From Methanolobus sediminis (GTDB lineage Archaea > Halobacteriota > Methanosarcinia > Methanosarcinales > Methanosarcinaceae), in assembly GCF_031312595.1 (NCBI RefSeq), contig NZ_CP133592.1, positions 1,736,001 through 1,800,000 of the forward strand: 64,000 nucleotides of DNA, given 5' to 3'. Both the position numbers and the translations under genes were made by a program. This document shows, one piece after another, positions 1 to 64,000 of this stretch. Positions within the stretch are counted from its first letter, which is position 1, and each line of letters begins with the position of its first letter. Under the pieces are notes generated by a model. The model worked only from the letters and a program-made list of their open reading frames with translations. It did not search any database and was not told where the DNA came from.

Positions 1-1
1 C

Positions 2-97
2 AAGTACTTCAAGCTCAGTACTTTCCAAGTTGGCAGGGAGAATCTATCATATGTTGCAGATTCTTTCCAGGAAATTATCGATAAGTACCAGAAATGA
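2..97 (+). CDS. C-terminal end of an unidentified protein (partial)
   Basis: An open frame runs from the window edge and ends at TGA 95-97, giving the last 31 residues of a protein whose start lies outside. The tail ends in [12 protein letters not shown] and has no recognisable motif. The stop codon sits inside the stem-loop of a good intrinsic terminator, which supports this being a real gene end. Confidence 0.6.
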
Positions 98-121
98 ACT
101 TCTGGTACTTTTGTTTCTATT
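83..121 (+). terminator. Intrinsic terminator of the left-edge gene
   Basis: A perfect 11-bp inverted repeat, AAGTACCAGAA (83-93) and TTCTGGTACTT (100-110), encloses a 6-nt loop and is followed by a T-rich run. It overlaps the stop codon of the gene entering from the left. Confidence 0.75.
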
Positions 122-151
122 CTTCTGTTTTTCCCATCTGTAAAAGTTAGA

Positions 152-1087
152 TTATGCAATTGTGGTACTAACCAACAATGGATTTGCAGGATCATTTGTT
201 ATTTCAAATGAGACCTTTTCAGAAGAACCTAGATTTGTTGCACGTTCAACTCTTACATACAACACAAATGCTTCTCCATTATCCAGTGAGTACACATAAT
301 GATGCAATCCAAGTTGTTCGCTTATTTCCGGTGATTGAATTGTTTCACCAGGGTTTAGCAAATAAGTTTCATTGAATATGGATTTGTTATATGGATCAAA
401 GACCTCTACAGCAAATTCATGATTCAGACTGTCTTCGTTGATTATATCAAATGTAAGAGGGTCTATCGGATACTTTTCCATCTCAGACCTTGAATCAATT
501 ATGTCGTAAACAGCCACATAGTGGACAGTTTTTCCGTTAGTTACAACATCAGTAGGGAAGATATTGTACATTTTGTCATAGGTTGTTATGGATGCATATA
601 CTTCCTCCCCTCTGAGTGACATGTCTACGTTGTAATCGGGATTTTCTTGTGCAAAACCTTTGTACCGGATGACATCCTGGTCACTGTCATCGACTACTTG
701 GATTACAATATCAATGTCTTCATTCATCAGGACAATGTTCAAAGTTCCATTTCTTGCGAAAGAATTCAATTTTTCTGTGTCTATTGTGACAGTTTCATTG
801 TAATCCCAGTCTTCAGGTAGTTTAAGGGAAACTGCACCAACGTCAACCTTAGAAACAATTCCTGTGCTTTGTTCTATTTTAGGGTTTACAGCACTTGTTT
901 GATAGGTGATATTTTCCTGTTCTTCTGATAAAGTACTTAGGTTCTGTTCTTTGCTGGTATTTGCATCATTTGTCTTATTAATGGTATTTTCATGATTTTC
1001 GAGTGTTCTGGAATGTAAAAATGCACTGGCAGAAATAACCGAAAGCAGGATGACTAATAATATAATTATTTTATTCTTTGTTTTCAT
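152..1087 (-). CDS. Secreted or membrane-anchored protein of unknown function
   Basis: A 311-residue protein with an N-terminal hydrophobic segment (about residues 7-24) after a Lys-rich start, which reads as a signal peptide or anchor. A Ser/Thr/Asn-rich linker to about residue 65 follows, then a beta-rich domain with several N-x-S/T sites. The ATG at 1087 starts right before the hydrophobic segment, so this start is sound. I do not recognise the family. The layout is typical of cell-surface proteins of Methanosarcinaceae. It is convergent with the left-edge gene and divergent from the MscS gene, with a 230-bp AT-rich promoter region between them. Confidence 0.75.
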   Translation of the reverse strand: MKTKNKIIILLVILLSVISASAFLHSRTLENHENTINKTNDANTSKEQNLSTLSEEQENITYQTSAVNPKIEQSTGIVSKVDVGAVSLKLPEDWDYNETVTIDTEKLNSFARNGTLNIVLMNEDIDIVIQVVDDSDQDVIRYKGFAQENPDYNVDMSLRGEEVYASITTYDKMYNIFPTDVVTNGKTVHYVAVYDIIDSRSEMEKYPIDPLTFDIINEDSLNHEFAVEVFDPYNKSIFNETYLLNPGETIQSPEISEQLGLHHYVYSLDNGEAFVLYVRVERATNLGSSEKVSFEITNDPANPLLVSTTIA

Positions 1088-1275
1088 GTAAATTCCCCTT
1101 CATATATCACCTCGATGTTACTTATAACTGCGTAATAAAATTACCATAATACTTAATAATATGTGCATAGTATATGCATTAATTACATTCTAATTTCCTA
1201 TCATTATTCTTTATTTCATCTAGCAGCTATTTTTAATCAAAATATGTCGATAGAATGATATACCTGAACCATTGA

Positions 1276-1283
1276 GTATAAAA
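1276..1283 (+). promoter_or_regulatory. TATA box of the MscS-family gene
   Basis: GTATAAAA lies about 42 bp before the ATG at 1318, so transcription should begin near 1303. The short leader contains an SD sequence (AGGAG, 1302-1306) about 11 nt from the start codon. The rest of 1088-1317 is AT-rich and shows nothing else I can support. Confidence 0.5.
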
Positions 1284-1317
1284 AAACAATAATCTCTGTA
1301 ACAGGAGCAAGATATAC

Positions 1318-2214
1318 ATGGCTAAAAAGACACCACGAACTGGACTGATTTATGTGAAATCAAAACTGGTTCACAAATCATTGAACACTTTTTTTATGTT
1401 CTTTGTGTTTCTCACAGCCGTTGCTCTGGGAATTATTGCTGTTGATGAACATCAGATATTTGATGTTCCTGATGTGTTGATCGGGGTTCTGACGGCACTT
1501 GTGGTAATTTTCCTTTCATATGCCATTGCAACCCTTTTTACAAAAATTACCGTGAATCGTTTCCTTAATTACTTTGAGGAATTAGGAGAAATTGAAGAGC
1601 GTATACTCATGGGTAAGATGTACCTGTGGTTTGTATATCTTATTGCGACACTGGTGGTTTTTTCATATTTCGGTGGCACAGTGAGTAACATCGCTCTCTT
1701 CCTTGGTCTGATTACCACGGGTTTTGCGTTCGCTATCAGGGATATCATTCTCTCATATTTCATCTGGTTCATTCTGCTGACCAAAAAGCCATTCAAGATA
1801 GGTGATTACATAAGGGTAGGCGAAGACGATTATCTTGAGGGGCAGGTGAAACACATTGGACTTTTCTATGTGGTTATGAGTCCGATGCCGGAAATGTCTG
1901 AAGATTATTTCAAGATACCAAACAAGGTTTTCCTTGAAAAACCCATTAAGAATTATGGCAGGGGCAAATTCAGAAATGAATTTGATATGTACTTTGGTAT
2001 GGATGAGGTTCCGGAAAATCTGCCTGCAAAGATCGAGTTCCTTAAAGAAAAAGTGTGGAATAGCCTTGATATAAGCGTGAACTTTTTCCTTGGTGCAGAC
2101 CGCGACGGTGTGAAGATTACCGTATACTATAAGTCCACTTTTGATCGCAAGGAGCAGATAAGACACCAGATTACAAGTATGATGCTTAATGAGCTCATGC
2201 CAGTTGGTAATTAA
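1318..2214 (+). CDS. MscS-family mechanosensitive ion channel
   Basis: A 298-residue small-conductance mechanosensitive channel homologue in the cytoplasmic membrane, expected to release solutes on hypo-osmotic shock. There are four hydrophobic segments (about 23-42, 53-75, 102-118, 123-154). The last runs into the MscS signature PFKIGDYI (158-165), and the beta-domain motif IPNKVF (200-205) follows. The length fits a minimal MscS with a shortened C-terminal vestibule. It has its own TATA box and SD and is followed by a 189-bp gap, so it is probably monocistronic. The family is clear; which solute or ion it passes cannot be read from the sequence. Confidence 0.9.
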   Translation: MAKKTPRTGLIYVKSKLVHKSLNTFFMFFVFLTAVALGIIAVDEHQIFDVPDVLIGVLTALVVIFLSYAIATLFTKITVNRFLNYFEELGEIEERILMGKMYLWFVYLIATLVVFSYFGGTVSNIALFLGLITTGFAFAIRDIILSYFIWFILLTKKPFKIGDYIRVGEDDYLEGQVKHIGLFYVVMSPMPEMSEDYFKIPNKVFLEKPIKNYGRGKFRNEFDMYFGMDEVPENLPAKIEFLKEKVWNSLDISVNFFLGADRDGVKITVYYKSTFDRKEQIRHQITSMMLNELMPVGN

Positions 2215-2403
2215 CGAATTAATGTTCTTAGTGCAGGTCGTTTATATCTTATTCTGAGTTTATATGTTCGTATTTACAATTCAACCCAAAGGTCAACAGC
2301 TTGATTAAGGTTGAATATCTTCTACAGATAATTACAACGCATCCCTGATAATAGTGGGATTGTTGTGGATAGACCTGAAATCTATACAGGAAAGTGATGA
2401 ACA

Positions 2404-3612
2404 ATGTCTAGCAAAGACACAATTGAAATAGAAGACAAGTATTTTGCACCATTCTTCGTGAAACAGAAAATCTCCATCGAGATGGGTGAGGGAGTTTATG
2501 TATGGGACGAAGAAGGAAGAAGATATCTTGACTTCACAGCCGGCTGGGGTGTGACATGTATAGGTCATGCAAATCCGGTAATCACTAATGCTCTGGTAGA
2601 TCAGGGAAGCAAGATTATCCAGAATCCCAATTCAGGACTTACATATTCACCGGCACGAGCACGTTTGCTGTCACTTCTTACAGAAGTTCTTCCTTCTCAC
2701 CTGACAAGGATATTTTTCACAAATAGCGGAGCTGAGACTAACGATGCTGCAATCAAGCTTGCCCGAAAGGTGACAGGCAGGCCGGAGATAGTATCAACTT
2801 ACCAGAGTTTCCACGGACGTACAATTAGTACCGCATCAGCCACAGGCCAGGCTAAGAACAGGGACAGGTATAATCCTCTGATGCCCAATTACCGCTTTGT
2901 TCCATACAATGACCTGAGTGCAATGGAGGAAGCTCTTGATGAGAGTGTTGCAGCAGTTATTATCGAGCCGATCCAGGGTGAGGGTGGTATTCGTATACCT
3001 TCCGAAGAGTATCTGGCAGGTGTCAGTGACCTGTGTAAAAAGAATGGCATTCTGCTTATCATGGATGAGATACAGACTGGTTTTTTCAGGACAGGGCCTG
3101 CTTTTGTCACAGGCGGATACAACGTAAAAGCTGATTTCCTGACAATGGCAAAGGGAATTGCAGGCGGCTTCCCATTCGGTGCTTTTGCAATGTCCGAAGA
3201 GGTTGCAGAGAAACTTGAGATTGGCGACCATGGTGGTACTTACTGTGGAAATCCTCTTGGTTGTGCTGTTTCCTATGCGGTTGTGAAATACCTTCTTGAC
3301 AACAATATCTCTGAGAATGTGGAGAAACTGGGTAAGTTGGCTTTGAGTCATATGAAAGAATGGCAGGATTCATATGGAGATGTAGTTATCGATGTCCGTG
3401 GAAAAGGTCTTCTTATAATGATCGATTTCAAGGATCAGGATGTCTGTACGAAGGTCAAGGATGAATGCCAGGAAAAAGGTTTGCTTGTAACACAGACTCA
3501 GGGCATTGGAATAAGGATATTCCCGGCTTTGAATATAACTGAAGATGAGATTATGGAAGGCTTGCAGATAATGGAAAATGCAATTGCAAGTGTTGTGAAG
3601 AATAGCATTTGA
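2404..3612 (+). CDS. Class III pyridoxal-phosphate aminotransferase
   Basis: A 402-residue fold-type I aminotransferase of the acetylornithine/4-aminobutyrate group. The phosphate-binding SGAETNDAAIKLAR is at 108-121, the cofactor-ring motif MDEIQTG at 220-226 (Asp221), and the Schiff-base lysine is Lys250 in TMAKGIAGG. The length matches the family. The SD-like GGAAAGTGATGA directly precedes the ATG. There are no arginine or GABA pathway genes beside it, so the substrate is open: acetylornithine, GABA, another omega-amino acid or an osmolyte precursor are all possible. The 189-bp upstream gap carries two small inverted repeats (2280-2286/2309-2315 and 2341-2345/2356-2360) that could be regulatory. 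Confidence 0.88.
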   Translation: MSSKDTIEIEDKYFAPFFVKQKISIEMGEGVYVWDEEGRRYLDFTAGWGVTCIGHANPVITNALVDQGSKIIQNPNSGLTYSPARARLLSLLTEVLPSHLTRIFFTNSGAETNDAAIKLARKVTGRPEIVSTYQSFHGRTISTASATGQAKNRDRYNPLMPNYRFVPYNDLSAMEEALDESVAAVIIEPIQGEGGIRIPSEEYLAGVSDLCKKNGILLIMDEIQTGFFRTGPAFVTGGYNVKADFLTMAKGIAGGFPFGAFAMSEEVAEKLEIGDHGGTYCGNPLGCAVSYAVVKYLLDNNISENVEKLGKLALSHMKEWQDSYGDVVIDVRGKGLLIMIDFKDQDVCTKVKDECQEKGLLVTQTQGIGIRIFPALNITEDEIMEGLQIMENAIASVVKNSI

Positions 3613-3658
3613 TTGCTATTCTCTTCCTTTTGTTTTTGTTTTTTATTTGTTTTTTACT
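3600..3658 (+). terminator. Intrinsic terminator of the aminotransferase gene
   Basis: A perfect 8-bp inverted repeat, GAATAGCA (3600-3607) and TGCTATTC (3614-3621), spans the stop codon. It is followed by a long T-rich tract to about 3658. Confidence 0.75.
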
Positions 3659-3678
3659 ACTGGATTGCAGACAATTAT

Positions 3679-4389
3679 TCACAACTTGCAAAGATGTTCT
3701 GATAACCATTGTCTGTAATAGCTGAGCTGATCTGGTGTATGAAAGTAATGTTCGCCGTTTTCCATTACTTCCAGATTGCAATTGAATTTATTTGAAAAGG
3801 AACTCACAATATCGTATTCGCAAATGTTATCTTCTTTTCCATAAAGGAGTGCAGTAGGACTATTCCATCGAAGAACTGGATTCTCTTTTACATAGCAATA
3901 GTAATCCCAGTACAGTGTTTGTCCCGCTGGCGTGGGGATTTCCTCCTCAGTCTTCAATTGTTCTTCGCTGATATTGAACCATGTCATCATATTTTCAATT
4001 ATACGTTCCATGTTGACAACCGGAGAAAGGAACAGGCACTGGTGCAAGGAAATCTCCTTACAGGCAAGCAGACTGAAATATGCTCCTATACTGCAAGCAA
4101 ACAAGCTAATTTCGTTAGCATTTGCTTGTGCATAGTCCATGATTTTACAAAGGTTACTGACACAGTTCTGAACTTTGCAAGGTGTCGTTTCATCTATTCT
4201 GTCTCCATGCTGTGGCAGGTCAAAACTAAGTACCTGATAACCTAAGGGAACTGCTTCTTCAGAAAGAATAGAAATAGGAGTGTCTTTTTTGTGTGACATG
4301 TTCCCATGGACCGCAACAAACAGCTTTGAGCTGTCTTTTCCCCATAAAACAGCCGGGATGTTGTCGATTAGTAGGTCGTGTTTTTTCAT
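3679..4389 (-). CDS. Alpha/beta hydrolase
   Basis: A 236-residue cytosolic alpha/beta-hydrolase-fold protein. The oxyanion-region HGN is at 28-30. The nucleophile elbow reads ACSIG with Ser100, a variant of G-x-S-x-G whose first Gly is Ala. The probable acid is Asp187 (YGKEDN), and the probable base is His214 or His217 near the C-terminus. An SD GGAG sits just before the ATG at 4389. It is a single gene, convergent with the aminotransferase. Substrate unknown; esterase, lipase-like or acyl-transfer roles all fit. Confidence 0.8.
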   Translation of the reverse strand: MKKHDLLIDNIPAVLWGKDSSKLFVAVHGNMSHKKDTPISILSEEAVPLGYQVLSFDLPQHGDRIDETTPCKVQNCVSNLCKIMDYAQANANEISLFACSIGAYFSLLACKEISLHQCLFLSPVVNMERIIENMMTWFNISEEQLKTEEEIPTPAGQTLYWDYYCYVKENPVLRWNSPTALLYGKEDNICEYDIVSSFSNKFNCNLEVMENGEHYFHTPDQLSYYRQWLSEHLCKL

Positions 4390-4460
4390 CGTTTCTCCAT
4401 TATTACTCGTTAATGTATCTGTAAATAACCTTATTTTTCACAAAACTCTTTAATTTAACT

Positions 4461-5057
4461 CTACAGGTTCATATAGGCTGTAAGCATCACCATTAATTCT
4501 CCTGCAAAGCCCGAGAACACGGGAATTGCAAGGTTATCATCTATTTTCTCAAAGCCGGTTTCCACAGCAGTGGCAACAAATGCCATAATAAGTGCAATTC
4601 CCGGGTTTGAAAGTAAGACGTAGCCAATAACAAGGTCTACAATGAATTCGGCAATGCATCCTTCAAGGGATTTACTATTTCTGAATATTCTTCTCCTGCC
4701 AAACTTTTTGCCAATCAGTGCTGCACTCATGTCTCCAAAGGTTGCCATGAGTAGGGCTGCATAGGCAACATTCTCACTGAAGATGGAGACTGCTACGATA
4801 GCACCGAGTGTGAAGTAAATGTGTCCTGCAATTGATGTCTCTTCCTCCCTACGTAGGAGGTGATTCACGAAGGGTAATTTGCATCCACGGTCCAGGCGCA
4901 GGTGCTCGATGATTAGGACGATGACAAGATAGGATGCCATGAAGTAGAGAACAATTGTTTTTCCGAAAAAGTAGTAGACCAGAACGATAGCAACGGATGC
5001 AAGGTGAAAGGCCTTGCGCAATATCTCGTCTTTGAAACTTCTGGGTGCCATATTCAT
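4461..5057 (-). CDS. Integral membrane CTP-dependent lipid/dolichol kinase family protein (SEC59/DGK1/VTE5-like)
   Basis: About 198 residues with roughly six membrane segments. It carries the conserved GDMSAALIGKKFG near residue 110, KSLEGCIAEF near 130 and DDNLAIP near 175, typical of the phosphatidate cytidylyltransferase-like/dolichol-kinase/DGK1 family. Such enzymes use CTP to phosphorylate polyprenols or diacylglycerol-like lipids; in an archaeon the substrate would be an isoprenoid alcohol or archaeol-type lipid. The frame can be opened by TTG at 5060, but ATG at 5057 (or ATG 5051) is more likely. The substrate is inference only. Confidence 0.8.
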   Translation of the reverse strand: MNMAPRSFKDEILRKAFHLASVAIVLVYYFFGKTIVLYFMASYLVIVLIIEHLRLDRGCKLPFVNHLLRREEETSIAGHIYFTLGAIVAVSIFSENVAYAALLMATFGDMSAALIGKKFGRRRIFRNSKSLEGCIAEFIVDLVIGYVLLSNPGIALIMAFVATAVETGFEKIDDNLAIPVFSGFAGELMVMLTAYMNL

Positions 5058-5184
5058 CAATTTATTTTTTCAGATATAAATAGGGTTCAATTCCATAGGT
5101 GATGTATAATTGTGTGATTGTCTGAGGTCACTCCAGTATACATGAGCACATTCTTGTACATTCCAGTGCCGATTAAGTATATTA

Positions 5185-5246
5185 GAGTATACTCCTAAAA
5201 TGCAAGTATAGCAAAAATGTCTGGACAGACAGCAGCGGACAGACAT
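5185..5246 (+). promoter_or_regulatory. Repeat-rich promoter/leader of the iron-sulfur flavoprotein gene
   Basis: The 200 bp before the flavoprotein gene hold a perfect palindrome GAGTATACTC (5185-5194). Three CAGAC units follow: GTCTG at 5219-5223 opposes CAGAC at 5226-5230, and ATGTCTG at 5217-5223 opposes CAGACAT at 5240-5246. The second group lies in the likely leader, 20 bp before the ATG. Either could be an operator or leader hairpin. Confidence 0.35.
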
Positions 5247-5265
5247 CTATCAAGGGAGCTAAAAA

Positions 5266-5919
5266 ATGAAAGTAATAGGAATATCAGGATCACCAAGACC
5301 TGACAGTAACACAGACAGGGCACTTAAGGTTGCACTGGAAGCAACCGGTATGGATACAGAATTCATCAAGCTCAGTGAGTATACCATCAAACCATGTCAG
5401 GCATGCCTGAAATGTCTAAATACCAATGTTTGTATCATCGGTGATGACGGTAATGTGATCGCAGAGAAGATAAAGGATGCTGATGCCCTCATCGTTGCAG
5501 GATACACGCCTTACTCATCAATCGATTCCGGGACCAAGGCAATGCTTGAGCGTCTCTATGCCATCAGGCATAAGAATGGTTACATGAGAGGAAAGCCCGG
5601 AGGTATCATCATCACCTCGGCAGTTCCATGTATGCCTGAAGCACCGCCGGTTGCTGAGACCGCTGTGAATGCAGTTGCTGCATATATGCAGGAAGAGGGC
5701 ATGGAAATCGTGGGCGATGTGAAGATTCTCGGAAATGTCCCATGTGTAAGTTGCGGTTATGGTGACGAGTGCGAGCTTAGCGGCATCTCTATGATCTACG
5801 GACCCGAAGCAACGGTGGATTCCGTAGGCATCAACAAGCTGGAGGACCAAGAAGTCTCTTTTGAGGGAGCAAAGCAACTTGGTAAAGCTATAACCGGCTT
5901 CCTGAACTCAAAGGAATAA
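5266..5919 (+). CDS. Iron-sulfur flavoprotein (Isf-type, NADPH-dependent FMN reductase fold)
   Basis: A 217-residue flavodoxin-fold protein. The N-terminal GISGSPRPDSNT (5-16) is the FMN phosphate loop. The compact cysteine motif C44-x2-C47-x2-C50-x5-C56 is the hallmark of the Methanosarcina iron-sulfur flavoprotein, which carries FMN plus a 4Fe-4S cluster. Characterised relatives reduce O2 and H2O2 with electrons from ferredoxin, protecting anaerobes from oxidative stress. Further cysteines (about 125, 163, 166, 172) may be structural. The SD GGGAG precedes the ATG. It appears monocistronic, with a repeat-rich leader and a long hairpin downstream. Confidence 0.88.
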   Translation: MKVIGISGSPRPDSNTDRALKVALEATGMDTEFIKLSEYTIKPCQACLKCLNTNVCIIGDDGNVIAEKIKDADALIVAGYTPYSSIDSGTKAMLERLYAIRHKNGYMRGKPGGIIITSAVPCMPEAPPVAETAVNAVAAYMQEEGMEIVGDVKILGNVPCVSCGYGDECELSGISMIYGPEATVDSVGINKLEDQEVSFEGAKQLGKAITGFLNSKE

Positions 5920-5961
5920 ACGTCAGAGTAAAATTCCTCTACTAATTTTTTTGATGATGAA

Positions 5962-6029
5962 GTATGAGAATATCGGATTTTTAACCCCCTCTCCTTTCAC
6001 TCACACAGGTCCATAGGATATTCTCATAC
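5962..6029 (+). repeat. 13-bp inverted repeat downstream of the flavoprotein gene
   Basis: GTATGAGAATATC (5962-5974) and GATATTCTCATAC (6017-6029) are perfectly complementary and enclose a 42-nt pyrimidine-rich loop. The stem begins 43 bp after the flavoprotein stop codon. No T-run follows at once, so it is not a textbook terminator. It could be a 3'-end stabiliser or part of a small RNA. A second hairpin, with stem GAGAT/ATCTC followed by six T (about 6070-6089), is a better terminator candidate. Confidence 0.5.
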
Positions 6030-6067
6030 GACCTTCCCTCATCTCAATGTGTTGTTCTTATTCAAAA

Positions 6068-6090
6068 ATGAGATACTCATCTCTTTTTTG
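6068..6090 (+). terminator. Possible intrinsic terminator
   Basis: ATGAGATACTCATCTC can fold as GAGAT-ACTC-ATCTC and is followed directly by TTTTTT. It lies 150 bp beyond the flavoprotein gene and would end any transcript that passes through the 5962-6029 repeat. Confidence 0.4.
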
Positions 6091-6206
6091 TGTCTGCATG
6101 TGCTTTAGTGGTGTATTGATAAGAATGGTCATTTAAGATCATACGTATAGTTATATAAAGGAGCATGGACTAGTGGAGACTTCAAAAACGAAAATGAGTG
6201 AATAAA

Positions 6207-6740
6207 ATGCTTAAAATTAAAGGACATGAAATTGGTTCTGTGTCTGTAAAGGGTGCCAGTACCAGAAGGGCTGTCCAATTTCAGAACAATATTATTACTA
6301 TTCTAAGAAAGATTGGTGTTAATGAAAATGACATTGATATCCCTCTTGAACGTATGGCAATGAAAAAGGTAAAGGCATCTGCTACATGGTGGATAGCAGA
6401 TGAACGCATGCATTATAGCCATAATATGCAAAAGAACTACGTTGAGAATCTCTATGTTCTGTCCAGAGTGATTGAGCTTGAGGCTAACAGGGTTCTTTCC
6501 GAGGAAAACACATTATCCGAGTTCATTTCAGAGTTCAGAGAGGATTCCGATATTTATGAGAGGCGTCAGGAAGCACGAGAGTTTTTCGGCTGTGACCATG
6601 ATGAGACCGACTTTACAGTCATAAATGAAAAGTACAAAATACTGGCAAGAGAGTTGCACCCGGACAAGCCAACCGGGGACGTTGAGAAATTCAAGCAGCT
6701 CAACATTGCTCATAAGATATTGAAGAGAGAATTGACATAA
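6207..6740 (+). CDS. Protein with a C-terminal J domain
   Basis: About 177 residues. The last ~65 residues form a J domain with the obligatory HPD tripeptide (ELHPDKPTG, about 151-153) and the following helix KFKQLNIAHKIL. This predicts that it stimulates an Hsp70 (DnaK) ATPase. The N-terminal ~110 residues are unrecognised, with a WWIADE motif and a helical segment, and there is no DnaJ zinc finger or Gly/Phe region. It is therefore a specialised J protein, not the DnaJ chaperone. ATG 6207, preceded by GAGTG, is preferred over the in-frame GTG at 6198. It is an orphan gene, convergent with the AstE-like operon. Confidence 0.75.
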   Translation: MLKIKGHEIGSVSVKGASTRRAVQFQNNIITILRKIGVNENDIDIPLERMAMKKVKASATWWIADERMHYSHNMQKNYVENLYVLSRVIELEANRVLSEENTLSEFISEFREDSDIYERRQEAREFFGCDHDETDFTVINEKYKILARELHPDKPTGDVEKFKQLNIAHKILKRELT

Positions 6741-6803
6741 TCTCACTTCACATCCACATTCTAGAATTACTTTTTTAATGCTATTTTTTCTCTTCTTTCC
6801 TTT

Positions 6804-7826
6804 TCATTCTATAGGTGAATCCAGTTCTTCATTGTATGTTTCAATGTAGCCAGAGACTTCTTCTGCTTCCTGGTATCTGGCTATGTGGAATGTGGCATCT
6901 CCTTCATGTACAAGCGGCATGTTTGTTTTTCCAATGACTATTCCAAAAACAGAACTTGTAACTTTTGTTTCGATTTCGCCAAGAGGGTCACTTATGTAGC
7001 CAAGCAGCTCTCCTTTCTTAATTGAAGCTCCAAGAGGAACAATTGAACGAAAAATTCCACTATCATTTGCACGTATCCAGGTTGTTTCCCGTGATATAAC
7101 TGTATTATAATTTTTCTTTTTGTTTACCGGTCTCCTCATTTCCAGACATGACATTACTCCAAGTACGCCCCTTACACCTGCCCTGATAGCTACTTCATCA
7201 AAACGCAGGGCTTCGCCTGCTTCGTATAACAATACAGGTATATTTCTTTTCTTTGAAGCTTCACGCAATGAACCGTCACGCATGTCGGTATGGATAATAA
7301 CCGGTACTCCAAAGGCACGGGCTAACTTTTCGATATCTTCATCTTCTTCAAGGAATGCACGTATCTGAGGCAGGTTGTCCTTGCCTGTTGCTCCGGTATG
7401 CAGGTCTATTATATGGGTGCATTTATCCACAATTTCCTCTATCAGGATATTTGCAAGGCGGGATGCCATTGAACCTTTTTTTGAGCCAGGGAATGATCTG
7501 TTCAGATCTCTTCTGTCAGGCAAATAGCGGGACTGGGATACGAAACCAAAAACATTCACAACCGGAATGGCAATAAGAGTACCTTTCAGATTGTTTATTG
7601 TTTTATGTTTCAATAGACGGCGGATTATTTCCACGCCGTTGATCTCATCACCATGTATTGCAGCACAAACTAAAAGGCATGGGCCGGCACGTTTTCCATG
7701 TATTACATGAACAGGCATTGATGCCGCCTTATGAGTATAAAAACTGGGAATCGGTAATTCGATAGATTTTCTTGTTCCCGGTTGTATGGTCGTGCCTGCT
7801 ATGGTGATGGGTGGCTGCATTATCAA
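6804..7826 (-). CDS. Succinylglutamate desuccinylase/aspartoacylase (AstE/AspA) family metallocarboxypeptidase
   Basis: A 340-residue zinc hydrolase of the M14-like AstE/AspA family. The metal site is visible as the His and Glu of [10 protein letters not shown] (near residue 55) plus the His of IIDLHTG (near 143). The C-terminal ~100 residues form the beta domain usual in this family. It overlaps the upstream rimK by 4 bp (ATGA), so the two are translationally coupled. Its link with a RimK-type ligase suggests that it cleaves an acyl-amino-acid or gamma-glutamyl bond made by RimK, rather than serving arginine catabolism. That role is inference. Confidence 0.85.
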
Positions 7827-8728
7827 CCTTGTCCTTTGGTTGCGGTTTTACCGAATTTGCTGTTTTTTTCGATATACTCGATAATCATGCCTGCAATATC
7901 TTTTCCAGTTGCGTTTTCTATTCCCTGAAGTCCCGGACTGGAATTCACTTCCATTACAACAGGTCCATGATTTGAGCGCAAAAGATCAACACCTGCAACA
8001 TTAAGTCCCATTATTTTTGCAGCTCTGACTGCTGTTGAACGCTCTTCCGGTGTTATTCTGATAGTTGTTGCAGTTCCGCCACGATGGATGTTCGATCTGA
8101 ATTCCCCTTCCGGTCCCTGTCTTTTCATGGAAGCTACAACTTTTCCTCCAATTACAAAGCAACGGATATCTGCTCCATTTGCTTCTTTTATGTATTCCTG
8201 CACTAAGATGTTCGCTTTTACACCCATGAATCCTTCGATGATGCTTTCTGCAGCTTTCTGTGTTTCTGCAAGCACAACTCCTATTCCCTGTGTGCCTTCA
8301 AGGAGCTTTACAACAAGAGGTGCTCCTCCTACCATTTCTATCATATCTTTTACATCATCTGGCTTGTTGGCATATACTGTGACAGGCAGGCCGATACCCT
8401 GACGGGAGAGTAGTTGTAATGAGCGTAGTTTATCTCTGGACCGTGTGATTGCTACTGATTCATTTAGCGGGAAAACGCCCATCATTTCAAACTGTCTAAG
8501 GACGGCTGCACCATAAGATGTAACTGATGCTCCGATGCGTGGTATTACAGCATCAAAATCTTTGAGGTCTTCTCCTTTGTAGTGAATGGATGGATTATGT
8601 GAAGTAACGTTCATGTAAGCTCTTAATACGTCTATTACATGAACTTCGTGTCCTCTCTCTTCAGCCGCTTCAATTAATCTTCTTGTTGAGTAAAGTTTAC
8701 TGTTTCTTGAAAGTAAAGCAATTTTCAT
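7823..8728 (-). CDS. rimK: RimK-family ATP-grasp alpha-L-glutamate ligase
   Basis: A 301-residue ATP-grasp ligase. It has the RimK N-terminal domain (starting MKIALLSRN), an ATP-binding lid with [17 protein letters not shown] near residues 140-156, and the metal-binding [14 protein letters not shown] near 270. RimK enzymes add glutamate to a carboxylate. In bacteria this occurs at the C-terminus of ribosomal protein S6; archaeal relatives (MptN, CofF) modify tetrahydrosarcinapterin or coenzyme F420. Here it lies 9 bp after a RimB-type protease gene and is coupled to an AstE-like hydrolase. The substrate cannot be read from sequence; a glutamylated cofactor or protein is equally possible. Confidence 0.85.
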
Positions 8729-8737
8729 TGTTATCCT

Positions 8738-9205
8738 CTATTTTAATCCGTAAACAAGTTTTGCGTTCTTTTTTCCACATTTAAAAGATGCAGCAGGATC
8801 AACAACTGCCCTGTTTTCCAGTGCAGTTCTCCCAAGCAGCATTTTAAAACGCATTGTATCGCGGTCAGTAAGTGTTAGCTCTATAGGATAGGAATATGTA
8901 CCAATTACAATAAGGGTTTCGATGACAAAACGCATTTCCCGATGCCCACCGGAGTCGCTCACCAGACGTTTATCTTTTAGAGGAGCAGTGCATTCAATTA
9001 CAAAATCCTGATTTTTCTGTATTGGATGTAACAGAAAACGGACCATGTCAACACTGTTTTCTGTGTATCGATCGATCTCAAAAGCATGTAATGCTGATGT
9101 TCTTGCACCGGTGTCAACCTTTGCTTTTATGGCAGGAAGTCCAAGTTCAGGCAATGCGACCCATTCCCTCCATCCAAGCGTCATAAGCTGTTCATTTTTT
9201 TTCAT
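8738..9205 (-). CDS. RimB-like retropepsin-fold protease (ATP-dependent zinc protease family, DUF785)
   Basis: A 155-residue protein with the aspartic-protease-like motif KVDTGARTSALHA (about 29-41) and a second motif MLLGRTAL (about 128-135). This is the pattern of the RimB/DUF785 family, whose members lie next to rimK in many bacteria. There RimB is reported to act with RimK in controlling glutamylation. It is the first gene of the three-gene operon and starts at an ATG after an A/T-rich leader. A TATA-like TTTATATATAC reads toward it near 9294-9284. Confidence 0.82.
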   Translation of the reverse strand: MKKNEQLMTLGWREWVALPELGLPAIKAKVDTGARTSALHAFEIDRYTENSVDMVRFLLHPIQKNQDFVIECTAPLKDKRLVSDSGGHREMRFVIETLIVIGTYSYPIELTLTDRDTMRFKMLLGRTALENRAVVDPAASFKCGKKNAKLVYGLK

Positions 9206-9380
9206 CTGATTTTCTCATATACTTTTGTGCTATTTTGCCTTATAATTAATTGAAAAGTGGTATTTTTTCTTTTTATGGCTCTGAATGTATATATAAAGAA
9301 ATCCTGTCCGTATTTTTTGCAGATATCAATAATAATTAATAGATGCAAATTCAATACAACTTATTGTATTATTTTCATGT

Positions 9381-9451
9381 GCGGCTGTGGTTTAGCGGTA
9401 TGACAGAGGCTTCCCAAGCCTTTAACCCGGGTTCGAATCCCGGCAGCCGCA
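9381..9451 (+). tRNA. tRNA-Gly (anticodon CCC)
   Basis: A 71-nt cloverleaf: acceptor GCGGCTG paired with CAGCCGC plus discriminator A; D arm GTTTAGCGGTATGAC; anticodon arm GAGGC-TTCCCAA-GCCTT (first pair G-U) with anticodon CCC; 4-nt variable loop; T arm CCGGG-TTCGAAT-CCCGG. No CCA is encoded and no intron is seen. It should read GGG codons. It stands alone between the RimB-like gene and the DUF1003 gene. Confidence 0.95.
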
Positions 9452-9570
9452 TTGGTATTTTTGCTTAAAGGGTAATCGTTTTTAAGTATTCATTCATAGA
9501 TGAAAGGAAGTTTTGAAATAGCTTCAATGACAAAACTGCTGATAATTAAGAAGGTGAGTGGAGTGGCCAG

Positions 9571-10269
9571 ATGAAGCAGAAAATGGCAACTTGTGAGATA
9601 TGCGGTCAGTCTAAGCAGATGTCCGATACAATTCCTCTGGAACTTGTGAGCAAGTCAGTTCTGGATATAATTCTTAAGGAACATCCGGAATGTTCACCAG
9701 GTGGTCACATATGTATATCTGATCTTAATCATTTCAGGCAGTTATACATCAACGATCTTCTTGAAACTGAAAAAGGTGAGCTTTCTAAGCTGGAAGAGGA
9801 GGTTGTGAAAAGTCTCAGGGAACAGGAATTTCTCTCAAAGAACATCAATCTCGAATTTGACCGGAAACTGACCTTTGGGGAACGACTCTCGGACAGGCTT
9901 GCGGATTTTGCAGGAAGCTGGTTCTTTATCTGCTCGTTCACATTACTGACGCTTTCCTGGATAGCTATAAACTCCTTCCTGCTAATTACAAAACCTTTTG
10001 ATCCCTATCCTTACATTCTTCTGAACCTGATGCTCTCCTGTCTTGCTGCAATACAGGCACCATTTATTCTCATGAGCCAGAACCGGCAGGAATCAAAGGA
10101 TCGTCTGCAGGCTGAATATGATTATCGTGTAAATCTTAAATCAGAGCTGGAAATCCGCACCCTGCATGAAAAAATGGACCATCTTCTTATGTACCAATTC
10201 AAGAGGTTCATGGAAATTCAGGAAATTCAGATCGAGATGATGGAGGAAATTTTAGAGAAAAAGAAGTGA
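9571..10269 (+). CDS. DUF1003 membrane protein with N-terminal Cys motif
   Basis: A 232-residue protein. Residues 8-11 are a CxxC (CEIC). The DUF1003 core follows: FGERLSDRLADFAGSW, two membrane helices, FDPYPYILLNLMLS and MSQNRQESKDR (about 95-180). A long C-terminal helical/coiled-coil tail ends the protein. DUF1003 is a widespread two-helix inner membrane family of unknown function. ATG 9571 has an upstream GGTGAG/GAGTGG SD region. It is a single gene and its 3' end overlaps nothing, but 15 bp later the reverse-strand cas1-like remnant begins. Confidence 0.88.
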   Translation: MKQKMATCEICGQSKQMSDTIPLELVSKSVLDIILKEHPECSPGGHICISDLNHFRQLYINDLLETEKGELSKLEEEVVKSLREQEFLSKNINLEFDRKLTFGERLSDRLADFAGSWFFICSFTLLTLSWIAINSFLLITKPFDPYPYILLNLMLSCLAAIQAPFILMSQNRQESKDRLQAEYDYRVNLKSELEIRTLHEKMDHLLMYQFKRFMEIQEIQIEMMEEILEKKK

Positions 10270-10284
10270 TTACTGAAGCCTTTT

Positions 10285-10436
10285 GCATCTTTTTGAAAAT
10301 CCACTTTCCTCCATTCAGAGTAAGATATACTCAGTATCTTCTGCCTGATGTCATCTGAATCCTGCCTTTCAACACTATAAGCAGGTTTGCTAAAATCAAG
10401 AGTTTTCTTTTTCCCAACAAGAAACTGAGCAATCAC
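10285..10436 (-). pseudogene. Short coding remnant resembling the C-terminus of archaeal Cas1
   Basis: Reading the minus strand from 10436 gives about 50 well-biased residues, including KPAYSVERQDSDDIRQKIL followed by SISYSEWRKVDF, closed off upstream by an in-frame TAA two codons before the GTG. From memory, archaeal Cas1 proteins end with a similar VERQD...IRQKIL.ISYSEWKK.GFSKGT segment; here the GFSKGT part is missing and the frame then runs into DUF1003 antisense. There is no SD and no complete domain. I read it as the residue of a deleted CRISPR-cas locus, at low certainty. It could also be an unrelated small gene. Confidence 0.3.
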
Positions 10437-10534
10437 CCTTACTTATAAATACTATGTATGGTTGAGTAGATAAGTTACCCAACCATTAATCAACAACTAT
10501 TGGAGAAAGTTTCAATCAAATTTCCTATTGGAAT

Positions 10535-11767
10535 CTACCTATCATCCAAAGGCTCAGGAGAGACTGAATACGGCAGTGATGCCCTTCTATTTTTGACATG
10601 TACGTCACCTGTTTTATCAAAATTATTCCTCATCAGGTAGGTTGTCAGAGCAATAAGCAACCCCAGTATTCCTGATATCGTAAAGACCGTGTTGATGTCA
10701 GAATGCAGCAGGACTATACCAAGCACTATAGGTGAAAGACTCTGGCCGGTGTACTTCATAGTGTTGTGCATAGATAACACTCCTCCTCTTGATTCAGAGG
10801 GTGAGATACGAATGATCTGTGCATCATTCGTGGTTTGGGCAAGCCCATAACCTGCACCAAATACCAACATTAAAAGAAGAATTGTTACAATTGAATTCGC
10901 AAATGGAATAGATAATATTGCCAATCCGACAAGTGCAAAACCAGCGGTAATAACCTGTATCATCGAATACTTTGTGACCAGGACCTTTACACGGGATGCC
11001 ATTATAATGACGGCCGTTCCCTCGAAAGCCAACACATATCCTGCTTGTTTTGCCGTATAACCGAACACAGCCTTGAGCATGAATGGCATGTAGATGATCA
11101 CTGAGAACAATAGGAAGAAAATAGCAAAGCTCAGGAAGACTGTGTATAGTATTCGCAGATCTTTAAGTGCTGGAAATACATTGATTATGCCGCTATGGCT
11201 ATCAGTTTCTTTCTTTACACTTGTTTCCGGAAGGAAAAAAATCACAAGAACAGCGAATGGCAGTGCAAGTGCATAGAAAAGGAACGGGTAGTTCCATCCC
11301 ATAATTGCCAGCCCTCCGCCTATGAGAGGGGCAGATACTGTACCAATGGCAATAGCCATACTAACTCTACTCATTGCATGTAAACTATCATGGCCTTTGT
11401 ACACATCTCCTACGATTAGCATAGACAAAGACATCATTCCTGCGACACCTATTCCCTGTATAAACCTCATTACAAGAAGTGCTTGCAGATCAGCTACAAA
11501 ATAACTGATAAGCCCCATCAGGCCATAGAGTATGAGGCATGGGGCAAGTATACTCTTACGTTTCACACGGTCAATGAAATGTCCGATGACCAATGTAAAA
11601 ATGGCTGTTGAAATGGTATATACCGAGATCATCAGCCCGATCTCGTGGGATGTTGTATTCAGAGGTGTCACCATATCTGGCAACACCGGTGCTAAAATAG
11701 CACTACCTGCCATTGCAAAAAAAGCAGTGACACAAAGCATTAAAAGGTGAGTTTTTTTAAATTGCAT
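10535..11767 (-). CDS. Major facilitator superfamily transporter (drug-efflux type)
   Basis: A 410-residue, 12-helix MFS protein. Motif A is present between helices 2 and 3 (GHFIDRVKRKS, about 64-74), and the central loop contains ETSVKKETDSHSG. Pairing with a MarR regulator 8 bp upstream in the same operon points to an inducible exporter of a toxic small molecule. The substrate is unknown. The operon promoter carries two copies of a palindromic operator. Confidence 0.88.
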   Translation of the reverse strand: MQFKKTHLLMLCVTAFFAMAGSAILAPVLPDMVTPLNTTSHEIGLMISVYTISTAIFTLVIGHFIDRVKRKSILAPCLILYGLMGLISYFVADLQALLVMRFIQGIGVAGMMSLSMLIVGDVYKGHDSLHAMSRVSMAIAIGTVSAPLIGGGLAIMGWNYPFLFYALALPFAVLVIFFLPETSVKKETDSHSGIINVFPALKDLRILYTVFLSFAIFFLLFSVIIYMPFMLKAVFGYTAKQAGYVLAFEGTAVIIMASRVKVLVTKYSMIQVITAGFALVGLAILSIPFANSIVTILLLMLVFGAGYGLAQTTNDAQIIRISPSESRGGVLSMHNTMKYTGQSLSPIVLGIVLLHSDINTVFTISGILGLLIALTTYLMRNNFDKTGDVHVKNRRASLPYSVSPEPLDDR

Positions 11768-11775
11768 AATATTGC

Positions 11776-12213
11776 CTATTTATCCTGCAGTCTTTCGGAT
11801 ACGTTTTTGAACATAGTTTCAAGTGAGCTAATGATATCTTCTCTTTGAGTTCTATCCAGATTAGAAAAAAGGATATTTTCCCACTCAGTGGCTATCTTTT
11901 TCATATCAGGTTCCAGCCTTTTCCCTTTATCTGTAAGAAATATCCGGTATGATCGCCTGTCTTTCTCATCGATCTTTTTGAAAACATAACCTTCATCAAC
12001 AAGTTTTTTTATGGCCCTCGTAGTTGTGGCTTTATCGATCTTCAGGTAGTTTGAAAGACATTCCTGATTGACACCATCTTCATGATACAATTGCACAAGA
12101 AAAGAGAATTGTCCACTTCCTATGCCATATGGTTCCATTTTTTTATCAATATAGATCTGTCCATATCGGTGGAGATATGAGATGAACTTTCCACTGAAAT
12201 CATTATCATGCAT
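11776..12213 (-). CDS. MarR-family transcriptional regulator
   Basis: A 145-residue winged-helix repressor. The DNA-binding part includes NQECLSNYLKIDKATTTRAIKKLVDEGYV (recognition helix near 60-75). The wing contains the DKxDRRSYRIFLTDKG signature (about 82-98). The dimerising N- and C-terminal helices are present. It is cotranscribed with the MFS exporter and probably represses both genes by binding the palindromes at 12257-12272 and 12306-12321. The ATG at 12213 opens the first helix. Confidence 0.9.
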   Translation of the reverse strand: MHDNDFSGKFISYLHRYGQIYIDKKMEPYGIGSGQFSFLVQLYHEDGVNQECLSNYLKIDKATTTRAIKKLVDEGYVFKKIDEKDRRSYRIFLTDKGKRLEPDMKKIATEWENILFSNLDRTQREDIISSLETMFKNVSERLQDK

Positions 12214-12256
12214 TATTTGTACACCTGTTTTGATTCTCTATAGTGTCGGGTCAATT

Positions 12257-12272
12257 AGTTGCAGACACAACG
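12257..12272 (-). promoter_or_regulatory. Putative MarR operator 1 (imperfect palindrome)
   Basis: AGTTGC-AGAC-ACAACG has the same half-site spacing as operator 2. It lies about 26 bp downstream of the minus-strand TATA box, so it would cover the transcription start of the marR-MFS operon. Confidence 0.5.
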
Positions 12273-12296
12273 ATTTGCGGCTGTATATCCCACCAA

Positions 12297-12321
12297 CCGA
12301 TATATAGTTGCTGATGCAACT
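12297..12321 (-). promoter_or_regulatory. Core promoter of the marR-MFS operon with putative operator 2
   Basis: The palindrome AGTTGC-TGAT-GCAACT (12306-12321) directly abuts a TATA box (CTATATAT on the minus strand, about 12306-12299). Bound repressor would block TBP/TFB here and the start site at operator 1. A divergent nitrilase gene starts 100 bp away, so it might be affected too. Confidence 0.55.
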
Positions 12322-12421
12322 GATTTTAAAACTTCTTTGTGATAACCAAAAATAGCACTAACTACAGGTTATCTTTATCATGTGAACTCTCTTTATACCT
12401 CTCTGAAAGGTGAGTGAAACA

Positions 12422-13222
12422 GTGAAAGTTGCCTGCATCCAGATGAATGTCTCAGTTTGCTTAAAGCATGATAATATTCAGCGTGCTCTTCAGATGGCAG
12501 AAAAAGCAGTTTCCAGGGAAGCCGAATTGCTTGTTTTCCCTGAAGTGTTCTCCACCGGTTTTTGCTATGAACGGATCGAAGAGCTTGCAGAAGATGTTCC
12601 GGGTCCGACAATTGATGCCCTCTGTGACTTTTCAAAGGAACATGGCTGTATCCTTGCAGGTTCAATCATAGAACGAAGAGAAAAGGATACAACAAACAAA
12701 AAAGATCAGACTCCATCTCAATACAATCTGGGTTTCTGCATCGAGTCAGGAAAACTGGCAGGCTCACACCGCAAGGTTCAGCTTTACGGACCGGAAAAAG
12801 AATATTTTGCATCCGGGGGCAGTATCGGTCCCATCAAACTGAAAAAGCACGACCTTTCAGTCGGACTCATCGTATGTAATGAACTTCGCTACCCTGAAAT
12901 TGCACGAAAACTGGCAGTTGAAGGTGCAGATATTTTTGTATCATCAGCCGAGATCCCGGACTTTTATGCTCATCCCTGGCGAATCATGTCAATTTCCAGG
13001 GCAATTGAAAATCAACTTCCTCATGTCGCTTGCAACAGGGTTGGAAGAGGAAAGCGCACAATCTATCCCGGCGGCTCTTTGATAGCAGATGGCTGGGGTC
13101 GTATCCTGGAGGAAGCAGGAAGTGAGGAAACAGTTCTTATAGGGGAAATTGACCTTGATAAGGCAAAAGAGATCAAACAAAAAGGTTCTATTCTACAGAA
13201 TCTAAGAACTGACCTTTACTGA
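12422..13222 (+). CDS. Carbon-nitrogen hydrolase (nitrilase superfamily)
   Basis: About 266 residues. The Glu-Lys-Cys triad is complete: Glu41 in LVFPE, Lys118 in HRKVQL and Cys152 in GLIVCNELRYPE. Members hydrolyse nitriles, terminal amides or carbamoyl groups; the exact substrate is not evident. GTG 12422 is preferred because GGTGA (12409-12413) lies 8 nt upstream; an in-frame GTG at 12410 would leave no SD. It is divergent from the MarR operon and followed by the 43-aa Cys-rich gene. Confidence 0.87.
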   Translation: MKVACIQMNVSVCLKHDNIQRALQMAEKAVSREAELLVFPEVFSTGFCYERIEELAEDVPGPTIDALCDFSKEHGCILAGSIIERREKDTTNKKDQTPSQYNLGFCIESGKLAGSHRKVQLYGPEKEYFASGGSIGPIKLKKHDLSVGLIVCNELRYPEIARKLAVEGADIFVSSAEIPDFYAHPWRIMSISRAIENQLPHVACNRVGRGKRTIYPGGSLIADGWGRILEEAGSEETVLIGEIDLDKAKEIKQKGSILQNLRTDLY

Positions 13223-13328
13223 GATTATGGTATGATTTTGTTCTTCGGTTCATTGGAATAATCTTTTCTAAAAACACCCACAGCTTTATTTTACTTACAA
13301 GTCCTAATTACTTGAGGAGGAGAATTCC

Positions 13329-13460
13329 ATGCCAAGATACTGTAAGATATGTGGAGCAAAAAGCGGACGATGTAATCATCTGATAATTGATTTTGGAGAA
13401 AGGGAAGAAGAAAGTCCTAAGAACAAGGAAGATTCTCAAAACTCTGATACTCATAAATGA
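13329..13460 (+). CDS. 43-residue Cys-rich (zinc-binding-like) small protein
   Basis: A short frame of 43 codons with a very strong SD (GAGGAGGAG, about 13314-13322) 6-7 nt before ATG 13329. The N-terminus CKICGAKSGRCNH has Cys5, Cys8, Cys15 and His17, a plausible treble-clef or knuckle zinc site. The C-terminal half is charged and rich in Glu/Lys/Ser. It starts 107 bp after the nitrilase and lies 45 bp before the carbonic-anhydrase-like gene. The SD strength and residue pattern make it a real gene in my judgement; function unknown. Confidence 0.65.
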   Translation: MPRYCKICGAKSGRCNHLIIDFGEREEESPKNKEDSQNSDTHK

Positions 13461-13505
13461 TTTTAAAATCATTTTTGCTAATCTCTCTTGCAAAACGTGA
13501 TTCAA

Positions 13506-14015
13506 ATGATCCTTAAATTCAAATCCTCAAGTCCTGATATCTCTGATTCTTCTTTTGTAGCTGACAACGCAACTGTGATTGGCGATGTTGTTCTGGAAGA
13601 AGATTCCAGCGTGTGGTTCGGCGCGGTAATACGTGGTGATGTTAGCTCCATTCGCGTTGGAAAAAGGTCAAATGTTCAGGATAATGTTGTCATTCACACG
13701 TCCGAAAAATTTGGTGTTGAGATTGCAGATGATGTGACAATTGGTCACTGTGCCGTGGTTCATGGCTGTAAGATTGCCAGCAATGTTCTCATTGGGATGA
13801 ACTCAACAATACTGGACGGTGCGGAGATTGGAGAGAACTGCATCATCGGTGCAAATGCACTTGTGCCGCCGGGGAAGAAAATTCCTGCGAGGAGTATGGT
13901 CATGGGGGTTCCTGCAAAGGTTGTCAGGCAGCTTTCAGACGATGAGGTCGTTGGTATAAAAGAGAATGCAGCTGTTTACGTCAAACTGCTGCATGAATAC
14001 AAGGGTATGGATTGA
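13506..14015 (+). CDS. Gamma-carbonic-anhydrase-family (left-handed beta-helix) protein
   Basis: About 169 residues made of hexapeptide repeats (DATVIGDVVLEEDSSVWFGAVIRGD, here abbreviated in type; about residues 18-42 and onward), ending in a C-terminal helix. The three metal His are in place (VIHTS, then GHCAVVHG). The family includes Cam/CamH of Methanosarcina and the YrdA/PaaY proteins. Without the Cam signal peptide and acidic loop it is of the cytoplasmic CamH/YrdA type, so carbonic anhydrase activity is possible but not assured. ATG 13506 is chosen over TTG 13488. Confidence 0.85.
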   Translation: MILKFKSSSPDISDSSFVADNATVIGDVVLEEDSSVWFGAVIRGDVSSIRVGKRSNVQDNVVIHTSEKFGVEIADDVTIGHCAVVHGCKIASNVLIGMNSTILDGAEIGENCIIGANALVPPGKKIPARSMVMGVPAKVVRQLSDDEVVGIKENAAVYVKLLHEYKGMD

Positions 14016-14050
14016 ATAAAACTGAAAAAAGTATTTGGTGCAGGTGGCAT

Positions 14051-14437
14051 TTAGATACCAAAACGCACCATTGCTACAAACATAATAATTCCGAGTATTA
14101 ACAGGGCTCCGAATATAAGGACTATTTTCTTTCTGAGTTCTCTTTCCTTTGGTGTAAGAGGTCTTAATTCATGCTCATGTTTGTTCTCATAATGGTTTCC
14201 TATAATAGTTCCAATTACAAGACCTATCATATACCCCAGGAATATGTTATTCAGAAGCAATGCAATCGGGATAGCAATTGCAATGCCAGCTGCAAGTCCA
14301 TAACCCATATAATGGCCTCTGGGATATTTTCCTGTACGCTTGTACTCTTCTTTCTTGAGCTTGAAAGCAAAATACGACATTACAAGTCCTGCAAGAAGTA
14401 TTACAAGGATAATGATCATAGGAATTGAATAGCTCAT
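14051..14437 (-). CDS. Small multi-pass membrane protein, unknown function
   Basis: 128 residues with four hydrophobic segments (about 5-26, 44-61, 63-80, 103-125) and a basic/His-rich cytoplasmic loop (HYENKHEHELRPLTPKEREL, about 83-102). I do not recognise the family. It is convergent with the carbonic-anhydrase-like gene, 35 bp away. Confidence 0.65.
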   Translation of the reverse strand: MSYSIPMIIILVILLAGLVMSYFAFKLKKEEYKRTGKYPRGHYMGYGLAAGIAIAIPIALLLNNIFLGYMIGLVIGTIIGNHYENKHEHELRPLTPKERELRKKIVLIFGALLILGIIMFVAMVRFGI

Positions 14438-14613
14438 AATCCTGCTTTGTTTCCTTTTACTTAATAGTTAACGGATGATATATCCCCACCTTGCATCCAG
14501 TCTCTAGTTTCAAATACTTGTGAAGCATATTATATTATGGAGTGAATGGCTGTCTGTGCGCAGGGGAAGCCACAGTTCAGCATAAGATAAGTTCACATTC
14601 AGGGAGTGAATCA

Positions 14614-15414
14614 ATGAAAGTCGGAGATATAATGACCACAGACCCGGTCTGTGTGAAAGAGAGCGATCTCATGACACATGCCCGGCAGGTATTGCGTGAT
14701 AACAATCTGCATGGACTTCCGGTATTGAATGGTAACGGTTCTGTACTTGGAATGCTAGATGATCAGGATATATTGAGAGTAAAGTCAAACAAATCAGATG
14801 TAACTGTAGGGGGTTACATACGTGAGACTCCTCTTATTACTCCAGATACTGATGTGCGAGAAGCTGCAAAACTTCTTCTTCAGGCAAGGCAGCACCGCTG
14901 TGCAGTTGTAAGATCCTCAACTGACAGAACCATTATGGGTATAATAAGCGATAAGAACATACTGAGGAATGCTCACATATCAAAAATGGAGCCGAAAGCA
15001 GTAGCTGATGTCATGAATACCAGGATTATAACAGCTTATCCTGATGACAGCATTGCAAAGATATGGGGTAACATGCTTGAATGGGATTACACTGGAATTC
15101 CTGTAATATCACACGAGGATGAGGTAATGGGAATCATCACAAGAGGTGCGATACTGAAGGCCGGTTTTGCCCGAACCATCGACCATTCGAGCGAAGCCCA
15201 CGACAGCGTGGCTGTGGACTCTCCAAAGGTGGAAAAACTGATGATAACTCCGCTTTACTCGATAAGTCCCGGAATAACGGTGTCCAAGGCGATCGAAGCC
15301 CTTATCGATTATGATATTGGGCGCATATGCGTCACAAAGGATAAGTGTCTTGTGGGCATGGTGGACAGGTTCTCTCTCCTTAAAGAATGCCTTCAACACC
15401 CATGTTTTGACTGA
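14614..15414 (+). CDS. Protein with four CBS domains
   Basis: About 266 residues consisting of two CBS pairs. Each module begins with a conserved x-D-(I/V)-M pattern (VGDIMTTDPV, VGGYIRETPL, VADVMNTRII, VEKLMITPLY). CBS pairs bind adenosyl ligands such as AMP, ATP or SAM and act as energy sensors, here without a fused enzyme. ATG 14614 follows a clear SD (GGGAGTG, 14602-14608); the 24-codon upstream extension is rejected. It is monocistronic with a good terminator. Confidence 0.88.
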   Translation: MKVGDIMTTDPVCVKESDLMTHARQVLRDNNLHGLPVLNGNGSVLGMLDDQDILRVKSNKSDVTVGGYIRETPLITPDTDVREAAKLLLQARQHRCAVVRSSTDRTIMGIISDKNILRNAHISKMEPKAVADVMNTRIITAYPDDSIAKIWGNMLEWDYTGIPVISHEDEVMGIITRGAILKAGFARTIDHSSEAHDSVAVDSPKVEKLMITPLYSISPGITVSKAIEALIDYDIGRICVTKDKCLVGMVDRFSLLKECLQHPCFD

Positions 15415-15438
15415 GTCTCTTGTGAACGTTTCATAACA

Positions 15439-15475
15439 AAGGGCAGTTTTGCCCTTCTCTTTCTCTTCTCTGTCC
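15439..15475 (+). terminator. Intrinsic terminator of the CBS gene
   Basis: Perfect 7-bp stem AAGGGCA (15439-15445)/TGCCCTT (15450-15456) with a GTTT loop, followed by a pyrimidine-rich CTCTTTCTCTTCTCT tract. Confidence 0.75.
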
Positions 15476-15669
15476 GATAGTGTCGATGGGATATACATGT
15501 TCGACCTGGATGACGGAATGAGATGCTTGTCCCTTTCGGGGAGCTGGATATGTTGTCAATATTCCTTTTTAAAATCCATACAAAAGATGCTCTTCTTCAC
15601 TCTGAAAATATAAAGGACAAGTACATATAGTCGTGAGGTCCTCCTTATTAATTATGGAGAATCGCGGCT

Positions 15670-16611
15670 TTGAAGACCTATGTTAATACTCTTTATCCGG
15701 GAGACTATTTCAGGGACTGGCTCGTCTGGATACTTGGTGACAGGATACGCAATAAGAACTGTGCAGTTGACGTATTCAAGTATTCCCCATCCTCGCATAC
15801 TGTTTGCAGATATAAGTTCAGGGATGAGCATTACAGTGTGATTGCGAAATTCTTCGGTGAACCATGTGGTAAGATGAAAAGGTACAATGCTTATGAGGCA
15901 ATGACAAATGAATTCAATAACCTCAAAAGAGTGGAACAATTCATCAATGTTGCAAGACCAATAGCCATAAACAGCGACATGAATTATGTACTTGTGACGG
16001 AATACATATCAGGTAAGTCCCTTTTCACCTATATGGAAAGTGAAAAGCATCTTTATGACCGTTTGACATCAGTTGCACATATGCTTCGCAGGCTCCATGA
16101 CAATACTGAAGGGTATTACAACAAGGAACGTGAATTTGCGAATTTTCATCATGTGCTCGACCAGCTTCGTCTGGACCATTCCACAAGGCAGCGTTTCAAT
16201 GAACTACTGGGAAAATGGTGGCACAGCTCCCTTATAGATCGATATTCAGGATGCATGGTACACAGGGACGCAACGCCATGTAATTATATATTCAGGCATG
16301 GAGTACCTTATGCCCTGGATTTTGAAAGTTCCTGGGAGAACGGCAATGCTGTAAGGGACCTTGGGATAATGTGCTCGGAACTGAAGAATTATTTTGAACT
16401 CAATAAAGGGTCGGGAAACAATGCAGAGCCATATATCGGTCATTTCCTCTGGCATTATAGCAGGAATGAAGAGGATTTTCATTATGTGACACGTACCCTT
16501 CCTTTCTTCATGAGCCTGGGCCTGCTGAGGTCTGCAAGGTTGCATCGCCGTTATCCTCATTACAACTATCTTTTAAAGGAGGCCTTAGAATGTCTGAAAG
16601 CCCTCAAGTAA
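15670..16611 (+). CDS. Aminoglycoside-phosphotransferase/protein-kinase-like fold protein
   Basis: A 313-residue kinase of the APH/choline-kinase superfamily. The catalytic loop is HRDATPCN (198-205, Asp200) and the metal-binding motif is LDFES (216-220, Asp217), both intact. The N-lobe has Lys60 in VIAKFFG. The substrate is probably a small molecule rather than an antibiotic. TTG 15670 is used because GGAG (15656-15659) lies 10 nt upstream and the nearby ATG 15654 is in another frame and soon stops. The next gene, a HAD phosphatase, starts inside its 3' end, so a kinase and a phosphatase are translationally coupled. Confidence 0.75.
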   Translation: MKTYVNTLYPGDYFRDWLVWILGDRIRNKNCAVDVFKYSPSSHTVCRYKFRDEHYSVIAKFFGEPCGKMKRYNAYEAMTNEFNNLKRVEQFINVARPIAINSDMNYVLVTEYISGKSLFTYMESEKHLYDRLTSVAHMLRRLHDNTEGYYNKEREFANFHHVLDQLRLDHSTRQRFNELLGKWWHSSLIDRYSGCMVHRDATPCNYIFRHGVPYALDFESSWENGNAVRDLGIMCSELKNYFELNKGSGNNAEPYIGHFLWHYSRNEEDFHYVTRTLPFFMSLGLLRSARLHRRYPHYNYLLKEALECLKALK

Positions 16612-17291
16612 AGGGAATGGTATTCGATTGTTACCACACATTAATCAATATCATCACGGATGAAAACAGTTTTGATACGTACGATACGGTGAGCAAGTGG
16701 CTGAAGTATGAAGGCGTGGTCATTGATGCTCTCAGACTGAAAGATGAATACAAAAACAGGGCAGTAGCCATGGCAGAAAGTTCAGGTGAGGCTTACCCGG
16801 AAATTAAAGTTGAGAAGGTCTTTGAGTCCATATGCAGGGATTTTTCGATATGGGATATCGATGAGGAAGAACTGGCAGTAGCAGCTTCCCGTCTTTTCAG
16901 GTCGGCTTCTTTACGCAAACTGGAAGCATACAACCAAAGTATTATGCTGCTGGAGAAATACCAGGATATTCCAAAATGCATAGTTTCCAACGGACAGCGC
17001 GTATTTTCAGAGCCCGAACTGCGTTTTCTGGGTTTTCATCAGTATTTTGACCATATTATCTTCTCATCAGACCTTGGTTATAAAAAACCTGATAAACGTC
17101 TCTTTGAGAAAGCTCTGGAACTTCTGGGGCTTGAAGCCAGTGAAGTGATATCAATTGGTGATACTCCCAAAAATGACATTATACCTCCACTGGAACTTGG
17201 AATGCAGGCAATGCATATACAAGATGCATGGAATGAAGTGTGGGGCGAGGAAGATTCCATGCCTGAAGAAAATGAATATGAGGACGATTGA
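16590..17291 (+). CDS. HAD-superfamily hydrolase
   Basis: 233 residues with all four HAD motifs: I, VFDCYHTL (nucleophile Asp13; position +2 is Tyr rather than the usual Asp); II, CIVSNGQ; III, KKPDKR; IV, SIGDTPKND. Tyr in motif I is seen in the haloacid-dehalogenase-like subgroup, so phosphatase activity is likely but not certain. A strong SD (AAGGAGG) lies inside the preceding kinase gene, and the two overlap by 22 bp. The acidic C-terminal tail is unusual. Confidence 0.85.
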   Translation: MSESPQVKGMVFDCYHTLINIITDENSFDTYDTVSKWLKYEGVVIDALRLKDEYKNRAVAMAESSGEAYPEIKVEKVFESICRDFSIWDIDEEELAVAASRLFRSASLRKLEAYNQSIMLLEKYQDIPKCIVSNGQRVFSEPELRFLGFHQYFDHIIFSSDLGYKKPDKRLFEKALELLGLEASEVISIGDTPKNDIIPPLELGMQAMHIQDAWNEVWGEEDSMPEENEYEDD

Positions 17292-17627
17292 TCCGTCTTA
17301 TTTTTCCCGTATCCTGCAATCATCTTTGCACATGTTTCTGATAAATTTCTCCACAAAATCGTAATTTTCAAGTGTTCAGAACACAATACTCTTTTCAGCA
17401 AATCCTGCTTTCAGGGCAATTGTCTTAGATTTAGGATAAAAGGTAATTTTGGATATATTCTTCCATTTCAATTCCTGGTTCTGATGCGAAGCTGCCAAGA
17501 ATCCTGTGCCAGACACAGTTGGATTTCCGGGAAGTAGTCTCGCGAATATGAGCAGGAAATTGATTTTACTGTTGTTTGCTTTCTGTTTCTCTCTGGTGAT
17601 GGTACTTACTGATTCGCTGTCAAGATT
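17292..17627. other. 336-bp intergenic region, largely empty
   Basis: Apart from a 27-codon hydrophobic frame on the plus strand (ATG 17548 to TAG 17631, MSRKLILLLFAFCFSL at its start) I see nothing in it. That frame has no good SD and overlaps the stop of the minus-strand membrane protein, so it is not called as a gene. Confidence 0.4.
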
Positions 17628-17954
17628 TTAGGATAGCCTGTATTTGTTGCCGTAATCTGCAATAATAAATAGTGCTGTAAACAGGAACAATATCCCTATC
17701 AACATAAGTGCATAATTCATATCTCTTAAATTGCCGCTTGTGGAATATGCGCTTCCACTAAGGATTGATGGAAGTATGGTAAGTGCTACAATAGCTGCTG
17801 TGATCAGTGTGGCAATTCCAAGCACTCTCAGTAGCTCATTGAGAATGAACCTGTTAGTTAGTATTGAAACATCAATGTCCCATTCTATCTTTTTCTGGGA
17901 ACTCTTTTTTAATTCAGCCTCTACCAATATAATTGTTAAACTTATTTCCAGCAT
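17628..17954 (-). CDS. Two-helix membrane protein coupled to PrsW gene
   Basis: 108 residues with a charged N-terminal part and two hydrophobic segments (about 43-65 and 79-102). The gene overlaps the 3' end of the PrsW-like gene by 13 bp, so they are cotranscribed and probably work together. No family recognised. Confidence 0.65.
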   Translation of the reverse strand: MLEISLTIILVEAELKKSSQKKIEWDIDVSILTNRFILNELLRVLGIATLITAAIVALTILPSILSGSAYSTSGNLRDMNYALMLIGILFLFTALFIIADYGNKYRLS

Positions 17955-18844
17955 CCGGACTGTTGGATTCCCTGTCTGAGACGTTCTGTTTGGAGTCTTT
18001 TGGCTTCACGGTAGTGCCTCCACAGCAGGTAGAATCCTACAATAGCGACAGATATCTGACCGGTGAATACATTGAATGCGGTCTGAGGGAACAATGATAG
18101 TACTTCAGGTAGTCCGTTCCATAATCCATGTAGGGCAGCTACTGTAATGTATCCTCCAATAACTTTGAGGTTAATATGGAATTTGCGGGGTCCGCTCTCT
18201 CTGAACATGGTACTGACAAGAATTGCTGTCCATGTACCATGTCCGATAGGTGCGATAAGTCCTCTTACAAGAGTGATCAGGACTGTTTGCGAAAGGCTTC
18301 CTCCGCTATTTAGGAACGCTGTAAACGCGTATCCTGTACTTTCAAGAGCTGCAAACCCCATTCCTGAAGCGGCTCCGAGGATAAGTCCGTCCATTTCGGA
18401 ATCATGGAAGCAGCGTTTAGCAATAATAAGTACTCCGATTATTTTGGCAAACTCTTCGATAAGTCCCACTTCGAATGAGTAAAATAATGACTTTTGTGAC
18501 AGGAATATCGGTTCAAGAGTAGCTGCTGCCAGTACTCCCAGCATCCCTCCGTAGAAAAAAGCCCATGCGGTTGTTGGCATGTCCAGTTTGCTAAGGTGCC
18601 TTCTCTGGTAGAAGAAAGCAACATAAGTAATAGGTACTAGAAAATTCCCAAGCATTACAACAGTGGGGAATATATTGGTATTACGGGTAGCAGCAAGTGC
18701 AAAAACTCCGAATATATAGAGAAGTAATCCTCCGGTGAAGACCTTAAGCCATGAAAGGTTTCTGTTACTCTGCATTTCCTCATAATTGGGCTGCTGTTCA
18801 GTAGTAGCATTATCCGGTAGTTCTTCAGGAATTGTTATATCCAT
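17942..18844 (-). CDS. PrsW-family intramembrane metalloprotease
   Basis: A 300-residue polytopic membrane protein with the PrsW/CPBP-like catalytic pattern: EEFAK (130-134), FAALE (164-168), HGTW (202-205) and LHGLWN (238-243). These supply the Glu, Glu, His and His/Asn residues expected at the active site. Bacterial PrsW cleaves an anti-sigma factor; archaea lack that pathway, so the target here is unknown. A cytosolic, poorly conserved N-terminus (1-30) precedes the first helix. It is the first gene of a two-gene operon with the small membrane protein downstream. Confidence 0.85.
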   Translation of the reverse strand: MDITIPEELPDNATTEQQPNYEEMQSNRNLSWLKVFTGGLLLYIFGVFALAATRNTNIFPTVVMLGNFLVPITYVAFFYQRRHLSKLDMPTTAWAFFYGGMLGVLAAATLEPIFLSQKSLFYSFEVGLIEEFAKIIGVLIIAKRCFHDSEMDGLILGAASGMGFAALESTGYAFTAFLNSGGSLSQTVLITLVRGLIAPIGHGTWTAILVSTMFRESGPRKFHINLKVIGGYITVAALHGLWNGLPEVLSLFPQTAFNVFTGQISVAIVGFYLLWRHYREAKRLQTERLRQGIQQSGCWK

Positions 18845-18996
18845 TTTATCTCGTTACCTTAGTTCTCCATAATATTGTAAGATAACAAAACTTATTTTTA
18901 TTTAAAGATACTTGGATGTATATCTCAGAAGCTGTATTTTTATAACTTATTCAAAGTCAGCAGTGTTAATCTGTATAAATCTATGGAAATGTCAAT

Positions 18997-19452
18997 ATGT
19001 CAGTGAAGGATGATACATTATCAGAATGGGAAAGGAAACAACTTCTTACAGCCTTGCATTCCAGGCTTTTCTGGGTAGGAGAAGAAATTCCATACTCTAT
19101 TGAAATTAAAGACAAAAAATGTAATTTGCACGAACGTGTATGGGAACTGATAAATAAAGACAATATTACCGATGAAGACAGAAAGCATATTGAGGAGTAT
19201 ATAAGTTATCTCCGGGAAAAAGAGCAGGAAGACGAAACAAAGCTCAAGACTGAGAAACTCACAAGAAAAGAAGCAAAGGCTATTTTCAATGAAACCGGAG
19301 GAATTTTAAGAGCCATTATGGATCTCAGGGAAGTAGAGGACGGGACTGTAAAAATGAAAGAAAAAGAGTTTCATAATATCTTTTTTAAGGAACGTGTGGC
19401 TGAAGCGCGAAGATGGCTTCGGTTCCTGCAGGATTCTGGTGGCCTTACATAA
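18997..19452 (+). CDS. Conserved archaeal protein (possibly DUF5788)
   Basis: 151 residues, soluble, highly charged and helical. The N-terminal SEWERKQLLTALHSRLFWVG and later AKAIFNETGGILRAIMDL (about 91-108) look like conserved blocks. I tentatively place it with the archaeal DUF5788 family from memory; the function is unknown. It is divergent from prsW and has its own TATA-rich upstream region. Confidence 0.6.
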   Translation: MSVKDDTLSEWERKQLLTALHSRLFWVGEEIPYSIEIKDKKCNLHERVWELINKDNITDEDRKHIEEYISYLREKEQEDETKLKTEKLTRKEAKAIFNETGGILRAIMDLREVEDGTVKMKEKEFHNIFFKERVAEARRWLRFLQDSGGLT

Positions 19453-19536
19453 CTTTTTTTCTGTATGTATGATGTTTGTAAATATGCCAAATACATCATC
19501 ATAATGATAATCACTATATACCATTGTATAGATATA

Positions 19537-19545
19537 TTTATATAG
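19537..19545 (+). promoter_or_regulatory. Strong TATA box facing a region without a called gene
   Basis: TTTATATAG within a very AT-rich stretch. Start of transcription is expected near 19567, three bases before the first of three consecutive hairpins. No called plus-strand gene lies downstream before 23139. Confidence 0.5.
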
Positions 19546-19566
19546 TATGTTATATTTGTAGAATAT

Positions 19567-19790
19567 GCAGTCACAGCCAAAACGCAGGCATGTGACAGAG
19601 AAATGTCCCAAAATGGTACGATATGGACATCATCAAACCCGCCAAAAAAACGGATTGGATTGCATAGGAATGTGGGATGGAGATATTCCCCTCAATATTT
19701 TCAAGTTGCACTACCCACATTCCCTCCGTCAATCATGAGTATGAGCAAAGGCAGGGAGTAAAATAGCATTCTACAGAATGCGGAGTTATT
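19567..19790 (+). ncRNA. Candidate structured non-coding RNA (or 52-codon mRNA)
   Basis: After the TATA box come three perfect stems in a row: GTCACA/TGTGAC (19570-19575/19591-19596), ATGTCC/GGACAT (19603-19608/19625-19630) and GGAATGTGGG/CCCACATTCC (19667-19676/19714-19723). A near-palindrome, GCATTCTACAGAATGC (19766-19781), follows. The base composition is richer in G+C than the surroundings. The alternative is a 52-residue frame, ATG 19603 to TAA 19761, with no good SD and an unusual composition. No match to RNase P, SRP or tRNA patterns is seen. I favour an sRNA but cannot exclude the small protein. Confidence 0.4.
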
Positions 19791-19812
19791 GTCATTTCAT
19801 TTACTCAATGCC

Positions 19813-22272
19813 TTAGTTACCTTCTTCTATTCTTTTTGCACTTTCATACATCCAGTTTGCATCATCTTTTCTTCCCATGAGCTCAAGCACGTAGCCCAGA
19901 TTCTCAAGGGTTATTGTCACATAGGATCGGTATGTTTTATTTTCAGGATTCTGGTCCATGATGGCAGCGTATGATCGCAGTGCGTTCTCATAACTTTTCT
20001 TTGCTTCACCATACATTCCTGCATTCAGGAAAAAGGCACCCATGCCATCAAGTACACCTGCATGGTCAAGTTCATATTCAACATTTGAAGGGTCAGCATT
20101 CATAAGATTCCTGTAGGTTTCCAGGGAAGTAAGGAATCTCTTTTCTGCCTCGTTCGCAATTCCAGCCCCTACTGCCAGCTCGGCAAGTCTTGTGTTTAGT
20201 GCTGCAATCCTTTCAACCGGATACATATTTTCAGGTTCCAGAGCAGCAAGTTCTGAATATGCTTCAAGTGCATAATTACACATGTAACCGGATTCTTCTG
20301 TTTCTCCCTTCTCTGAAAGAGTATATGCAATTCCATCGATGACAGATGCTTTGTTTACAAGTATCTGGATGTTGTCAGGATATTTTTCTGCAAGGGCATT
20401 GTATTTTGATAGCAGGAATTCCAGGGTCTCAAGTTTCTTGTCGATCTGCTTATTTGAGGCAGACATTTCCATCTTCTCAAGCAGTTTTATGATCTTAGGA
20501 ATGTATCTGCCTGAATCTTCATCCTCCTGAATTTGCTCATAAAGCTTCAGTGCGTCCATTAACTGTCCCATTGCAACCATTATGTCTGCTTTCTTTCCCT
20601 GTATCTCTTTCATTCTTCCTGCGTTCCTTCCTTCCAGGTCAGGGATAATACCAAGCAGTTCTGCTCTGATCTCAAGAATACGGTCATATTCCTTTGCGAT
20701 GAAATCAACATCACCGGTATGGTCTGCTTTCTTCTCAAGCTCTAAAAGAATGATGTCTATATTGTCTTTAATGTCCCTGTCTGTTTCACCACTCTTTATA
20801 AGTTCCATATAGCTGATCAAAGCTTCATCATAGCGCCCAAGATCAAATTGTACCTTTGCTGTGTTCTTCAGAACCTCATTCATCTTAGAATCATCTCCAG
20901 TTGCATGCTTCACGGTCTCATATATGGATAAGGCCTTCCTGAAATTCTCAAGGGCTTCAGAATATCGTTTTTCTTCAGCAAGTATCAGTCCTGTTTCTTT
21001 GCACATATCTGCACTGATGAGTCCGAGTTCAAGGTTGTCCTGGCCAGTTTTTCCTATTTTATCTCCAAGTTGTCTGTATAGATCAAGTTTAGATTCGTTT
21101 TCTTTTTTAAGCTCTGCAAAAGCCAGCATGTCTTCAATAATAGCTACTGCAGCATGGATTGTATTATTGTCATCACCTTCTCTTTGAAGGATATTTACAA
21201 CAATATCTACTGCTTCTTCTATATTTCGAATCGCACCTTCTATATCATCTGAATCTTTCAGGAGATTTCCAATAATATCAAGTGAGAATGCCACATTAAG
21301 CTGGTATGAAGTATTTTCAGGTTCAGAGGCAAGTATTTTTCTTGATGCATCAAGTATTAGTCCGTATTTTTCCATCAGTTTCTGAGTATCTTCCTCTGCT
21401 TCCAGAAGCCTGTTCATATCTCTCAGGATACCGATGCTTATCTTCCTGCCAGAGTCATCCTCTTTTTCATTGTCAATGAATGCAGAAGCAATTTCCAGTG
21501 CCTCTTTCAATTTAGAGAGTGCAGCATCTTCCCGGCCTTCATTTTCAAGTATATGGGCGCTGTTTTGCAGGATGGCAGCAACTTTCAGGGAGTTACTCCC
21601 TTCATCTTCCGCTTCTTCCATATACAACTGCAGCAGTTTTTCGTATTTTTCTTTCTCCATTTCGGATGCATTTTCCAGAGGAATGTTCAATAGGTTCTCA
21701 CGAATGATTTTTTTCTTTTGCAGATTGCTGTTATCATCGTGTTTTTCTGCATCAGATCCTTCCTGAAGTTCAAGAGCCTCTTCAAAAGCATCAAATGCCC
21801 TCTCATATTTTCCGGTTTCAGCAAACAGGGCACCCATATTATTCAGAGTGGATATCATGTTGGTGATATGTGACTGGTTTGAAGGATCTTTCTGCACAAG
21901 GTCCCGATAGTTCTGCGCAGCAATAGCATACCTGTCCCCAGCTTCCATTTTCCTTCCTGCATTCTCAAGTGCAAGTGCCATGTTACTGAACATATTAGCT
22001 CTCTGCTCCGGCAAAAGGTAATCTGGCTCACTTTCAACAATATTTGCAGCTTTTACGTATCTTTCCAGAGCTTCCTCTTTTTTCCCCTGTGAGAATAGCA
22101 GGTCTGCATATGTCTGCAACACTGCAACCTCAATCTGCGGTGAATCGGCATGTTTTGCCTGCTCAGCTGCCTGTTTTAAAATTTCCAGTGCATCTTCATG
22201 CTGTCCCTTCTCAATAAGGCTTACTCCTTTGTTGAAGTGCCTGTATGCCATATCTCTTGCTCTTTTGGACAT
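19813..22272 (-). CDS. Large cytosolic tetratricopeptide-repeat protein
   Basis: 819 residues, almost wholly TPR-like helical hairpins. The canonical units are clearest at the ends (AYRHFNKGVSLIEKGQHEDAL near 10-30; SYENALRSYAAIMDQNPEN near 765-785). It has no signal peptide or membrane segment, so it is a cytosolic scaffold. It is very acidic. No enzymatic domain is seen. Other TPR genes lie at 23139 and 27142. Such proteins are abundant in Methanosarcinaceae; the partners are unknown. Confidence 0.85.
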   Translation of the reverse strand: MSKRARDMAYRHFNKGVSLIEKGQHEDALEILKQAAEQAKHADSPQIEVAVLQTYADLLFSQGKKEEALERYVKAANIVESEPDYLLPEQRANMFSNMALALENAGRKMEAGDRYAIAAQNYRDLVQKDPSNQSHITNMISTLNNMGALFAETGKYERAFDAFEEALELQEGSDAEKHDDNSNLQKKKIIRENLLNIPLENASEMEKEKYEKLLQLYMEEAEDEGSNSLKVAAILQNSAHILENEGREDAALSKLKEALEIASAFIDNEKEDDSGRKISIGILRDMNRLLEAEEDTQKLMEKYGLILDASRKILASEPENTSYQLNVAFSLDIIGNLLKDSDDIEGAIRNIEEAVDIVVNILQREGDDNNTIHAAVAIIEDMLAFAELKKENESKLDLYRQLGDKIGKTGQDNLELGLISADMCKETGLILAEEKRYSEALENFRKALSIYETVKHATGDDSKMNEVLKNTAKVQFDLGRYDEALISYMELIKSGETDRDIKDNIDIILLELEKKADHTGDVDFIAKEYDRILEIRAELLGIIPDLEGRNAGRMKEIQGKKADIMVAMGQLMDALKLYEQIQEDEDSGRYIPKIIKLLEKMEMSASNKQIDKKLETLEFLLSKYNALAEKYPDNIQILVNKASVIDGIAYTLSEKGETEESGYMCNYALEAYSELAALEPENMYPVERIAALNTRLAELAVGAGIANEAEKRFLTSLETYRNLMNADPSNVEYELDHAGVLDGMGAFFLNAGMYGEAKKSYENALRSYAAIMDQNPENKTYRSYVTITLENLGYVLELMGRKDDANWMYESAKRIEEGN

Positions 22273-22387
22273 GTTGCTCTCGGTTTATTTAATGATGATA
22301 AAGTAAACAAATAAATCTTCCTATTTATTTTTCCAAGAAAAATAATATTTAATGATTTTATTGACCCTGCTTTTTAGGTGGAAGTAT

Positions 22388-22984
22388 CTATATAATAGTA
22401 ACCCTGTTCTTGGTTATGTTAATAAGCTTTTCCTGAAAACTATCTTTGTAATCTGAATCTACTTCCACTGTAAAAGAAACAACTTCTGAGAAATCTGTTT
22501 TTAATATCGTGCCGTACTGTTCTGCAAACCTGGAAACAGTATCCATATCAGAATAATCTGATTCGATTTTCACTACAGACTTTTCAGTAACTTCGATGAT
22601 ACCTGCATTTTCAATGGCTTCAATGGCCGCCTCCCTGTAAGCTCTGGCAAGTCCTCCGAATCCAAGTTTGACCCCTCCAAAATACCGGGTTACAACGACT
22701 GCAACGTTGCTTAGTTCCTTCATCTCAAGGATCTTGAAAACAGGTTTTCCTGAACTTCCGGCAGGTTCACCATCATCATCATACTTCATTGCAAGCATGT
22801 TGTCCCTGTTTATCAGGTATGCTGAAACGTTGTGGTTTGCATCATGGTGGCGTTCTTTGATGGAAGATACAAATGATTTCGCCTCTTCTTCGGTCTCCAC
22901 TGGAATGGCATAGGCAATAAATATGGAGTTCTTTATCTCTTTCTGTGCTTGTCCTGATTCTCTCAAAGTTTTAATGCCTGCCAA
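22388..22984 (-). CDS. YigZ/IMPACT (UPF0029) family protein
   Basis: 198 residues. The UPF0029 signature is present as YDDDGEPAGSSGKP (about 67-80) and VVVTRYFGGVKLGFGGLARAY (about 95-115; here shown only for location). A C-terminal DUF1949 domain of about 65 residues follows. Bacterial YigZ binds nucleic acids and eukaryotic IMPACT regulates GCN2; in archaea the role is unknown. It lies downstream of no obvious partner: the TPR gene follows 115 bp later on the same strand, and the exported TPR protein is divergent. Confidence 0.9.
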   Translation of the reverse strand: MAGIKTLRESGQAQKEIKNSIFIAYAIPVETEEEAKSFVSSIKERHHDANHNVSAYLINRDNMLAMKYDDDGEPAGSSGKPVFKILEMKELSNVAVVVTRYFGGVKLGFGGLARAYREAAIEAIENAGIIEVTEKSVVKIESDYSDMDTVSRFAEQYGTILKTDFSEVVSFTVEVDSDYKDSFQEKLINITKNRVTII

Positions 22985-23138
22985 TGTTTGATCTCCTTTT
23001 CTTCATCCCTCTTAATATATTCTTCACGCCATGATAATCAGTTACGAGCGACAATTTAAATTAGATATATGTAAATACTTTTGATTACTATATCGGATTA
23101 CAATTATTAGTAAAACATCTCATTAGTCAGGTAATGTT

Positions 23139-26100
23139 ATGGTCTTTAAAAACTCTGTCCTCGGCATAATACTCCTGTTGGCTTTGATCTTTTTTTGTCC
23201 TTTAGCTAACAGTCTGGGTCAGGAAGCCAGGGATTTCAACTCAATTGCAGTTTCTATGGCTGAAAACGGATCGTATGATGAGGCTATTGCCTATTATAAT
23301 AAAGCACTTGAGGCAGAACCTGATTACATTCAGGCCCTTGATAACAAAGGCTCCACGCTTTATCTGGCGGGTGATTACAATGAGGCTTCAAAAGTATTTG
23401 ACCGTATACTTTCCATTTATCCTGATTCACCTGCAGCCCTTTTCAAAAAAGGTATGGTCCTTTCCAGTCTGGGTCAGGATGAAGAAGCCATTGAATATTA
23501 CAACAGATCACTTGTGCTGATTGTCAATGAAAGCACACTCGATTATGAAACAGTCTTTGACATTGGTATTTTTTCGTTGGTCGATATTTCAGATGACAGT
23601 AAAACTCCTGACATATCATTTGACCCAAGGTTGCCAAGCGTCTGGTACCAAAAAGCAGTTTCTCTTGAAGACCTTGGACGATATAATGAATCCATGTATT
23701 ATTATGATCAGGTTATTGATCTTGCAGAGTCTCAATCTTCAAAATTCTCAATGAAGGCAGCCAGTCTTTATAAACTGAACAAGTACAACGATTCGATTGA
23801 TTATTATAACAGGGCACTTGAGATTGAACCTGATAACTCAAAGTACTGGTATGGAAAAGGAATGGCATATGACGGACTGGATGACTACAATGCTGCCATC
23901 TCTGCTTATGATGAGGCAATCTATTACGATTCTGAAAATATCAATGCTATCTATAACAAGGCAGTTGACCTTGACAAAATGGGCCAGTCCGATCTTGCGG
24001 TACTACAATATAATGCTTACCTGGCACTGGATCCGTATGCTGTCGATATATGGTACAAGATGGGGACTACCTATGAAGAGCTTGGAGATTATGCATCTGC
24101 ACTTAAAGCTTATAATCAGGTTCTTGTTTATGAGCCTGAAAATGGTGAGGTATGGACCCGAAAAGGTGCTGTTCTCGACATCCTGGGAAGATACCAGGAA
24201 GCCATTGATGCATATGATAAAGCACTTCTGGCGGGCACTGATAAAAAGGCTTCAGGTACTTATGGTGCAGGAGCCGGACTTTTTGGAATGCCTGTAGAAG
24301 TATCGGACTGTTTTTCAGAAACGTCGGATATCAAATCTAATTCCGCACTTATCTGGTATAATAAGGGTCTTGCTTTCTACAAGATGGGCAACTATGAAAG
24401 TGCAATTGAAGCATTAGATAATGCGGCTGCAACTGAATACGATCATCCTCAATTATGGTATTATATGGCAGTTTCTTATGAGAACCTCGGAATGTATGAT
24501 GAAGCTGTAAGTTCATATGAAAAAGCAGTTAAGGTAGACGACTCATGTCCAAGAGTATATTATGATCTTGCACTGGATTATGATCGTTTGGGTGAGTACA
24601 GCTCTGCTCAAAAGGCTTACACTAAAGCGGTGCAACTGGAACCTAACTTCACAGCAGCCTATTATAACAAAGCTCTTGACCTTGATAATCTGGAAAAGTA
24701 TGATGAATCTGTAGACGTATATTCAAAGGTTCTTGAACTGCAGCCCGCTTCCATTGATACATTACTCAGGAAAGGAAATGCATTGAATAAGATTGGTGAA
24801 TATGAAGAAGCTATAAGCTGTTATGAACAGATACTGCAGATCGCCCCGACTAACGCCGTGGCAAAATTCCAGCTTGAAGTGAACAGAGAGATTCTTGATA
24901 GTGCGAATAAGAGTTCTTCTTATGTTGTTCCTTCAACGGTTTTTGGTGTTATGGACAATAATATTTTCAGTTCTGACATCTTTATATGGTATTCATCAAA
25001 TCCCTTTGAAGGCTCTTACTCCACCAATTTAAATGATGCTGAGATATTAGGTGATGTAGTCACGTATGATAATGTGTGGGTTTCCAGAGGTTTGACTCTT
25101 GAACGTTTATCCATGAACAACCAGGCAGTAGAATCATACACTACAGCTTTACTTCTTAATCCGTCCTCGTCCAAAGCATGGGTAAGCCTTGCATCTTCTT
25201 ACGAACAATTGGGTGAATATTCAAATGCCGTCACCTGCTATGAACAGGCAGTGTTACTTAATCCATCTGACAAAGATGCGTGGTACAGTAAAGGTCTGTC
25301 TCACTTTAATAATGGTGACAACCAGTTAGCTGTGGAATCATTCTCCAGGGTGCTTCAGCAGGATCCTGATAATCAGGATGCACTTTATTATGAGGCAATG
25401 GCTTATGATAATCTGGGAATGTACACTGAATCTCTCAAATCCTATGAGTCTATCCTCAAAAATGACGCCCAGAATACAGATGTCTGGTACAAGGCAGGTT
25501 CAGCAGCATATAATCTTGGACTCTATGAAAATTCTATAGATTCTTTCAACCGTGTGCTTATGTATGATCCTGGCAACGTATCCGTGCTTAAGATGCAAAG
25601 CAATGCAGCAGTAAGTCTTGGTGAGTATGATACTGCACTGGAGTATTATGACAGGATACTTGATGTAACACCGGCTGATTCAATCACACTCTTTGGAAAA
25701 GCTTCCATCTATACTCTCCTTGAAAGATATGATGAAGCAATTGCAACTTACGATTCAATACTGGAACTTGAGCCTACCAATGTGAAAGCACTGAACAGCA
25801 AAGGTTTCACTTATTATCTGATGGGTGATCTTGATGTTGCTACAATATGTTTCGAAGCGGCAGCAGCAGAAGATCCGGCAAGTGTATCTGCATGGTATCA
25901 TCTGGGCATGCTATCGTATATGAGAAGTAGCTATAAGGGTTCTGTCTACTATTATGATAAAGCCCTGGAACTTGATCCTTTATGCATTACTGCATTGTAT
26001 AACAAGGGCTTTATATTGAACATAATGGGTGAGGTAGATGCTGCAGTGGAATGTTATGACAGGATACTGGCAATTGATCCAGACTCGACATCAGCTCTGT

Positions 26101-26327
26101 ATAACAAACAGTTTGCTCTCTATCGTATCGGTAAATCAGTATCTGCCGACGAAACGAAAGTAAAACTGGAGGCAATAGATCCTGGCTTTACAGCAGCCCT
26201 TGATGACAGAGGTACTAAGTTCTTCCTGCCAACGTCATATAGTGATAGTCTGGATTATGAACTGCCGTCCCGATGGTATTTTGATACCGCGGGCAGTACA
26301 GTAGCTAATACGACTGCAAGTACATGA
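23139..26327 (+). CDS. Exported giant tetratricopeptide-repeat protein
   Basis: 1062 residues with a signal peptide (hydrophobic 9-27, then QEARD) and roughly two dozen 34-residue TPR units of the Y(D/N)EAI.YY.KALE..P form. Three inserts interrupt the array: about 128-170, 365-402 and 590-660, the last being beta-rich and aromatic. There is no C-terminal anchor. It should fold as a long superhelix outside the membrane or under the S-layer and bind proteins or glycans. Tyr and Asp are strongly enriched. Start chosen at ATG 23139 in front of the signal peptide. Partner unknown. Confidence 0.88.
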   Translation: MVFKNSVLGIILLLALIFFCPLANSLGQEARDFNSIAVSMAENGSYDEAIAYYNKALEAEPDYIQALDNKGSTLYLAGDYNEASKVFDRILSIYPDSPAALFKKGMVLSSLGQDEEAIEYYNRSLVLIVNESTLDYETVFDIGIFSLVDISDDSKTPDISFDPRLPSVWYQKAVSLEDLGRYNESMYYYDQVIDLAESQSSKFSMKAASLYKLNKYNDSIDYYNRALEIEPDNSKYWYGKGMAYDGLDDYNAAISAYDEAIYYDSENINAIYNKAVDLDKMGQSDLAVLQYNAYLALDPYAVDIWYKMGTTYEELGDYASALKAYNQVLVYEPENGEVWTRKGAVLDILGRYQEAIDAYDKALLAGTDKKASGTYGAGAGLFGMPVEVSDCFSETSDIKSNSALIWYNKGLAFYKMGNYESAIEALDNAAATEYDHPQLWYYMAVSYENLGMYDEAVSSYEKAVKVDDSCPRVYYDLALDYDRLGEYSSAQKAYTKAVQLEPNFTAAYYNKALDLDNLEKYDESVDVYSKVLELQPASIDTLLRKGNALNKIGEYEEAISCYEQILQIAPTNAVAKFQLEVNREILDSANKSSSYVVPSTVFGVMDNNIFSSDIFIWYSSNPFEGSYSTNLNDAEILGDVVTYDNVWVSRGLTLERLSMNNQAVESYTTALLLNPSSSKAWVSLASSYEQLGEYSNAVTCYEQAVLLNPSDKDAWYSKGLSHFNNGDNQLAVESFSRVLQQDPDNQDALYYEAMAYDNLGMYTESLKSYESILKNDAQNTDVWYKAGSAAYNLGLYENSIDSFNRVLMYDPGNVSVLKMQSNAAVSLGEYDTALEYYDRILDVTPADSITLFGKASIYTLLERYDEAIATYDSILELEPTNVKALNSKGFTYYLMGDLDVATICFEAAAAEDPASVSAWYHLGMLSYMRSSYKGSVYYYDKALELDPLCITALYNKGFILNIMGEVDAAVECYDRILAIDPDSTSALYNKQFALYRIGKSVSADETKVKLEAIDPGFTAALDDRGTKFFLPTSYSDSLDYELPSRWYFDTAGSTVANTTAST

Positions 26328-26382
26328 TCCGTGTCTGACCTTATCACACAAACTTTATTGTACATAAAGCCAATTACAGCCC

Positions 26383-27039
26383 ATGCTCAGTTCCCTTATT
26401 TTTGATATGGATGGTGTGCTTGTGGATTCCATGCCCTATCATGCCGAGGCATGGCTGCAGGTCTCCCGCGAGGTAGGTGCCAATGTTACTTCTGAGGACA
26501 TATATGAAATTGAAGGCGCCAATCACAGACTGGGCTTACAATGGCTTTTTGAGAAAGCAGGTGGAAATATCGATCCCGCTCAATATGATAATATTTTGCA
26601 GAGGAAGGTAGAGATATTCACCAGTATTGCCGATGTCAAACCATTCAATGGAATGGCAGATTGCCTGAAGGCAATGAAAAATAATTTCAGGCTTGCGGTG
26701 GTTACAGGTTCTGAGCGTGTGACCGTTGAATCCTTTATGGATCAGTTCTTCCCCGGGATTTTTGATGTGATCGTTTCCGGTGAGGATGTCCATTACGGAA
26801 AACCATATCCAGAACCATATCTTAAGGCTGTTGAGTTGCTTGGTATTGAAAAAGAAGAATGCATTGTGGTTGAAAATGCTCCCATGGGTGTTGAATCCGC
26901 AAAGAGGGCAGGTCTTTATTGTGTGGGTGTGCCCACATATATTTCCCCGGATAAACTTTCACAGGCAGATATTGTGTTGAAGGATCATGCCTCATTAACA
27001 GATTATCTCTATAATCATCTCAATAATTGTTCACAATAA
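26383..27039 (+). CDS. HAD hydrolase, beta-phosphoglucomutase-like
   Basis: 218 residues with motif I FDMDGVLVDS (nucleophile Asp8, acid/base Asp10), motif II VVTGSER, a motif III Lys in YGKPYPEPYL and motif IV VVENAPMGVESAK. The four-helix cap of the beta-PGM subgroup is present between motifs I and II. Substrate could be a sugar phosphate or phosphoglycolate-like compound. It is 55 bp after the exported TPR gene and probably has its own start. Confidence 0.87.
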   Translation: MLSSLIFDMDGVLVDSMPYHAEAWLQVSREVGANVTSEDIYEIEGANHRLGLQWLFEKAGGNIDPAQYDNILQRKVEIFTSIADVKPFNGMADCLKAMKNNFRLAVVTGSERVTVESFMDQFFPGIFDVIVSGEDVHYGKPYPEPYLKAVELLGIEKEECIVVENAPMGVESAKRAGLYCVGVPTYISPDKLSQADIVLKDHASLTDYLYNHLNNCSQ

Positions 27040-27141
27040 TATTCCTGATTCTTGTTCTTTTATAGTTTTTTTATTTCTGAAAACACTAAGATTGGAAGCT
27101 GTTCGTAAGTTTTTAAAATACATTGTTCTATATTATTTAGC

Positions 27142-27864
27142 ATGGAAGATAAAAGCGAACAGGACATGAAAACTGTAATGAAGGATAACCTGCAAAGTCT
27201 GAAAGAAAGTTTCCATGAAACTCCCAGCATGGAATATCTACTCCAGATAGTTGCCACCTACCATGGACTTGAAATGACCGAACGTGGAGTTGGTTTTGCA
27301 GAAGCTTTCCTTATGCAGATAGAGGATGAAAAGGAAAGGCTGCTTCAGACATCCATGATCTTTGAGATGGTGGATCTCAATGAAGAAGCTCTCTCTTATC
27401 TTACAGAGGCTATGGATAAATATCCTGAAGATACACAGGTAAAGAACCATCATGGTATGCTCTTAAATAAGAGTTCAAAGTTTGAGGACGCTCTTTTGAT
27501 CTACGATGGATTACTGGAAAGCAGCCCTAAATCCCTGGAATCACTTTCCGGGAAACTGATAGCTCTAATAGGACTTGGAAGGAATGGTGAAGTACTTAAG
27601 ATATATAAAACTTCAATTTCCATAACTCCTTCATCACCTCAGGACTGGCATTTCAAAGGTGTCATAGATGGTCTTCTCAAAGACTATTTTGACCATGAGA
27701 AAGGTAAATCGATTACTGAAGGGCAGGCAGAGAAGTTATCCAAAAGCTTTGATTCAATACATCATATAATGGGTGGTCTTGGGCCAGAAGTCAGCAATTT
27801 CTACATGATGGGCAATTTTGCAGGAACAGAAATATTCCATGAAATTTTGCACAAAGAGGAATAA
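27142..27864 (+). CDS. Cytosolic TPR-like protein
   Basis: 240 residues, alpha-helical, with TPR-like units best seen at AMDKYPEDTQVKNHHGMLLN (about 92-111) and ALLIYDGLLESSPKSLESLS (about 117-136). No signal peptide. A TTTTAAAA box lies about 30 bp before the ATG, so the mRNA may be nearly leaderless. It precedes the small membrane protein and the coenzyme M operon by 10 bp, but no functional link to them is evident. Confidence 0.75.
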   Translation: MEDKSEQDMKTVMKDNLQSLKESFHETPSMEYLLQIVATYHGLEMTERGVGFAEAFLMQIEDEKERLLQTSMIFEMVDLNEEALSYLTEAMDKYPEDTQVKNHHGMLLNKSSKFEDALLIYDGLLESSPKSLESLSGKLIALIGLGRNGEVLKIYKTSISITPSSPQDWHFKGVIDGLLKDYFDHEKGKSITEGQAEKLSKSFDSIHHIMGGLGPEVSNFYMMGNFAGTEIFHEILHKEE

Positions 27865-27874
27865 GGCATATAAT

Positions 27875-28036
27875 ATGCCTATGTCTTCTGTTTTTTTATT
27901 AGTTTCATTGGTTTTTATTATCCTTTATGTGTCATTTGTTTTGATATTTTTTCCCATGGTGGGCAACAAAGTTCTCAAAAGGGTAATGTTTATAATTGCT
28001 TTTTCCACATTTGTCATATGGACAAGTATAATGTGA
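27875..28036 (+). CDS. 53-residue two-helix membrane protein
   Basis: ATG 27875 (or 27881) opens a frame with two hydrophobic helices (about 5-25 and 33-50) separated by FFPMVGNKVLKR. It ends inside the cysteate synthase gene, overlapping it by 19 bp, which suggests coupled translation. The SD is weak. Unknown function; it may be the first gene of the coenzyme M operon. Confidence 0.5.
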   Translation: MPMSSVFLLVSLVFIILYVSFVLIFFPMVGNKVLKRVMFIIAFSTFVIWTSIM

Positions 28037-29268
28037 AATGCCTGCTGTGTGGCGAAGTTCACGACCCGTACTCACTGAATTGTAAAAACGGGGATGAATC
28101 TCTTCTTCGTACATATTACACAGCAAAACAGTTAATTCCAACTGACATGCCAGGTATCTGGAAATATTACAACTGGCTTCCGGTTAACGGTATTATTGAG
28201 GAAGGCTCCGGCAGAACAGTAACTTATAAAAGCGAAGCTTTAGCCTCCGAACTCGGACTTGATGATCTGTGGATTGCCTTCAATGGCTACTGGCCGGAAA
28301 AAGGGGCAGATCTTATGACCTGCACTTTCAAGGACCTTGAATCATTTCCGACAATGCAGAGACTTAAGGAACAGGATGAGCAGAGAGTAATGGTTGTGGC
28401 ATCCGCAGGAAACACTGCAAGGGCATTTGCCAATGTTTGCAGTATAACAGGGCAGCATCTTCTTCTTTTTGTCCCTAAGGAAAGTGTTCACAGGTTATGG
28501 ACCATACGTGATGATAATCATTCAATTTGCCTTGTAACAGTTGAAGGTGATTATTTTAATGCGATTTCCCTTGCAGGCAAGATCGCTGCCAGGGATGGAT
28601 TTGTTAATGAAGGCGGTGCCAAGAACGTAGCCAGACGTGATGGTATGGGCACCGTAATGCTTGATGCAGTACTGACATCCGGCAAGATCCCGGACCACTA
28701 TTTCCAGGCTGTAGGAAGCGGAACCGGTGGAATATCCGTATGGGAAGCATCCCTGAAATTACTTGATGACGGCAGGTTTGGAGAAACACTTCCAAAGCTT
28801 CATTTAGGTCAGAGTCTGCCATGTGCGCCTTTGTATTCGCTATGGAAAGGTGTTGATGCAGTAGATGCTGCATGTCCGGACAGGATGTATGATGATGTCC
28901 TGTTCAACAGGAAACCACCTTATTCTCTGAAAGGCGGCGTGAAAGATGTACTTGAAGCAAGTGGCGGCAATATCTATGCTGTAACTAATGAGGATGCGTC
29001 GGCTGCTCAGGAACTTTTTGAAAGGTCAGAGGGAATAGATCTTATCCCTGCTGCTGCGGTTGCAGTTGCAACACTTGTGAAGGCTATCGAAGCTGGAACT
29101 GTAAAACCGGATGAAAAAATAGTCCTGAACATAACAGGCGGCGGACAAAAACGCCTGGCTCAAGATTATGAATTAAAACAATTACCTGTTTCACTCGAAG
29201 TGTCGGCAGAAGATGAAGATGCCGAAGACAGGGTAGTAAAAAAGGTAGCAGAAGTATTTGGAATTTGA
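28018..29268 (+). CDS. Cysteate synthase (coenzyme M biosynthesis)
   Basis: A 416-residue PLP enzyme of the threonine-synthase family. In Methanosarcina the enzyme converts O-phosphoserine and sulfite to L-cysteate, the first step of the phosphosulfolactate-independent route to coenzyme M. The N-terminal CLLC (8-11) zinc-ribbon-like motif, the PLP lysine Lys105 in TCTFKDLE, SAGNTARAF (about 129-137) and the Gly-rich GSGTGG (about 239) fit. Context is decisive: comD and comE lie in the same operon. Cysteate is next transaminated to sulfopyruvate by an aspartate aminotransferase encoded elsewhere. Confidence 0.9.
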   Translation: MDKYNVKCLLCGEVHDPYSLNCKNGDESLLRTYYTAKQLIPTDMPGIWKYYNWLPVNGIIEEGSGRTVTYKSEALASELGLDDLWIAFNGYWPEKGADLMTCTFKDLESFPTMQRLKEQDEQRVMVVASAGNTARAFANVCSITGQHLLLFVPKESVHRLWTIRDDNHSICLVTVEGDYFNAISLAGKIAARDGFVNEGGAKNVARRDGMGTVMLDAVLTSGKIPDHYFQAVGSGTGGISVWEASLKLLDDGRFGETLPKLHLGQSLPCAPLYSLWKGVDAVDAACPDRMYDDVLFNRKPPYSLKGGVKDVLEASGGNIYAVTNEDASAAQELFERSEGIDLIPAAAVAVATLVKAIEAGTVKPDEKIVLNITGGGQKRLAQDYELKQLPVSLEVSAEDEDAEDRVVKKVAEVFGI

Positions 29269-29284
29269 TGATTGGTGTTGCAAT

Positions 29285-30049
29285 ATGAGTGAAATAATGA
29301 ATCTTACTATACTGGGCGGAGTCAACAAGGAAGGAGTTGACGAGCCTATAAGATCAGTCGAGATATCCCGTGGTGAGATCGTGGGCATTGTAGGTCCCAC
29401 AGGCTCCGGGAAGAGTACTCTTATCGATGATATCGAACAGCTTGCTCAGGGTGACACCCCAACAGGAAGGACAATTCTTGTCAACGGGGAAAAGCCTGCT
29501 GCAAACATCCGTGTGGACCCACGTAAGAAACTTGTTGCTCAGTTATCCCAGAACATGCATTTCCTTGCGGATATGACCGTTGAGGAATTTCTGCAGATGC
29601 ACGCACGCAGCAGGGGGAAGGATGAAAGCCTTGTCTCAAGGGTTATAGAACTTGCGAATACGCTCACAGGTGAGCCAATTGCTCCACACCATCACCTCAC
29701 AGCTCTCAGCGGTGGCCAGTCCAGGTCACTTATGACAGCGGATATTGCAGTAATAAGCGATTCACCTGTGGTTCTCATTGATGAGGTTGAAAATGCAGGT
29801 ATCAAGAAGCAGGAAGCTCTCCAGTTACTTGCGGGTGAGGGCAAGATCGTTGTTGTTGTCACACACGACCCGGTACTTGCCCTGATGTCCTCACGCAGGA
29901 TAGTTATCAGGAACGGTGGTATGGTTGACATTATTACCACAAGCCAGGAAGAGCAGGATGTCTGCTGTAAGATAAGCGAAGTTGATAACTGGCTCATGTC
30001 CCTGAGGGAAACCATCAGGCGCGGCGATATTGTGGAGCAGGTTGCATGA
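29285..30049 (+). CDS. Soluble ABC-type ATPase in the coenzyme M operon
   Basis: About 254 residues, a complete ABC ATPase: Walker A GPTGSGKS (37-44), signature LSGGQ (141-145), Walker B VVLIDE (162-167) and switch His194 (VTHD). There is no membrane partner in the operon, so it is not an obvious transporter. A His cluster (APHHHL) precedes the signature, and the C-terminal part has a Cys pair (DVCCK). ATG 29285 is preferred over 29258. The next gene overlaps by 4 bp. Its place between cysteate synthase and ComDE suggests a role in assembling or repairing an enzyme of the pathway. Confidence 0.85.
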   Translation: MSEIMNLTILGGVNKEGVDEPIRSVEISRGEIVGIVGPTGSGKSTLIDDIEQLAQGDTPTGRTILVNGEKPAANIRVDPRKKLVAQLSQNMHFLADMTVEEFLQMHARSRGKDESLVSRVIELANTLTGEPIAPHHHLTALSGGQSRSLMTADIAVISDSPVVLIDEVENAGIKKQEALQLLAGEGKIVVVVTHDPVLALMSSRRIVIRNGGMVDIITTSQEEQDVCCKISEVDNWLMSLRETIRRGDIVEQVA

Positions 30050-30744
30050 AACTGGTAGTACTTGCAGGTACGCCGGGTTCAGGAAAGACCTCTGTTCTCT
30101 TACACACCATAAAAGCTCTCATGAGAAATGAGAAACGTCCTGCAGTTGTCAAGGTAGACTGTCTCTGGACCGATGATGACCAGCGTTTCAAGAGGCTGGA
30201 CATCCCTGTGCATGTAGGACTTGCCAGGGATATGTGTCCTGACCATTTTACTATTTACAACACAGAAGAAATGCTCAGATGGGCTGAGGCAGAGGGTGCT
30301 GATGTTCTGTTGAGTGAAACCGCCGGGCTTTGCCTGCGCTGTGCTCCATATCCTGACGAATGTCTTGCTGTATGTGTAATTGATGTTACAACAGGTCCTA
30401 ACACTCCACTAAAGGTTGGACCACTACTCACAACTGCCGACATAGTTGTCATGACAAAAGGCGACCTTGTTTCACAGGCAGAGCGTGAAGTATTCAGGGA
30501 ACGTGTACTTGAGGTAAATCCTGGCTGTAACATTGTTGAAGCCAACGGACTGACCGGCAAAGGTGCTTTCGAACTTGCAGAACTTATCCGCTCCGGTCCT
30601 GATGCTGTTGACAATATGCTTCTGCGTTACAATCCACCACTTGCAATATGCTCTCTCTGCACAGGTGAGACCAGAGTTGCAAGAAAGCATCACATGGGAG
30701 TCCTGAGAAACCTTGACGGTTTCATGGAATACAAGGGGGAATAA
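30046..30744 (+). CDS. SIMIBI-class GTPase, metallochaperone-like (HypB/UreG/CooC relatives)
   Basis: 232 residues. P-loop GTPGSGKT (8-15), a base-specificity motif TKGD (137-140) in place of NKxD, and a switch region SETAGLCLRCAPYP with a CxxC (96-99). Two more potential metal sites lie at the C-terminus: CSLC (202-205) and HH (215-216). Cys motifs at the switch are characteristic of HypB-type metal-insertion GTPases. Overlaps the ABC ATPase by 4 bp and is followed 3 bp later by an Fe-S protein gene, so the three are tightly coupled. Metallocluster insertion is inferred; the target is unknown. Confidence 0.8.
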   Translation: MKLVVLAGTPGSGKTSVLLHTIKALMRNEKRPAVVKVDCLWTDDDQRFKRLDIPVHVGLARDMCPDHFTIYNTEEMLRWAEAEGADVLLSETAGLCLRCAPYPDECLAVCVIDVTTGPNTPLKVGPLLTTADIVVMTKGDLVSQAEREVFRERVLEVNPGCNIVEANGLTGKGAFELAELIRSGPDAVDNMLLRYNPPLAICSLCTGETRVARKHHMGVLRNLDGFMEYKGE

Positions 30745-30747
30745 CCC

Positions 30748-31389
30748 TTGAGCGAAATTGAAAAACTGCTTCCGGGTTACAACTGTGGAAGTTGTGGCTT
30801 CCGTCAGTGCAGGGACTTTGCATCGGAACTTTCGGAGAAGAAAAATGCTGAAGACCTTCATAAATGTCCATTCCTTGCCCGTGACAATTTCAAGGATAAT
30901 GTGGATAAGATCCTTGTTCTTCTTGGAAAAGATGTCCCGATGGCCGAAATGATCGTCGGCATTATTGATGGTCATGAAGCTGATTTTACACTTGCACCTC
31001 TCAGGGATGAATGTTCATGCAGGGAAGATATCCATCCATTTGACGGTTCCATTGAAATAGAGGTTGGTGACATACTTCGTTATAGGCCACTGGGATGTCC
31101 TGTAACCCACTTTGCAAAGGTCATTGACAAAATACCGGGGATATATACGGTTCACATGGTAGGACCACTTCACAGGCTTGGGAATGATGATTTCAAGTTC
31201 AAGGATGTTGGTCTCTGTATGATACTGGCCTTTGACGGTAAAGTGGCAAAGGGAATGATCCCTAAAGTAGGCCAGACAGTACGTTTCATACCCGAGTACT
31301 GCATGATGCAGAAAGTCCACTCCGGCATGGTTGTCGGAGTTGAAGGAAAGAACGTGCGTATTGAAGCTATTGATCTTAAAGTATGGTAA
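30748..31389 (+). CDS. Iron-sulfur protein of the coenzyme M operon
   Basis: 213 residues. The N-terminus carries the 4Fe-4S motif NCGSCGFRQC with Cys13, Cys16, Cys21 and Cys40, as in RnfB and the corrinoid Fe-S protein. Further Cys at CSC (89-91), GCP (about 116) and ECS-like sites could bind more metal. The rest is beta-rich and unrecognised. It probably starts at TTG 30748, 6 nt after a strong GGGGGA SD inside the end of the GTPase gene. It is the third member of the trio, followed 15 bp later by comD. An electron or cluster donor role is inferred. Confidence 0.78.
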   Translation: MSEIEKLLPGYNCGSCGFRQCRDFASELSEKKNAEDLHKCPFLARDNFKDNVDKILVLLGKDVPMAEMIVGIIDGHEADFTLAPLRDECSCREDIHPFDGSIEIEVGDILRYRPLGCPVTHFAKVIDKIPGIYTVHMVGPLHRLGNDDFKFKDVGLCMILAFDGKVAKGMIPKVGQTVRFIPEYCMMQKVHSGMVVGVEGKNVRIEAIDLKVW

Positions 31390-31404
31390 AGAATAGTGAT
31401 TCTT

Positions 31405-31929
31405 ATGACAGGTTTACCAAAAGTCCTCACTCCTTCCGAGGCTGTATTCAAAGGAATAAAAGATGCAGGAATTGATTTCATTGTGAGTGTTCCCTGTGCC
31501 AATCTCAAGGAACTCATTCCAATGGTTGATAAAGCTCCTGAAATTCTCCATCTTCCGGTAACCCGTGAGGAAGAAGGCGTGGGAATCTGTGCAGGAGCTT
31601 ATATGGGTGGGAAAAAACCTGCTATGCTTATGCAGAATTCCGGTCTTGGAAATTCCATTAATGCTCTAGCATCGCTTAATCAGCTTTATGATATCCCACT
31701 TTTGATGATAATGAGCCACAGAGGCGTTGAAGGCGAACCAATTGTAGCTCAGGTTCCAATGGGTGAACTCACTCCCAAATTACTTGATACTATGGAGATT
31801 CCCTATTTTATGCCGGAAAGTGGTGTTGACCCGGCAGACCTTATTGCAAAAGCATGGAATACGGCAGTGGAGATGAAAAAACCAGTTGCTGTACTGTTAC
31901 CAATTCCATTCTGGAGGAAACAGGCATGA
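31405..31929 (+). CDS. comD: Sulfopyruvate decarboxylase, alpha subunit
   Basis: About 174 residues, corresponding to the pyrimidine-binding (N-terminal) domain of thiamine-diphosphate enzymes. The Glu-rich REEEGVGICAGAYMGG (about 55-70) holds the conserved cofactor-activating Glu. With ComE it decarboxylates 3-sulfopyruvate to sulfoacetaldehyde. ATG 31405 is preferred; GTG 31396 is an alternative. Its stop overlaps the comE start (ATGA), as expected for two equimolar subunits. Confidence 0.88.
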   Translation: MTGLPKVLTPSEAVFKGIKDAGIDFIVSVPCANLKELIPMVDKAPEILHLPVTREEEGVGICAGAYMGGKKPAMLMQNSGLGNSINALASLNQLYDIPLLMIMSHRGVEGEPIVAQVPMGELTPKLLDTMEIPYFMPESGVDPADLIAKAWNTAVEMKKPVAVLLPIPFWRKQA

Positions 31930-32480
31930 AGCGCATAGATGCTATCAATGAGATTGCGGCAAAAGTAAAGGAAAGCAGCGCTCTGCTCATAGGCAATATC
32001 GGCATCCCATGTAAGGAGATCCATCATGTATGTGACGTTCCGACGAATTTTTACATGCTTGGCTCCATGGGACTTGCATCTTCAATAGGGCTCGGTCTTG
32101 CACTTGCACGACCTGATAAAAAAGTTGTCGCAATAGATGGTGACGGCTCCATTCTCATGAATATGGGAACCCTTGCAACCATAGCTACACAGAGTCCTGA
32201 AAATTACCTGCTGGTAATAGTTGATAACGGTGCTTACGGTTCAACAGGAAACCAGCCAACTGCCACTTCAATTGTCACTGACCTTGCAGCAGTTGCAAGA
32301 GGTGCTGGTAATAAGGATGTTTTTGAGGTTTCTACTCCAGAAGAACTTAGGGATGTGCTGAAAAGCACGGACAAAGGTATCATTGTTGCAAAAGCAGAAC
32401 CTGGGAATACTGATGCACCGGTAATTGAAATGACACCTGAGGGAATAATTAAGAGGTTTATGGAGAAATCGGTTCTGTAA
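31926..32480 (+). CDS. comE: Sulfopyruvate decarboxylase, beta subunit
   Basis: 184 residues, the diphosphate-binding domain. The ThDP motif runs from GDGSILMNMG to VDN (about 76-105). ATG 31926 has the SD GGAGGAAAC at 31912-31920; a longer open frame from 31854 is spurious and lies within comD. This is the last gene of the operon that begins at or just before cysteate synthase. ComD and ComE are separate subunits here, as in Methanocaldococcus, whereas some Methanosarcina have a fused ComDE. Confidence 0.9.
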   Translation: MKRIDAINEIAAKVKESSALLIGNIGIPCKEIHHVCDVPTNFYMLGSMGLASSIGLGLALARPDKKVVAIDGDGSILMNMGTLATIATQSPENYLLVIVDNGAYGSTGNQPTATSIVTDLAAVARGAGNKDVFEVSTPEELRDVLKSTDKGIIVAKAEPGNTDAPVIEMTPEGIIKRFMEKSVL

Positions 32481-32725
32481 GCTTCATCTGAATTCAGTGA
32501 TTATTCAGGTCAATAAAACATTCTTATGTTGGCATGGATAATAAATATTTTTTCCGAATATTGGCTATTGGTTCTGTTTTTAGTAGATTTTCTACGTAGT
32601 CATGAAAGATAATTTTGGATTACTAGAATCCACAAATTTCACTTTTTGTGTACAGTTTGATTAATGGCCATAATAATTAAATGGCATTGCAAATAAAATT
32701 ATGATAATGTATTGAAATTATTAGG

Positions 32726-33391
32726 ATGGGTGTTCAGTCTATTATGTCATTGACAAAACAAGGTAAAACAATAATTTTGCTGAGCATATTACTTTTGACT
32801 TTACTCACAGCTCTATATTTAAAATCAGATGAAATTAATGTCTATATTGAAGTCCATTTAAAAGACGCTGCTAATGACCCAACTCCTCCAGAAGTTATGC
32901 TTTCCTGGTACATGCCTCCTGATTTAGTAAATAAAGCTGTAAACCAATCACCATATTTCCCTTCAATCTCCAGATACTCAGGTTCGGTAAACTATACCAG
33001 AAGAACTATGATGACAGTATGGTACTTTGATAATTATGTCGATTTGAAAATTGGTGAGCAGGAGTTATACAATTATCTGGAAGAACATGGAAACTTACAA
33101 GATGGAACAGTAGACATTACCGAGACGCTTGAAGAAGTGGGTAATGATAATACCATATATGGTCCAACTGAGCTTAATGTAAGCATCTATGAAAGTAATG
33201 AAACATCAGGCTATTTTGCAGTCATCATTGAGCCATTTATGCAGAATCAAAGCGAGTATTATGTGATATATTATGGCACAAATGGAAAACCAATCGACGA
33301 ACAAAATGAAACAATTAAAAAACTGATTTCAAAGGAATACTCAATGATAAATAAAAATGGATATGTCAGAGGCTTGCAGAATTACAGCTAA
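32726..33391 (+). CDS. Secreted or membrane-anchored protein of unknown function
   Basis: 221 residues with an N-terminal hydrophobic segment (about 14-32), then an extracellular domain with several N-x-S/T sites (PEVMLSWYMPPDL near 55-67). ATG 32726 or 32744 may be used. The preceding 245-bp gap is AT-rich and holds no other feature I can support. The lower G+C content than its neighbours suggests a lineage-specific or acquired gene. Family not recognised. Confidence 0.65.
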   Translation: MGVQSIMSLTKQGKTIILLSILLLTLLTALYLKSDEINVYIEVHLKDAANDPTPPEVMLSWYMPPDLVNKAVNQSPYFPSISRYSGSVNYTRRTMMTVWYFDNYVDLKIGEQELYNYLEEHGNLQDGTVDITETLEEVGNDNTIYGPTELNVSIYESNETSGYFAVIIEPFMQNQSEYYVIYYGTNGKPIDEQNETIKKLISKEYSMINKNGYVRGLQNYS

Positions 33392-33453
33392 TCTGACATT
33401 TTTATTATAGATGTTTACCATGTCGAAAAAAGCTTGTCACTAAAAAAGTTGAG

Positions 33454-34737
33454 TTAAGGATATATCCTCTCAACCATCTCATTGAGCTTGAATTCTCCGC
33501 TCAGTATCTTTTCTTTTAATTTTTCTGCCATTTCTTCCGCTCTCTTGCGGTCTGACTGGCGCAGGACAATAGGAACATCCTGGTGTTTTCCTTCAATTTC
33601 AAAGTGAAGGGTTCCAAGTTCGGCAGTGAAAACACCGCCAGGGCAGACAGTTGAGCAGAAACCGCAATTGAAGCACTTGTATCTGTTAAGCAATATTCTA
33701 TCGTCTTTGCGCTGAATTGCTTCCATGGGGCAATCCCTGATAGGTTTGCAGACCTCACAATCAAGACATGCATCAGGATTGAAATTTATTGCACGGTCGG
33801 TACTCTTCCATGCGTCTGCGTAGGTGCTGCTGCCAATCATGACCCTTTTATCCACATCGTTCACAACCATTGGGATATCGCTGTCAGTTTGCAGGATAGC
33901 ATCAAGTACGGACTGGCTTGTGACTGGTATTGCAACTGCCCATGATGCAATACACTCCGGTCCGGCAGATGTCTTGAATCCACCCATAAGAGCTGCATCC
34001 ATCTTGTGCATATCGGCAACTCCTGTAAGATTTGGTTTTCCTGGACTGCTGCGTGTTCCTTCTCCGATAACAAAGCCTTCTGCTCCGTTCATGAGTACGC
34101 GTGTGCCAATTCCGATAGTATCCATTTTAGGGTCATTCTGCACCGGATTTATTTCTCCGCAACCGGAAAGGGTTGCACTGTGCATGTCAGGACTGAACTG
34201 GGTTGCATGGAAGATCGTGTTTACAGGTTTATCGGAACTGTTCACAAAAGCTGCATAATTCTTGAATGTATGTCTTGTAGCGTAGAGTTTTGCATAAGGC
34301 ATGTCCTCCAGCTTAATCTTACTTTCAATTGCTTCATCTTCAGTTGTAACAACATCCACATCAATTTCCTTTCCTTCTGCAAGTTCCCTGAAAAGGTGGC
34401 CTGCACCATAATTATGTATAAGGATCGAATGTGCAGTTCCAAAAACAATAACATCAAGGATTCCAAGGCTTTCATTTGGGCAGGGTCCTACATGGGCAGG
34501 TACACCGTTTAAGAACACCTTTGATGCTTTCTTGAAGCATATCGGGGAGTTAATAGGAAAGGACAGGACAGCATAAGTCCCGCTCATAATGGCTCTTGTT
34601 GCAGTTGTAACAACATCCACATCCATGCTACGGACATCTTCTCCTTTGTCCACAAGTTCGGATATCTCCTGAGCTGTCATAACAACAGCTTCTTTCTTCT
34701 CTAATTTCTCCCTGATATCAGCTACTGAACGTTCCAA
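33454..34737 (-). CDS. comF: DUF39/4Fe-4S protein, methanogenesis marker 16 type; probable coenzyme M synthase ComF
   Basis: About 427 residues: a DUF39 (HcyBio) domain of ~340 residues, then a two-cluster ferredoxin domain (CLDCEVCKPIRDC and CFNCGFCSTVC, about 325-375). DUF39 proteins insert sulfide: one paralogue makes homocysteine from aspartate semialdehyde. From memory, the marker-16 paralogue has been reported to convert sulfoacetaldehyde to coenzyme M. Location next to comDE fits the latter. TTG 34737 with SD GAGGG 6 nt upstream and family length are preferred over upstream starts (TTG 34815, ATG 34791). Convergent with the secreted protein. Confidence 0.7.
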   Translation of the reverse strand: MERSVADIREKLEKKEAVVMTAQEISELVDKGEDVRSMDVDVVTTATRAIMSGTYAVLSFPINSPICFKKASKVFLNGVPAHVGPCPNESLGILDVIVFGTAHSILIHNYGAGHLFRELAEGKEIDVDVVTTEDEAIESKIKLEDMPYAKLYATRHTFKNYAAFVNSSDKPVNTIFHATQFSPDMHSATLSGCGEINPVQNDPKMDTIGIGTRVLMNGAEGFVIGEGTRSSPGKPNLTGVADMHKMDAALMGGFKTSAGPECIASWAVAIPVTSQSVLDAILQTDSDIPMVVNDVDKRVMIGSSTYADAWKSTDRAINFNPDACLDCEVCKPIRDCPMEAIQRKDDRILLNRYKCFNCGFCSTVCPGGVFTAELGTLHFEIEGKHQDVPIVLRQSDRKRAEEMAEKLKEKILSGEFKLNEMVERIYP

Positions 34738-34843
34738 AAGTATCCCTCGTAAATGGTTATTATGTTGTGCTTCAATTGATATCTGGAACATGGCCCACTC
34801 TAAGAGCCAGAGCAAATATCAATCCAGCATAGGTAAATATGAG

Positions 34844-34877
34844 CTAAAAGTAAAAAAAGGTTGCAGCAATTGCTGCA
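34844..34877 (-). terminator. Intrinsic terminator of the 377-residue protein gene
   Basis: A perfect 16-bp palindrome TGCAGC-AATT-GCTGCA (34862-34877) begins directly after the stop codon. On the minus strand it is followed by ACC and seven T. Confidence 0.8.
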
Positions 34878-36011
34878 TTAATCTACGCCAAGTATGCTGG
34901 CAAGTTCCAGGCCTTCGCTTCCTAGTTCTGCAAGCTGGTCGAATGCCTCTTCCTTGGTGATGTATTTCTCGGTCCTGGTTCCGTCAGAAGCTTCGATCTT
35001 GATCGTGATCTCATTCTTGACATAACCTTTTTCCAGAGATTCGGTTACAATTTCACCATACTGCTCGGCAATGAGCTTCAGGCAGTCAAAAACTTCATTG
35101 TTGCGAACAGCATCCTGGCCATCAAGAAGTATCTGGGTTAGTTTCTGGTGCTTGATGAAAAGTTCCATGTACTTTCTGACATCGTTCACAATGCCTGCAA
35201 TTTTATTGATGTCCAATGACTGTAAGAGTTTTTCATCACCAGTGATTTCAAATTCACCTTGGTATATCTGGTATGTGTCATTATCAGAAATAATCTTGAA
35301 TTTCTGGTCACCTTTCTTGTTTTCAAAGCTCAGATCAACGTGTTTGTCACCATCGAAGTTCATTGAAGTTACGGCGTAATCAGAAACATCGATCATTTTA
35401 ACCTTATTTTCTTTGGAAAAAATACCTGCTTTTGTCCAGGTTGGCAGGGATAATTCACCATAAACGTCCCTGATAATAAGTATATCATGAGCATAAACAA
35501 GGTCACAGGAATATTCCATCCCTGAGAACGATGCTTTAAGAATACCTTTTAAGGCTCCTTCTTTAGAAGACACCGAGTATGCTTTGTTCGCTCCGTAGAT
35601 GCCGGATTCAAAAAGAGGATTCAGATTGTTCAGCAGGTCCATCTCTATCTTGTAGATGCCGCTTTCGGATTGTCTCTTGATCTGTTCCAACTTCAGGTTC
35701 AGTTCCTTGAGTCCTTTGTCTGCGGTCTCAACACATGCATCGATAACTGAGTTTCTGCATTCCAGAATTTCCTTATCTTCTGCACCTTTTGAACGGTCAT
35801 CAACATACTGCTGGATGTCCTTGCTGAATTCTCCAATGGCTCTGATCCTTGCTTCAAGGGAGGATATTTCTTCAGTTTCCTCCTCGCTGAGCTCAATAGC
35901 AGAATTTTCAAGTGGCAGGACCTTCTTTGCCATTTCTATGAAGTTGTTAAGGTCCTGAATAAAATCTCTTTGTAAAGGTAATTCGGTAGAGTCCTGAAAT
36001 GTGTATTTCAT
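34878..36011 (-). CDS. Coiled-coil protein of unknown function
   Basis: 377 residues, soluble and acidic. The N-terminal ~145 residues are helical with heptad-like patterns (LSEEETEEISSLEARIRAIG and KGLKELNLKLEQIKRQSESG). A beta-rich middle (about 165-260) and a helical C-terminal domain follow. I do not recognise it. The gene has its own promoter region and a strong terminator, so it is transcribed alone, between the probable comF and tyrS. Confidence 0.7.
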   Translation of the reverse strand: MKYTFQDSTELPLQRDFIQDLNNFIEMAKKVLPLENSAIELSEEETEEISSLEARIRAIGEFSKDIQQYVDDRSKGAEDKEILECRNSVIDACVETADKGLKELNLKLEQIKRQSESGIYKIEMDLLNNLNPLFESGIYGANKAYSVSSKEGALKGILKASFSGMEYSCDLVYAHDILIIRDVYGELSLPTWTKAGIFSKENKVKMIDVSDYAVTSMNFDGDKHVDLSFENKKGDQKFKIISDNDTYQIYQGEFEITGDEKLLQSLDINKIAGIVNDVRKYMELFIKHQKLTQILLDGQDAVRNNEVFDCLKLIAEQYGEIVTESLEKGYVKNEITIKIEASDGTRTEKYITKEEAFDQLAELGSEGLELASILGVD

Positions 36012-36098
36012 CCTAATCCCCGTATTGTTTTTAATCTTTTAATCTTATATTCTTGCAGACATAATATATAAATTACTACTCAGGGGATGAAGCATATT

Positions 36099-37049
36099 TT
36101 AAATTACGCTTCTGACCACTTCAAGTATCATGTTCATGTATTTTGTAGCACCGTTCTTCAGGTCCATTGGATGAAGTTCCTCGGATGCGAATACTCTCTC
36201 CAGTTCCTCATAACCCTTGCATACGAGGTTGCCACCGAACTTTTCAGGTCTTTCAAAGACAACTTTTTCATATCTTGGGCAAATATGGTATTTGAAAAGC
36301 TCCATTACAGGATTATCTTCAACCTGTCCGATAGGACAGAATGCTTTCTTCATCTTTTTCGTCAGGTCAGCTTCAGTATCGTCCACTGATATGAAGTTGT
36401 TATTTGATGAGGACATCTTCTCCCCGTCAAGACCGAGAAGTATTGGTGTGTGGATACAGAGAGGTGCTTTAAAACCAAGTCCTGGAAGCCCTTCCCTTCC
36501 AAGCATGTGGATCTTCCTCTGGTCAATTCCACCAACTGCAACGTCAACACCAAGCATTGCGATGTCAACTGCCTGCATGATTGGGTAGACCATCTGGGAT
36601 ACTGCCGGGTCATCCATCTTTCTTCCGACTTCATCCATACTCCTTGTTGCCCTGTTCAGGGTTGTGCTACGTGTAAGTTTCAGCACGTTAAGGATGTACT
36701 CCTGTCCGAGCTGGTAATCGGAACCATAGACGAACCTTGTGTTCTCCTCATCAAGTCCCAGCGCAATGAAGCATCTTTTGTTGTAATCTGCAATCTCACG
36801 TACCTCTTCAAGTGTTCCCTTCTTGTTGAGGTATGCATGTACGTCTGCAAGAAGTACAGTGATCTTAAAACCGGCTTTCTGAAGGTCGAGAAGCTTGTTC
36901 ACAGTAAGAACGTGTCCCATATGGATCTTACCGCTTGGCTCATATCCGACATAGGCTGTAGGATGTTCCTTTGTTTCCAGAAGCTGTTTAAGTTCGTCCT
37001 CAGTCACTATTTCCTGCACATTTCTTTTTATAAGCTCAAGTTTATCCAT
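36099..37049 (-). CDS. tyrS: Tyrosyl-tRNA synthetase, archaeal type
   Basis: 316 residues, class I. The HIGH motif appears as GKIHMGHVLT (about 40-49) and the KMSKS loop as KMSSSN (about 211-216). The length and the lack of a bacterial S4 domain mark the archaeal/eukaryal TyrRS. It charges tRNA-Tyr in the cytosol. It stands 60 bp after (upstream of) thg1 on the same strand; both act on tRNA, but cotranscription is not certain. Confidence 0.95.
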   Translation of the reverse strand: MDKLELIKRNVQEIVTEDELKQLLETKEHPTAYVGYEPSGKIHMGHVLTVNKLLDLQKAGFKITVLLADVHAYLNKKGTLEEVREIADYNKRCFIALGLDEENTRFVYGSDYQLGQEYILNVLKLTRSTTLNRATRSMDEVGRKMDDPAVSQMVYPIMQAVDIAMLGVDVAVGGIDQRKIHMLGREGLPGLGFKAPLCIHTPILLGLDGEKMSSSNNNFISVDDTEADLTKKMKKAFCPIGQVEDNPVMELFKYHICPRYEKVVFERPEKFGGNLVCKGYEELERVFASEELHPMDLKNGATKYMNMILEVVRSVI

Positions 37050-37111
37050 AGGTTCACCTTATAAATCGTGGAATGTATAAACACATCTCTCTTTAAATGC
37101 TTTTTCTTCTT

Positions 37112-37852
37112 TTACTCGTCTGCGTTTTTAGCAAGGAGTTTCTCAAGAAAAGCCTCTCCTTCTTCAGAAGAGAATAAAGGAATGTCATAATCCGTAAACA
37201 CTTTTGACCTTATGCTGGTGGTCTTGACATTAAGCTGAGGGTTGAATCCTTCTATCTCGTTCTCTTTTTTCATCACCATTATCCCACGCCTTTGCCATGT
37301 GGGAACTTTAGAGATGTTTATCCCTCTTTCAAAAAGCAACTCATGCATGTCAGATGCTCCCTTGTTCTTAAGCATCTTTGCAGCTTCATGTTCCTGCATA
37401 CCCTCTGAAATCAGGGTATAGTATGCGTAGGAATTGATACAATTGCGCCATGCTTCATCCTGTCTCCAGATGAGATATTCACGAACATCTTCTTCATGGA
37501 CTGGTATAATTCTCGAATCAAAGGAAACTGGTTCTTCAGGATTTAGTGCCATGCTAAAAGCACTGCTGATATAAGACGGAATTATCGAGTCCATTTTCTC
37601 GATTCTGCCGTCAAAGGCCTCATCCCTGAAAAAGAAACTAATCTCGTCAGAAAAAGTATAAGCAAAAACAGGGCTCAATCCGCTTTTCTTAAAAAAGGCC
37701 TCTATTGCCTCTACAATAGCGGATGTGAACCTTTCATCATAAGGTTTCTCAAAACCCATGCGTGACAGCGCATTCTTAAAATTCCTTCCATCAATGCGCA
37801 CGACTACAGGCGGTATACAACGCAGATCCGAATAGATCTCTCGCCTTTTCAT
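37112..37852 (-). CDS. thg1: tRNA-His guanylyltransferase (Thg1 family)
   Basis: 246 residues. The metal-binding motif RIDGRNF (19-25, Asp21) and SDE (68-70, Asp69) of the reverse polymerase are intact. Archaeal Thg1 adds G-1 to tRNA-His by templated 3'-5' addition and can repair tRNA 5' ends. In Methanosarcina acetivorans this gene is known to contain an in-frame amber (pyrrolysine) codon. Here the frame is continuous and ends with TAA, so no readthrough is needed. It follows the PRC-barrel gene by 3 bp, so the two are coupled. Confidence 0.93.
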   Translation of the reverse strand: MKRREIYSDLRCIPPVVVRIDGRNFKNALSRMGFEKPYDERFTSAIVEAIEAFFKKSGLSPVFAYTFSDEISFFFRDEAFDGRIEKMDSIIPSYISSAFSMALNPEEPVSFDSRIIPVHEEDVREYLIWRQDEAWRNCINSYAYYTLISEGMQEHEAAKMLKNKGASDMHELLFERGINISKVPTWQRRGIMVMKKENEIEGFNPQLNVKTTSIRSKVFTDYDIPLFSSEEGEAFLEKLLAKNADE

Positions 37853-37855
37853 GGC

Positions 37856-38125
37856 TCAGTCTTCTTCTACCACTTTATTGGCTTTTCTGAACTTGTTTAC
37901 AACATTTCTCACAAGTACGATATCTCCTGCGGTGATAACCCACCTGTAAGGAATTATAACTCCTCTTGAAGTTACGTCAAAAATATCTCTGTTGATGTCA
38001 GAAACAGCAATTCCTCTTACTTTTCTCTCGTCAACATCTAACACAAGGTCAGCGACCTTACCTACATATGTACCTGTTTCGGTATAAATGTTCAATCCAA
38101 AAAGTGAAGTTATGTCTGCACGCAT
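37856..38125 (-). CDS. PRC-barrel domain protein
   Basis: 89 residues forming a single PRC barrel: LFGLNIYTETGTYVGKVADL (9-28), GVIIPYRWVITAGDIVLV near the C-terminus. Archaeal stand-alone PRC barrels have been linked to RNA metabolism and to the cell-division CdpB proteins. Coupling with thg1 suggests the former, but the evidence is only adjacency. Confidence 0.85.
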   Translation of the reverse strand: MRADITSLFGLNIYTETGTYVGKVADLVLDVDERKVRGIAVSDINRDIFDVTSRGVIIPYRWVITAGDIVLVRNVVNKFRKANKVVEED

Positions 38126-38194
38126 GATATCCCTACCCTCTTTTATTTTACTTATATATGAATATTTGTATGTAAGTCGGAAATTTCGTGTCTT

Positions 38195-38222
38195 ATGTCC
38201 TGTTTTGAGGACATTTTTTTTG
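38195..38222 (+). terminator. Plus-strand intrinsic terminator between two minus-strand genes
   Basis: ATGTCCT (38195-38201), loop GTTTTG, AGGACAT (38208-38214), then eight T. The orientation fits plus-strand transcripts, yet both flanking genes are on the minus strand. The TTATGTCCT unit recurs at the malate dehydrogenase stop (38231-38239). Confidence 0.55.
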
Positions 38223-38231
38223 ATCTCTTAC

Positions 38232-39155
38232 TTATGTCCTTATGGTTGCAATACCATTCTTTACTGCTTCAGCCGACCTTTGCAGAGCACTTGCTTCCCT
38301 CTCAGTGAGCTCCAGTTCGATGATTTCTTCAACTCCGCATCTTCCAAGTTTGACAGGCACACCAAGACAGATATCATGCTGCCCGTATTCACCATTAAGG
38401 AATGCAGATGCTGGGACTATTTTCTTTGTATCTTTAAGTATGGCTTCAACCATTATTGTGATGGCAGCAGAAGGTGCGTAGAATGCACTTCCGTTTTTTA
38501 GGTGACCCACGATCTCAGCACCGGCATTTATAGTCCTGTCAATTATTCTGTTGATGGTTTCATTATCCATGAGCTTGCTCAGAGGTATTCCCGAAACAGT
38601 TGAATACTCCGGGAGCGGAACCATTGAATCTCCATGCCCACCCAGTACCATGGCATCAACGTCCCTGACTGAACAGTTCATTTCCTTTGCAATGAAGGAT
38701 GCAAAACGGCTTGAATCAAGAAGACCGCTCATTCCGAACACTCTGTTCCTGTCAAACTGGGTGCAGCGAAGTGCTGCGTAGGTAATGATATCAAGGGGAT
38801 TTGTCACGGTCATTATAATAGAATCTGGTGCATATTTCTGGATATTCTCACAGACCTGCTGTGTGATCTTGATATTAGTTGCCAGCAGGTCACTCCTGTC
38901 CATCCCTGGCTTGCGTGCAATTCCCGCTGTTACCACGACAATATCTGAATCCGCGATGTCTGCATAGTCATTCGTCCCTGTAACATCAACATCGTAACCC
39001 ATAAGCGGAGCTGCCTGGAGTATGTCAAGCGCTTTTCCCTGTGGTAGTCCCTCAACAATGTCAACCATGACAACATCTGCGATGTTAAGTTCTGCAAGTC
39101 TCTGGACTGTGGTGGCACCTACATTGCCTGAACCGATAACTGCAACTTTGTTCAT
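38232..39155 (-). CDS. mdh: Malate dehydrogenase (LDH-like type)
   Basis: 307 residues. NAD-binding GSGNVGATT (8-16), Asp32 (MVDIVEG), which favours NAD over NADP, substrate arginines in GIARKPGMDR, TNPLD, and the catalytic His in LGGHGDSMVP. The Arg-containing loop ARKPGMDR identifies malate rather than lactate as substrate. It interconverts malate and oxaloacetate for the partial citric acid cycle that supplies 2-oxoglutarate or fumarate. A TATA-rich region (39180-39215) lies upstream of the ATG. Confidence 0.93.
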   Translation of the reverse strand: MNKVAVIGSGNVGATTVQRLAELNIADVVMVDIVEGLPQGKALDILQAAPLMGYDVDVTGTNDYADIADSDIVVVTAGIARKPGMDRSDLLATNIKITQQVCENIQKYAPDSIIMTVTNPLDIITYAALRCTQFDRNRVFGMSGLLDSSRFASFIAKEMNCSVRDVDAMVLGGHGDSMVPLPEYSTVSGIPLSKLMDNETINRIIDRTINAGAEIVGHLKNGSAFYAPSAAITIMVEAILKDTKKIVPASAFLNGEYGQHDICLGVPVKLGRCGVEEIIELELTEREASALQRSAEAVKNGIATIRT

Positions 39156-39337
39156 GTAAATCTCCTGATGGGCTTGAATTTATGTATATATATGTATGGT
39201 ATATACAGTATAATTACTTCGTCAAATGTGGGGATTGAATTCAATATGTATATATCGGAGCTTATTTTATTTAGCACTTGCAGCTAGCAATCATAGTTAT
39301 CAATACCTTCTGTTATAACTGAAAAAGGGAATACATC

Positions 39338-40087
39338 ATGCTTACAAGTACTTACATTCACATGCCGCGGATCGGTGCAACCGTGGAAAAAAAGATATGG
39401 TCCAACGGGATCAGAACCTGGGAAGAATTCATGGATAATCATGATTGTCTTTTGATACCGTCTTCCAAAAAAGACATGATAATAACAGGAATCCGGGATT
39501 CTGTAGAACATCTTGAGGCCCGGGATTTCGAGTTCTTTGCAAGATCACTGCCTTCATCCGAACAATGGAGAGCTTTCAGGGAATTCTCTGGCAAAGTGGC
39601 TTATGTAGATATAGAAACCACTGGCCTTTCTCCCGGAAGTTCGTCAATCACAGTTGTCGGGATATATGACGGAAAAGAAGCCAGGACATTTGTAAAAGGC
39701 ATTGATCTTGACGATATTGTGGACGTATTCCCTAAATATGAGTTTCTCGTAACCTTCAACGGTGCAAGATTCGATCTACCTTTCATTAAGCGTGAGTTCC
39801 CTGAGATTAAGTTCAACCAGCTACATGCTGACCTGATGTATCCGCTGCGCCGTATAAAACTAACAGGCGGCCTGAAAAAGATTGAATGCGACCTGGGTAT
39901 TTCAAGGGCAGAGGAAACCGTAGGTATCAGTGGGTTTGATGCTGTGCGTCTCTGGCACCAGTACGAGCGTGGCGATGAAGAAGCCCTTGACCTTCTCCTG
40001 AAATACAACCGTGAGGATATCATTAACCTCAAAACCATCATTGATATGACACTTTCACGCTTTATAGAAAACAAGTTCTCTGAATAA
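39338..40087 (+). CDS. RNase H-like (DEDD) exonuclease-domain protein, YprB type
   Basis: 249 residues. The exonuclease motifs are visible: Exo I VDIETTGL (about 90-97), Exo II NGARFDLPF (about 146-154) and Exo III YNREDIINL (about 226-234), giving four acidic residues. An N-terminal ~80-residue helix-rich region precedes them. It lies 7 bp upstream of uvrC, suggesting a DNA-repair or RNA-processing role in the same operon. Exact substrate unknown. Confidence 0.85.
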   Translation: MLTSTYIHMPRIGATVEKKIWSNGIRTWEEFMDNHDCLLIPSSKKDMIITGIRDSVEHLEARDFEFFARSLPSSEQWRAFREFSGKVAYVDIETTGLSPGSSSITVVGIYDGKEARTFVKGIDLDDIVDVFPKYEFLVTFNGARFDLPFIKREFPEIKFNQLHADLMYPLRRIKLTGGLKKIECDLGISRAEETVGISGFDAVRLWHQYERGDEEALDLLLKYNREDIINLKTIIDMTLSRFIENKFSE

Positions 40088-40094
40088 GTTTCAC

Positions 40095-41891
40095 ATGAAG
40101 TTCGACCTGAAGACACTTCCTGCACTTCCCGGTGTGTATCTTATGAAAGATGCTTCCGGGGATGTGATCTATGTGGGTAAGGCCAAATCCCTGGATAAAA
40201 GGGTGCGTCAGTACTTTCAGTCAAAGAGAAATCTCTCTCCTAAAACTGTCACTCTTGTAACACACATAGATGACATAGAGTACATTGTAACTGATTCTGA
40301 AATAGATGCCCTTGTACTTGAAGCAAATCTCATCAAAAAGTACAAGCCGCGTTACAATGTCCGCCTGAAGGATGACAAACGCTATCCTTATGTCAAGGTC
40401 ACTATAAATTCGGAATTTCCTCGTATATTCCTGACCAGAAGGCGACTTATGGATGGAGCAATCTACTTTGGTCCATACACTAATGCAAAAGCCATCCGAA
40501 CTACTCTTGACATAATTTCCCGAATCTTCATGCTCAGGCAATGCAAAAAGAAAATAGAGCCCGGAAAAACACGGCCATGTCTTAACTACCATATTAAACG
40601 ATGTATGGCTCCATGTAAAGAAGGTCTTGATAAGGAGGAATATCGTGGTAGGGTCATGGAAGCTGTCAGGCTTCTGAAAGGTGAGACTTCAGGTCTTTTA
40701 AAGGAACTGGACAAAAAGATGCGTTCCTTTGCAGAACAGCAGGACTATGAATCTGCCGCAATTATCAGGGACCAGATAGAATCTGTTAAATCCATCTCCG
40801 AGCAGCAGATAGCAACATCAGGGATGGATGACCGTGATGTTATTGCAGCAGTTGCAGGTGAGAATGCCATCTACATTCAGGTATTCTATGTTCGTCAGGG
40901 AAGCATGGTTGGAAAAGCTGATTTTACTCTTCTGGGTGCCAATACTTCTGAAAGTATTGAGGAATCCATGGCTCAGTTTGTCAAGCAATATTATCAGGAT
41001 TCGCCGATCCCGCCTGAGATCCTTGTGCAGTATGAGCTTCCCGATATTGAACTCATAGTAAAATGGCTCTGCCAGCGTTCCGGAAGGGATGTGCGTGTTA
41101 ATGTTCCACAGCGGGGGGACAAGAAAAAACTGGTGGAAATGGCTGCAAGGAATGCTGAGATGTCAAAAAGGATGGCCGGTTTGAAATCAACACCATCAGA
41201 ATCTGCTATAGAAGCGCTGGAATCATTGAAGGATGTTCTTTCTTTGGAAACGCTTCCTCTACATATAGAAGGATTTGATATTTCCAATATTTCCGGAACA
41301 AATCCTGTAGGTTCAATGGTTTATTTTGAAAACGGAAGACCTGCAAACAGCAAATACAGACAGCATAATATCAAGACTGTAAAGGGAATTGATGATTTTG
41401 CCATGATGGCTGAAGTGGTTCACAGAAGATATTCACGGTTACTGAAGAATAAAGAACCTCTGCCGGATTTGATTCTCATAGATGGAGGTCCGGGGCAGGT
41501 TGGTGCTGCAAAATCCTCTCTTGATGCTCTGGGACTTGAAATTCCTATGATTGGTTTAGCCAAGAGGTTTGAACATATAATCACCACAAAGAAAGGACCG
41601 GATGAGGTTATAATTCTCCCTCACAGTTCACCTGCATTAAAAATGCTGATGCATATTCGCGATGAAGCCCACAGGTTTGCGGTGAGTTCCCATCGCCGCA
41701 GACGTTCTGCAAGCCTGACTCATTCAGAGCTGGATTCTATTCCAGGTGTTGGTTCTTCACGAAAGAAAATTCTGCTTGAGAATTTCGATTCAATAGACAG
41801 GATAAAAATGTCATCCGTAGATGAACTTTCGTCTCTTGATGGGATAAGCAAAAATCTTGCCCGGAAGATACTGGATCATCTAAACAAATAA
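40095..41891 (+). CDS. uvrC: Excinuclease ABC subunit C
   Basis: 598 residues, full length. GIY-YIG nuclease at the N-terminus (PGVYLMKDASGDVIYVGKAK, about 11-30), a Cys cluster near 152-176, the UVR motif QQDYESAAIIRDQI (about 214-227), the RNase H-like endonuclease with FDISNISGTNPVGSM (about 395-409), and a C-terminal tandem HhH. With UvrA and UvrB it makes the dual incision of nucleotide excision repair. The bacterial UvrABC system is present in mesophilic methanogens, acquired by transfer; uvrA and uvrB are not in the window. Confidence 0.97.
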   Translation: MKFDLKTLPALPGVYLMKDASGDVIYVGKAKSLDKRVRQYFQSKRNLSPKTVTLVTHIDDIEYIVTDSEIDALVLEANLIKKYKPRYNVRLKDDKRYPYVKVTINSEFPRIFLTRRRLMDGAIYFGPYTNAKAIRTTLDIISRIFMLRQCKKKIEPGKTRPCLNYHIKRCMAPCKEGLDKEEYRGRVMEAVRLLKGETSGLLKELDKKMRSFAEQQDYESAAIIRDQIESVKSISEQQIATSGMDDRDVIAAVAGENAIYIQVFYVRQGSMVGKADFTLLGANTSESIEESMAQFVKQYYQDSPIPPEILVQYELPDIELIVKWLCQRSGRDVRVNVPQRGDKKKLVEMAARNAEMSKRMAGLKSTPSESAIEALESLKDVLSLETLPLHIEGFDISNISGTNPVGSMVYFENGRPANSKYRQHNIKTVKGIDDFAMMAEVVHRRYSRLLKNKEPLPDLILIDGGPGQVGAAKSSLDALGLEIPMIGLAKRFEHIITTKKGPDEVIILPHSSPALKMLMHIRDEAHRFAVSSHRRRRSASLTHSELDSIPGVGSSRKKILLENFDSIDRIKMSSVDELSSLDGISKNLARKILDHLNK

Positions 41892-41984
41892 TTAAATCTA
41901 ATTGAATTATTTGCGGCAAAAATAAATACTGTGGGTTCCAATATTGGTTTGGAATAATTTTGGTAAACAGTATAGTGTGATTAA

Positions 41985-42716
41985 ATGGGAAATGAATTGG
42001 AGTTTTACGGGAAAACATATAGTCCTGATATCAGGATGTTGCATGATATGGATGAGGTAGTACACGATCAGCCGTGGCTGCGTTCACAGGACAATATTGA
42101 ACTTTATTACATGTATCGTGATCTCTCGGCAGATGAAAAAGACCACAAAAGAATAGTCGATAATAGGCTCAGGTATGACATCACAATAATTCCACCTGCA
42201 ATGTTGGGTGATGAGTATGTCAAGACAGCAGGTCATTATCATCCTGCAGTGGAAGGTCATCACCTTTCGTACGCTGAAATTTATCAGGTGCTTGAAGGCA
42301 AAGCAACTTATTTTCTCCAGAAAGCTGAAAATGGAAAGGTTGTTGATGTAATTGTCTGTGAGGCAACGGCAGGAGATCTTGTTCTGGTGCCCCCTGACTA
42401 TGGGCATATAACTATCAATGCTTCACAGGAAACACTTAAAATGGCTAACTGGGTGTGCCGGGATTTCTCCTCCCAGTATGAGCCTGTTAAAAAAATGTCG
42501 GGTGGAGCTTACTATCTGTTAAAAGGTGGTTTTGTAAAGAATCCGGATTATCCATCGGTGCCTGAGATAAGGTATGAGAAACCACATGATTATCCGGAGG
42601 TCAATTTGTTCTGTGGAACTGATATGTACGTCATGGTAAAGGAGATTGAAAAACTTGATTTCCTTGTGCATCCACAGGATCATCCAGAGGTATTCGGACG
42701 TATGGCATCTGTCTGA
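41985..42716 (+). CDS. pgi: Glucose-6-phosphate isomerase, archaeal cupin type
   Basis: 243 residues of the cupin superfamily, unrelated to the usual PGI. Metal-site motif KTAGHYHP (about 78-85) followed by EGHHLSYAEIYQVLEG (about 88-103), and a second His in PPDYGHITINA. It interconverts glucose-6-phosphate and fructose-6-phosphate for gluconeogenesis and glycogen metabolism. The protein is longer than the ~190-residue Pyrococcus enzyme because of a C-terminal extension. Monocistronic. Confidence 0.92.
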   Translation: MGNELEFYGKTYSPDIRMLHDMDEVVHDQPWLRSQDNIELYYMYRDLSADEKDHKRIVDNRLRYDITIIPPAMLGDEYVKTAGHYHPAVEGHHLSYAEIYQVLEGKATYFLQKAENGKVVDVIVCEATAGDLVLVPPDYGHITINASQETLKMANWVCRDFSSQYEPVKKMSGGAYYLLKGGFVKNPDYPSVPEIRYEKPHDYPEVNLFCGTDMYVMVKEIEKLDFLVHPQDHPEVFGRMASV

Positions 42717-42806
42717 ATCTCTATTTTTTATTGCTCTTTATGCGAAACTATAAATGTCTGGCAGGTACTAGTCTTAGAAATAAAGCAGTTACAAAACGGT
42801 AGAGGT

Positions 42807-43568
42807 ATGTCTTTGCAAAGGAACCAGCGCATTCAGTTCACATCGTCTAAAATAGAAGACCTGATGTTCAGGACCACCTTCAATCCTAAAACAATGGAGG
42901 GTGACGTTATCGTGAACCTTTCACTTATTAATAAACAGGACTATGATGATGTTCTCAAGATCTTCAGCATGGCCATTAATAGCGGGCTTGCCGTAAGTCC
43001 GTTGCTTAAGATTCTTCACGAAGGTGATTCAATAGGTGACAGGAAAATCGGTGAAGGCGAAATTGGTTTTGCAACTGTATGCAGCATTACTATCGATGGT
43101 CTTCTCCTCAAAGCCGGTGTTATGGTAAAGCCACGCTTTGGAGGTCTTGTTGAGATACGCGATGGTGAGCCTGTACGTTTTACAAATGTGTTAACATATA
43201 AGAGTACTACAATAGACCCTCTTGAGGTTCTCATGTCACAGGAACTGACCTCTGTGATGAGTATGCTCAAGACCGGTTCCGGTAAGATTCTTGCAAACCT
43301 GCGTGAGGCGCCCATGGTTGCAAGGGATATCATAGACAGTACACTGGCTGACATGGTAGATGCCGGAATCAATGGAATCTTGGAGGTAGGAGAACCAAAT
43401 ACCAGAATTCTTGACGTTCCGGTTGAGCGTGACCACCTGGGTATCGTGGTAATAGGCGGTACTAATCCGATGGCTATTGTGCAGGAGCACGGAATTCCTA
43501 TCACGACAAATGCAATGTCCACTCTTATCGACATTAACAAGTTGTCCCACATCAACGACTTTGTTTGA
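42807..43568 (+). CDS. NrpR regulatory-domain protein without HTH (NrpRII-like)
   Basis: 253 residues made only of the NrpR (DUF128) effector domain; for example [20 protein letters not shown] (about 80-99), [14 protein letters not shown] and [20 protein letters not shown]. NrpR represses nitrogen-fixation and assimilation genes and is released by 2-oxoglutarate. In Methanosarcina the function is split: NrpRI carries the winged helix and NrpRII only this domain. No DNA-binding helix is visible here. The N-terminal 15 residues are basic. NrpRI must be elsewhere. Confidence 0.88.
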
Positions 43569-43612
43569 TGTGGTTTAAAAAATAGTTTTAATTACAGTTT
43601 GCATTCATAATT

Positions 43613-44989
43613 TTAGCTTAACTGGGTGGCGATTGCTGAGTTAAGTTTCTGAATGAACTCTTCTTTTTTGCCAAATGGGACTGTAGCTCCGGCAGCAATA
43701 TCATGTCCGCCACCTGCTCCGCCAAGTTCCTGGCAAACGACACTCAGCGCTTCTGCAAGATTAAGTCCTCTGTTAACGAGTTCCTGGGTACCTCTTGCTG
43801 AAACCTTGTAGCCATCATCCTTATCTGCAAATGCTATTATCGGAAGTTTTCGGTTACCTGCAGAAGAATGACTCATTCCTGCCACAATTCCTACGATCGT
43901 CTCAGGGATTGTGCTTCCGGCATCAAAGTACTGGAGATGTGAGAGTTCAATTATTCCGTTATCCTTGACAAAATTAAGTCCGTCAACCAGGTTCTTACGG
44001 TGGTTATGTAGCAAGTCCTGTGCTTCTCCGTAAGCTTCGGCTCTGTCTCCCATGCAGACCTGCATTCCGATCTCAGCCTGCATGTATCTTCCCGTGGCAT
44101 TCAGGAGTGTTGAATACTCTGTTGCATCTCTCATCTCAGTGCCTTCCTGTTCTGAAAGCAGAATATATCCTTCTGATACAAGTCTTCCAATATTATAAGA
44201 AGACATTCCACTTTGCATTGCATGCTGCAGGAGGGACGATGTAACTTTTTTCTTCTCATCTTCTGAGAGGTCTATCCATCGCCTCCACTTCTCATCATTT
44301 GAGAACTGCAGCCCTACTCTTGCCAGGAAGTCAATACATGCATCTTCGTTGCCTGTTAGTCCCGGGATGAATGGGTCGGACGAGAATTGCAGCATCTTAT
44401 ATACCGGCCTTGTCTGTTTTCCAAAAAGGGAAATATCCTTCACAGATGAGATAACTCTGGGATTTGCATCCAGTATCATTCTGTTAAGGCTCACAAGTTT
44501 GCCATACTTTCTGTATTGCATATCTCCAACACATCCTACTATGGCAAGGTCTGCAAGGTCACGGTTATTTCCAAGTTGGGTTGCAAGTATGAATGTAGTA
44601 CCTGAGCCACTGATCTCATATGAGCCGTTGGCTCCGAAAAGATGAGGGTTGAGGTGGAATTTTGTATCTCCCTGAGGTCTGTGGTGGTCTGAAACGATTG
44701 CATGAACTCCGTAGTTCGTGATGTGTTCCAGTTGACCGCTTCCAAGGTCTGTGAATATGGTAAGTTCCGGATTAATATCTGCAATGTCTTTTACAATAGC
44801 CTCATCAAGCTGTTTGACAAACATCATTTCATATCCGATGCCTGCTCGTTCCAGGGCTTTTGCAATGATGGCTCCTGAGGTAATGCCGTCAGCATCAATA
44901 TGTGATACCAGTTGTACCTCGTCATATTTTTTTATCTCTTCAGCACATTCCCTGGCTCTTTCCGCCATCATCACCATGGTTTCAGACAT
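43613..44989 (-). CDS. DHH/DHHA1 phosphoesterase, archaeal RecJ-like single-strand nuclease
   Basis: 458 residues. Motifs VSHIDADG (28-35), FTDLGSG (79-85) and SDHHRP (100-105) form the two-metal active site. The C-terminal DHHA1 substrate-binding domain ends with GAGGGHDIAAGATVP (about 425-439). Archaeal members include GAN and Hef-associated RecJ proteins that process single-stranded DNA or RNA at forks. It is followed, as second gene, after a PD-(D/E)XK nuclease 9 bp upstream, so the two nucleases form an operon. Confidence 0.9.
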   Translation of the reverse strand: MSETMVMMAERARECAEEIKKYDEVQLVSHIDADGITSGAIIAKALERAGIGYEMMFVKQLDEAIVKDIADINPELTIFTDLGSGQLEHITNYGVHAIVSDHHRPQGDTKFHLNPHLFGANGSYEISGSGTTFILATQLGNNRDLADLAIVGCVGDMQYRKYGKLVSLNRMILDANPRVISSVKDISLFGKQTRPVYKMLQFSSDPFIPGLTGNEDACIDFLARVGLQFSNDEKWRRWIDLSEDEKKKVTSSLLQHAMQSGMSSYNIGRLVSEGYILLSEQEGTEMRDATEYSTLLNATGRYMQAEIGMQVCMGDRAEAYGEAQDLLHNHRKNLVDGLNFVKDNGIIELSHLQYFDAGSTIPETIVGIVAGMSHSSAGNRKLPIIAFADKDDGYKVSARGTQELVNRGLNLAEALSVVCQELGGAGGGHDIAAGATVPFGKKEEFIQKLNSAIATQLS

Positions 44990-44998
44990 TTTATCCTC

Positions 44999-45496
44999 TT
45001 ATTGTATCAACCTGAGTTTCTTCCATCCTTTCGGATCTATCAGGTATTTATTGCTCTCTCTCTCTATCCGTGGGTATCCCTGTATTTCTTCGACTGTAAC
45101 TTTTGCAGTTCCTTCTTCATGATATCTACGGCATAATTCTGTCCACGGGACCATATATGCTTCTCGTGTACGTCCCACACCCATTCTAAGTTCAACTGCA
45201 AGGAATCCTGTTCTCCCGGATTTTAACAGGAAATCTGATATTCTGTCTATCTGGTGCACACCGTTCTTATCTGTTGTGAAATGCTGTGTGAAATAGAGTG
45301 CTTTCGCTCCTTTGTCCACTGATATGCTTTTGCATTCGATTCCCATGTAATGGTCAGGATCAAGCGAATCTACAAGAACGTCCAGGAATTGTGAAGTGAA
45401 CCTGTGTTGTTTCAGGCGGTAGGCTATACCTTTCATTTTCTTCTCTTCAAAGAATGTGTTGAATGACTTGACAAGTTCCCTTTCAAATTCTGTCAT
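44999..45496 (-). CDS. PD-(D/E)XK nuclease, Holliday-junction-resolvase-like
   Basis: About 165 residues. The motif pattern E7 (TEFERELVKSF), D-V-L-V-D (about 38-43) and IECKS (about 52-56) is that of the Hjc/PD-(D/E)XK nucleases. The Cys/Lys of ECK provides the catalytic lysine. The length is greater than the ~130 residues of Hjc. Start moved to ATG 45496, the first residue of the conserved domain; the 25 upstream codons are low-complexity AT-rich sequence. First gene of the operon with the RecJ-like nuclease. Confidence 0.7.
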   Translation of the reverse strand: MTEFERELVKSFNTFFEEKKMKGIAYRLKQHRFTSQFLDVLVDSLDPDHYMGIECKSISVDKGAKALYFTQHFTTDKNGVHQIDRISDFLLKSGRTGFLAVELRMGVGRTREAYMVPWTELCRRYHEEGTAKVTVEEIQGYPRIERESNKYLIDPKGWKKLRLIQ

Positions 45497-45642
45497 TGGT
45501 TGATCACGTTTTTGAATTATATTATTTTTAATGTTATATTTAATATTGCACTGTAGGGTGAAAGTATTCACGTTGCATTATGCCATGTCAAATGAAATTT
45601 CCTTTGTTCGATAGATTCATGTATATCTTAACTCAATTAGCA

Positions 45643-45828
45643 ATGATGACTAAGAAAAACCTGGAAATCATATCTTCAATAGGCTCAGTAATACTATTGA
45701 TCATAATGTTTGCTCTTTCACACATGATGAGGAATTCCATCAATCAGGAATATGGATTTATCGTATCGCTTGTGGTGTTCATACTTGTCATGTCCGTTAT
45801 TGGCTTAAAGCTGAACGAAATGAATTGA
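45643..45828 (+). CDS. 61-residue two-helix membrane protein
   Basis: ATG 45643 (or 45646) opens a frame with two hydrophobic helices (about 9-26 and 36-55) linked by RNSINQEYG. It lies 10 bp upstream of the yjbQ gene in the same direction and is divergent from the nuclease operon. The reading frame is open from 45580 but the upstream part has no sensible start. Function unknown. Confidence 0.6.
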   Translation: MMTKKNLEIISSIGSVILLIIMFALSHMMRNSINQEYGFIVSLVVFILVMSVIGLKLNEMN

Positions 45829-45838
45829 GGCTTGGTAG

Positions 45839-46258
45839 GTGGCAGTTTACAGCGGAAGCTTTGGTATTGACACAAAAGGGAATGCAGATATAATCGATAT
45901 TACGCCCGAGGTATCAGAGCTTGTAGTTTCATCGGGTCTCAGCGATGGCATTGTCCTTGTTTACGTTCCTGGCTCTACTTCTGCTATAACTACAATAGAA
46001 TATGAACCCGGACTTATCCATGACCTGAAGGCAGCTCTTGAAAGGCTGGCTCCCGAGGGATTGGTTTATCAGCATAATGAGAAGTGGCATGATGGAAACG
46101 GTCATTCTCACATCCGTGCTTCTTTTATTGGTCAGGGTGAGTCATTCCCTTTGATGGACGGGAAGCTGCTTCTTGGAACCTGGCAACAGGTGATTCTTGT
46201 GGATATGGATAACAGACCCCGTTCCAGAAAAGTATTTGTTCAGATTGTTGGTGAATAA
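45839..46258 (+). CDS. YjbQ family protein (UPF0047; secondary thiamine-phosphate synthase)
   Basis: 139 residues covering the whole UPF0047 fold: GIVLVYVPGSTSAITTIEYE (about 39-58), NGHSHIRASFIGQGESFP (about 85-102) and LGTWQQVILVDMDNRPRSRKV. The conserved His pair and Glu are present. Relatives have weak thiamine-phosphate synthase activity; the native role is unsettled. It starts with GTG 45839. Confidence 0.9.
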   Translation: MAVYSGSFGIDTKGNADIIDITPEVSELVVSSGLSDGIVLVYVPGSTSAITTIEYEPGLIHDLKAALERLAPEGLVYQHNEKWHDGNGHSHIRASFIGQGESFPLMDGKLLLGTWQQVILVDMDNRPRSRKVFVQIVGE

Positions 46259-46304
46259 AGTTACAGCTAACAGTTCATTACTGCGATGTTATGTGTATTA
46301 AGAA

Positions 46305-46340
46305 GAATAAAGAAAAGAGTTTTTCCGGCTATTGCCGGAA
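46305..46340 (-). terminator. Intrinsic terminator of the DUF1699 gene
   Basis: TTCCGGC-TATT-GCCGGAA (46323-46340) forms a 7-bp stem; on the minus strand it is followed by AAACTCTTTTCTTTATTCTT. It lies 13 bp after the DUF1699 stop. Confidence 0.65.
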
Positions 46341-46352
46341 GTAAGTGAGTAT

Positions 46353-46751
46353 TTATCCCTGTTTTACGAGGAACTTGACAAAGTCCGGGCTGAGTCTTGT
46401 TTCCCTGATCATCTTGTCTTCTACTTCTTCGTCTGACATTCCGTCCTGCTTGTACTGTGCAATACGGTCATATACGCTCTGTGAAACTTCAGAGTACTCA
46501 TTGATATCTTTTCTGTGTCCCCATACGTCTCCTTCAAGGAGCTCGATTCCCTGCATCTCAAGGTACATCTTTGCGGAGTTTGAAATGGTCCTCTTGTATG
46601 AGCTTGGGATATGGAGTGCTTTTACGTTTGGACATTTCATAATAAGTGAAAAGATATCCGTGTTTGATGGTCTGAATGCGAGGTGAATTATCTCTTCGTT
46701 TGGACCAAGTGAATTGATCTCTTCCTTTGAACTTACAACTCTGATTTTCAT
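46353..46751 (-). CDS. DUF1699 family protein
   Basis: 132 residues; KIRVVSSKEEINSLGPNEEI at the N-terminus and HIPSSYKRTISNSAKMYLEM (about 47-66) match the DUF1699 family known only from Methanosarcinales. It is soluble, with an alpha/beta N-terminal half and a helical C-terminal half. SD GGAAGGT precedes the ATG. The TGTATATACA palindrome 77 bp upstream is shared with two other nearby promoters. Function unknown. Confidence 0.8.
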   Translation of the reverse strand: MKIRVVSSKEEINSLGPNEEIIHLAFRPSNTDIFSLIMKCPNVKALHIPSSYKRTISNSAKMYLEMQGIELLEGDVWGHRKDINEYSEVSQSVYDRIAQYKQDGMSDEEVEDKMIRETRLSPDFVKFLVKQG

Positions 46752-46827
46752 GTTTTACCTTCCTTTTTTTTGCGTTTTTAGCAAATTTTATTGCTGATAT
46801 CTGAGAATTTTACTCTCTAAAAATTAG

Positions 46828-46837
46828 TGTATATACA
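46828..46837. promoter_or_regulatory. Palindrome TGTATATACA upstream of DUF1699
   Basis: A perfect 10-bp palindrome flanked by AAAC on one side. Its distance from the DUF1699 start (77 bp) would allow it to serve as TATA box, operator, or both. Confidence 0.45.
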
Positions 46838-47162
46838 AACTTTTATTTAAAGGTTGCTGATATAATGTTATATTACTAATCTAAAGTAGTTTAATAGTAT
46901 AATGTTTGTATTTATTTCTACTGTGGGGGGCAGTTCAAAAACACTATGCTTAGATTCTTATCTCTTTTTTGATTATTGTTTATTATTGTTTTTTTAATAT
47001 TTAATCTGCATTTTTTTATGGCACATCAAAAAATAGCTTTTTTATATTTTGCACTTAATATGGCTATTATTCAGTTGCCCGTTATAAAAATTTGTTTTGT
47101 CCATGGACAATCAGTAATATGTGTATATGTATTATACAGATACATATGTGGTTCTTTTTCGA

Positions 47163-47172
47163 TGTATATACA
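47163..47172. promoter_or_regulatory. Palindrome TGTATATACA upstream of the membrane protein
   Basis: Second copy of the palindrome, followed by ACTC, 120 bp upstream of the GTG start of the membrane protein gene and 90 bp upstream of its apparent TATA box. Confidence 0.45.
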
Positions 47173-47261
47173 ACTCGCATTCCTATTTATTTTTCCATAC
47201 ATCAAAAAGAAACACGAATCGACTTCTTTTTAATTGCTCAGTTTTATTCGGATGTAAACGT

Positions 47262-47269
47262 TTATATAA
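47262..47269 (+). promoter_or_regulatory. TATA box for a probably leaderless transcript
   Basis: TTTATATA lies 23-30 bp before GTG 47292, so transcription should start at or next to the start codon, consistent with the lack of an SD. Confidence 0.5.
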
Positions 47270-47291
47270 ATACGCATCCCTTTTAAGAGAC

Positions 47292-48104
47292 GTGTATCCG
47301 AAACTGTTGCCAAAATTAAGGGTGAAAAATGATGTAAAAGCAGTTTACATCGCATTTGGCATAGTTTTAACTTATTTTTCGGTATATATGCCTGACTTTA
47401 TGAACGTGGCTGGTATTGATAATGTCCAGATAAGTTCCACAGTGTCTTTTAGTGCACTGAATGGTATGCTATTCGGTCCATTTTGGGGATCTATAATAAC
47501 TTTATCTGGTGTCTCTTTATACAAACTAAGTGCAGGGACTTTTTTTACAATGAGTGCCTTTTCATTACTCTCTCTTATTTTCAATGCTATGACTTCAATA
47601 GTTTCAGGTCTGGTTGTTAACAGGGAGTATAAAGCTACAAAGACAATTTTCTTTTCTCTTATTTGTATCTGGTACTTATTAGATGTGGGCAGGACTGCAT
47701 ATTTATATCCATGGTATCACTTGCTGGTTCTGGGTGCATTCATTTATTTCCACAGTTTGATCATTAAAAAAAGTCTCACATCAAAATTATATATATTCAT
47801 CTCATTGTTTTTTGCATCGTTATTAGGGGTTCTGACCGATCATATGGCTGGAAGTATAGCATACTATCTATTGTATAATCTTCCTGCCAGTGCATATGAA
47901 TCCGTAATATTGGTGTATCCGGTGGAACGAACTATTCTTGCATTTTTCCCGGCCTTTCTGATGTATGTACTGGTAGTTGTTTTCAAAGACATAATTCTTT
48001 CATCAGAGAGTATTGAACAAGACATTAGTAGTCGTAAGTCTCGCGATCTGGATGAATATATCAAAAATGATGTCCTTGATATTCTGAAAAAAGAAGAGAC
48101 ATAA
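47292..48104 (+). CDS. Polytopic membrane protein, unknown (faintly ECF S-component-like)
   Basis: About 270 residues with roughly seven to eight hydrophobic segments and a charged cytosolic tail (EQDISSRKSRDLDEYIKNDV). The early SFSALNGMLFGPFWGSIITLSG faintly recalls vitamin-transport S components, but I do not claim that family. GTG 47292 is chosen because it lies 23-30 bp after a TATA box and begins the first conserved-looking stretch; the 57 codons upstream are low-complexity intergenic sequence. Convergent with the MinD-like gene. Confidence 0.6.
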   Translation: MYPKLLPKLRVKNDVKAVYIAFGIVLTYFSVYMPDFMNVAGIDNVQISSTVSFSALNGMLFGPFWGSIITLSGVSLYKLSAGTFFTMSAFSLLSLIFNAMTSIVSGLVVNREYKATKTIFFSLICIWYLLDVGRTAYLYPWYHLLVLGAFIYFHSLIIKKSLTSKLYIFISLFFASLLGVLTDHMAGSIAYYLLYNLPASAYESVILVYPVERTILAFFPAFLMYVLVVVFKDIILSSESIEQDISSRKSRDLDEYIKNDVLDILKKEET

Positions 48105-48120
48105 AGATATTAAGTAATGA

Positions 48121-48867
48121 TTACTTCATTGCTTCGATCTTTTCTTTGATGGATACTATGCTCTTGGAGAAAAGATGTTCAGGGTCTGTATGGACAAGGA
48201 TTTCATCCTTACCTCTGGTTGCTATCTCGCACATACATGGAATTGTTGAAAGAACAGGAACACCATATCTTTTTTTGTCAATTATGTCAAGACAGTTATT
48301 ATGGGACATATTTTCAATAATACCACATTTCTTATCAAGAAGGGAATAAACACCGTTGATCAACTGCTCTGTACAACTGTTACATGCATTTGTATCGTTG
48401 TGTACTATGATTACCATGTCGGATGCTGCTACTGCATTAATTGACTCGTATTCCACTCCCGGGCTGGTGTCGAATATAATTACATCCAGGTCCTTTTCAG
48501 AGAGCTCTCTCTTTCCGTTCATGAGGGCTTTCAGGGCACTGGCTTGCCAGTCGCGATCTTTGCTTACAAGATCCCGTATTTCTCGAATATCCGGGTTTGA
48601 AAAACTCATGTATAGGTGAGCTTTTGTGTTCATTTCTTTCTTGAAATCGGTAAGTGTATCCTTTATGCTGCATTTACCTGAAAGAAAGTCATTTATCCAG
48701 AAATGGCTTTTAGGCTCAAACATAGAGTGGAGTGACGGTCCTCTTAGATCAAGATCTATAAGACACGTGTTTTTCCCGGCAGATGCAAAAGCGACTGCCA
48801 GGTTCATCGCAATGCTGGTTTTCCCTGTACCGCCTTTAGAAGAATGGATTGCTAATGTGAGTGTCAT
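48121..48867 (-). CDS. MinD/ParA-family P-loop ATPase
   Basis: About 248 residues. Deviant Walker A SKGGTGKTS (about 10-18), switch I DLDLRGPSLH (about 38-47), Walker B VIIFDTSPG (about 126-134). Two unusual Cys patches, NACNSCTEQ (about 155-163) and IPCMCEIATRG (about 208-218), suggest metal or Fe-S cluster binding as in the Mrp/NBP35 or MinD-ferredoxin groups. ATG 48867 is preferred over TTG 48873. It may act with the winged-helix gene 76 bp upstream. Confidence 0.85.
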   Translation of the reverse strand: MTLTLAIHSSKGGTGKTSIAMNLAVAFASAGKNTCLIDLDLRGPSLHSMFEPKSHFWINDFLSGKCSIKDTLTDFKKEMNTKAHLYMSFSNPDIREIRDLVSKDRDWQASALKALMNGKRELSEKDLDVIIFDTSPGVEYESINAVAASDMVIIVHNDTNACNSCTEQLINGVYSLLDKKCGIIENMSHNNCLDIIDKKRYGVPVLSTIPCMCEIATRGKDEILVHTDPEHLFSKSIVSIKEKIEAMK

Positions 48868-48943
48868 GTTCAATCATTGATTAGTTCAATTAGGGTATGT
48901 CTATGTTTCAAATAGTAGAAAGAAGCATCTATGTCATCATATA

Positions 48944-49303
48944 TTATTTTTTCTTTAAGCTGTCGTTAATACGGAAATAGACTTTCCGTCCTTCTCTGTA
49001 TTTCCGGACATGGTTCATCCTGACGAGTTGGTTAAGATAATTACTTTCAACTGCTCTCTCTTTATTTGTGATCTTTGAAATCTCATCTGCCGTTGCAGGC
49101 CCAATCTCAAATAGTGTTGTTGCAGTTGTCCTCAAATGGTCAGGAAGGGATAATAATGTGATAACATCAAGTGAATCAGCCATAATCCTTTCTTTTTCAC
49201 TGATCTGTTCGTCCCTGTTCTCAACCTGCACTATAAGCTTGTCAAGTTTGGAATTTATCTCTTTTAAATTGGTGACAATTTGTTCAAGGAGTTCAGAGTC
49301 CAA
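48944..49303 (-). CDS. Winged-helix transcriptional regulator with N-terminal coiled coil
   Basis: 119 residues. Residues 1-40 form a coiled coil (LEQIVTNLKEINSKLDKLIV). A winged helix follows with a recognition region TADEISKITNKERAVESNYLN and a wing VRKYREGRKVYFRIND. The start is TTG 49303, with AGGAG 9 nt before it. A TGTATATACA palindrome lies 55 bp upstream and could be its own operator. Likely regulates the local genes. Confidence 0.78.
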   Translation of the reverse strand: MDSELLEQIVTNLKEINSKLDKLIVQVENRDEQISEKERIMADSLDVITLLSLPDHLRTTATTLFEIGPATADEISKITNKERAVESNYLNQLVRMNHVRKYREGRKVYFRINDSLKKK

Positions 49304-49357
49304 TATTTTGTCTCCTGTATTTCATCATCAGAAATCTCAGCATATTCTATATCTGTT

Positions 49358-49367
49358 TGTATATACA
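49358..49367. promoter_or_regulatory. Palindrome TGTATATACA upstream of the winged-helix gene
   Basis: Third copy, extended here to TTGTATATACAA (49357-49368). It is at TATA-box distance from a start site that would leave a ~30-nt leader with the SD. Confidence 0.45.
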
Positions 49368-49411
49368 ACTAACCGTCATACTCACTAATAAAACTTTCTG
49401 GTCAAGTTATA

Positions 49412-51058
49412 TTACAAGTTTTTTACCATGTATGCTTTTTCCAGTTCGTACCCCATCTTCCTATAGTAGCCACGAACTCCGATACCACTTATTATGGCAA
49501 GTTTAGTGCAGCCTGCATCACTTGCAAGTTCTTCTGCACGCATAATCAATTCTCTTCCATAACCCTTGTGTTGCCAGTCATTCCTGCCGGCTTCCTTTCC
49601 TACAGCTACGGTTGAACCATATATATGTAGCTCTCTGACAAGAGCTGCACCAGAAAGTTCTTCACGGTGGGGTCTTGCCGGGAACCTCAACCTTAAAAAT
49701 CCTATCAGTATATCCTTTTTAACGTCTTCAAAGGCAACGAAGTGTTCCTGCCCTTCACAACACTCGTATGACTCAACAGTTAGCTCTATGTTGTCTGTGT
49801 CAGGTTCATTTCCTTTTAGTAAATTGTGTCCAACTTCCCGGCATCTGATACAACGGCATTTACCACCATGTTCTTCCAGATGTTCATGTGCAAGCTGTCG
49901 TATGTTGCTTTTCCTGACACCTGCAAGTATTTGGGGGGAAGGAATATCTCTCTGTATGCGCTGTAACCTGACCCATTTTGGGATGAAGGATTTAATTTCA
50001 GAAAGCAGCAGTGTTGCTTCGTCGTCTCCGATAGCCTGATATTTTCCTTCCTTCCACATCTGGTGAAGCTCAGTACCTTCGGTGACCAGTGTAGGATATA
50101 TCTTCAGGTAATCGGGTCTGAATCCAGTTTCCTCAAAAAGGCGTTTAAAATTTCTGATATCCATTTCCATATCGGTTCCGGGAAGTCCCGGCATCATATG
50201 GAAACCTACTTTTAGGGCACTGTCTCTCAGTATTCTGTTAGCTTCAATGCTTTCAGCAACAGTGTGTCCACGTTTCATCCTTTCAAGTATGAAATCATAG
50301 GTACTCTGGACACCTATCTCTACCTTGGTGGCACCAAGTTCAAGCATCTTGTCAATATGGTGTGTTTTAGCCCAGTCTGGTCGTGTTTCAAAGGTAATTC
50401 CGGTATTTCTCACCTCTGCAGTCTCATTGGCTTTCTGCACGTCTTCAATAGTGTAATATGGAATTGTCCTGCCAATCGGGGTTGCATCCAGTCTCCATGA
50501 ATCTCCATAAAAGTCGTTCATAGCTTCAAGGCAGCGTTTTGTATACCATTCCTGATAGTCTATTGACCTGGCGGAAAAAGTACCTCCCATGACTATCAGT
50601 TCGGCTTTTTTAACCTCATGCCCTATCTGCTTTAACTGGGTCAGTCTGTTTGTTACGATCTTATAAGGGTCGTATTCGAACTGTATAGCTCTCATGGTGG
50701 AGGGTTCTCTCCCCATGTAGCTCTGGGGTGAATGGAATTCAGAATTAGGTCCTCCGGGACATGGGACGCATATTCCGTGAGGGCATGGTGCAGGTGAAGT
50801 CATTGCAGCGATAACCGCTACACCTGAAATTGTGCGAACAGGTTTGCGCTGCAGAACGGCCCTGACAATTTCCTGCTCTTCATCGTTTCCTGATATAATG
50901 ATGTCAGCATTCTTGGGCAGGGTAGAAAGACGAAAATCCTTTGCTATTTTTTTCTTGGTATTATTGAGCTCTTTCTCATCTTTGATGCTGCCATCCAGCA
51001 CCATGTCAAGTATCATACGACATGCTGCTTTAAAGTTAGTATTATCGTTGTCAGTCAT
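49412..51058 (-). CDS. elp3: tRNA uridine-34 carboxymethylation enzyme Elp3
   Basis: About 548 residues: radical-SAM domain with CPHGICVPC (Cys92, Cys97, Cys100; the Cx4Cx2C spacing of Elp3), then a zinc-binding Cys region (CRCIRC, about 391-396), then a C-terminal GNAT acetyltransferase domain (GRELIMRAEELASDAGCTKL). Archaeal Elp3 alone forms 5-carboxymethyluridine at the tRNA wobble position from acetyl-CoA and SAM. ATG 51058 is chosen over TTG 51064. It lies 13 bp downstream of the RFC subunit gene. Confidence 0.95.
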   Translation of the reverse strand: MTDNDNTNFKAACRMILDMVLDGSIKDEKELNNTKKKIAKDFRLSTLPKNADIIISGNDEEQEIVRAVLQRKPVRTISGVAVIAAMTSPAPCPHGICVPCPGGPNSEFHSPQSYMGREPSTMRAIQFEYDPYKIVTNRLTQLKQIGHEVKKAELIVMGGTFSARSIDYQEWYTKRCLEAMNDFYGDSWRLDATPIGRTIPYYTIEDVQKANETAEVRNTGITFETRPDWAKTHHIDKMLELGATKVEIGVQSTYDFILERMKRGHTVAESIEANRILRDSALKVGFHMMPGLPGTDMEMDIRNFKRLFEETGFRPDYLKIYPTLVTEGTELHQMWKEGKYQAIGDDEATLLLSEIKSFIPKWVRLQRIQRDIPSPQILAGVRKSNIRQLAHEHLEEHGGKCRCIRCREVGHNLLKGNEPDTDNIELTVESYECCEGQEHFVAFEDVKKDILIGFLRLRFPARPHREELSGAALVRELHIYGSTVAVGKEAGRNDWQHKGYGRELIMRAEELASDAGCTKLAIISGIGVRGYYRKMGYELEKAYMVKNL

Positions 51059-51077
51059 GAACAATCAGGCTATATCT

Positions 51078-52112
51078 TTAGCACTTCTGGCAGAATCCTG
51101 CAACCAGTGCCTCCAGCTGTATTCTCTCGTTCGCACTCTCTGTAAGATAGAGGTCAGTATTCGCTATCTTTGTGACCCAATCGGCAATAATATCGTCCGG
51201 TTCGTTGGAATTTACAGTAGCCTGGTGTAGTTGCAACAGGATTTCCTGGCCGGATAATCCCTCGCCGAGAATAAGTTCGTCAATATACTTCCTGGCTTCA
51301 AGGATGTCTTTTGCAATCATGGATTCAAAGAGCTTGTTTATATTTTCTGATTGCTCGCCCAGAGTTGCCTCAAATATCTGCTGGGTGCCTATCTCACTGC
51401 AATCGGGTAGTATGGATGCTGTCTGCAATGTATTCAGTGCTCTGGCAACATTGCCCTTTGCATGATATACAAGTGCTGCTATTCCATCCGTACTGATAGT
51501 TAGTCCTTCGTTCTCCACAACTTCTGAGATGAACTTTGTCATCTTATCATCCGATATGTGCGTGAAGAACAATTGCAATCCTCTGGATCTCAAAGGAGTA
51601 ATGAGTTTAGAAGGCTGCGTGGTAGAGAGGATGAAACGGCAGGTAGTCGTGTATTTCTCCATTATTCTCCTCAGTGCATGCTGGGAATCAGAGTTAAGTG
51701 ATTCTGCATTGTCAATGAATATTATCTTGTAGTCAGCATCAACAGGTGCCATGCTGGCATATTCATTGATAACCTCTTTGAAAATGTGGATCACACTACT
51801 TGTGATCTTTTTAGGATCATCGGTGCCTATGATGCGCAGGAATCTCTTATCACGCACAAGGTAGCTTTTACCCTGTTCAAAGAAATCCGATGCATTAAAA
51901 TAAGCAAGGTTCCGCTCGAAATCTTCTCCATAGAGTTCAAAGGCAAGTGCAAAGGCTGTGCTTGACTTGCCTGAGTTTTCCGGGCCATGGAATACAAGAT
52001 GAGGAAGGTTGTTAGACATGGCCAGCTTCCTGATCATGTCCAGGGATTGCTCGTTACCGATAATCTCATCAAAGGTCTTTGGCCGGTATTTTACAGTCCA
52101 CAAATCCTTCAT
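51078..52112 (-). CDS. Replication factor C small-subunit paralogue with degenerate ATPase motifs
   Basis: 344 residues with the RFC/AAA+ layout: RYRPKTFDEIIGN-like N-terminus, Walker A GPENSGKS (43-50), Walker B IFIDNAES (131-138), sensor 1 LSTTQ. The catalytic Glu of the DExx box is replaced by Asn (IDNAE), and the SRC arginine-finger motif reads SRG (176-178). It is therefore probably a non-hydrolysing subunit of the three-component clamp loader known from Methanosarcina (RFC1, RFC2, RFCL). It is downstream of secD by 11 bp. Confidence 0.85.
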   Translation of the reverse strand: MKDLWTVKYRPKTFDEIIGNEQSLDMIRKLAMSNNLPHLVFHGPENSGKSSTAFALAFELYGEDFERNLAYFNASDFFEQGKSYLVRDKRFLRIIGTDDPKKITSSVIHIFKEVINEYASMAPVDADYKIIFIDNAESLNSDSQHALRRIMEKYTTTCRFILSTTQPSKLITPLRSRGLQLFFTHISDDKMTKFISEVVENEGLTISTDGIAALVYHAKGNVARALNTLQTASILPDCSEIGTQQIFEATLGEQSENINKLFESMIAKDILEARKYIDELILGEGLSGQEILLQLHQATVNSNEPDDIIADWVTKIANTDLYLTESANERIQLEALVAGFCQKC

Positions 52113-52123
52113 TATTCATCTCC

Positions 52124-53821
52124 TTATTCGGCTTCAGCCTCTGAGCCTGCTGCAAGTACTTCGTGGATTACTTTTCCGTACACTGGTCTTGCGATCAGTA
52201 TTCCAATCAGGACCCCAACAATTGTTGTGATTGCGAATCCTTTCAGGCTTCCAAATCCCATTATAACAAGTGGTGACATTGCGATAATGGTTGTCGCAGA
52301 TGCTGCAAATATGATTCCGAATGCTTTTGTTATCCTTGAAAGATAAACTTTTCTTGGTGGGAGTTTTCCTTCATACAGCACTTCATCGGTGATGATGACA
52401 AGGTGGTCAATACCTGTTCCTATGGCTGCTATAATACCTGCGATACTTGCAAGATCAAGTTGCCATCCGATTGCTGCTGCAAATCCAAGGATCATTATCA
52501 CTTCACTGATCGAAGTGCTGACCATTGGTATCAGTATAGCAGGCTTGTTATATTTCCTGAATACTACAAAAGCAACTGCAAGAAGTGCGATCATTCCTGC
52601 GATAACAGCCTGTGTCTTGAACTGCTGTCCAAGGGCTGCATCTACATGTCCTGAACCCATAAGTTCGACATTCACAGGCAATGCACCTGCACGCAGGTGG
52701 ATCTGTAATTCCTCTGCTCTTGTCTTGCTGTCCTCATCCGCACCGGTTGAAGCCTGCCATGAATATATTGGAGCCTGTTCCAGTTTGGCTGCTGCTGAGT
52801 AGCTAAGAGGTGCGCTGTAAACCTCGTTCTCATCAAGATACATCACAAGGTTATGTGACATTGGATCCTGTGTAGCACCAGTTTCAATAGCGATCTCCTG
52901 AAGTGCCTGGGCACCTTCATCTGTCAATGTGAAAGGTACGTACCATGAACCTGAATCCTCCTGATATCCTACAATACTTACAGATTCGATTTCATCTCCG
53001 TAAAGAACATGCTTTGACTCATTGCCCTGTGTAATTATCCTTATCTCGAATTTACCTGGCTTTTCTGCGATGTTCTTGGCTGTTGCAAGGTCTACACCCG
53101 CAAAGTCAATAAGAATATAGTCATCACCGACTGTTTTTACCGGAATGTCCTTAAGTCCCAGAGAATTGAGCTTGTCACTGAGGATCTCTTTTGTCAGGTC
53201 TCTTGTTTCGGTTGTTACTCCTTCCTTGTAGACAGGATTTCCATTGATGTCAGTTACAATGGAACCTCCAACCTTTTCCATCAGCGCTTCAAGTTCTTCC
53301 TGTGTAATTGCAGTCCTGATCTCATATTCCACACCATCGGAAATAAGTGTTGGAATTACTTCTGTTTTCAGTGTATCTCCAAGGTATGTGCTGATGAGTG
53401 TTTCTTTAGTGGAGTGAAGTACTACCTGGGTAACGTTATTGCTTCGTGAGATGGTCGTCTGGCCAACGCCAAGTTGGTCCATCTGGTTATTGGTTAGCAC
53501 TGAAGCCGATGTGAAAGTTACTGTAACCTCGTCTTCTCCTTCATCTGTGGATGCAATAGTGATGTCTTCTGCGAGGTTGATATTGACTATTTCTTTTACA
53601 AGAAGGCCGCTGTCAGCATCAAGCTGTGCAACAGCACCCTGGAGTTTCAGCTGAAGCCAGGAACCACCTTCAAGGTCAAGTCCATAATTAAGGTTAGTTG
53701 TAAATCCTTCATCAGACGTGTACCACGGGTGTATGAATATTATGGAACCAAGTATTGCAAGAATGAACACTATCACTCTTACGTCTTTTAACAGGCTCTG
53801 TTGTTTTTCATCGTCCCTCAT
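52124..53821 (-). CDS. secD: Preprotein translocase subunit SecD
   Basis: About 565 residues. N-terminal helix, a large P1 periplasmic-type domain beginning DLEGGSWLQL (about 50), and five C-terminal helices with the D-x-x-x-x-A-x-I-G-T-G-I-D pattern. It aids protein export with SecF using the membrane potential. The start at ATG 53821 overlaps the secF stop by 4 bp (ATGA); a 13-codon upstream extension lies within secF and is rejected. In archaea secF precedes secD, as here. Confidence 0.95.
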   Translation of the reverse strand: MRDDEKQQSLLKDVRVIVFILAILGSIIFIHPWYTSDEGFTTNLNYGLDLEGGSWLQLKLQGAVAQLDADSGLLVKEIVNINLAEDITIASTDEGEDEVTVTFTSASVLTNNQMDQLGVGQTTISRSNNVTQVVLHSTKETLISTYLGDTLKTEVIPTLISDGVEYEIRTAITQEELEALMEKVGGSIVTDINGNPVYKEGVTTETRDLTKEILSDKLNSLGLKDIPVKTVGDDYILIDFAGVDLATAKNIAEKPGKFEIRIITQGNESKHVLYGDEIESVSIVGYQEDSGSWYVPFTLTDEGAQALQEIAIETGATQDPMSHNLVMYLDENEVYSAPLSYSAAAKLEQAPIYSWQASTGADEDSKTRAEELQIHLRAGALPVNVELMGSGHVDAALGQQFKTQAVIAGMIALLAVAFVVFRKYNKPAILIPMVSTSISEVIMILGFAAAIGWQLDLASIAGIIAAIGTGIDHLVIITDEVLYEGKLPPRKVYLSRITKAFGIIFAASATTIIAMSPLVIMGFGSLKGFAITTIVGVLIGILIARPVYGKVIHEVLAAGSEAEAE

Positions 53822-54720
53822 GCTTTTCTCCTCCTTGTGCCGACACTTGTAACATGCCACCTGAGAATTGATGTGTTAAGCATCCAGGTGTTCATCATAT
53901 CAGCCACCAGTCCGAAGATGAGGACGATGGAAATGTTTGAAAGAAGAGTTATCTGTGAGAATGATGGGCTAAGGACATAGGAGAATGTTGAAATAACGTA
54001 CATTGCCACAAGTGCTGCAAGTGTTGTTGTTGTCATTGTGACACCGGTATGCATTGCATTACTAATGTTCTCCTGTGGGGTTCCGCGTCGTTTTAAAACC
54101 CTTGTTGTAAGCAAAATATCACTGTCTACCGAATAACCGATAAGCATCAGAAGAGCTGCAACTGTACCAAGGGACAGTTCAATTCCTACAATGTTCATGA
54201 ATGCTGCTGCGATTATAATATCGGACAATGCAGAAAGAACGACAGCTACCGAAGGGACAAATGTCCTGAAGATCAAAAAGACAACAATTGCCATTCCAAT
54301 GAATGATACAATAACTGCTTTTACTGCCTGTTTCTGCAGGCTTGCACCGTATACTGGTCCGACCTGGTTTATCTCTACATTATCATAGGAATTGATCACA
54401 TCAGTTGTAAGTTCTTGTTGCAGTTCATCGCTCATGGGTCCAAACTGCATAATGATACGTGATCCGGCCTGTCTGACGTCAGTGATAGGGTAATCTGCAT
54501 ACTTCTGCTGAATGGCTGTCACACTTTCCTGACTCGCCATTGAGACCATAGTCCCGCCTTCAAAATCCATTCCAAGCTTTACAGGTGATCCGCTGCTTGC
54601 AAAAGTGATTGCAAGTATAATTAATGAAATAACAAATAAAACAAGCGGTAATGCTGCAAGCTGACGATCGTCATGTTTTCTAACAAAAGAATCTAAACGT
54701 TCAGTCAAACCGACTTTCAT
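53818..54720 (-). CDS. secF: Preprotein translocase subunit SecF
   Basis: 300 residues with six membrane segments. DFEGGTMVSM (about 53-62) is the family motif in the first extracytoplasmic domain, and GYSVDSDILLTTRVL (about 195-209) the conserved TM4 motif. First gene of secFD. The promoter region is 54721-54834, shared with the divergent deaminase. Confidence 0.95.
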   Translation of the reverse strand: MKVGLTERLDSFVRKHDDRQLAALPLVLFVISLIILAITFASSGSPVKLGMDFEGGTMVSMASQESVTAIQQKYADYPITDVRQAGSRIIMQFGPMSDELQQELTTDVINSYDNVEINQVGPVYGASLQKQAVKAVIVSFIGMAIVVFLIFRTFVPSVAVVLSALSDIIIAAAFMNIVGIELSLGTVAALLMLIGYSVDSDILLTTRVLKRRGTPQENISNAMHTGVTMTTTTLAALVAMYVISTFSYVLSPSFSQITLLSNISIVLIFGLVADMMNTWMLNTSILRWHVTSVGTRRRKA

Positions 54721-54834
54721 GTTTCTATACTCCAGAAATAATAGCTTCTCAATTTCGTCTATATAAAAAATAAAATTGATACCTACACTCTTACACTACA
54801 ACTTATATATACCACTTACTGCTTCATTTAAAAG

Positions 54835-55296
54835 ATGACTGAAAGGCCAAGTATAGATGAGTATTTTCTTGAAATCGCTACGGTTGTGGCCAAACGCTCC
54901 ACTTGCTTGCGAAACAGGGTTGGAGCTGTGATTGCCAGGGATAAACGTATACTTTCCACAGGTTACAATGGCGCACCGAGAAATATGAAGCATTGCCTTG
55001 ATATAGGCTGTATCAGGCAGCAAAATAACATTGCTTCAGGTACCCGTCACGAAAAATGCCGTGCGGTACATGCCGAGCAGAATGCTATTATTCAGGCTGC
55101 CCTGCATGGTGTCAGCACAGATGGTGCCACACTTTACTGTACACACCAGCCATGCATACTCTGCGCAAAAATGATCATCAATTCAAATATCAAAAAGGTT
55201 GTTTATATCCAGCCTTACCCGGATGCAGACTCACTTGTTTTCTTCGAGGAGTCCGGGGTAGAAGTGGTAAACATCCCAATATCAGACTTTGCTTAA
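54835..55296 (+). CDS. dCMP deaminase-family (cytidine/deoxycytidylate) deaminase
   Basis: 153 residues. Zinc site His79-Ala-Glu81 and PCILC (Cys107, Cys110), as in deoxycytidylate deaminase; the N-terminal NRVGAVIARD and YNGAPRN are typical of that family. It supplies dUMP for dTTP synthesis. Its 3' end overlaps the convergent cofE by 15 bp. Confidence 0.9.
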   Translation: MTERPSIDEYFLEIATVVAKRSTCLRNRVGAVIARDKRILSTGYNGAPRNMKHCLDIGCIRQQNNIASGTRHEKCRAVHAEQNAIIQAALHGVSTDGATLYCTHQPCILCAKMIINSNIKKVVYIQPYPDADSLVFFEESGVEVVNIPISDFA

Positions 55297-56034
55297 ACAG
55301 CGAAGTCCTTTTTTAATTATATCTTCACGGTCACTACGGTACATTTCCTGAATGGATGATTCTTCTGACCGCATTTCCAGTCCTCTTATAATTATTACTG
55401 GATATCCGCCGTCACCTTCTCCCATGAGCAGATTTGCAGCTCCGGCAATCTCATCTGCAATTGCCTCTTCAGTGATCTCAAGTGTGTTTCCAAACAGGTC
55501 TTTTTGTCCTTTCCAGTTCTTTATCGGGTGTATTTTGTAAACACCGATGGCAATTCCGGTCTGTCCTATCTTAAATGCCCTGCCGTTGGTATCTGTGAGT
55601 ATAACGCTGATCTTCTTTCCAGTGATCAGTTCAATACTTTCTCCGATTTGGGCTGTACTTCCATCAGGATTAGATGGCAGATCTGCCAGATAGCCAATAT
55701 CAACATTTGATTCATCAATTCCTGCTTTGATACAAACGTGTCCGTTATGTGTTTCAACCAGGAATATCGGGTAATCGACCAGTACTTCCTTACTGCGATC
55801 AAGGACCGCCTGTATAAATCTTGCATCAAGGTCATGCATGGAAGCAATAGACAATGCTCTTTCTCCGGGGATGATGTCTTCAAGTCTGAACATCCTGCCT
55901 TCTGCTTTGGCAACGATTGTTGAAGCTATTACAACAATGTCATTGTCTTCAATGGTGGTATTTTCACAGATGATCGATGCAATATCGTCCCCTTCTTTTA
56001 TCAAGGGGATATTTTCTACAGTAAATACCTGCAT
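55282..56034 (-). CDS. cofE: Coenzyme F420-0:L-glutamate ligase
   Basis: About 250 residues. DNDIVVIASTIVAKAEGR (about 30-47), DTNGRAFKIGQTGIAIG (about 148-164) and the NWKGQKDLFGNTLEITE region are CofE signatures. The enzyme adds L-glutamates to F420-0 using GTP, giving the F420-2 used by methanogens. ATG 56034 is preferred over TTG 56040. A TATA box (minus strand, about 56158-56150) lies 120 bp upstream, just downstream of the 14-bp inverted repeat at 56174-56257. Confidence 0.93.
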   Translation of the reverse strand: MQVFTVENIPLIKEGDDIASIICENTTIEDNDIVVIASTIVAKAEGRMFRLEDIIPGERALSIASMHDLDARFIQAVLDRSKEVLVDYPIFLVETHNGHVCIKAGIDESNVDIGYLADLPSNPDGSTAQIGESIELITGKKISVILTDTNGRAFKIGQTGIAIGVYKIHPIKNWKGQKDLFGNTLEITEEAIADEIAGAANLLMGEGDGGYPVIIIRGLEMRSEESSIQEMYRSDREDIIKKGLRCLSKV

Positions 56035-56173
56035 TTTCAATTTGGATTCTCCAATATGTATGGTAATGATTTGCGAATAATGCTCAAATGTTAATTAACA
56101 ATGCTATGTTAAATTCATACAAGTTTGGTTTATATGTGAAACGTCTAATAGTATATATTGGGAGTGACTTACC

Positions 56174-56257
56174 GAAGTAAGTACAAGTTTCAATCTATAA
56201 ACTATCAACCAACCAGTTAAATTGAAGCAAAGTCATAATAACCCTTGTACTTACTTC
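56174..56257. repeat. 14-bp perfect inverted repeat with nested stem, upstream of cofE
   Basis: GAAGTAAGTACAAG (56174-56187) pairs with CTTGTACTTACTTC (56244-56257). Within the 56-nt loop TTCAAT (56189-56194) pairs with ATTGAA (56221-56226). The left arm can also pair with bases just outside it: ACTTAC-CGAA-GTAAGT (56167-56182). The two folds exclude each other. Confidence 0.6.
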
Positions 56258-56381
56258 ATTTACCATCACAAAATGGTCTAAAAGTCGTTTTCCTTAATTA
56301 ATATCTTTTGTTCATTAAATATGTAGCATTGATGCCCTTGAATTAATTCTCTATTATTTATTTGTCAGCGAAAAGTAATAT

Positions 56382-56390
56382 ACTATATTT
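56382..56390 (+). promoter_or_regulatory. TATA box of the C/D box sRNA
   Basis: ACTATATTT centred about 19-24 bp upstream of the first stem base of the sRNA, consistent with archaeal promoter spacing. Confidence 0.5.
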
Positions 56391-56403
56391 GCATTGTACT
56401 TTT

Positions 56404-56469
56404 TTGCGGCGATGATGATAGTTACCCCGACTGAGCAAAGGATGATGATATTTCTGACTGATGCCGCAA
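56404..56469 (+). ncRNA. C/D box sRNA (2'-O-methylation guide)
   Basis: All elements are present in order. Terminal stem TTGCGGCG (56404-56411) pairs with TGCCGCAA (56462-56469). Box C is ATGATGA (56412-56418), followed by a 12-nt guide (56419-56430). Box D' is CTGA (56431-56434). A 4-nt spacer leads to box C' AGGATGA (56439-56445, one mismatch), then a 12-nt guide (56446-56457) and box D CTGA (56458-56461). Both guides have the 12-nt spacing typical of archaeal C/D RNPs. The first guide TAGTTACCCCGA is complementary to UCGGGGUAACUA, whose UAACUA is the conserved loop of 23S rRNA helix 69; the fifth base from box D' would direct methylation of a G just 5' of that loop. The second target is not identified. 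C' may alternatively be ATGATGA at 56442. Confidence 0.85.
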
Positions 56470-56504
56470 TCTAAAATAATCGAATAAAAAAGAATACCAA
56501 AGGG

Positions 56505-56535
56505 GTAATAAAAAAGGAAGTCCGAATGGTCGGAC
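56505..56535 (-). terminator. Intrinsic terminator of the Hsp20 gene
   Basis: GTCCGA-ATGG-TCGGAC (56520-56535), 13 bp after the stop; on the minus strand it is followed by TTCCTTTTTTATT. Confidence 0.75.
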
Positions 56536-56548
56536 ATGAAGTAAAACT

Positions 56549-57010
56549 CTATTCGATCATTATCCTGTGCTTTTCTTCTATCTCTGCTTTTGGCATTGTG
56601 ATCGTAAGCACGCCATTCTCAAGCTTTGCACTTGCTTCGTCTTCCTTTATCATTGATGGAAGATTGAATGCACGTGCAAACCTGCTGTATGTCCTTTCAC
56701 GCATAAGGTAGCCTTCTTTCTCCTCTTTTGACTCCTTGTGCGTGTTCGCCTTGATCCAAACCCTGTCATTCTTTATGTCTATGTCAATATCCTCTTTGCT
56801 GACGCCAGGAAGATCTGTTGTAACGATAATATTTTTATCGTCCTCCTTGATATCAATCAGAGGGGAAAGGGTATCCATATCTATCATTTCCTTACTCTGC
56901 TCGCTATCCCCAAACAAACGGTTAAGACGCTGCTGCATCTGCCTCATGTCGTCAAAGGGATCCCATCTTGAGGTTGTGGATGGGGACCATGGTGTTAGTC
57001 CAAACTTCAT
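56549..57010 (-). CDS. Hsp20/alpha-crystallin small heat-shock protein
   Basis: 153 residues. N-terminal arm with the WDPFDDMRQMQQRLNRLF motif, the alpha-crystallin domain starting PLIDIKEDDKNIIVTTDLPG (about 51-70) and ending KLENGVLTITMPKAE, and a C-terminal HRIMIE tail with the I-x-I motif. Forms large oligomers that hold unfolding proteins. ATG 57010 is chosen because the SD GAGAGTGG lies upstream; the 19-codon extension is rejected. A TTTATAAATAG box is upstream (about 57087-57097). Confidence 0.93.
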   Translation of the reverse strand: MKFGLTPWSPSTTSRWDPFDDMRQMQQRLNRLFGDSEQSKEMIDMDTLSPLIDIKEDDKNIIVTTDLPGVSKEDIDIDIKNDRVWIKANTHKESKEEKEGYLMRERTYSRFARAFNLPSMIKEDEASAKLENGVLTITMPKAEIEEKHRIMIE

Positions 57011-57083
57011 TTTACCACTCTCTTGCTTATATATAGATGGAACTATCCGGAAAACAGATACTCCCACAATAAATAATATCTAA

Positions 57084-57098
57084 GTGGTTCTATTTATA
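57084..57098 (-). promoter_or_regulatory. TATA box of the Hsp20 gene
   Basis: ATTTATAAATAG on the minus strand, about 80 bp before the ATG; a second TATA-like CTATATATAAG sits only 15-25 bp before the ATG and would give a leader without the SD. Confidence 0.4.
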
Positions 57099-57154
57099 AA
57101 TAATGAGTGTTCCCATCACGCAAAAAAAGAATGCAAAAGGCGTTGTGCAGTGGG

Positions 57155-58360
57155 TTATTGAGCCCACTCGCCGTCAATAAGTTGTCTCACAAGATCTGCT
57201 GCGTAAATTATTCCAAGAGCACCTTTCTTTACAGATTCTTCATTAAATGCATCTGCCTTATCAGATACTTTTTCTGAGGTGCAGTAAATAGCTACTGGAA
57301 TGGGGTTGGATGTGTGAGTTCTAAGTGCAATTGGTGTTGGATGGTCAGGAAGTACCATTATAGTGACCTCTTCATCCATTTCCCTTGCTGCTTTAAGAAC
57401 AGTGCCTACTACCTTCTCATCAAAATCCTCAATAGCCTGGATCTTTGCATTCATATTTCCCATGTGTCCTGCTTCATCAGGAGCTTCCACATGCACGAAA
57501 ACAAAATCGTGATCTTTGAGTGCGTCAATTGCATATTCTGCCTTACCGAGATAATTCGTATCAAGGTATCCGGTGGCACCGGGCACTTCGATAACATCAA
57601 GTCCTGCATAGATGCCTATTCCCATAACAAGGTCTACAGCTGATATAATGGCTCCTTTGAGTCCATACAATTCACCGAAAGGTGTGAATGCAGGTGCGTA
57701 TCCCTGTCCCCAGAGCCATATGGAATTTCCCGGGTTCTTACCTTCCTCAATTCTCTTGAGGTTGACAGGGTGGTCTTTCAGTATTACCATGGACTTTTCA
57801 GTCAGTTCACAGAGTAGTTCACTGTCTTCGCCTTTTGGCATATGCTGGTGCCTGTTCTCATCAATTACATCGTGAGGTGGCACACACTCGGTGTTTGCTC
57901 CAAGTCCTTTCTTTCCTACCATAAGGTGACGGTAACTGATTCCCGGATAAAATCGGACCTTTTCATCTCCAAGTTCTGCATCAATGCTTTCTATCAGTTC
58001 CTTAGCTTCCTCGTTGGTAATGTGCCCGGAACTGTAGTCAGCTATCAAGTCATCTTTGATGGTTATCAGGTTGCAGCGGAAGGCCACATCATCTTTTTCG
58101 AGTTCCACACCCATGCTTGCAGCTTCAAGTGGTGACCTGCCTGTATAGTACTTTTTCGGATCGTACCCTACAATTGACATATTGGCCACATCGCTCCCGG
58201 GGTGCATACCTTCCGGAACTGTCTGTGCAAGTCCTGCCCTGCCGTAAGCAGCAAGGTAATCCATGTTGGATGTGTTGGCTTTCTGAAGAACCGTCATGCC
58301 GCCAAGTTCCTCAAGAGGCTCATCTGCCATGCCATCTCCGATGAGTACTACATATTTCAT
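57155..58360 (-). CDS. apgM: Cofactor-independent phosphoglycerate mutase (archaeal type)
   Basis: About 401 residues of the alkaline-phosphatase superfamily. Metal site GDGMADEP at the N-terminus, the nucleophile region [10 protein letters not shown] (Ser near residue 60) and the later [12 protein letters not shown] and LPDHPTP motifs. It interconverts 3- and 2-phosphoglycerate. Start at ATG 58360 just before the metal motif; a TATA-free AT stretch lies upstream. A hairpin AGTGGG/CCCACT (57149-57154/57163-57168) overlaps its stop and may terminate transcription. Confidence 0.93.
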
Positions 58361-58466
58361 ATTTTCACCTATATTAATAGAAATCAATAAAAACCATAAG
58401 ACAGTAATAATGCCATGGAAATGGTAGAAGTCCTGTCATTTTATTGGTTCTATGAGTGAGGTTTCG

Positions 58467-59756
58467 ATGAAATATATACATTTTGTAATTATCTCTGTAT
58501 GTATCCTTTTATTATGTGTGTCTCCTGCATCCGGTGTGAGGACAAAGACAATGATTCATTATTCGGAACCTCAGGTAACAGTACAGGATGAGATATTTCT
58601 TGAACAAGGTTACTCGTTCAAAGTGCTGGATATGAATAGCAAAAGTGGAGATATCTGGATCGAACTCTATCTTGACGGGGAAGAGGTGGAGTTAGATGAT
58701 AATTTTGCCAAGAAGGACGAACCACTTGAATACATTCGCTCGGTAGTTGAAGATGAGGATGATGATGAAGAGGAAGAAGTGGATTATTTCATTCTTCGGA
58801 TAACTCCTGAAGGCGATGTGGATGAAGATGATGGAGTGGTGTATTCCACCATCTACGTTGAGCAGTATATGGATCCGGTTGAAGATATGGAAAACTATCT
58901 GCTTCTTGACAAAAGTTACTCCTTGACAATGGATTCCGAACTGGAACTGTCAGGTCTCTACACTCTGGAAGCCACAGATGTGGACGATGATGAAGTTACT
59001 CTTGAGCTGAGGATTGATGGAAAACTGCTGAAAGAGGATGAGGTAGAGGCTGATGACTACTTCTATTACACAGTTTATTCAGATGGAAATCCTGAAACTC
59101 TTTTCCTTGCTAACGTGAAAGCATTCTTTGAGTCTGGCGATGAAGTATCTGTATTCATAAATCATGTATCATTGAAACAAAGTCAGGTTTCTTCTTCAGA
59201 TGAACTTCCTGACGGCCTGGATATTGATGTATCTTCACCGGTAGATGGGGGACTTAAAGCCGGAAGGATTGCAATTGTCAGTTATTCTCTGAACGAGTCA
59301 TTTTCAGAGGTACGTATTCTAGTAGACGGTAAAGTTCTGGATTCCAGATATAATGTAAGTCCGGGCGTATACAAGGCCGTAAGCGGTGAAATGGATGCTG
59401 GTATCCACAAAGCAACCCTGCGAACTATAAATGAGGATGATGAGTCTTCTTATTATTCAGAGGATTTTTCTGTATCCGTAAATATCAAAGACAATATCAC
59501 AGAGTCTATTGTCGAGATTGCAAATACGGCAGCAGCTGAAATCTCAAAAACCTATTACATGACCTCGAACACATCCAAATCCGATGATTCTACAAAGGAT
59601 TCATCATCAGATGCCGGGGAATCGTCTGAATCACAGGAATCAGGTTTATCGCCTGCATTATGGACTTCATCTACAGGCGTGTCTAATGCTGTTTCTCTCA
59701 TAATAACAGCAGGTGTTTTCCTGTTGTTCTTTACGTTCTTTAACAAGTTCCGGTAA
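58467..59756 (+). CDS. Acidic cell-surface protein with C-terminal anchor (S-layer-like repeats)
   Basis: About 429 residues: signal peptide (hydrophobic 4-22), a pair of related beta-domains (about 35-110 and 135-210) each with a VTLELRIDGKLL-type segment and dense Asp/Glu runs, a further beta-domain, a Ser/Asp-rich low-complexity stalk (about 380-395), and a C-terminal hydrophobic helix (about 408-424) followed by NKFR. The layout resembles S-layer-associated proteins of Methanosarcinaceae (duplicated S-layer domains), but I am not certain of the family. ATG 58467 with SD GAGG is chosen over ATG 58452. Confidence 0.75.
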   Translation: MKYIHFVIISVCILLLCVSPASGVRTKTMIHYSEPQVTVQDEIFLEQGYSFKVLDMNSKSGDIWIELYLDGEEVELDDNFAKKDEPLEYIRSVVEDEDDDEEEEVDYFILRITPEGDVDEDDGVVYSTIYVEQYMDPVEDMENYLLLDKSYSLTMDSELELSGLYTLEATDVDDDEVTLELRIDGKLLKEDEVEADDYFYYTVYSDGNPETLFLANVKAFFESGDEVSVFINHVSLKQSQVSSSDELPDGLDIDVSSPVDGGLKAGRIAIVSYSLNESFSEVRILVDGKVLDSRYNVSPGVYKAVSGEMDAGIHKATLRTINEDDESSYYSEDFSVSVNIKDNITESIVEIANTAAAEISKTYYMTSNTSKSDDSTKDSSSDAGESSESQESGLSPALWTSSTGVSNAVSLIITAGVFLLFFTFFNKFR

Positions 59757-59867
59757 GCCAATATTCTTCTATTGGTACTTTTTTAGAACATAGGTTTACA
59801 CATAATCTTTATATTACTCTTTATTGTTTATAGACGCAATTAGCTGACAAACTAAACAGGTTGTATC

Positions 59868-61280
59868 ATGAGAATCGTAATGAAGTTCGGCGGGACTTCC
59901 GTGGAAAACGGCGAAAAGATCCGACATGTGGCAGAACTGTTAAGACAGTTCCACATGGATGGCAATGAACTTGTGGCAGTAACATCTGCGCTCGGTGGCG
60001 TTACAGATGGTTTACTGAACACAGCAAAAGATGTATCTAAAAATGGTAAAGTTAGCCAGGTAAAGGAATTCATCGCAGATCTCAGTAAAAAACATTACGA
60101 TGCTATCAATGTTGCAATTGATGATGAGAATATCAGGTCCGAGTGTGTTGAGGTAATAGACAGCAGAGTCGATGAGCTGGAGAAAGCATTGATCGGTATC
60201 TGCTATCTTGGTGAACTCACCAACCGTTCCATTGATTATATTTCTTCATACGGTGAGCGTCTTGCTGCTCCTATTGTAAGCGGTTCAATTCGTTCACTTG
60301 GCACTCCATCAAAGGCATTTACGGGTGGAGAGGCAGGTATTATAACAGATTCCAAGTATGGTGATGCCAAGCCTCTGGAGGACAGCTATACCAGGGTTCA
60401 TGAAAGGCTCTGTCCCCTGCTTGCAGATCACATACCTGTTGTAACAGGTTTCATTGCCCAGGACAAACAGGAAATCATCACAACTCTTGGAAGAGGCGGC
60501 TCTGATTTCTCTGCATCAATTATCGGTGCTTCAGTCGATGCTGATGAAATATGGCTGTGGAAAGAAGTTCACGGTATCCTGACAACCGATCCTAAGATCG
60601 TAGCTGAGGCAAGTCCTATTCCTCAGATTTCATATATCGAGGCTATGGAGCTTTCATATTTCGGAGCTAAGGTACTTCATCCAAGGACAATCGAGCCTGC
60701 TATCAGGCACAAGATCCCGGTACGTGTGAAGAACACTTTTGAACCGGATTTCCCGGGAACTCTTATTGTTGCTGAGCAACAGTGCAAGGAGGATGTCGTT
60801 AAGGCTGTAACTCTCATTAACAAAGTTGCACTTATCAATATAAGTGGTGCAGGCATGGTTGGCACCATAGGAACGGCTGCAAGGGTATTTTCCGCACTTG
60901 CAAACGCCGGTGTTAATATTATCATGATCAGCCAGGGCTCATCCGAGGCAAACATGTCATTGGTAGTCAATGAGGATCATCTTGAAGCAGCAGTTGCAGC
61001 TGTCAGATCAGAGTTTACAACAAATGTTGTGGGCGATGTTGCTTATGATCGTGATGTATGTGTTGTAGCTGTTGTCGGTGCAGGTATGGATGGCATTCCG
61101 GGAGTTGCAGGAAAAGTATTCAATTCACTAGGCATAGCCGGTATTAATATTATTATGATAAGTCAGGGTTCATCACAACACAATATTTCTTTTGTAGTAA
61201 GTTCCGAACATGCATTGGAAGCTGTTAAGACCTTACACTGCGAATTTGAATTAGACAAACAATGCAGGGGATATCAATGA
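59868..61280 (+). CDS. lysC: Aspartate kinase
   Basis: 470 residues. N-terminal amino-acid kinase domain with MKFGGTSVENGEKI (5-18) and LGRGGSDFSA (about 207-216), then two ACT domains at the C-terminus (SGAGMVGTIGTAARVFSAL and GAGMDGIPGVAGKVFNSLGI), which bind lysine or threonine for feedback control. First step of the aspartate family (Lys, Thr, Met) and of aspartate semialdehyde used in archaea for aromatic amino acids and homocysteine. The 3' end overlaps purM by 4 bp. Confidence 0.95.
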   Translation: MRIVMKFGGTSVENGEKIRHVAELLRQFHMDGNELVAVTSALGGVTDGLLNTAKDVSKNGKVSQVKEFIADLSKKHYDAINVAIDDENIRSECVEVIDSRVDELEKALIGICYLGELTNRSIDYISSYGERLAAPIVSGSIRSLGTPSKAFTGGEAGIITDSKYGDAKPLEDSYTRVHERLCPLLADHIPVVTGFIAQDKQEIITTLGRGGSDFSASIIGASVDADEIWLWKEVHGILTTDPKIVAEASPIPQISYIEAMELSYFGAKVLHPRTIEPAIRHKIPVRVKNTFEPDFPGTLIVAEQQCKEDVVKAVTLINKVALINISGAGMVGTIGTAARVFSALANAGVNIIMISQGSSEANMSLVVNEDHLEAAVAAVRSEFTTNVVGDVAYDRDVCVVAVVGAGMDGIPGVAGKVFNSLGIAGINIIMISQGSSQHNISFVVSSEHALEAVKTLHCEFELDKQCRGYQ

Positions 61281-62281
61281 AAGATAAACACCTTACGTAT
61301 GCAGAATCTGGGGTAGACATCGAAAAGGAAGAAGTGACTATCAAGGCACTCACAAAGGGTATGGATTATAAGCGTGAGGGCCTGGGTGCACCTTTGACCG
61401 GTATAGGTCACTATGCCGGACTAATCGACTTTGGAGAATACGCCCTTGCACTTGCTACGGATGGTGTTGGTTCAAAGGTTCTCATTGCAAATGAGATGAA
61501 ACGCTGGAACACAGTGGGTATCGACTGTATCGCAATGAATGTCAATGACCTTCTTGCGATAGGTGCAGAGCCAATATCATTTGTGGATTATCTTGCACTT
61601 GAGAAGCATGATGAGGATTTCGCTGCCCAGATCGGTGAGGGTTTGAGAAAAGGTGCAGAGATTTCCCGTATGTCTATAGTTGGCGGCGAGACTGCAACAC
61701 TTCCTGATATTATAAACGGCTTTGACCTTGCAGGGACCTGTCTTGGTATGGTCAGGAAAGAAAATATCATCACAGGAGAAAAAGTTCAGCTTGGGGATGC
61801 AATTGTAGGTATTCCTGCTGACAGTGTTCACAGTAACGGATACACCCTTGTGAGAAATATCATGGAGCAGTCATCATACTCTTATCATGACAAGTTCCCA
61901 TATAATGAATCCACAACCATTGGTGATGAGCTTCTGATCCCTACAAGGATCTATATGGAAGTTCTTGATGTCATCAAAGAATGTGATGTCCACGGCCTTG
62001 CTCACATAACAGGCAGTGGCCTGTTAAAGCTGAAGCGAGTTACAAGTCTCGGATTTGATTTCTACGACCCTATCGAGCCAAATGATATTTTCAAGTTCCT
62101 TCAGGAAGAAGGTAATGTCGATGACTTTGAGATGTATAAGACCTTCAACATGGGTATGGGCTTTGTCATAATTCTGCCTCAGGATCAGGCAGAGAAAGCT
62201 GCCAGTATGACTGGTGGTAAAATAGTTGGTCGTATTACAGAAAAAGGTATTAAAGTTGGCGACCTTGTAATGGTGGAGTAA
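61277..62281 (+). CDS. purM: Phosphoribosylformylglycinamidine cyclo-ligase (AIR synthetase)
   Basis: 334 residues. LATDGVGSKVLIANEM (about 57-72), GIDCIAMNVNDLLAIGAEPISF and VGGETATLPDI are PurM signatures. It closes the imidazole ring in purine synthesis using ATP. ATG 61277 forms an ATGA overlap with the aspartate kinase stop; the frame open from 61262 is the end of that gene. Cotranscription of lysC and purM is a local operon without an obvious pathway link. Confidence 0.95.
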   Translation: MKDKHLTYAESGVDIEKEEVTIKALTKGMDYKREGLGAPLTGIGHYAGLIDFGEYALALATDGVGSKVLIANEMKRWNTVGIDCIAMNVNDLLAIGAEPISFVDYLALEKHDEDFAAQIGEGLRKGAEISRMSIVGGETATLPDIINGFDLAGTCLGMVRKENIITGEKVQLGDAIVGIPADSVHSNGYTLVRNIMEQSSYSYHDKFPYNESTTIGDELLIPTRIYMEVLDVIKECDVHGLAHITGSGLLKLKRVTSLGFDFYDPIEPNDIFKFLQEEGNVDDFEMYKTFNMGMGFVIILPQDQAEKAASMTGGKIVGRITEKGIKVGDLVMVE

Positions 62282-62296
62282 CCAGTAGGTATTATC

Positions 62297-62575
62297 ATGG
62301 CATGTATCAATGACATTCCCTTTGAGATTCTTCTTAAAGGAGCTACTCCTGCACAGTCTGAGAAGCTTATCAAGGAAAAGTCAGATACATTTTATAAGGT
62401 TCCTGGTGGTTACAGGCTGCGTGGCGTGGCACTGATGGGGGATAATATTCCTGTAGGTGTAAAGGGTGATGAGGTTTTCTTCCAGTTCATCAAGCCATGC
62501 TTTGGTATTTTCGTTCTCAGGGTTGCTGAAGCTGCAGATATTGCAGAGCAGCTAAAGAAGGATTTCAAAAAATAA
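62297..62575 (+). CDS. Small conserved methanogen protein (possibly DUF1894)
   Basis: 92 residues, 15 bp after purM and probably in its operon. Blocks IPFEILLKGATPAQSEKLI and FIKPCFGIFVLRV recall, from memory, the methanogen-restricted DUF1894 family. Single Cys pair (Cys3, Cys near 68). Function unknown. Confidence 0.6.
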   Translation: MACINDIPFEILLKGATPAQSEKLIKEKSDTFYKVPGGYRLRGVALMGDNIPVGVKGDEVFFQFIKPCFGIFVLRVAEAADIAEQLKKDFKK

Positions 62576-62586
62576 GTAAATCGAAA

Positions 62587-62627
62587 TTATAGTTATGATT
62601 CTAATTATAACTATAACTTGCTCTTTT
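62587..62627 (+). terminator. Intrinsic terminator of the lysC-purM operon
   Basis: TTATAGTTAT (62587-62596) pairs perfectly with ATAACTATAA (62607-62616); CTTGCTCTTTTTT follows. The right arm overlaps the stop of the convergent gene. Confidence 0.65.
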
Positions 62628-63177
62628 TTGCAGTTTCATTAATCCATTTAAGGAATTTTCCAGAGGGGAATTCGTGGATAGTTGTGGCAATTATTCTTCC
62701 TTCTCCCAGTTCTTTCACTACCATTAGGGGATTACCTTCATCGCTTCTGAATATAACTTCTCCGTCTGTTTTTGTGAAATAACCATCAAACTCGATTTCA
62801 GAGCATGTGTCTTCAATAAGACATTGGGCTTCATGCTCTTTTTCTTTGCAGATATGGGTAACCTGGTATTCTTGTTTGTATTCAAGTTCCATTGGCAGCC
62901 ACTTGAAGTCATATTCAGGAACTGCCGGGCTGAATACTACAAGATTTCCTCCTGCTTTTACAAATTTCTCAAAACTTTTGGCATTTCTCTCAATGCCAGG
63001 CAGTATGCTGGTATATGCTTTATTTGCGAATCCTGTAGGGATCACAACACATTTGCATGGAGGGGTAAAAGGTGTGCCAATAGAGTCGGATACAATTCTC
63101 TGGCATTTGATGCCGTGTTCAGTGAATAGTTTTTCAAACAACAAAGGATTATCCCATACAAGCATTACCTCAGTCAT
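62611..63177 (-). CDS. Class I glutamine-amidotransferase-like fold protein, unknown
   Basis: 188 residues with an alternating alpha/beta pattern: LVWDNPLLFEKLFTEHGIKC at the N-terminus, VIPTGFANKAYTSILPG (about 45-61), FVKAGGNLVVFSPAVPEYDF (about 70-90), and a final GEGRIIATTIHEFPSG. The last block and G-G-N-L-V-V-F strand resemble ThuA/GATase-like proteins that lack the catalytic Cys. No known partner; it lies 151 bp downstream of mtrH, on the same strand, but mtrH ends with a strong terminator. Confidence 0.65.
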   Translation of the reverse strand: MTEVMLVWDNPLLFEKLFTEHGIKCQRIVSDSIGTPFTPPCKCVVIPTGFANKAYTSILPGIERNAKSFEKFVKAGGNLVVFSPAVPEYDFKWLPMELEYKQEYQVTHICKEKEHEAQCLIEDTCSEIEFDGYFTKTDGEVIFRSDEGNPLMVVKELGEGRIIATTIHEFPSGKFLKWINETAKKSKL

Positions 63178-63299
63178 GCTTGTTGATAGTATTTGTTTCT
63201 TTAATTATTTTCTGCTATTAATGTTGCATAGCAGATGCAGGTTTAGGGGAGATTTCAATAATGCCTGCGGCTCTTTTATTTCTGTATTTTGTGATAAAA

Positions 63300-63340
63300 A
63301 GAAAAGAAAATAAAAGAAAAAAGCTGGTTTAAACCAGCTT
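63300..63340 (-). terminator. Intrinsic terminator overlapping the mtrH stop codon
   Basis: A 20-bp perfect palindrome AAGCTGG-TTTAAA-CCAGCTT (63321-63340) contains the last codons and the TAA stop of mtrH. On the minus strand it is followed by TTTTCTTTTATTTTCTTTTC. This closes the mtr operon. Confidence 0.85.
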
Positions 63341-64000
63341 GTTGATTGGGTGGTTCTCGTCCATGATCTCAAGGCCGAGTTCCTTTGCAGTCTCTGCAAG
63401 CATAATGTCAACCATTGCTGTTGCAGGGAATACCTTGTCAGTGTTCTCGATAGGACCGAAGAGCTGGAAGTTTGATCCGAGTACCTGTGGTACAAGGTTT
63501 GTTCCGATATCAGCTGGCATGTAGATTGCCTGCTTCTCTTCCTTTGTTTCGAACTGCTTTTTGTATGCCTTCATCCAGTCCCATGCGGATGCCATGTTGT
63601 GGTATCCACCACCAACAGGAAGTCCGAGGTGTCCCTTGATTGCAATGACTGCTCTCATGGATGCACCGGAACCTGCTCCGAGTGGGGTTGCTGCTACGTC
63701 GATGAGTGGCTTTGTGATTCCACATTCCTTTGCGATTTCGAGCATACCCTTCTCCTGACCGGTACCGCCGGATTCAAGGATCTCAAGCTTACCCTTTACG
63801 CTTGGGTCTGTTGCGTTGAATGCAAGTACAATAGATGCAGTGATATCACTGTCTCTGATTGCCTCGATCTCGTCAGCATGTACACTGGCGTTGATGGAGT
63901 TGTAGATAGCTCTGTCAGCTACACCGATCTCTGTTACATACTCTGCTGCTGCTGCACGAACGTCACCAGCGGATGAGTCGATAAGGAAAGGTGTTTTGTT
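63329..64000 (-). CDS. mtrH: Tetrahydromethanopterin S-methyltransferase subunit H (partial, 5' end off window)
   Basis: The last 223 codons of mtrH; the frame stays open to the window edge. Recognisable MtrH parts: FLIDSSAGDVRAAAAEY, NASVHADEIEAI, ESGGTGQEKGMLEIAKECG and the C-terminal NHPINKLV-type end. MtrH is the peripheral subunit that transfers the methyl group of methyl-tetrahydrosarcinapterin to the corrinoid of MtrA in the sodium-pumping Mtr complex. It is the last gene of mtrEDCBAFGH, so the rest of the operon should lie beyond 64000. Codon use is strongly biased, as expected for a highly expressed gene. Confidence 0.95.
   Translation of the reverse strand, partial: NKTPFLIDSSAGDVRAAAAEYVTEIGVADRAIYNSINASVHADEIEAIRDSDITASIVLAFNATDPSVKGKLEILESGGTGQEKGMLEIAKECGITKPLIDVAATPLGAGSGASMRAVIAIKGHLGLPVGGGYHNMASAWDWMKAYKKQFETKEEKQAIYMPADIGTNLVPQVLGSNFQLFGPIENTDKVFPATAMVDIMLAETAKELGLEIMDENHPINKLV

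Follow-up and report, generated by a model that had tools for sequence, protein, structure and literature searches.

CsrB and RsmZ are sponge RNAs that titrate the protein CsrA; brief G-rich motifs recur in them, while the rest of the RNA varies. The LhrC sRNAs of Listeria have C-rich loops, and pairing of their UCCC motifs with Shine-Dalgarno sites has been shown experimentally. In Methanosarcina mazei, the single-copy RNAs sRNA162, sRNA154 and sRNA41 act in trans, some of them, it is thought, at ribosome-binding sites. Archaeal regulatory RNAs for which families, structures or common promoters have been defined are rare. M. mazei sRNA162 is described as an sRNA of the same archaeal family as the organism studied here (PMC3510493), and LhrC1-5 as several homologous, stress-induced sRNAs of one genome (PMC4132741, PMC5880928). 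For Methanolobus psychrophilus R15, the available text of one report gives 195 intergenic sRNA start sites and nine cold-induced, conserved sRNAs with a common 'cold box' upstream (PMC5378194, Sci Rep 2015).

Here we compare these systems with a locus in the window (the whole 64,000-nt stretch of DNA analysed). On comparative evidence, positions 19567 to about 19795 (+) are shown to encode a structured, non-coding RNA that belongs to a multicopy Methanolobus family. The family can be found by covariance model in all Methanolobus genomes searched, its promoter element is also present before a few protein genes, and a link to cold induction is probable. The original prediction had proposed a candidate sRNA, or a 52-aa gene, behind a TATA box; it did not extend to the membership of the locus in a multicopy family whose copies have an upstream promoter element in common.

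Anatomy of the locus

The features are listed below with the evidence on which each was placed.

19492-19530 (+): upstream promoter element, candidate 'cold box' (TCATNATNATGA, then a conserved AT-rich stretch); 63-nt ungapped alignment of 73 loci, promoter-only model R3
19531-19546 (+): BRE/TATA region GATATATTTATATAGT; sequence and promoter alignment
19537-19545 (+): TATA box TTTATATAG; read from the sequence
19567 to about 19795 (+): sRNA gene, start and 3' end predicted; orthologs, covariance models R1 and R2, fold z = -2.94
19570-19596 (+): stem P1, GTCACA (19570-19575) with TGTGAC (19591-19596), 6 bp; repeats and minimum free energy (MFE) fold, mostly kept in 15 orthologs with little covariation
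19603-19630 (+): hairpin P2, ATGTCC (19603-19608) with GGACAT (19625-19630), 6 bp; two-sided changes in 6 of 6 pairs and 82.2% of cells paired in 60 copies
19615-19626 (+): motif M1, GGTACGATATGG, in the loop and stem of P2; invariant in 13 aligned orthologs, near-invariant in paralogs
19667-19723 (+): long hairpin P3, GGAATGTGGG (19667-19676) with CCCACATTCC (19714-19723), 10 bp, perfect; two-sided changes in 9 of 10 pairs and 94.5% of cells paired in 60 copies
19679-19702 (+): apical hairpin P3a, loop with CCCCTC (19688-19693); pairing from MFE fold and by eye in orthologs
19736-19746 (+): motif M3, TGAGTATGAGC in the window copy, family consensus GGAGTATGAGC; motif comparison of copies
19766-19781 (+): hairpin P4, near-palindrome GCATTCTACAGAATGC (GCATTCT/AGAATGC); repeats and ortholog alignment
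19782-19793 (+): motif M4, GGAGTTATTGTC in the window copy, family consensus GGGGTTATTGTC; M3-M4 scan of copies
19813-22272 (-): TPR-repeat protein gene, convergent conserved neighbour outside the RNA; gene calls and neighbour comparison

The non-coding RNA gene is ~230 nt long. Its start was predicted at about 20-25 nt 3' of the TATA box, and its 3' end was set by the last conserved motif. As originally claimed, the TATA box at 19537-19545 faces a gap with no long gene on the same strand, the upstream DUF5788 gene ending at 19452 and the downstream TPR gene being convergent. The series of three perfect stems (6, 6 and 10 bp) and a near-palindrome was likewise recovered in full at its predicted positions, and none of 200 shuffled sequences folded as well as the stretch itself (MFE -60.8 vs. 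a shuffled mean of -48.6 +/- 4.1 kcal/mol; z = -2.94). A rise in G+C had also been described; it is seen relative to the sequence just upstream (0.41-0.44 vs. 0.26-0.35) but not relative to the downstream gene, which is equal (0.36-0.46). The extent first given, 19567-19790, does hold the element on the plus strand, but the anatomy is wider: the promoter begins at about 19492, and GGAGTTATTGTC ends at 19793, 3 nt past the end given.

That the RNA is part of a neighbouring mRNA, as its long 5' leader or its 3' UTR, and not a free RNA, appears extremely improbable. A few divergent relatives (L072, L168, L176) do directly precede a glutamine amidotransferase-like gene, but at the window locus the RNA has its own promoter and the downstream gene is convergent, and the other three copies in the same genome are likewise found in gaps, where the next gene is convergent or some distance away.

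Within the convergent TPR gene, an exact GGTTATTGTC occurs at 19909-19918 (+) of the window, probably by chance.

Family extent, stem covariation and the coding question

A 366-nt query that included the promoter matched 91 places in 27 of 27 Methanolobus genomes, the window's own genome among them with four places including the window locus; 73 of the 91 matches were fetched and analysed. The covariance model R1, built from 13 orthologs, matched 60 of these 73 loci. The other 13 missed E <= 1, and in at least three of them (L030, L047, L062) what follows the promoter is a protein gene. With the RNA-only covariance model R2, 1 to 6 matches were obtained in each of the 27 Methanolobus genomes (E <= 0.01). 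The wider R2 searches, filtered so strictly that distant copies may have been missed, matched 31 of 111 genomes and 4 of 14 genera of the taxonomic family at E <= 0.01. At the level of the class the number was 29 of 237 genomes at E <= 1e-4, made up of the 27 Methanolobus genomes and single genomes from genera g2 and g11. The M. mazei sRNAs, compared here by description, come from the same archaeal family and are trans-acting, as is proposed for the present RNAs; unlike them, they are single-copy, and the present family is multicopy with R2 matches only in the four genera.

Two distant sRNA relatives in genus g11 (L280 and L291) carry GGTGGTRCG, ATTGGTTTGCAC and the stem AAGAATGTGA/TCACATTCTT (with one change in L291). 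Both have two CCCCTC motifs, and M3 and M4 are absent from them.

Searches for known RNA classes were negative within their scope. Rfam 15 gave no family at or above the gathering threshold at the element (best weak match a snoRNA on the other strand, E = 1) and no match in 13 further loci, and no tRNA or tmRNA was found in the 11 loci scanned. A sigma-70 scan is not relevant for an archaeon, and its one terminator-like match was the P4 hairpin on the other strand. Scanning for the exact motif pair returned 12 genome contigs (10 Methanolobus, one Lachnospiraceae, one Butyrivibrio) and one viral contig; the three matches outside Methanolobus had no promoter or hairpin of the sRNA kind and were dismissed as chance.

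The window's own RNA type was present in 15 genomes. These copies are orthologs, because the convergent TPR gene follows next door in 15 of 15 (protein identity 51-100%), and on the basis of this adjacency the window-type copy is vertically inherited. In the ortholog alignment most of GTCACA, GGTACGATATGG, CCCCTC and GAGTATGAG is nearly unchanged, with GAGTATGAG missing from the copy in genome G016, and the spacing between the conserved motifs varies through indels of non-triplet length.

Stem conservation was examined at two depths. In an alignment of 13 orthologs made by MAFFT without use of the structure, 99.0% of the cells of stems 2 and 3 were paired and 4 of 16 pairs had two-sided changes; further pair types in these orthologs were not in excess (7 vs. 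8 in shuffles). In an alignment of 60 copies, which was fitted to the structure in a way that favours the pairing and covariation figures, 89.9% of the cells of the two helices were paired, two-sided changes occurred in 15 of 16 pairs (158 cells), and the covariation score was 0.466 vs. 0.186 in shuffled alignments (reached in 0 of 500), with 39-46% of cells paired in slid controls. The compensatory changes in stems 2 and 3, in orthologs and paralogs alike, thus bear out the sRNA reading of the original prediction.

The 52-aa gene offered there as the alternative found no support: in the orthologs the frame is interrupted or displaced, its length ranges from 10 aa to 92 aa, and the C-termini are unrelated. 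No conserved reading frame was found in the 15 orthologs. Since neither the 52-aa nor the 57-aa frame keeps its length and register between genomes and the indels are of non-triplet length, the element is not a protein gene; a small-protein gene was rejected on these grounds, and the open reading frame after M1 is likewise unconserved. We also give very little credence to, and regard as largely refuted, a dual-function or coding RNA that yields a small protein from the 52-codon frame, the 57-codon frame or the AUG of M1. Such frames do occur in the window, M1 resembles a start site, and the peptides after M1 often start M-D/A-I/L/F-I, but non-triplet indels, shifted frames and early stops were found across the 15 orthologs and the paralogs, and it is the stems that show two-sided changes instead.

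The common promoter and the published cold-box sRNAs

The promoter could be aligned over 63 nt without a gap in all 73 fetched loci, a result that is partly circular because most loci were found through the promoter. A fairer comparison counts only those RNA-model matches that are absent from the list of the promoter-bearing query. In at least 20 of these 36 independent matches a same-strand promoter preceded the RNA, 19 times at a distance of 45-95 nt; at most 16 were without one among the promoter matches listed (E to about 5e-7). For the Methanolobus RNA-model matches as a whole, a promoter-model match lay upstream on the same strand in at least 98 of 114. The promoter-only model R3 gave 5 to 12 matches in each of the 27 Methanolobus genomes (E <= 0.001); outside Methanolobus it matched 18 of 84 genomes of the taxonomic family, spread over four other genera (E <= 1e-4).

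Of 150 listed Methanolobus promoter sites, 98 drive an sRNA of the family. Other sites precede protein genes, which were named by eye: a 127-aa protein (MKTER...), a protein with a start resembling IEDLEKDLD..., a small zinc-ribbon-like protein and a glutamine amidotransferase-like protein. Pfam at the curated cut-off gave no match for the scanned representatives of the promoter-linked small proteins. The leader of the zinc-ribbon gene carries M4 (GGGTTATTGTC) in both genomes examined. The small protein genes under the common promoter may form one regulon with the sRNAs.

Among the individual loci, MKTER... proteins of 127-128 aa were seen at L030, L062, L166 and L169, IEDLEKDLD... proteins at L047, L165 and L170, and the zinc ribbon at L167 and L173. 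In genus g11 the promoter element lies before small zinc-ribbon-like protein genes (e.g. L272, L275, L279, L286, L289), with 4 to 11 promoter matches in each of six genomes. In genus g7 (L281 to L284) it lies before one conserved exported-looking protein (MHPIIKPLG...) in 4 of 4 genomes examined.

The family very probably is that of the cold-induced 'cold box' sRNAs of M. psychrophilus R15. The identity is likely because the two sets agree in family, in genus, in their number per genome and in how the promoter is arranged: the M. psychrophilus sRNAs come from the same genus, with several conserved sRNAs per genome and a common motif upstream of the promoter in the available description, and the present family has several conserved copies per genome (R2, 27 of 27 genomes, 1 to 6 each) and a conserved motif upstream of its promoters (the 63-nt alignment; 20 of 36 independent matches). 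The number of matches in genome G006, which is probably M. psychrophilus R15, counts against the identity: the RNA model gives four matches at E <= 1e-9 and one at 0.07, vs. nine published sRNAs. The same genome has 11 promoter matches at E <= 0.001. The two descriptions also differ in content, the accessible published text being without structure, loop motifs, distribution or mechanism (PMC5378194). Later work treating these sRNAs was not recognised among open-licence PMC papers. The RNA family is real and was probably seen in part in 2015, in a text that, as far as accessible, did not define it as a structured family.

If the RNAs belong to the cold-box sRNAs, the upstream TCATNATNATGA element would be the published 'cold box'; it would therefore be bound by a regulator, and the RNAs would accumulate in the cold. 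With a covariance model, a common promoter and a probable link to published cold induction, an archaeal cold-response regulon and the factor that reads the box become directly testable.

Conserved motifs and possible modes of action

The family order from 5' to 3' is promoter (TCATNATNATGA and TATA), P1, P2, P3, GGAGUAUGAGC, P4 and GGGGUUAUUGUC. The P2 hairpin carries GGUACGAUAUGG, in the form GGUGGUACGAUAUGG in many copies. In P3 the stem sequence is variable, but 59 of 60 copies have a C-rich apical loop (shuffled loops: mean 14.4, maximum 23). The tail motif M3, GGAGUAUGAGC, is repeated in several members other than the window copy, where it occurs twice in exact form. The tail motif M4, GGGGUUAUUGUC with at most one mismatch, lies no more than 400 nt from M3 in 60 of 60 M3-bearing copies and is repeated in a few; L029 has four copies in tandem. 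Judged from sequence, such fixed loops and motifs on variable stems point to contacts through base pairing or protein.

We tentatively propose that the RNAs, which are probably cold-induced, would target translation initiation in trans. The apical loop of P3 (CCCUC/CUCCC) is complementary to GGAG/GAGG-type ribosome-binding sites and would pair with such sites of mRNAs. The ribosome-binding-site-like motifs of the P2 loop and tail (GGUGGUACGAUAUGG, GGAGUAUGAGC) might be contacts for a protein or for the 30S subunit or, alternatively, might sequester the C-rich loop, which a target would then release. Taken as a whole (family, cold-box identity and action on translation initiation), this explanation has in our judgement about an even chance of being right, most of which lies in the identity and the cold-box parts. 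The loop-pairing step falls below that, because both computational pairing tests were negative. The C-rich loops of the four copies in the window's own genome paired with 46 ribosome-binding sites of the window no better than shuffled loops did; GGAG was present upstream of 12 of the 46 window genes vs. 1.5 expected. Pairing between loop and tail was not copy-specific (-10.95 kcal/mol for the own loop with the own tail vs. -11.40 for other loops; the own combination was the better one in 22 of 60), the tail end of L001 being taken at an M4 match inside the neighbouring gene.

The LhrC sRNAs are similar in being multicopy and in having a C-rich loop in a structured RNA (59 of 60 loops here), a likeness of working and not homology. 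They differ in being bacterial, and pairing of the loop to Shine-Dalgarno sites is demonstrated for LhrC and a proposal here. To our knowledge, tail motifs of the M3/M4 type are absent from LhrC.

The tail motifs are central to a second explanation, in which the RNAs are sponges or scaffolds: GGAGUAUGAGC and GGGGUUAUUGUC, repeated in some copies, would bind and titrate an RNA-binding protein in the way that CsrB/RsmZ titrate CsrA. An example of such a partner would be the small zinc-ribbon protein, whose gene is under the same promoter and has GGGTTATTGTC in its leader. The regular presence of M4 within 400 nt of M3 (60 of 60 copies), the four tandem copies in L029 and the M4 in the zinc-ribbon leader of both genomes examined speak for titration. 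We nevertheless consider it unlikely: the zinc-ribbon link consists of two genomes and short motifs, and the g11 relatives keep the C-rich loop without M3 and M4. The likeness to CsrB/RsmZ lies in short repeated G-rich motifs on a variable RNA, but the motifs differ, and we know of no CsrA-type or other binding protein for the Methanolobus family.

M1 looks like a Shine-Dalgarno sequence with an AUG, and the RNA might thus be directed at the ribosome itself, with P2 as a mimic of translation initiation, more Shine-Dalgarno-like motifs in the tail, and occupation of the 30S subunit in the cold. M1 is indeed like the start regions of open frames: GGTGGTACG-ATG is found in L273, L277 and L288 (genus g11), and GGTACGATATGG sits at an apparent gene start in L112 and L117, two of the chance motif-pair matches. 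In several copies (e.g. L044, L019, L020) a stop follows at most one codon after the AUG. Occupation of the 30S subunit is distinctly unlikely, however, given that the AUG is held in the P2 stem, that GGTGGTRCG is retained in the g11 relatives but has no AUG there, and that GGTGG is upstream of 0 of 46 window genes, with no enrichment. More doubtful again is a cold-induced archaeal RNA class that joins a ribosome-recruiting hairpin (Shine-Dalgarno and AUG, in some copies with a near-immediate stop), an anti-Shine-Dalgarno loop, and repeated tail motifs linking several copies and a protein in one network. If this were true, cold would reset translation initiation via RNAs aimed at the ribosome-binding step and not at single mRNAs.

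M3 and M4 also occur together in a separate hairpin, GTGGAGTATGAGCGGGTTGGGGAGTGGGGGTTATTGTC...AACCCGCTC, at L203 (2278365-2278605 of the window's own genome) and L204 (G006), with matches in 27 of 27 genomes. This type of hairpin may serve the whole sRNA family as an antisense partner. The L203 element shares 24-30 nt with another G-rich hairpin locus in most of the 27 genomes. A weak promoter-model match lies on the opposite strand at L203 in the window's own genome (E = 0.03), and in G006 only a similar box was seen by eye. Rfam gave no match for the G-rich hairpin loci L268, L269 and L271. These, with L270, represent a second conserved intergenic hairpin (L268 at 2439028-2439056 of the window's own genome) whose loop is very rich in G (GGGGAGTGGGGGTTAGTGTGGGAGTGGGG) and may form a G-quadruplex.

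Follow-up and report, generated by a model that had tools for sequence, protein, structure and literature searches.

The window, by which we mean the whole 64,000-nucleotide stretch of DNA analysed here, contains a 508-bp gap between annotatable ORFs (positions 56041-56548) whose neighbours, cofE (F420-0:gamma-glutamyl ligase, PF01996) and hsp20 (PF00011), are both encoded on the minus strand. This gap houses a complete archaeal C/D box sRNA on the plus strand at 56404-56469, with the layout 5'-TTGCGGCG-ATGATGA-TAGTTACCCCGA-CTGA-GCAAAGG-ATGATGA-TATTTCTGA-CTGA-TGCCGCAA-3'. The two arms of a terminal stem, TTGCGGCG at 56404-56411 and TGCCGCAA at 56462-56469, pair over 8 bp, including one G-U pair, and enclose in succession box C (ATGATGA, 56412-56418), the D' guide TAGTTACCCCGA (56419-56430), box D' (CTGA, 56431-56434), the D'-C' spacer GCAAAGG (56435-56441), box C' (ATGATGA, 56442-56448), the D spacer TATTTCTGA (56449-56457) and box D (CTGA, 56458-56461), all on the plus strand. 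All four boxes occur in order and fit the consensus for C (RUGAUGA), D', C' and D (CUGA). A preliminary description of this DNA, made from the sequence alone, had proposed a complete C/D box RNA with an 8-bp terminal stem in a 508-bp gap; every element of that proposal is in place, and the gap corresponds to the ORF-free interval. The same description had allotted 12 nt to the D guide, the first three letters of which belong to box C'; with C' read as the canonical ATGATGA, a length of 9 nt rather than 12 is probable for the D spacer.

The architecture, defined in our search as all boxes in order together with at least five stem pairs, occurs once in the window and in none of 300 windows generated by a first-order Markov model. 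A looser C-D'-C' pattern was found at three places in the whole genome and nowhere in the reversed control, and the sRNA itself is single-copy. Another C-D'-C'-like motif of the genome, ATGATGAGAAATCACATCTGATCTGTGATGA, is located at G000:C1:509614-509644 on the minus strand. Upstream of the sRNA, a putative BRE/TATA promoter element, AAAGTAATATACTATATTT, is recognizable by sequence at 56372-56390 on the plus strand, and a gaaaagtaatatactatattt block is present upstream in many genomes of the genus. A conserved TATA-like sequence, AAGTAATATACTATATTT, lies approximately 15-30 bp upstream of the stem, in agreement with the TATA box earlier ascribed to this RNA, which we regard as putative; the sRNA would be transcribed singly, from its own promoter. 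The same gap also contains an imperfect long hairpin at 56174-56257, with the arms GAAGTAAGTACAAG and CTTGTACTTACTTC and the inner segments TTTCAAT/ATTGAAG. The hairpin (-22.2 kcal/mol, z = -3.1 against shuffled sequences) is single-copy in the genome, its region is alignable only in the closest relatives, and it could be an extended minus-strand cofE leader or another small RNA.

Archaeal C/D box sRNAs are approximately 50-70 nt long, possess a terminal stem closing the C/D k-turn, and carry an antisense element of about 10 nt beside box D or D'. The RNA described here has the boxes, the k-turn-closing stem and a D' antisense element, and genes for fibrillarin (286.7 bits) and Nop5 (194.5 bits) lie adjacent to one another on the same contig, at about 1.576 Mb. 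At the Rfam gathering threshold the window yields only a tRNA. When matches with E up to 10 were considered, the locus returned sub-threshold C/D families only, among them RF01152 (sR1) at 27.9 bits and RF00095 (snoPyro_CD) at 24.4 bits. The Rfam search that had been suggested for this locus thus supplied C/D snoRNA matches and no family at its gathering cut-off, the best reaching 27.9 of 45 bits. The boxes and general layout of both families match those of the Methanolobus sRNA, whereas the guides differ; since the scores are well below the 45-bit cut-offs that apply to both, the sRNA is a member of neither.

The genome contains four 23S rRNA genes, and CGGGGGTAACTATGACCC is present in 4/4. 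In each of the four 23S copies the D' guide matches the helix-69 sequence GGGGUAACUA in an unbroken run of 10 Watson-Crick pairs, through guide positions -3 to -12 (56419-56428), leaving unpaired the two guide nucleotides that adjoin box D'. The preliminary description had reported helix-69 complementarity over 12 nt and had looked to a match of 10-12 bp when the guides were aligned with the organism's own rRNAs and tRNAs. The complementarity stands, at 10 bp in 23S; the 12-nt target that had been named, UCGGGGUAACUA, is not present, and because the organism's own 23S reads CGGGGGUAACUA at this site, the pairing extends over 10 nt and not 12. Helix 69 is the best site for this guide in 16S and 23S, the runner-up offering 7 bp. 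Among shuffled D' guides, 5/200 reach a 10-bp Watson-Crick match somewhere in 16S or 23S, and when G-U pairs are allowed the test is not significant (47/200). The complementarity alone is therefore only moderately significant, and the case rests on position and conservation rather than on pairing alone. Covariation between guide and target is not demonstrable here because helix 69 is nearly invariant.

Ten base pairs is the optimum for archaeal particles, which methylate the target at the fifth nucleotide upstream of box D or D' (PMC7089733). In this pairing the N+5 rule singles out the G that corresponds to E. coli 1909, at position 5 of CGGGGGUAACUA and two nucleotides 5' of U1911, the first U of UAACUA. 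The predicted 2'-O-methyl G lies at the top of the helix-69 stem of 23S rRNA, in accord with the earlier prediction of a methylated G just 5' of the loop. The predicted site coincides with Gm1950 (E. coli 1909) of Haloarcula marismortui, a modification that has been measured and assigned to fibrillarin and an sRNA (PMC2584109). Helix 69 belongs to a bridge between the ribosomal subunits and makes contact with tRNAs (PMC2584109, PMC4644070).

The distribution of the sRNA extends well beyond the genus. A 73-nt query detected it in 36 of 37 Methanosarcinaceae genomes, the sole miss being a genome that is 80% complete, and it is present in 10 genera of the family as well as outside it. In nearly all genus genomes examined it is flanked by cofE and hsp20, and in more distant genomes it is far better kept than either gene; in the distant member L073, for example, the sRNA is 92% identical while the flanking cofE and hsp20 are down to 67-69%. 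Across 26 aligned genus genomes boxes C, D' and D and the guide core AGTTACCCC show zero variation, C' varies in one genome, and the D'-C' spacer is mostly kept; box D' is degenerate in some relatives. Within the D' guide (positions -1 to -12) variation among these genomes is confined to -2 and -12, the pattern to be anticipated were the guide read over only some 10 nt, in keeping with the 10-nt pairing limit (PMC7089733). The core AGTTACCCC comprises nine helix-69-pairing bases, and it is invariant throughout the genus and throughout 110 genomes of a phylum-wide sample.

These 110 genomes, out of 393 in the phylum sample, contain the pattern C box-AGTTACNCC-NN-CTGA with exact spacing, and the reversed control gave none. 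The pattern occurs in named genomes of Methanolobus, Methanosarcina, Methanohalophilus, Methanoculleus and Methanoregula, and also of Methanocorpusculum, Methanocaldococcus, Methanothermococcus and Haloquadratum; in its strict form it was not found in the sister families sampled from the order and class. Named Methanolobus records share near-identical copies of the sRNA, which points to Methanolobus or a close relative as the source of the window. In the archaeal matches the pattern is followed by C' and D boxes, and a terminal stem is present. Bacterial matches, lacking C' and D boxes, were rejected as chance. In distant archaeal homologues the letters of the terminal stem change while pairing is kept, as in GCGGC/GCCGC, in GCGUC/GACGC of Methanocaldococcus and in GGUGGC/GCCACC of Haloquadratum.

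Taken with the enzyme genes, these properties lead us to assign a probability of roughly 0.93 to the reading that the locus encodes the Methanolobus-type orthologue of an archaeal C/D box sRNA guiding 2'-O-methylation of the helix-69 stem G (E. coli 1909) of 23S rRNA. The RNA would fold into a C/D k-turn and an internal C'/D' motif, both of which, judging from the family and from the presence of the fibrillarin and Nop5 genes, would bind L7Ae, Nop5 and fibrillarin. By sequence the D' guide pairs over 10 nt with GGGGUAACUA, whereupon fibrillarin would, by the N+5 rule, methylate the G of the rRNA that faces guide nucleotide five, counted upstream from box D'. Three C/D sRNAs were detected by dRNA-seq in Methanolobus psychrophilus, where fibrillarin, Nop5 and L7Ae are expressed as well (PMC5378194).

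The D side of the RNA differs from the D' side. Its spacer exists in 12 distinct versions in the 26 genus genomes (mean entropy 0.56 bit per site), and the spacers of different genera show no relation to one another. Its complementarity to the organism's own 16S and 23S is no better than that of shuffled sequences, the organism's tRNAs contain no match, and a search over own 16S, 23S, operon spacers and tRNAs gave no convincing match, consistent with the earlier statement that no target could be named for the D guide. An 8-nt match in the 16S-tRNA-Ala spacer was taken as chance, since it is lost in the guides of relatives. Since the D spacer changes even inside the genus and lacks a credible 16S, 23S or tRNA target, the RNA is most likely a one-sided guide in Methanosarcinaceae, and the D half, needed for particle architecture, would most likely no longer direct methylation in this family.

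Outside the family the D spacer has other contents. Methanomicrobiales homologues (L086, L095, L109, L152 and others) differ from Methanosarcinaceae in sharing a conserved GCAGGG in this position, and there is a 7-8-bp match to UCCCUGCU of 16S, just upstream of the ACACACCGCCCGU segment. On the strength of this conservation and of the short possible 16S match, a second target may exist in Methanomicrobiales, which we offer as a lead only. The Methanococcales homologues L113, L114, L121 and L162 have a different D spacer in common, UCGGCACUGU or close variants, with no exact match in the 16S or 23S of the window organism; it would be another lineage-specific second guide. To the fuller proposal, in which the D' half in Methanosarcinaceae has been frozen over about 10 nt against helix 69 and the D half has kept its boxes and lost its guide while other archaeal orders retain conserved lineage-specific sequences in the D slot, we give an even chance.

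The sRNA could instead be a dual guide, in which both spacers direct methylation and the D guide acts on some rRNA, tRNA or other RNA. Many archaeal C/D sRNAs are dual (PMC7994747), the D box and stem of this one are invariant, and the GCAGGG of Methanomicrobiales, with its short 16S match, suggests that the D half may guide there. Within Methanosarcinaceae, however, the drift of the spacer through 12 versions in 26 genomes, its complete dissimilarity between genera, rRNA matches on a par with shuffles and the lack of a tRNA match make this reading unlikely. We consider it very improbable that the molecule is a regulatory small RNA directed at mRNA, or an RNA chaperone, that merely resembles a guide. 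Non-rRNA targets and chaperone roles have been discussed for archaeal C/D sRNAs (PMC7994747, PMC4644070), yet the conserved nucleotides are here exactly the boxes, the stem and the nine nucleotides that pair with helix 69, spaced so that a known Gm falls at N+5, and the RNA has no second conserved guide by which two strands of rRNA could be joined. A chance likeness, a pseudogene or a repeat is scarcely credible, for although the C and D boxes are short and 5/200 shuffles equal the D'-guide match, the RNA is conserved across 10 genera of the family and also outside it, syntenic, single-copy and unmatched in 300 random windows.

A C/D guide has been predicted in Haloferax volcanii for Gm1934 (equivalent to Gm1950 and to E. 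coli 1909), and homologous sequences are reported there for 25 archaeal genomes (Grosjean et al. 2008, PMC2584109); among the open texts searched, it is named in PMC2584109 alone. It belongs to the same RNA class and addresses the same target nucleotide as the Methanolobus sRNA, the probable orthology of the two being deduced from the common target site. Pyrococcus sR41 is a C/D sRNA proposed for the equivalent G (PMC2584109); sR41 is absent among the Rfam matches listed for the locus at E up to 10. In yeast, the C/D RNA snR63 also directs methylation of helix 69, at 25S Am2256 (PMC8307265), but at another nucleotide. Homology of the two sites was rejected, since by the shared pseudouridines yeast 2256 corresponds to E. 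coli 1913 and not 1909; E. coli 1909 is equated with yeast A2252 in the table of PMC2584109.

The sRNA is not a new kind of RNA. The preliminary description had called it new, a claim that does not hold: a paper of 2008 (PMC2584109) already described both the Gm at E. coli 1909 and a C/D guide for it that has homologues in 25 archaeal genomes, and because a guide for the same site was then predicted in Haloferax, the present RNA is probably no new guide and is best viewed as a local orthologue of a known archaeal guide. The picture of how C/D RNAs work is unchanged. Should the two-part history proposed above be true, this RNA would illustrate cleanly how each half of a dual-guide RNP can evolve independently of the other. 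Archaeal guides are commonly portrayed as evolving fast (PMC7994747); the helix-69 Gm guide ranks with the better conserved of the C/D guides in methanogens, and one diagnostic pattern (C box, AGTTACCCC, NN, CTGA) detects the sRNA in several orders. The analysis adds a housekeeping RNA gene that lacks annotation and escapes Rfam at its standard thresholds, a real but unremarkable small RNA gene of methanogenic archaea whose product most likely directs one methyl mark onto helix 69, a functional hairpin of the ribosome.
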